A stretch of 11,801 nt of DNA from Thermoplasmata archaeon. GTDB taxonomy: Archaea; Thermoplasmatota; Thermoplasmata; Thermoplasmatales; Thermoplasmataceae. A program made the position numbers and the translations under genes. Below, in pieces: positions 1-11,801 of the stretch (position 1 is its first letter; every line of letters begins with the position of its first letter). The DNA lies in assembly GCA_021811525.1 (NCBI GenBank), contig JAJZOK010000119.1, forward strand, positions 1 to 11,801, in the 5' to 3' direction. The notes beneath the pieces are model-generated. The model had not been told where the DNA came from and did no database searches. It saw nothing but the letters and a program-made list of their open reading frames with translations.

Positions 1-1109
1 AACACAAATGTTACCAGAAGGTAGAGAGAGGCATTGACCAGCAATCCTGAAGGAATCAGCATAGCTGCCACAACTGCTGGAAGGCTTTCAATCACATAAA
101 TTACCCACACTGATTCCTTCTTCACCCCTATGGATTCTGCAAGTCCCCACGCACTAGCTAGGGAAATGACTACAAGTGCAACAAAGCTAGCGGATATGAG
201 CCCCAATCCAAAAATTATGAGTGAATACTTTCCAGCTATTGGAGAGAGCACTGCCCCCAGCTGAGATGCAGTCGCAAAGGCCCCACTTTGGCTTGCCCCT
301 TTTACTCCTGTAAAAGTCATTTCAATAATTATCATGAGGATTTCAGTAGCAATTGCTCCGATCAAAGTTTCTTTCCTCATTATACCAAGCGATTTCCGCT
401 TCTGGCATGCATTATCTTCCAGATTCAGTTCCTTGGACTTGATGCCTGTAGCCGATGCCTGAAAGAAAATCATGAATGGCATTACTACTGCACCCACATT
501 TGCTGCAAGAAGAAAGAAAAATGTAGGTGAAACTTGAAATTGCATGGGATCTGCAAGGCGGGATCCAAGCGGCTCAATACCTTTCATCAAAAGTGTAATT
601 GTCAGGCTGGCGAGCAAGATTAAGCTCACAAGTATAAGGGGCCTTTCTGCCTTTACATACTTCCTCTTGGTTACCAGCAAAATGTGCATTAAATAAATCA
701 CTGGGATAGTCAAGTAAATAGATAGGCCGACAATCTCTAGACCCACTGCTATGCCAATATATTCGATTGCATAAGTTACTACATCAGTTATTGCCATGGG
801 CACTGTCATCAAAAGGGAAACTCTTCTTCCGTAATTTTCCCGTATAACTGTTCCAAGACCTTTTCTTGTGGCAATGCTAATTCGGCCTGCAAGTTCCTGG
901 ACGATGTATAATGGGATTATGAGAACCAGGAAGAGCCATATAAGCCCATATCCGTACAGGGCACCAGTTTGTGCGCCACCGATAATACAGGCTGCATCCA
1001 CATCTGCCATCATGACAAGCCATGCTGGTCCGAATTGCTTGAAGAATCCGTTCCCCTTAAGTCTGCTATTTAGGTATTTAATAGCTTCCCCGCTGCCAAT
1101 CAATGTCAT
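1..1109 (-). CDS. NRAMP-related divalent cation transporter (NRMT-like), 3' truncated by window edge
   Basis: This polytopic inner-membrane protein is probably a proton-linked or facilitative divalent cation transporter of the SLC11/NRAMP superfamily. The 369 visible codons are open to the window edge and contain many hydrophobic helices. After a short hydrophilic N-terminus, helix 1 reads GPAWLVMMADVDAAC (residues 27-41). It aligns with the NRAMP helix-1 motif DPGN, keeping the Asp (D38) but changing PGN to AAC. Helix 6 reads GAVVMPFMIFFQ (206-217), where canonical NRAMPs have MPHN. Both changes are typical of the NRAMP-related branch that includes bacterial Mg2+ transporters (NRMT), so Mg2+ rather than Mn2+/Fe2+ is the better guess. 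The ATG at 1109 is preceded by GGAG with 8-base spacing. The ORF reads further upstream to a TAG, but offers no other ATG there. The C-terminal helices are outside the window. Family is fairly sure; substrate is inference. Confidence 0.85.
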   Translation of the reverse strand, partial: MTLIGSGEAIKYLNSRLKGNGFFKQFGPAWLVMMADVDAACIIGGAQTGALYGYGLIWLFLVLIIPLYIVQELAGRISIATRKGLGTVIRENYGRRVSLLMTVPMAITDVVTYAIEYIGIAVGLEIVGLSIYLTIPVIYLMHILLVTKRKYVKAERPLILVSLILLASLTITLLMKGIEPLGSRLADPMQFQVSPTFFFLLAANVGAVVMPFMIFFQASATGIKSKELNLEDNACQKRKSLGIMRKETLIGAIATEILMIIIEMTFTGVKGASQSGAFATASQLGAVLSPIAGKYSLIIFGLGLISASFVALVVISLASAWGLAESIGVKKESVWVIYVIESLPAVVAAMLIPSGLLVNASLYLLVTFV

Positions 1110-1266
1110 CTGGCAATCTCCAAAGTCAGTCTCAAGTAAATTAGGTGAACCTAAAAAATGTTTTCGTAGGATTAGAATTTTCAAGAGTTTAATCGAAATA
1201 AAATGATAATAGTACTACACTCGGGCATGCGTGAAATACTGAATATTCCTCATATGAACTGAAAAA

Positions 1267-1274
1267 CTAATAAG
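1267..1274 (+). promoter_or_regulatory. Putative TATA box for the PP-loop protein gene
   Basis: CTAATAAG is centred about 26 bases before the ATG at 1297, the distance expected if transcription starts at the start codon. No Shine-Dalgarno is present, which supports a leaderless transcript. The match to the archaeal TATA consensus is moderate. Confidence 0.45.
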
Positions 1275-1296
1275 GAAAACAGTTCTGGCATTTCCA

Positions 1297-1974
1297 ATGG
1301 TTAACAGTGATGCACCAAAGGCAGCAATGTCATGGAGTTCCGGAAAAGATTCTTCCATGGCACTTTTTGAGGTGTTAAACTCCGGCAGGTACGATGTGGT
1401 AACCCTTCTGACCACTGTAAATTCAGATTATGAACGGGTCTCCATGCATGGCGTCAGGGAAGATCTGCTCCAAAGGCAGGCAAGGGCCTGTAGTTTGCCA
1501 ATTCTTAAGGTTAAAATACCAAAAAAGAGCACCAATGAGAACTATGAGGGCGCAATGCAAGAAGCAATAGGCAAACTAAAACACCAGGGTGTCAAATATA
1601 TGATTTTTGGTGACATCTTTCTTCAGGATGTGAGGGATTACAGAATCAGAATGATGGAAGGAACGGGGATTGAGCCAGTTTTCCCGCTATGGGGAAAGGA
1701 TACGACTAGGCTTGCCAAGGAAATTTTCGATGCTGGAATTAGGGCCAAAGTGTCCTGCCTGGATCCAGCGAAGGTGGGTATATCACTGGGGGGAGCTGAT
1801 TTCGACCAAGAATTCCTCGAAAAACTGCCAAGCGGCGTTGACCCCTGTGGAGAGAACGGGGAGTTCCACACATTCGTATACAGTGCACCTTTCTTTAAGG
1901 AGCCAATAAGGATAAGAACTGGAGAATCAGTTTTAAGGGACGGGTTTTACTTCACTGATTTAGTTCCTGAATAG
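1297..1974 (+). CDS. PP-loop ATP-binding protein, Dph6/MJ0570-like superfamily (bacterial-type 'SSGKDS' subgroup)
   Basis: This is a 225-residue cytosolic protein of the adenine nucleotide alpha-hydrolase fold (COG2102 type). The PP-loop SSGKDS (residues 14-19) binds ATP pyrophosphate and follows the first beta strand. The signature GDIFLQDVRDYR is at 105-116, PLWGKDT at 130-136, and the C-terminal block GVDPCGENGEFHTF at 180-193. Family members form amides by adenylating a carboxylate, the best-known being diphthine-ammonia ligase (Dph6), which completes diphthamide on EF-2. The SSGKDS and VDPCGENGEFHTF versions resemble, from memory, a subgroup common in bacteria, which lack diphthamide. 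The Dph6 role is therefore uncertain. The ATG has no Shine-Dalgarno, but a TATA-like CTAATAAG is centred about 26 bases upstream, so the mRNA is probably leaderless. It is divergent from the transporter and stands alone. Confidence 0.85.
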   Translation: MVNSDAPKAAMSWSSGKDSSMALFEVLNSGRYDVVTLLTTVNSDYERVSMHGVREDLLQRQARACSLPILKVKIPKKSTNENYEGAMQEAIGKLKHQGVKYMIFGDIFLQDVRDYRIRMMEGTGIEPVFPLWGKDTTRLAKEIFDAGIRAKVSCLDPAKVGISLGGADFDQEFLEKLPSGVDPCGENGEFHTFVYSAPFFKEPIRIRTGESVLRDGFYFTDLVPE

Positions 1975-2017
1975 AAACTTGGATCACTTGAATTCCCATT
2001 CTAAATTCTGAAAAATG

Positions 2018-2025
2018 ATTAAATG
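2018..2025 (+). promoter_or_regulatory. Putative TATA box for the M20 amidohydrolase gene
   Basis: An AT-rich ATTAAATG-type element is centred about 25-26 bases before the ATG at 2046. With no Shine-Dalgarno between it and the ATG, a leaderless transcript is likely. Confidence 0.45.
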
Positions 2026-2045
2026 CAAATACCACATAATTGCGT

Positions 2046-3221
2046 ATGGCAAGCTTAAAGGATTTTCAGGGTGCTACCCAGTGGGACGTTGCCCTAAAGA
2101 TACATGAACTGAATGAGGCTGGCAGCCAGGAATTCAAATCAGCAGAATACCTAATCAATGTGTTGAAGTCAAGAGGATTTCAGGTAAAAGAGCACTACAA
2201 TGGAATACCTACCGCATTCCGTGCTGAAAAGGCCATCGGAAGGGGAGGACCAACTGTGGCGTTCTTAGCTGAATATGATGCACTCCCCGGGATAGGCCAT
2301 GCGTGCGGCCATAACCTCATTGCAGCTTCTGCACTTTTCTCTGCAATCAGGTCCACTGAAAAAATCCAAAACGGGAAGATAGTTGTCATTGGAACGCCCG
2401 ATGAGGAAGGAAGTGGAGAATTCTCTGGGTCCAAGATACTCATGGCAAACAGTGGGGTCTTCGAGGATGTGGACCTTGTACTCGGCTCCCACCCCGGAGA
2501 CAGCTGGGATGTGGGAAGACAATCTCTGGCTGTCCGGGATTATGAAGTAACTTTCACGGGGCTTGCTTCCCATGAAGCTGCAGATCCAGATAAAGGAAGG
2601 AGCGCCCTTGATGCTGCAATACTAACGTATACGGGTGTGAACATGATGAGGCAGCATGTGAGAAGGGACCTCAATGTAGTAATTCATGGCATAATAAAGG
2701 AAGGGGGGACGGCATCCAATGTTACACCGGAGAGGGCTGTGCTTGTCTATGGCATAAGGTCTTCCAGCGTGAAATACCATGGGGAGCTTGTGAAAAGATT
2801 CGAGAAGATAGTGGAAGGTTGCGCAAACGCTACCGAAACCCGCCATAAAATAAAGGAAATCGGGCCACTTTTTGCCACCACAAAGATAAATTCTACCTTA
2901 TCCAACTACATCAGGGACAGGCTGAACGAAAAGGGAGCTCAGTGCCCTCCTCTGGAAGAAACTTTCTCCAAGCAGCCTGGGGGTTCCACTGACTTTGCCA
3001 ATGTATCACAGGTTAAGCCTGCACTTGAAGTGGATTTCCAGATCGCTGATGAAGGCACGCCGTGGCACTCACATGTTTCACTCGAAGCGGCCAAATCGCC
3101 CAGGGCAAGGAAAGCACTGGACTTGGTTATTGAGGTTCTCAGCGACACCGCCAGAAAATATACAGAAGATGCTGATTTCAGGGAGAAGATTAAACAGGAC
3201 TTTCAATCATCGGGCAATTGA
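2046..3221 (+). CDS. M20 family metallo-amidohydrolase / peptidase (AbgB / PM20D2-like)
   Basis: This 391-residue cytosolic metallohydrolase cleaves an amide or peptide bond. The exact substrate (N-acyl amino acid, aminobenzoyl-glutamate or dipeptide) cannot be read from sequence. Numbered from the ATG, candidate metal ligands are C87 and H89 in GIGHACGHN, E120/E121 in TPDEEGSGE, H149 in GSHPGD, and a C-terminal His in TPWHSH (341 or 343). This Cys-His-Glu-His-His set is typical of the M20D di-metal site. The lid/dimerisation domain lies between about residues 165 and 280. The block GGSTDFANVS near 312-321 resembles AbgB and PM20D2 proteins. Length is normal for the family. The ATG at 2046 is preferred over the TTG two codons earlier, because a TATA-like ATTAAATG is centred about 26 bases ahead and no Shine-Dalgarno is present. 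The first catalytic-domain residues follow directly, with no signal peptide. Confidence 0.9.
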   Translation: MASLKDFQGATQWDVALKIHELNEAGSQEFKSAEYLINVLKSRGFQVKEHYNGIPTAFRAEKAIGRGGPTVAFLAEYDALPGIGHACGHNLIAASALFSAIRSTEKIQNGKIVVIGTPDEEGSGEFSGSKILMANSGVFEDVDLVLGSHPGDSWDVGRQSLAVRDYEVTFTGLASHEAADPDKGRSALDAAILTYTGVNMMRQHVRRDLNVVIHGIIKEGGTASNVTPERAVLVYGIRSSSVKYHGELVKRFEKIVEGCANATETRHKIKEIGPLFATTKINSTLSNYIRDRLNEKGAQCPPLEETFSKQPGGSTDFANVSQVKPALEVDFQIADEGTPWHSHVSLEAAKSPRARKALDLVIEVLSDTARKYTEDADFREKIKQDFQSSGN

Positions 3222-3273
3222 CTTTCTCCCCATACATATTCTAGGAGGCTCGTCCATATAGGTGGCTTGCCAA

Positions 3274-3282
3274 AATTTAAAG
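3274..3282 (+). promoter_or_regulatory. Putative TATA box upstream of the triple-repeat protein
   Basis: AATTTAAAG is a good archaeal TATA-like element. Transcription would be expected to start near 3304-3305. This gives a leader of about 60 bases ahead of the ATG at 3365 and coincides with the ATG of a 14-codon reading frame at 3303. Confidence 0.45.
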
Positions 3283-3302
3283 TAAAATCAAGCCTCTAAG
3301 AC

Positions 3303-3347
3303 ATGGGTTGCCAACGCCAATCTGGTATGATCAGAGTTGAAACCTAA
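3303..3347 (+). other. Possible leaderless upstream micro-ORF (14 codons)
   Basis: An ATG at 3303 opens a frame encoding MGCQRQSGMIRVET and ends at TAA 3345-3347. It sits where transcription should start from the TATA element at 3274-3282, so it could be read as a leaderless start. Its stop codon abuts the GAGAGG purine stretch (3348-3353) that may be the Shine-Dalgarno of the next gene, so translational coupling is possible. Such short frames arise by chance often. No conservation data are available. Confidence 0.25.
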
Positions 3348-3364
3348 GAGAGGAACGGATATCT

Positions 3365-3934
3365 ATGGCTGAAAGAAGTTCTGCACCGACAAAGAAACAG
3401 TTAGATTTTATAGACAAACTGAGAAGCGCATCCCCAGAACGTGAGGAAGTAGTCTTCAAATTCCTTGATTCTAAGGAAAAGGGAAGCATAAGCGAACTTT
3501 CTGTTCCCGAAACCTCTGAACTTATAGACCGGCTTAAGGCGATAAAAGTAGAGGGCGAAAATATTTCTGCAGGATTTGCAACAGGCAAGCAGATAAGCTT
3601 CCTGACAAATCTTCAGGACACTGAAGAGAGAAGAAATGCTGCGAGGGAGTATCTTCACAAACTGGGAAAGACCTCGGTGAACGAACTTGCCATCAACGAA
3701 GCCTCTGAACTTATTGACTCCCTTATGAAAATGCCCAGGGGAGATAGGCTAGACGCATCTGAGCTGGCTCCAACCTCAAAGCAGCTTAAGTTCATACAGA
3801 GTTTACAGAAGTCCCCCAATGGAACCGGGACAATAAGTTCTTACCTTAAGAAACTCAGAAAGGGGCAGCTGGAAGAACTCACCAGGAAGGAAGCCAGCGA
3901 ACTGATAGAAATGCTCAAAAGCTCATCCCAGTAA
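3365..3934 (+). CDS. Protein of three tandem DUF3072-like helical modules, function unknown
   Basis: This 189-residue, charged, soluble protein has no signal peptide or membrane helix. It consists of three copies of one module, at about residues 8-60, 72-123 and 136-186. Each begins with a helix of pattern T.KQ..FI..L (PTKKQLDFIDKL, ATGKQISFLTNL, PTSKQLKFIQSL) and ends with (E/K)(A/T)SELI..L (ETSELIDRL, EASELIDSL, EASELIEML). The KQ pairs lie at 11-12, 75-76 and 139-140, an exact 64-residue period. This start-and-end pattern resembles the small DUF3072 domain, usually found once per protein in bacteria and often appended to other domains. I do not know its function. The ATG at 3365 has a GAGAGG purine stretch 11 bases upstream, and the first repeat starts directly after it. 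The gene is flanked by the M20 and FAS1 genes without clear operon coupling. Assignment to DUF3072 is pattern recognition only. Confidence 0.85.
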   Translation: MAERSSAPTKKQLDFIDKLRSASPEREEVVFKFLDSKEKGSISELSVPETSELIDRLKAIKVEGENISAGFATGKQISFLTNLQDTEERRNAAREYLHKLGKTSVNELAINEASELIDSLMKMPRGDRLDASELAPTSKQLKFIQSLQKSPNGTGTISSYLKKLRKGQLEELTRKEASELIEMLKSSSQ

Positions 3935-4002
3935 ATTGGATAGTTCTACTCTGGCCTATATTCGTTTCTTCATATAGAATCAAGTGATCTATTGTACCAA
4001 CA

Positions 4003-4010
4003 TTTTTACA
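4003..4010 (+). promoter_or_regulatory. Putative TATA box for the FAS1 gene
   Basis: TTTTTACA is followed directly by further A/T-rich bases and is centred about 27 bases before the ATG at 4034. This supports that ATG, rather than the in-frame TTG at 3992, as a leaderless start. Confidence 0.4.
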
Positions 4011-4033
4011 ATATACCTAAGATATCACCGAAC

Positions 4034-4465
4034 ATGGGTTCGGCATTAGCCCTCATGTCATCATCGGATAAACTCAAGATCATTACGGATTCATTCAAAT
4101 CCTCACAAATTATTGGCATTTTAGATGGAGAAGGGCCCATAACCGTATTCGCCCCCATTGATATCGCGGTCGCACAGGGACATGCAGGAAAATTCAAGGT
4201 CGCGCAGGGAAATTCTGACCAATTCCAGATACTTGTAAAGTATCATGTGGTGAAAGGTTACTACCCCACCAAGGTACTTATGGAGTCTCTGAAGAAGAAA
4301 GGGCATCTGGAGCTTGAAGCGCTGTGCGGGAAAAAACTTGTAATTAGGGCATCGGGATTTTTTAGGACCCATATCAAGATCAATGATGCAAATATAGTGT
4401 CTGCAGACCTTGCTGCTGATAATGGTGTTATTCACACAATCGATACTGTCCTTTTCCCGCCATAG
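4034..4465 (+). CDS. Single-domain fasciclin (FAS1) protein
   Basis: This 143-residue protein is one complete FAS1 domain. The H1-like block ITVFAPIDIAVAQG follows an N-terminal helix, YHVVKGYY lies mid-domain, and the C-terminal block runs INDANIVSADLAADNGVIH then IDTVLFPP (H2), ending the protein. FAS1 domains mediate adhesion or protein contacts and are mostly exported. Here neither the ATG start nor the upstream in-frame TTG (3992) gives a signal peptide, so the product is predicted to be cytosolic, and its role is unknown. The ATG at 4034 is chosen for the TATA-like element 27 bases upstream and the lack of a Shine-Dalgarno. A later in-frame ATG (4055) is less likely, because it would trim the first helix. 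It ends 27 bases from the convergent dehydrogenase gene. Confidence 0.85.
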   Translation: MGSALALMSSSDKLKIITDSFKSSQIIGILDGEGPITVFAPIDIAVAQGHAGKFKVAQGNSDQFQILVKYHVVKGYYPTKVLMESLKKKGHLELEALCGKKLVIRASGFFRTHIKINDANIVSADLAADNGVIHTIDTVLFPP

Positions 4466-4492
4466 TTCACATCTGGCATCAAGTTCATTTTC

Positions 4493-5239
4493 TTAAAGTC
4501 CTATTCCGCCGTCCACAACCAGCGTATGGCCAGTAATGAAGGTGTTTTCAGGATTTAGGAGAAAAGCCACTGCCCTGCCAATGTCTTCGGGCTCACCCCA
4601 TCTTTTCATTGGCGTCGCTTTCTTAATCTTGCTGCTGAATGATTCATTTTCCCATCCCTCACGGTTCATGTCAGTCCTGACATATCCCGGTGCAATAGCA
4701 TTCACCCTTATTCTGGGAGCCAGTTCCTTGGCGAGCCCCCTGGTCAGGTGGATTAATGCGGCCTTTGAAGCCTGGTAACCATGGGCCCAAGGATCTGCCC
4801 TGAATCCATAAACAGATGAAATATTCACGATGGAACCGCCATCAACTATGGTTTTATTCAGGTTTCTTGCAAGGTAGAATGGAGCCGAAAGGTTGAGGCC
4901 AATAATCTTCTCCCAATCCTCATCCTTGATCTCATCAAGGGTTGTTCCCTGATATATTCCGGCATTATTTACGAGTGCAAAGAGCCTTATTCCCCTTTCC
5001 AGCAGCTTTCCAGTGAATGCTTCGATCTGCGATCTTGAGGTAAGGTCAACCTGGATTGGCTCTGAATTGGCTCCAATCGCCGAAATTTCAGCAGTAGCCC
5101 GTTCAGCTTCCTTCCGGTCTGAATTGAAGGTAAAGATAATGTCGTAACCTTTCGCGGCCAGTTCCAGAGATATGGCCTTTCCAATACCCCTGCTTCCCCC
5201 AGTAACCAGCACAGTCTTATTGCTTGAAATATCTGACAT
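4493..5239 (-). CDS. Short-chain dehydrogenase/reductase (FabG-like, classical SDR)
   Basis: This is a 248-residue soluble NAD(P)-dependent oxidoreductase of the classical SDR family, related to 3-oxoacyl-ACP reductase. Visible motifs are the cofactor loop TGGSRGIG (13-20), NNAG (91-94), a catalytic Ser in ISS (141-142), the YQASK catalytic pair Y155/K159, and APGYVRTD (183-190) after the active site. The NSDR segment (39-42) after strand 2 has a basic residue where NADPH-preferring FabG proteins do. The C-terminus FITGHTLVVDGG is typical. As archaea lack a standard ACP fatty-acid pathway, the substrate is probably another ketone or alcohol; sugar, lipid or quinone-like substrates are all possible. 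It follows the peroxiredoxin gene by 27 bases. It may be cotranscribed, but a TATA-like element overlapping that gene's stop codon fits its own leaderless start. Confidence 0.9.
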   Translation of the reverse strand: MSDISSNKTVLVTGGSRGIGKAISLELAAKGYDIIFTFNSDRKEAERATAEISAIGANSEPIQVDLTSRSQIEAFTGKLLERGIRLFALVNNAGIYQGTTLDEIKDEDWEKIIGLNLSAPFYLARNLNKTIVDGGSIVNISSVYGFRADPWAHGYQASKAALIHLTRGLAKELAPRIRVNAIAPGYVRTDMNREGWENESFSSKIKKATPMKRWGEPEDIGRAVAFLLNPENTFITGHTLVVDGGIGL

Positions 5240-5263
5240 TTGAAGTTAACATCCCCTAAATCG

Positions 5264-5271
5264 ATTTTATT
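5264..5271 (-). promoter_or_regulatory. Putative internal TATA box for the SDR gene
   Basis: AATAAAAT (minus strand) is centred about 28 bases before the SDR ATG at 5239 and overlaps the TAA stop of the peroxiredoxin gene. It would allow independent leaderless transcription of the dehydrogenase. A GGGGAT stretch nearer the ATG is too far away to be a good Shine-Dalgarno. Confidence 0.4.
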
Positions 5272-5746
5272 GTTGTGATGCTTGCCTCTCTGCATCCTCA
5301 CGAATTTTTTTCAGTGCTGATATGGCCTCATCCACATGATGTTTGGCATTCATCTGGGAATTGTAGACATGGGCGATCTTCCCATACCTAGAAATAACAA
5401 ACGTAGTCCTGGGAGGCAGAATTGATCCTTTGACATCATACTTGCGCCGAATCTCCTTTTCGGGGTCGCTTACCAGGGTAAACTGGAGCTTGTGGTGGTC
5501 TTTGAACTTCTTATGGGAATCTGTAGAGTCAGAACTCACCCCTATAACTTCTGCGCCCAGTTCCTTGATATCATCCCAGTGGTCCCGGAATGAACAGGCT
5601 TCCGCCGTGCAGCCCGGAGTCTCATCCTTTGGATAGAAATACAGAACCACCTCCTTCTCCTTAAGAAGCTCGCTGAGCTTTATGCTGGCGCCGCTGTCTG
5701 TGCTTGCTTCAAAATCTGGAGCCGTATCACCGATGTTCAATGCCAT
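5267..5746 (-). CDS. bcp: Peroxiredoxin, PrxQ/Bcp family
   Basis: This 159-residue cytosolic thiol peroxidase reduces H2O2 and organic hydroperoxides using thioredoxin-like donors. The sequence starts with the usual NIGDTAPDFEA. The active-site strand and loop read YFYPKDETPGCTAEACSF, with peroxidatic C46 and a resolving-type C51 four residues later, the PrxQ/Bcp spacing. PPRTTFVIS near 112-120 carries the conserved Arg region. The C-terminus is a charged helix. Length matches Bcp proteins. ATG 5746 is chosen over the in-frame TTG at 5761, because TTAAATA is centred about 27 bases upstream, as for a leaderless mRNA, and the extra residues would be a non-conserved hydrophobic stub. It leads a possible two-gene unit with the dehydrogenase, consistent with oxidative-stress defence in an aerobic acidophile. 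Confidence 0.93.
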   Translation of the reverse strand: MALNIGDTAPDFEASTDSGASIKLSELLKEKEVVLYFYPKDETPGCTAEACSFRDHWDDIKELGAEVIGVSSDSTDSHKKFKDHHKLQFTLVSDPEKEIRRKYDVKGSILPPRTTFVISRYGKIAHVYNSQMNAKHHVDEAISALKKIREDAERQASQQ

Positions 5747-5767
5747 TAGCAATATCAGCAATTACTC

Positions 5768-5778
5768 CTATTTAAGAA
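5768..5778 (-). promoter_or_regulatory. Putative TATA box for the peroxiredoxin gene
   Basis: TTCTTAAATAG on the minus strand is centred about 27 bases before the ATG at 5746. It is one of the better archaeal TATA matches in the window and supports a leaderless transcript. Confidence 0.5.
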
Positions 5779-5915
5779 TTGATTTTGGCCCTTGAATAAT
5801 GGATTCGGCTATGCGAACTGGCCCGCTTCCCTTGACAGGGTTGCATCATGGCTAAAATTTGCAGCAAAACCCCATGAGGAATAAGACGGATATGTGCCGT
5901 GGAGATGGATAATTG

Positions 5916-6575
5916 ATGATATCGAAGGAAATGGTTGAATCCATTGGGATATCTTACCCAGAAAAATTCCACATGAATCTAATGGAGGAGCCTTTTCCAT
6001 GGTTCCTGCTTTCTTTACTATTTGGAGCCCGGATACCTGAATCCATCGCTGTGCGCACATTCTACATGTTCAAAAGTGAAGGACTCCTTACACCTGAATC
6101 CCTTATAAAACGCGGTTGGGAAAGCCTTGTTGTGCTACTGGATTCAGGAGGATACACAAGGTATGACTTCAAAACTGCAACAAAGCTGATAGAGGCCTCT
6201 AAAAACATAATTTCGGTAGGCTCACTCAATAAAATCCATGAATCCTCCTCTGAAGTAGATCTGCCCAATAACCTGAGATCGCTGGCAAAAGGTATTGGAG
6301 ACGTCACAATAGGCATTTTCCTGCGTGAAATGATCGGTATCTGGAATAAGGCCAAGCCGCTTCCAACTCCTCTGGTTAGGGCAACAGCCAGTATGCTTGC
6401 AATAGATCCTGTTTTACTTGCCTCAGCGTTAGGAGTACGTTATGGGTTAATGGAATCCTTCCTTGTCAATGTTGGAAGGAGGTGTTTCAGGTCAAGTTGC
6501 AGGAAATGCATCTTTCCTGACCAGCGCCAAGAATATCTCAAGGAGAGCAAGAATCCGCTGTTGCAGCGCCGATAA
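5916..6575 (+). CDS. Endonuclease III-like HhH-GPD superfamily protein with degenerate active site
   Basis: This soluble protein of about 219 residues resembles DNA glycosylases of the endonuclease III (HhH-GPD) superfamily. Numbered from the ATG at 5916, PFPWFLLSLLFGAR (26-39) matches the first core helix and GYTRYDFKTATKLIEA (79-94) the middle helices. KGIGDVTIGIFL (125-136) is at the helix-hairpin-helix. The catalytic Lys expected in the hairpin (GRKTA in Nth) is replaced by DVT, and the Asp of VDTH is replaced by a PTPL segment (150-153). Near the C-terminus only three cysteines (190, 195, 198; spacing C-x4-C-x2-C) remain of the four-Cys iron-sulfur loop. It may bind DNA without cutting, or use other residues. 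An in-frame stop at 5910-5912 limits the start to TTG 5913, ATG 5916 or ATG 5931. GGAG (5901-5904) is 8 or 11 bases from the first two. Family assignment is by pattern only. Confidence 0.75.
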   Translation: MISKEMVESIGISYPEKFHMNLMEEPFPWFLLSLLFGARIPESIAVRTFYMFKSEGLLTPESLIKRGWESLVVLLDSGGYTRYDFKTATKLIEASKNIISVGSLNKIHESSSEVDLPNNLRSLAKGIGDVTIGIFLREMIGIWNKAKPLPTPLVRATASMLAIDPVLLASALGVRYGLMESFLVNVGRRCFRSSCRKCIFPDQRQEYLKESKNPLLQRR

Positions 6576-6712
6576 GCATTTAACAAGTTAGAGTACAAGC
6601 CAACTGATTTTACCAGTGATATTGGAAGTTGCGTGAGCCATCCCTATTGCTGTCAACACAAGGTTGTGTGATCCAAAAAAGGAGAATTTAAATGGAGGAA
6701 ATATAGAATCCT
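6576..6712. other. Convergent intergenic region with T-tract and short dyad
   Basis: This region separates the ends of the HhH-GPD gene and the ribbon-helix-helix gene. It contains a 14-base dyad, ACACAAGGTTGTGT (6656-6669), and a run of six A at 6675-6680. No credible gene is present. The AATTTAAATGGAGG stretch near 6684-6698 looks like a promoter or start but opens only a four-codon frame. Confidence 0.5.
6675..6680 (-). terminator. Possible T-rich terminator of the ribbon-helix-helix gene
   Basis: On the minus strand a run of six T lies about 33 bases after the stop codon. Archaeal RNA polymerase often terminates at such T-runs without a hairpin. The evidence is only base composition and position. 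Confidence 0.35.
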
Positions 6713-7126
6713 TTAATCTGGGTTCTTGGCGTTTTCCAGTTCAGCCCACTTCTTTTCAAGCTGAGCCTTGAGGTTGGTAGTCTTCGCACTCTTGTCCTCT
6801 TTCCTGCGCAATTCCTCAGGTGACCTCAGCCCACTCCCAACATCGTACCTGAAATTGATGATTGAAGATTTAGTGGTCTTGTACCTGTTTGAAAGCTCGG
6901 CAATTCTTGAATCCACCGAACTCAGAACGTGTTTCATGACTCCATATTCAAGGGAATCCTGCAGGGCCCTTCTAATGACATCAAGTGCTGATTCATTTTC
7001 CTGGCGAAGAAGGTTTATTGCTGAAAGCTCTTCGAGACCTAGGGTTATGCTGACCTCTTCAAGGTCTTCAAGTTCCTCCGGGTCTTCCGGTTTCGGTTCA
7101 GTTTTTTTCCCTTTATTTGAAACCAT
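6713..7126 (-). CDS. Small probable ribbon-helix-helix protein next to the actin gene (ParR-like candidate)
   Basis: This protein has 137 residues from ATG 7126, or 140 from ATG 7135. The N-terminal 25 residues are charged and probably disordered (EPKPEDPEELEDLEE). EVSITLGLEELSAINLL followed by ALDVIRRALQDSLEYG (about 24-62) has the pattern of a ribbon-helix-helix: an alternating strand V-S-I-T-L, helix, short turn, helix. The rest is helical, with a strongly charged C-terminal tail (about 105-137). Such proteins bind DNA as dimers, and the ParR adaptors of plasmid segregation have this fold. The gene lies directly downstream of the actin gene on the same strand, as parR follows parM. I do not recognise the family by name, and the ribbon-helix-helix call is inference. 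AAGGA lies 8 bases before ATG 7126 and overlaps the alternative ATG. A TATA box at 7171-7180 gives it its own promoter. Confidence 0.75.
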   Translation of the reverse strand: MVSNKGKKTEPKPEDPEELEDLEEVSITLGLEELSAINLLRQENESALDVIRRALQDSLEYGVMKHVLSSVDSRIAELSNRYKTTKSSIINFRYDVGSGLRSPEELRRKEDKSAKTTNLKAQLEKKWAELENAKNPD

Positions 7127-7170
7127 GATTTTCATCCTTAATTATCCAAAGGATGATTTCGATTAGTCTT

Positions 7171-7180
7171 CGATATAAAT
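7171..7180 (-). promoter_or_regulatory. TATA box for the ribbon-helix-helix gene
   Basis: ATTTATATCG on the minus strand is a near-consensus archaeal TATA box. Transcription would start near 7149-7150, leaving a leader of roughly 14-23 bases that holds the AAGGA motif. It lies only about 24 bases downstream of the 11-bp inverted repeat. Confidence 0.55.
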
Positions 7181-7203
7181 AGTTTCAGGCTAAAAGAAAG
7201 TGA

Positions 7204-7232
7204 CAAGTAGATCACTTACTTTGATCTACTTG
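7204..7232 (-). terminator. 11-bp perfect inverted repeat across the actin gene stop codon: terminator or operator
   Basis: The arms CAAGTAGATCA and TGATCTACTTG are exactly complementary, with a 7-base spacer. The TAA stop of the actin gene (7216-7218) lies in the loop. On the minus strand the hairpin is followed by the T-rich CACTTTCTTTTA, so it could act as a bacterial-style terminator. Because it also lies just upstream of the TATA box of the ribbon-helix-helix gene, it could equally be an operator or segregation site for that protein. The repeat is certain; its role is not. Confidence 0.6.
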
Positions 7233-8193
7233 CTGCATCCCTATAGCCCAGAGCATTGGCAAACTGCACATCTTCTGATGGTATCTTAATCATTGCGCCC
7301 GGGGCGAGAGATTCCAGTTTGTGCCCAATAAGGCTTGATCCTCCACCAACAGGTATGAGTGCAGTTATCCTGTCAAGCTCTTCCCTGAGGTTTTCCCTGA
7401 GTTTGTCAAGGATCCTTGAGGCAAGGTTGTTAAGTATTGGCTCTGAAACTGACGGGCCGCCTACCTCTCTCTGCTTGAATACAACGGTCTGGGAGATAGC
7501 TTCCCTTGCTATATCAGTCGGAACGATGAATCCCGTTTCCTTGGCAATTGCCTTGCCTATTCCGGATACAACATCTCCTACGCCAGCCTGTATGCTGAAG
7601 GACATTCCTACAACAGGCTCCATGTTCTTGAGATTGACTGTTAGGACATCAGTCGTCCTGGATCCGATATCAATTACCACGCCATATCCGTACTGCGTTT
7701 TTATGAGTCCCTGGTCAAGAAGGAACAGTGCTGCCCCCACGCCCTGTGGCCTCATTACTAGTTTTGAAATCTTGAACTTCCTGACTTCTCCGGAAGCGGC
7801 TTTCAGCGATATTTCCTTGCCCTCCAGAAATTCCTTTGCAGCGGCAACTTCGTGCTCGAATGTACCCAGAGGCGTTCCGCTGCCTATTGTCAATTCAGTT
7901 AAAGCTCCATCCGTGCCCGCACCGCTTACCCAGAGGGCACCGGCCAGCAACGGAAGTGAATCAGGATCTGAAAGCCTGCCATCTCCCTGTGGTTCCCTTA
8001 CGCTTGCTCCTGTGGCATCCTCACCAAAGAAGAAGGGCTCTCCATCGTCTATTGAAAGAACTGTTGTTGTTCCTCCGAATCCCCAGCCTTTTGTTTCTGT
8101 AGGGGCCCACCTGGATGGGAACTTCTCTCTCTTTCCATCGGCTCCTATGACTTTTGTGTCTCCGTATCCCAAGTCAACTCCTATTGTTATCAA
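7216..8193 (-). CDS. Archaeal actin-like ATPase, Ta0583/ParM type
   Basis: This 325-residue cytosolic ATPase of the actin/ParM fold is close in sequence and length to Thermoplasma acidophilum Ta0583, whose structure is known and ParM-like. Phosphate loop 1 is GVDLGYGDTK (5-14), phosphate loop 2 is VVIDIGSRTTDVL (172-184), and the adenosine motif is PVGGGSSLIG (281-290). Conserved segments SRWAPTET, PQGDGRL, IGSGTPLGTF and MRPQGVGAAL match Ta0583 as I remember it. It probably forms ATP-dependent filaments; the cellular cargo is unknown. The start is TTG at 8193, because an in-frame TGA lies three codons upstream, GGTGA sits 6 bases ahead of the TTG, and the first actin strand begins right there (MITIGVDLG). 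It is divergent from prpD and followed on the same strand by the ribbon-helix-helix gene. Confidence 0.93.
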   Translation of the reverse strand: MITIGVDLGYGDTKVIGADGKREKFPSRWAPTETKGWGFGGTTTVLSIDDGEPFFFGEDATGASVREPQGDGRLSDPDSLPLLAGALWVSGAGTDGALTELTIGSGTPLGTFEHEVAAAKEFLEGKEISLKAASGEVRKFKISKLVMRPQGVGAALFLLDQGLIKTQYGYGVVIDIGSRTTDVLTVNLKNMEPVVGMSFSIQAGVGDVVSGIGKAIAKETGFIVPTDIAREAISQTVVFKQREVGGPSVSEPILNNLASRILDKLRENLREELDRITALIPVGGGSSLIGHKLESLAPGAMIKIPSEDVQFANALGYRDAASRSK

Positions 8194-8524
8194 ATATCCT
8201 CACCTTTTCCATAATCCCGGAACCATAACATGGGGTAGTAACAAACATGGACGTTCTGGGGCTGTTTCCTAGATTTCCCATAATGCCATAGTTAGCTAAT
8301 TGCAGTGCCATGCTACTCTGTTCCAAGCTACCTTCAATTGTCAAATACGCACTTAAATGTTTGCATCGTCATCATGAAAGTTCGCTTTTGGTTTGTTGCG
8401 TGTTTTCTAAGTTCCATATAAAATATATACCTTAGGTTCACTTTTTGCCTTTTTTTGTACTGTTTTATCTGCAGATGAAGTAACTGCTGCGTATCTATAA
8501 TATATTTTTCCGTTATTACAAGAC
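8194..8524. promoter_or_regulatory. Divergent intergenic region between actin-like gene and prpD
   Basis: These 331 bases hold no convincing gene. Near the actin gene are four short TTATGG-like motifs on the minus strand (8209-8215, 8223-8229, 8278-8284, and CTATGG at 8286-8291) and a Shine-Dalgarno-like AAGGTGAGG. An AT-rich stretch at 8412-8430 could be a TATA box in either direction, and another (CTTAAATG) lies near 8352-8359. A pyrimidine-rich tract runs from about 8441 to 8468. The promoter of prpD is at 8494-8504. The actin promoter cannot be fixed. Confidence 0.5.
8494..8504 (+). promoter_or_regulatory. TATA box of the prp operon
   Basis: TCTATAATATA is centred about 26 bases before the ATG at 8525. 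No Shine-Dalgarno is present, so prpD is probably translated from a leaderless mRNA. Confidence 0.6.
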
Positions 8525-9859
8525 ATGGACAAAATTGTAAACCAGCTTTATGAGCATGCTTCAGAAGTTGGCTCCAAAGGGCTCGACTCTACAGTTCTTG
8601 ACGAAATTAAGAAGAGAATTGCAGATTCCATCATCACTTCCTATGGGGCCAGGAATGCCCCGCCTGTTGCAATCGAAAAACGTGCACTCCTACCGTCCTC
8701 TGGCAAGCACAATTCTCCAGTATATTTCACTGGCAGGGAGGCTTCTGTAGACCTTGCCACATTCATGAACGGCTCGATGACGAGATACCTTGATTACAAT
8801 GACACTTACCTCTCAAAAGAGGCCCTGCACCCATCTGACAATGTCCCTCCAATATTATCAATGGCTTTTGCAAAAGATCTCTCCGGAATGGACGCAGCCA
8901 AGGCTGTAACAGTAGCTTACGATGTTGTTGGGGCGCTCTCAGATGCGGTTTCAATAAGGGATAGGGGATGGGATCATGTCACATATATATCAATTTCATC
9001 TGCAGCAGGCCTTGGACTCCTGTTAGATTTCGACTATTCCAAGTATGAGAACCTTATCAATCTAGCAATCAATAATAACATAAGTTTGAGGCAGACTAGA
9101 GCAGGCGAGCTCAGTATGTGGAAGGGCTGCACTGCTTCTGATGCCAGCAGGAATTCAGTTTTTGCGGCGCTTCTAGCAATGGAGGGGTTCACGGGCCCAT
9201 CGCCGATATTCACTGGGGAAATGGGATTTTTCAAACAGGTGTCTGGAGAATTTGCTCTTGACCTGAAACCTGGAAAGGTCCTCAGGACCATGATCAAGAA
9301 TTTTCCTGTTGAATATCATGCAATGAGTGCTGCGGAAGTCGCGCTTAACCTCAGGAACAAACTTGAGGGAAAGATAGAGAAGGTTGAGGTTGAAACTTTC
9401 GAAGTTGCCCATAAGATAATCATAAAGGATCCTGAGAAGCTTAGGCCAAAGACCAGGGAAACTGCAGACCACAGTATGCCATATATTGTTGCATACACTT
9501 TGAAGAATGGGGCCCCTAACCCGAATTCATATGATGAAGCCTATCTGAAAGACCCAGAGATCCTTAGGATTGTCGATGTATCGAGCTACAAGGTTACACA
9601 GAAGTTCAATGAAATGTATCCAGAGAACCTTCCAGTTAAAATCAAAGTTACCACCGACAAAGGAGTACTTGAGGAGGAAATGGATGTTCCTAAGGGTCAT
9701 TTCAAGAAACCATACACTTGGGAGGACCTTGAGAACAAGGGGAAAGCTGTGATGGGTGAAACCAACGCAAAGATACTTGTGGAGTTTGTCAGGAATTTTG
9801 AAAAGCGGAGTGTAAGGGAACTCTTCGAGGTGATTTCCGATGTCAATTTTAAAGGATAA
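8525..9859 (+). CDS. prpD: 2-methylcitrate dehydratase, MmgE/PrpD family
   Basis: This 444-residue cytosolic enzyme dehydrates 2-methylcitrate to 2-methyl-cis-aconitate in propionate oxidation. The N-terminal all-helical domain carries LDYNDTY (89-95) and HPSDN (102-106), both characteristic of MmgE/PrpD proteins. KGCTASDASRN is at 200-210, ETADHSMPYIVA at 312-323, and HFKKPYTWEDLENKGKAV lies in the C-terminal region. PrpD does not use an iron-sulfur cluster, unlike aconitase-type AcnD. Length is slightly shorter than the roughly 480 residues of bacterial PrpD, which is usual for the shorter MmgE-like branch. It opens the prp operon from a leaderless start, and its last 20 bases overlap prpB, with the prpB Shine-Dalgarno inside its coding sequence. 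Related family members act on other hydroxy-acids, but the neighbours support the methylcitrate role. Confidence 0.93.
   Translation: MDKIVNQLYEHASEVGSKGLDSTVLDEIKKRIADSIITSYGARNAPPVAIEKRALLPSSGKHNSPVYFTGREASVDLATFMNGSMTRYLDYNDTYLSKEALHPSDNVPPILSMAFAKDLSGMDAAKAVTVAYDVVGALSDAVSIRDRGWDHVTYISISSAAGLGLLLDFDYSKYENLINLAINNNISLRQTRAGELSMWKGCTASDASRNSVFAALLAMEGFTGPSPIFTGEMGFFKQVSGEFALDLKPGKVLRTMIKNFPVEYHAMSAAEVALNLRNKLEGKIEKVEVETFEVAHKIIIKDPEKLRPKTRETADHSMPYIVAYTLKNGAPNPNSYDEAYLKDPEILRIVDVSSYKVTQKFNEMYPENLPVKIKVTTDKGVLEEEMDVPKGHFKKPYTWEDLENKGKAVMGETNAKILVEFVRNFEKRSVRELFEVISDVNFKG
9827..9834 (+). promoter_or_regulatory. Strong Shine-Dalgarno of prpB inside prpD
   Basis: GAGGTGAT matches eight bases of the complement of the archaeal 16S rRNA 3' end and lies 5 bases before the prpB ATG at 9840. 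It settles that start and indicates translation from within the operon mRNA. Confidence 0.7.
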
Positions 9860-10724
9860 TGTAAACCAGGGACCAGGGAAACTACGAGAACTCCTGAAGA
9901 CAGAATTCGTGGCTGCCCCTGGAGTCTTCAACGGGATTACTGCCCTTCTTGCTGAAAGGGCAGGATTCAAGGCAACATACCTTTCAGGGTCAGGGGTGGC
10001 TGGGGCAATGGGTCTCCCGGATCTTTCTGTAACGACCTCAAGCGAAGTGGCAGAGGAGATCAGGAGAATCACTTTGGTAAGCAAACTCCCCCTTATTGTG
10101 GATGCTGACACAGGCTTTGGAGAGCCCATAAACGTAACTAGGACAGTTAGGCTCTTTGAAAGTTCGGGAGCATCGGCGATGCACCTTGAGGATCAGGTCT
10201 TGCCAAAGAGATGCGGCCACCTTAACGGTAAGAAGATTGTTGAAAGGGAGGAAATGACCAGGAAAATAAGGGTCGCAGCGGATACTAGGAAGAACCCGGA
10301 TTTCATGATAATTGCCAGGACCGACGCACGGGCAGTAAACGGCATTGAGGATGCCATAGAAAGGGCCAATCTTTATGTGGAGTCAGGAGCGGACATGATT
10401 TTCACGGAGGCACCAGAATCTGAAGACGAATTCAGGAAATTCCGGAAGGGCGTAAAAGGCCCGCTTCTCGCCAACATGACAGAATTCGGCAAGGGACCAC
10501 TCCTGTCTATTGAGGAACTCCTGAAGATCGGTTACAACGCTGTGATTTTCCCTTTGACCGCATTCAGGGTCTCCCTTAAGGCAATGGAGCAGACCTATTC
10601 CCACATCATGGCTGCGGGAACCCAGAGGGACTACATAGACAATCTGATGACCAGGGCGGACTTTTATGAAGTGATAGGTTATAACCAGTATGAGATTGAA
10701 GATGCGGAACTTTCCCGCAGATAG
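9840..10724 (+). CDS. prpB: Methylisocitrate lyase (PrpB), isocitrate lyase/PEP mutase superfamily
   Basis: This 294-residue cytosolic lyase splits 2-methylisocitrate into pyruvate and succinate, the last step of the methylcitrate cycle. It is a TIM barrel. FNGITALLAERAGF (30-43) and YLSGSGVAG (47-55) open the fold, VDADTGFG (87-94) supplies Mg-binding Asp residues, and MHLEDQVLPKRCGHL (114-128) contains the catalytic Cys (C125) in KRCGH, a variant of the usual KKCGH. IIARTDAR and the TEAPES segment line the remaining pocket. Length equals bacterial PrpB (about 295), much shorter than true isocitrate lyases. It overlaps the end of prpD by 20 bases and is followed by prpC after 11 bases, so translation is probably coupled. 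A related carboxyphosphonoenolpyruvate mutase function is excluded mainly by context. Confidence 0.95.
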   Translation: MSILKDNVNQGPGKLRELLKTEFVAAPGVFNGITALLAERAGFKATYLSGSGVAGAMGLPDLSVTTSSEVAEEIRRITLVSKLPLIVDADTGFGEPINVTRTVRLFESSGASAMHLEDQVLPKRCGHLNGKKIVEREEMTRKIRVAADTRKNPDFMIIARTDARAVNGIEDAIERANLYVESGADMIFTEAPESEDEFRKFRKGVKGPLLANMTEFGKGPLLSIEELLKIGYNAVIFPLTAFRVSLKAMEQTYSHIMAAGTQRDYIDNLMTRADFYEVIGYNQYEIEDAELSRR

Positions 10725-10735
10725 GGTGAATTATA

Positions 10736-11801
10736 ATGACAGATGAAATCACGGTTCCAAAGGGACTCGTTAATGTTATTGTGGACAAGACAGCCATAGC
10801 AACCACTGACAATAGTGGTAACCTCCTTTACAGGGGCTACAGGGCAGTCGACCTTGTAGAAAAGAAGAGCTTTGAGGATGCAGCCTACCTTATTGTTTAT
10901 GGGAAACTGCCTGGCCAGAGGGAGAGGGAAGAATTTATTGGAAAACTAAGAAGCAACTTTGGCGTTGATGAAAACGCCAGGGAAGTCATTTCAATCCTGA
11001 AGGAAAAGGACCTTATGAGGTCCCTAAGAAGCATTGTCTCATTTTACCCTTATAAACACACAGAGCCTGATGACCTAATGATTGAGATGGCTGCCAAATT
11101 CCCGGAATTCATCTCACTTTCATATCGGCTTGCCCATGGGCTGGAATCACTCAAACCAATCGAGGGCACCTACGCTGAGCGCTTCTATCACCTGATTACC
11201 GGTAAAAGTGACCCCCAGAAGGCGAAGTACCTCGGGATTCTGATGATACTTTACATGGAACATGAATTCAATGCTTCCACCTTTGCCCTCAGGGTTACCG
11301 CTTCAACACTCGCTGATCCGATTTCATCATTCACAACGGCACTTGCAACACTAAAGGGACCTTTGCACGGTGGGGCAAACGCTGAGATTCTTGATTTCTT
11401 CAAGAATTTCAAGAGCACAGATGAAGCCGTAAAGTATGTTGATGAACAGGTGGCAAAAGGGGAGAAAGTAATGGGTTTTGGCCACAGGATATACAAGAGG
11501 CTTGATCCTAGGGCCCAGTTCGTGAAAGCGAAACTGAAGGAGATAGCTCCAGACTCAAGAATTCTTCAAATAGCGGAAGCTGTTGAAAATAGAATGTGGG
11601 AGAAAAAGAGTGTCCCTGCGAACCTTGATTTCTATGCTGCAATCTACATGGATATCCTTGGTATCCCACAGGACTTTTACACTCCTCTTTTTGCCGCGTC
11701 CAGAGTATTCGGATGGGTGGCACACTACAAGGAACAACTCGCAGACAACAGGATCATAAGGCCGTCTTCAAAATATGTCGGTCCTTTTGACCTGAAACTA
11801 T
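10736..11801 (+). CDS. prpC: 2-methylcitrate synthase / citrate synthase, 3' truncated by window edge
   Basis: The 355 visible codons encode a cytosolic citrate-synthase-family enzyme joining propionyl-CoA (or acetyl-CoA) to oxaloacetate. The catalytic triad is visible: H211 in GPLHGGAN, H250 in MGFGHRIYK, and D298 in NLDFYAA. The oxaloacetate-binding Arg lies in FGHRIYKR, and the CoA-binding C-terminal segment includes RVFGWVAHYKEQ. The sequence has reached IIRPSSKYVGP, normally within about 10-30 residues of the end, so only a short tail is missing. ATG 10736 has GGTGA 6 bases upstream (10725-10729) and follows the prpB stop by 11 bases. The operon position argues for 2-methylcitrate synthase, but archaeal enzymes of this family often use both acyl-CoAs, and it might also be the organism's TCA-cycle citrate synthase. 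Confidence 0.92.
   Translation, partial: MTDEITVPKGLVNVIVDKTAIATTDNSGNLLYRGYRAVDLVEKKSFEDAAYLIVYGKLPGQREREEFIGKLRSNFGVDENAREVISILKEKDLMRSLRSIVSFYPYKHTEPDDLMIEMAAKFPEFISLSYRLAHGLESLKPIEGTYAERFYHLITGKSDPQKAKYLGILMILYMEHEFNASTFALRVTASTLADPISSFTTALATLKGPLHGGANAEILDFFKNFKSTDEAVKYVDEQVAKGEKVMGFGHRIYKRLDPRAQFVKAKLKEIAPDSRILQIAEAVENRMWEKKSVPANLDFYAAIYMDILGIPQDFYTPLFAASRVFGWVAHYKEQLADNRIIRPSSKYVGPFDLKL

What the first reader, a model, noticed from the sequence alone, without database searches (positions are those of the whole stretch)
6713..8193. Candidate chromosomal ParM-ParR-like pair: Ta0583-type actin followed by a ribbon-helix-helix protein
The sequence shows an actin-like ATPase of the Ta0583/ParM group followed on the same strand by a small protein. 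Its residues 24-62 fit a ribbon-helix-helix, with a disordered acidic N-terminus and a charged C-terminal tail. Bacterial parM-parR cassettes have this order, and ParR is a ribbon-helix-helix adaptor linking DNA to ParM filaments. I know of no described partner for Ta0583. A DNA-binding neighbour would suggest that the filament moves DNA. That function is inference.
Basis: partly seen in the sequence, partly recalled or inferred. Interest (0 to 1): 0.7.

Follow-up and report, generated by a model that had tools for sequence, protein, structure and literature searches.

The report
Archaeal actin with ParR-like partner protein
A long-known archaeal actin of unknown job (Ta0583) travels with a small, fast-changing partner protein that looks like the DNA-to-filament adaptor of bacterial plasmid segregation, which makes its role testable, although DNA binding and DNA movement are not shown.

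Summary
Window 7216-8193(-) encodes a Ta0583 orthologue (E=1.9e-133); 6713-7135(-) is a gene under purifying selection (dN/dS 0.047-0.058). Of 77 family genomes, 37 have the actin and 29 the partner (one chance hit dropped). All 29 copies that share a contig with an actin lie just downstream on its strand, in six largely different neighbourhoods. T. acidophilum has it, named 'hypothetical membrane protein'. The N-terminal core fits a ribbon-helix-helix (profile P=1.2e-4; weak structural matches), followed by a variable linker and a C-terminal LKxxLExxW motif (83 of 83 homologues). Two actin lineages lacking the partner both lack D319 and R323 at the actin C-terminus, a candidate docking site. 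No parC-like iterons were found; a palindrome unique in the genome marks the partner's promoter. Best reading: a chromosomal ParM/ParR-like pair, tail on actin, RHH on DNA. Fold is probable; both bindings, cargo and segregation are inference. Seven Ferroplasma/Acidiplasma-group genomes keep an intact actin without the partner.

The parts
7216..8193 (-). Ta0583-type actin (ParM-like group), 325 aa, TTG start; GGTGA ribosome-binding-like sequence just upstream (by inspection)
   Evidence: phrog_691 'partition protein' E=7.1e-39
6713..7135 (-). partner gene, 140 aa (137 aa from the likely start M4 at 7126): acidic N-tail, RHH-like core, long helix, variable linker, C-terminal helix
6944..7060 (-). 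RHH-like core, residues 26-64 (presumed strand about 26-32, modelled helix 34-43, second helix from 50)
6746..6772 (-). C-terminal LKxxLExxW motif, residues 122-130, in a modelled helix 116-137; proposed actin-binding tail
7225..7239 (-). actin C-terminal DAAxR (D319 to R323): invariant in aligned actins with partner, absent in both partnerless lineages; proposed docking site
7133..7155 (.). palindrome CATCCTT-N9-AAGGATG at the partner's presumed transcription start; candidate operator (or mRNA hairpin over the ribosome-binding site)
   Evidence: one exact place in own genome; inner bases of both arms invariant, spacer not, in 9 aligned loci
7174..7179 (-). presumed TATA element of the partner's own promoter, 18 nt before the palindrome
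   Evidence: TTAT invariant; assignment and distance by inspection
7204..7232 (.). inverted repeat CAAGTAGATCA / TGATCTACTTG across the actin stop codon, then T-rich DNA on the coding strand; possible terminator
8194..8524 (.). actin upstream region, divergent from prpD; searched for parC-like iterons, none found

Best explanation
The two genes form a chromosomal, archaeal ParM/ParR-like module. The partner is an RHH dimer joined by a linker of variable length to a C-terminal helix. The LKxxLExxW helix docks on the actin, near its C-terminal DAAxR segment and the hydrophobic groove used by ParR and arcadin-2, and so captures or regulates filament ends. The RHH dimer binds DNA, at least (in the window's genus) the palindrome in its own promoter, and so can tether chromosomal DNA to Ta0583 filaments. 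Shown here: the gene pair, its conservation and restriction to actin-bearing genomes, purifying selection, core-linker-tail anatomy, the conserved motif, and the shared absence of partner and D319/R323. Supported but not proven: the RHH fold (about 0.8). Inferred: dimerisation, tail-actin binding, DNA binding, DNA as cargo.
Confidence: 0.5

Rival explanations
1. Arcadin-2-like filament regulator: the tail binds the actin's groove and sequesters, caps or depolymerises it; the RHH only dimerises the protein and represses its own gene. DNA is not cargo.
For: Arcadin-2, also encoded in its actin's gene cluster, binds crenactin's hydrophobic groove by a C-terminal peptide with a tryptophan and depolymerises filaments (PMC5173319, passages). 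A bacterial chromosomal ParR acts as a depolymeriser (PMC12270681, abstract and passages). No iterons; own promoter and a single palindrome in the window's genus and genus g14.
Against: Arcadin-2 is not known to me as an RHH protein (recalled, not tested); anatomy and gene order match ParR better; three of four bacterial relatives of this actin sit with RHH-like proteins (by inspection).
Confidence: 0.28
2. The partner is only a transcriptional regulator of the locus and does not touch the actin.
For: RHH-like core; palindrome at its own promoter.
Against: Does not explain the conserved C-terminal motif behind a linker of very different lengths, nor the matching change in the actin C-terminus. 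The palindrome was not seen in the g15, g92, Thermoplasma, E-plasma and g6 loci looked at.
Confidence: 0.08
3. The fold is not RHH: a coiled-coil or other adaptor that binds the actin by its tail and something other than DNA by its core.
For: No family model passes; models of low to modest confidence; second helix very long (50-93); profile score mostly from one helix.
Against: Strand-helix-helix register end to end with RHH_1 of the same family; toxin-antitoxin RHH chains lead the structural list of the Thermoplasma orthologue (that they are RHH is recalled).
Confidence: 0.12

Closest known systems
Bacterial chromosomal ParMs with cParR (Desulfitobacterium, Clostridium; PMC12270681, abstract and passages seen)
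   Same: chromosomal ParM-like actin with a divergent neighbour predicted to hold a ribbon-helix-helix
   Different: bacterial; a parC is reported for the Clostridium system; ours is archaeal, spread over a family, with no iterons found and a conserved LKxxLExxW tail
pSK41 ParMRC (PMC4911067, passages seen)
   Same: ParM reported structurally closest to Ta0583; ParR N-terminal part binds parC and its C-terminus is essential
   Different: plasmid-borne, 10-bp parC repeats directly upstream of parM; none found here
Crenactin and arcadin-2 (PMC5173319, passages seen)
   Same: archaeal actin with a cluster-encoded partner that binds by a C-terminal helix containing tryptophan
   Different: crenactin is a different actin group; arcadin-2 depolymerises; no RHH known to me (recalled)
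Ta0583 of Thermoplasma acidophilum (2fsj)
   Same: orthologue of the window's actin
   Different: no partner mentioned in the passages seen of four of the five library papers that name it

Membership tests
Ta0583 orthologue group | full-length sequence match and ALP_N plus MreB-like_C domains | tested here: met
ParMRC (type II partition) | ParM-like actin ATPase | tested here: met
   phrog_691 E=7.1e-39, pCBH ParM E=1.1e-10; NCBIfam ParM and PRTRC_D hits are far below their cut-offs. ATPase activity itself not tested
ParMRC (type II partition) | small parR gene next to parM | tested here: met
   29 of 29 scorable copies directly downstream, as position only
ParMRC (type II partition) | ParR N-terminal ribbon-helix-helix | tested here: inconclusive
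   favourable; unfavourable: no model over cut-off, rotation control
ParMRC (type II partition) | tandem centromere repeats (parC) beside the operon | tested here: not met
   no phased array upstream of the actin in 20 loci; AT-rich short runs upstream of two partnerless actins (L080, L077) only; one search shows two-copy repeats at most in 9 Thermoplasmatales upstream regions. Sites elsewhere on the chromosome were not searched
ParMRC (type II partition) | C-terminal ParR tail binds ParM | not testable with these tools
   conserved tail motif present; no complex could be modelled
ParMRC (type II partition) | drives DNA segregation | not testable with these tools
   needs experiments
Arcadin-2 | sequence homology to arcadin-2 | not tested
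   compared from the paper's description only

The most novel reading that the evidence does not exclude
Ta0583 and this RHH partner are an actin-based system that holds or moves the chromosome in wall-less acidophilic archaea: a segregation motor taken from a mobile element, fixed on the chromosome, without its parC array and using dispersed or single RHH sites.
Probability: 0.25. Interest if true: 0.88.

Novelty: new variant of a known kind. Interest (0 to 1): 0.62.

Why it matters
Ta0583 has a crystal structure and filament data (as told in PMC2651865, passages), but I met no established job for it. A dedicated partner in T. acidophilum itself, under the label 'hypothetical membrane protein', with a predicted DNA-binding core, a named candidate actin-binding motif and a named candidate docking site on the actin makes the question directly testable with two small proteins. 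If DNA is the cargo, it would extend actin-driven DNA movement to archaeal chromosomes.

Tried and rejected
Family models: Pfam, NCBIfam and PHROGs give only weak, mutually inconsistent hits for the partner; the one RHH_1 hit, for L069, has E=0.59. PDB sequence searches with the protein or its profile gave no recognisable RHH. Full-length hhalign against bacterial ParR alignments: not significant; the signal appeared only with the core cut out, and the cut was my choice. Foldseek proper: no useful hit. parC: one search listed short arrays in the window (inside the partner gene), L061 and L083 (far away), L085 (just after the partner), L080 and L077 (AT-rich, upstream of partnerless actins); none is a phased 10-nt array. 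One search also shows two adjacent copies in L053 (15 nt, 80%) and L083 (11 nt, 91%). Palindromes upstream of the actin in Thermoplasma, E-plasma, g6 and g15 loci: none recurrent. Relatives of the partner in viral contigs or plasmids: none found. A T. acidophilum chromatin paper (PMC7325993) names no Ta0582 or Ta0584 in its main text, but the partner's locus tag is unknown to me. G133 (E=0.0035, 80-aa frame, no actin) was dropped as chance; the weak class-wide hits (E 0.004-0.1) outside actin loci were not followed. The two pieces of the G300 hit were merged before counting. Four near-identical actin rows were dropped before the trees. My first motif pattern was mis-spaced; its MOTIF column is void.

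Full report
What is there. The window lies on contig C26 of a 1.73-Mb, 81-contig genome with a prpD-led cluster upstream. The actin 7216-8193(-) is a plain Ta0583 orthologue: 2fsj E=1.9e-133 over residues 1-324, ALP_N and MreB-like_C. The next gene on the strand, 6713-7135(-), begins 80 bp after the actin stop. It has no Pfam match at E<=1; 70 proteins were found with one search and 83 with a profile of 12. dN/dS is 0.056, 0.047 and 0.058 for three pairs of the window's genus and 0.044 and 0.030 for two Thermoplasma pairs; the actin gives 0.005-0.035 in the same five pairs; three further pairs had saturated dS for the partner. dS is above 1 throughout, so the values are rough. It is a gene under purifying selection that changes faster than the actin.

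Who has it. In 300 genomes drawn from the class the actin was found in 28, all in one family, f1. In the 77 held genomes of that family the actin was found in 37 and the partner in 30, one of which (G133, E=0.0035, no actin) I drop as chance. Of the 29, 28 also have an actin; G178 has two of each, which makes 29 copies, and 29 of 29 lie downstream on the same strand with 10-132 bp between the matched stretches (match edges, not gene edges). The remaining one, G317, sits at the end of its contig on the side where the actin should be (read from the locus length). Actin without partner: seven intact copies (G034, G052, G116, G182 of genus g3; G170, G186, G228 of g12) and two decayed ones (G089, G103, both g3). 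Of the other g3 genomes, G153 (99% complete), G307, G308 and G309 (80-91%) have no actin match. So in g3, which has no partner, the actin is often broken or missing. Where the partner is present the actin is intact in all but G320 (Thermogymnomonas), whose neighbouring genes are split too, which points to sequencing errors.

Context. In 24 loci the genes around partner-bearing actins fall into six largely different sets: a prp cluster for g1, g14, g15, L069 and Thermogymnomonas; one for each ASS_A1 copy; Thermoplasma; g6; E-plasma. A short-chain-dehydrogenase family (F1) and the pair F10/F11 recur in more than one set. The partner stays behind the actin in all of them. The script's automatic ORF choice hid the partner behind an antisense ORF in L061, L065, L085 and L088, and the actin itself in the window row; searches show them.

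Anatomy of the partner. Lengths run from 102 to 237 aa. Alignments of 19 and 24 rows show three parts: an N-terminal core, a linker from short to over 100 residues, and a short C-terminal stretch. E63, E127 and W130 are invariant among the 23 Thermoplasmatales rows. [LMFI]K..[LM]E..W occurs in the last 45 residues of 83 of 83 homologues, against 6 of 16,600 shuffled tails (the homologues are related, so this measures conservation, not independent events). E-plasma-type proteins, not among those 83, keep LE..W without the K.

What the tail may bind. ParR binds ParM's hydrophobic pocket by its tail (PMC5016525, passages) and arcadin-2 binds crenactin's groove by a C-terminal peptide with a tryptophan (PMC5173319, passages). 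In actins with a partner the C-terminus reads LGYxDAAxR in 28 of 28 aligned rows (Thermogymnomonas too, from the DNA); in seven of seven without partner position 319 is I or L and R323 is absent. The tree places the partnerless actins in two lineages, also with the C-terminal columns left out, AU p=0.037 against one clade. Of 66 pairs of clades, the partnerless pair has two such columns, 319 and 323; one other pair also has two (125 and 201), seven have one, 57 none. Two lineages are few, and gene transfer could complicate the picture (the Acidiplasma rows fall in both), but they name residues to test. That the segment lies by the groove is inferred from actin architecture (recalled), not measured.

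DNA around it. No phased iterons lie upstream of the actin in 20 Thermoplasmatales loci, while L090 and L091, two of four bacterial control loci, show 10-nt arrays there (for L091). In the window's genus and g14 the partner has its own TATA-like element and, 18 nt later, CATCCTT-N9-AAGGATG (N6 in L082), inner arm bases invariant and spacer not in nine loci. With arms exact and spacer 3-12 it occurs at one place in the own genome; at up to two mismatches the window holds a second match at 4921-4943, against 0.09 expected. L066 and L067 keep arm pairing only with G-U pairs (by inspection), so an mRNA hairpin over the ribosome-binding site is possible; the fixed distance to the TATA element favours an operator. 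I do not see the element in g15 and g92 loci, nor can it fit in the 14-bp gap of Thermoplasma, so it is lineage-specific.

Relatives. Outside the family the actin's nearest relatives found are ParM-like proteins: Sulfobacillus plasmids at 26-27%, L091 at 28%, L092 and L090 at 24%. The first three are followed by small proteins that read like RHH; L090's neighbour is unclear (by inspection). This fits an origin from a mobile-element ParMR; PMC2651865 places Ta0583 among ParM/MreB branches and suggests horizontal transfer (passages).

Literature. Ta0583 is named in five papers of the library; I saw passages of four and none mentions a partner. Further searches: ParR, ribbon-helix-helix, archaea, actin; Thermoplasma, actin homolog, ParM; pSK41, ParR, ribbon-helix-helix; Thermoplasmatales, actin, segregation; ParR tail terms; archaeal actin, T. 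acidophilum, ParR; listings only, apart from the papers cited. PMC10354927 mentions Ta0583 in connection with segregation, without a partner. The 2006 structure paper and the biochemistry paper were not searched for by id and not read, so a remark there on the neighbouring gene cannot be excluded.

Verdict. The pair is real, widespread in the family and specific. It works like a ParM/ParR pair by anatomy, but fails the parC feature within the range tested, so I do not file it as a ParMRC member. Best label: archaeal chromosomal ParM/ParR-like pair, a new variant of a known kind.

Noticed in passing
window 5913-6575(+): 220-aa ORF without Pfam match at E<=1 and without kin among the ORFs of 23 related loci; by eye it carries a helix-hairpin-helix glycosylase-like stretch (KGIGDVTIGIFLRE) and C-terminal cysteines.
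   Followed up: no
window 7204-7232: Inverted repeat across the actin stop codon, with paired changes in some relatives by inspection; possible terminator separating actin and partner transcripts.
   Followed up: partly
window 4921-4943: Second, two-mismatch match to the partner-promoter palindrome, inside a short-chain dehydrogenase-like gene.
   Followed up: no
L057/L060 (G103), L058 (G089): Decayed actin copies in genus g3 (the Ferroplasma group), which has no partner gene.
   Followed up: partly
L051 and L059 (G178, clone ASS_A1): Two diverged actin-partner pairs in one genome, each with its own partner type.
   Followed up: partly
window 8525-11800(+): A MmgE/PrpD gene followed by PrpB-like and citrate-synthase-like ORFs (by inspection): a likely 2-methylcitrate cluster, divergent from the actin and kept next to it in several genera.
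   Followed up: no
window 3365-3934(+): 189-aa protein with repeated helical-looking segments and only sub-threshold family hits.
   Followed up: no
L046, L047, L049, L057 downstream of the g3 actin: A 213-aa gene takes the partner's place behind four g3 actins, one of them decayed; another partner or chance.
   Followed up: no
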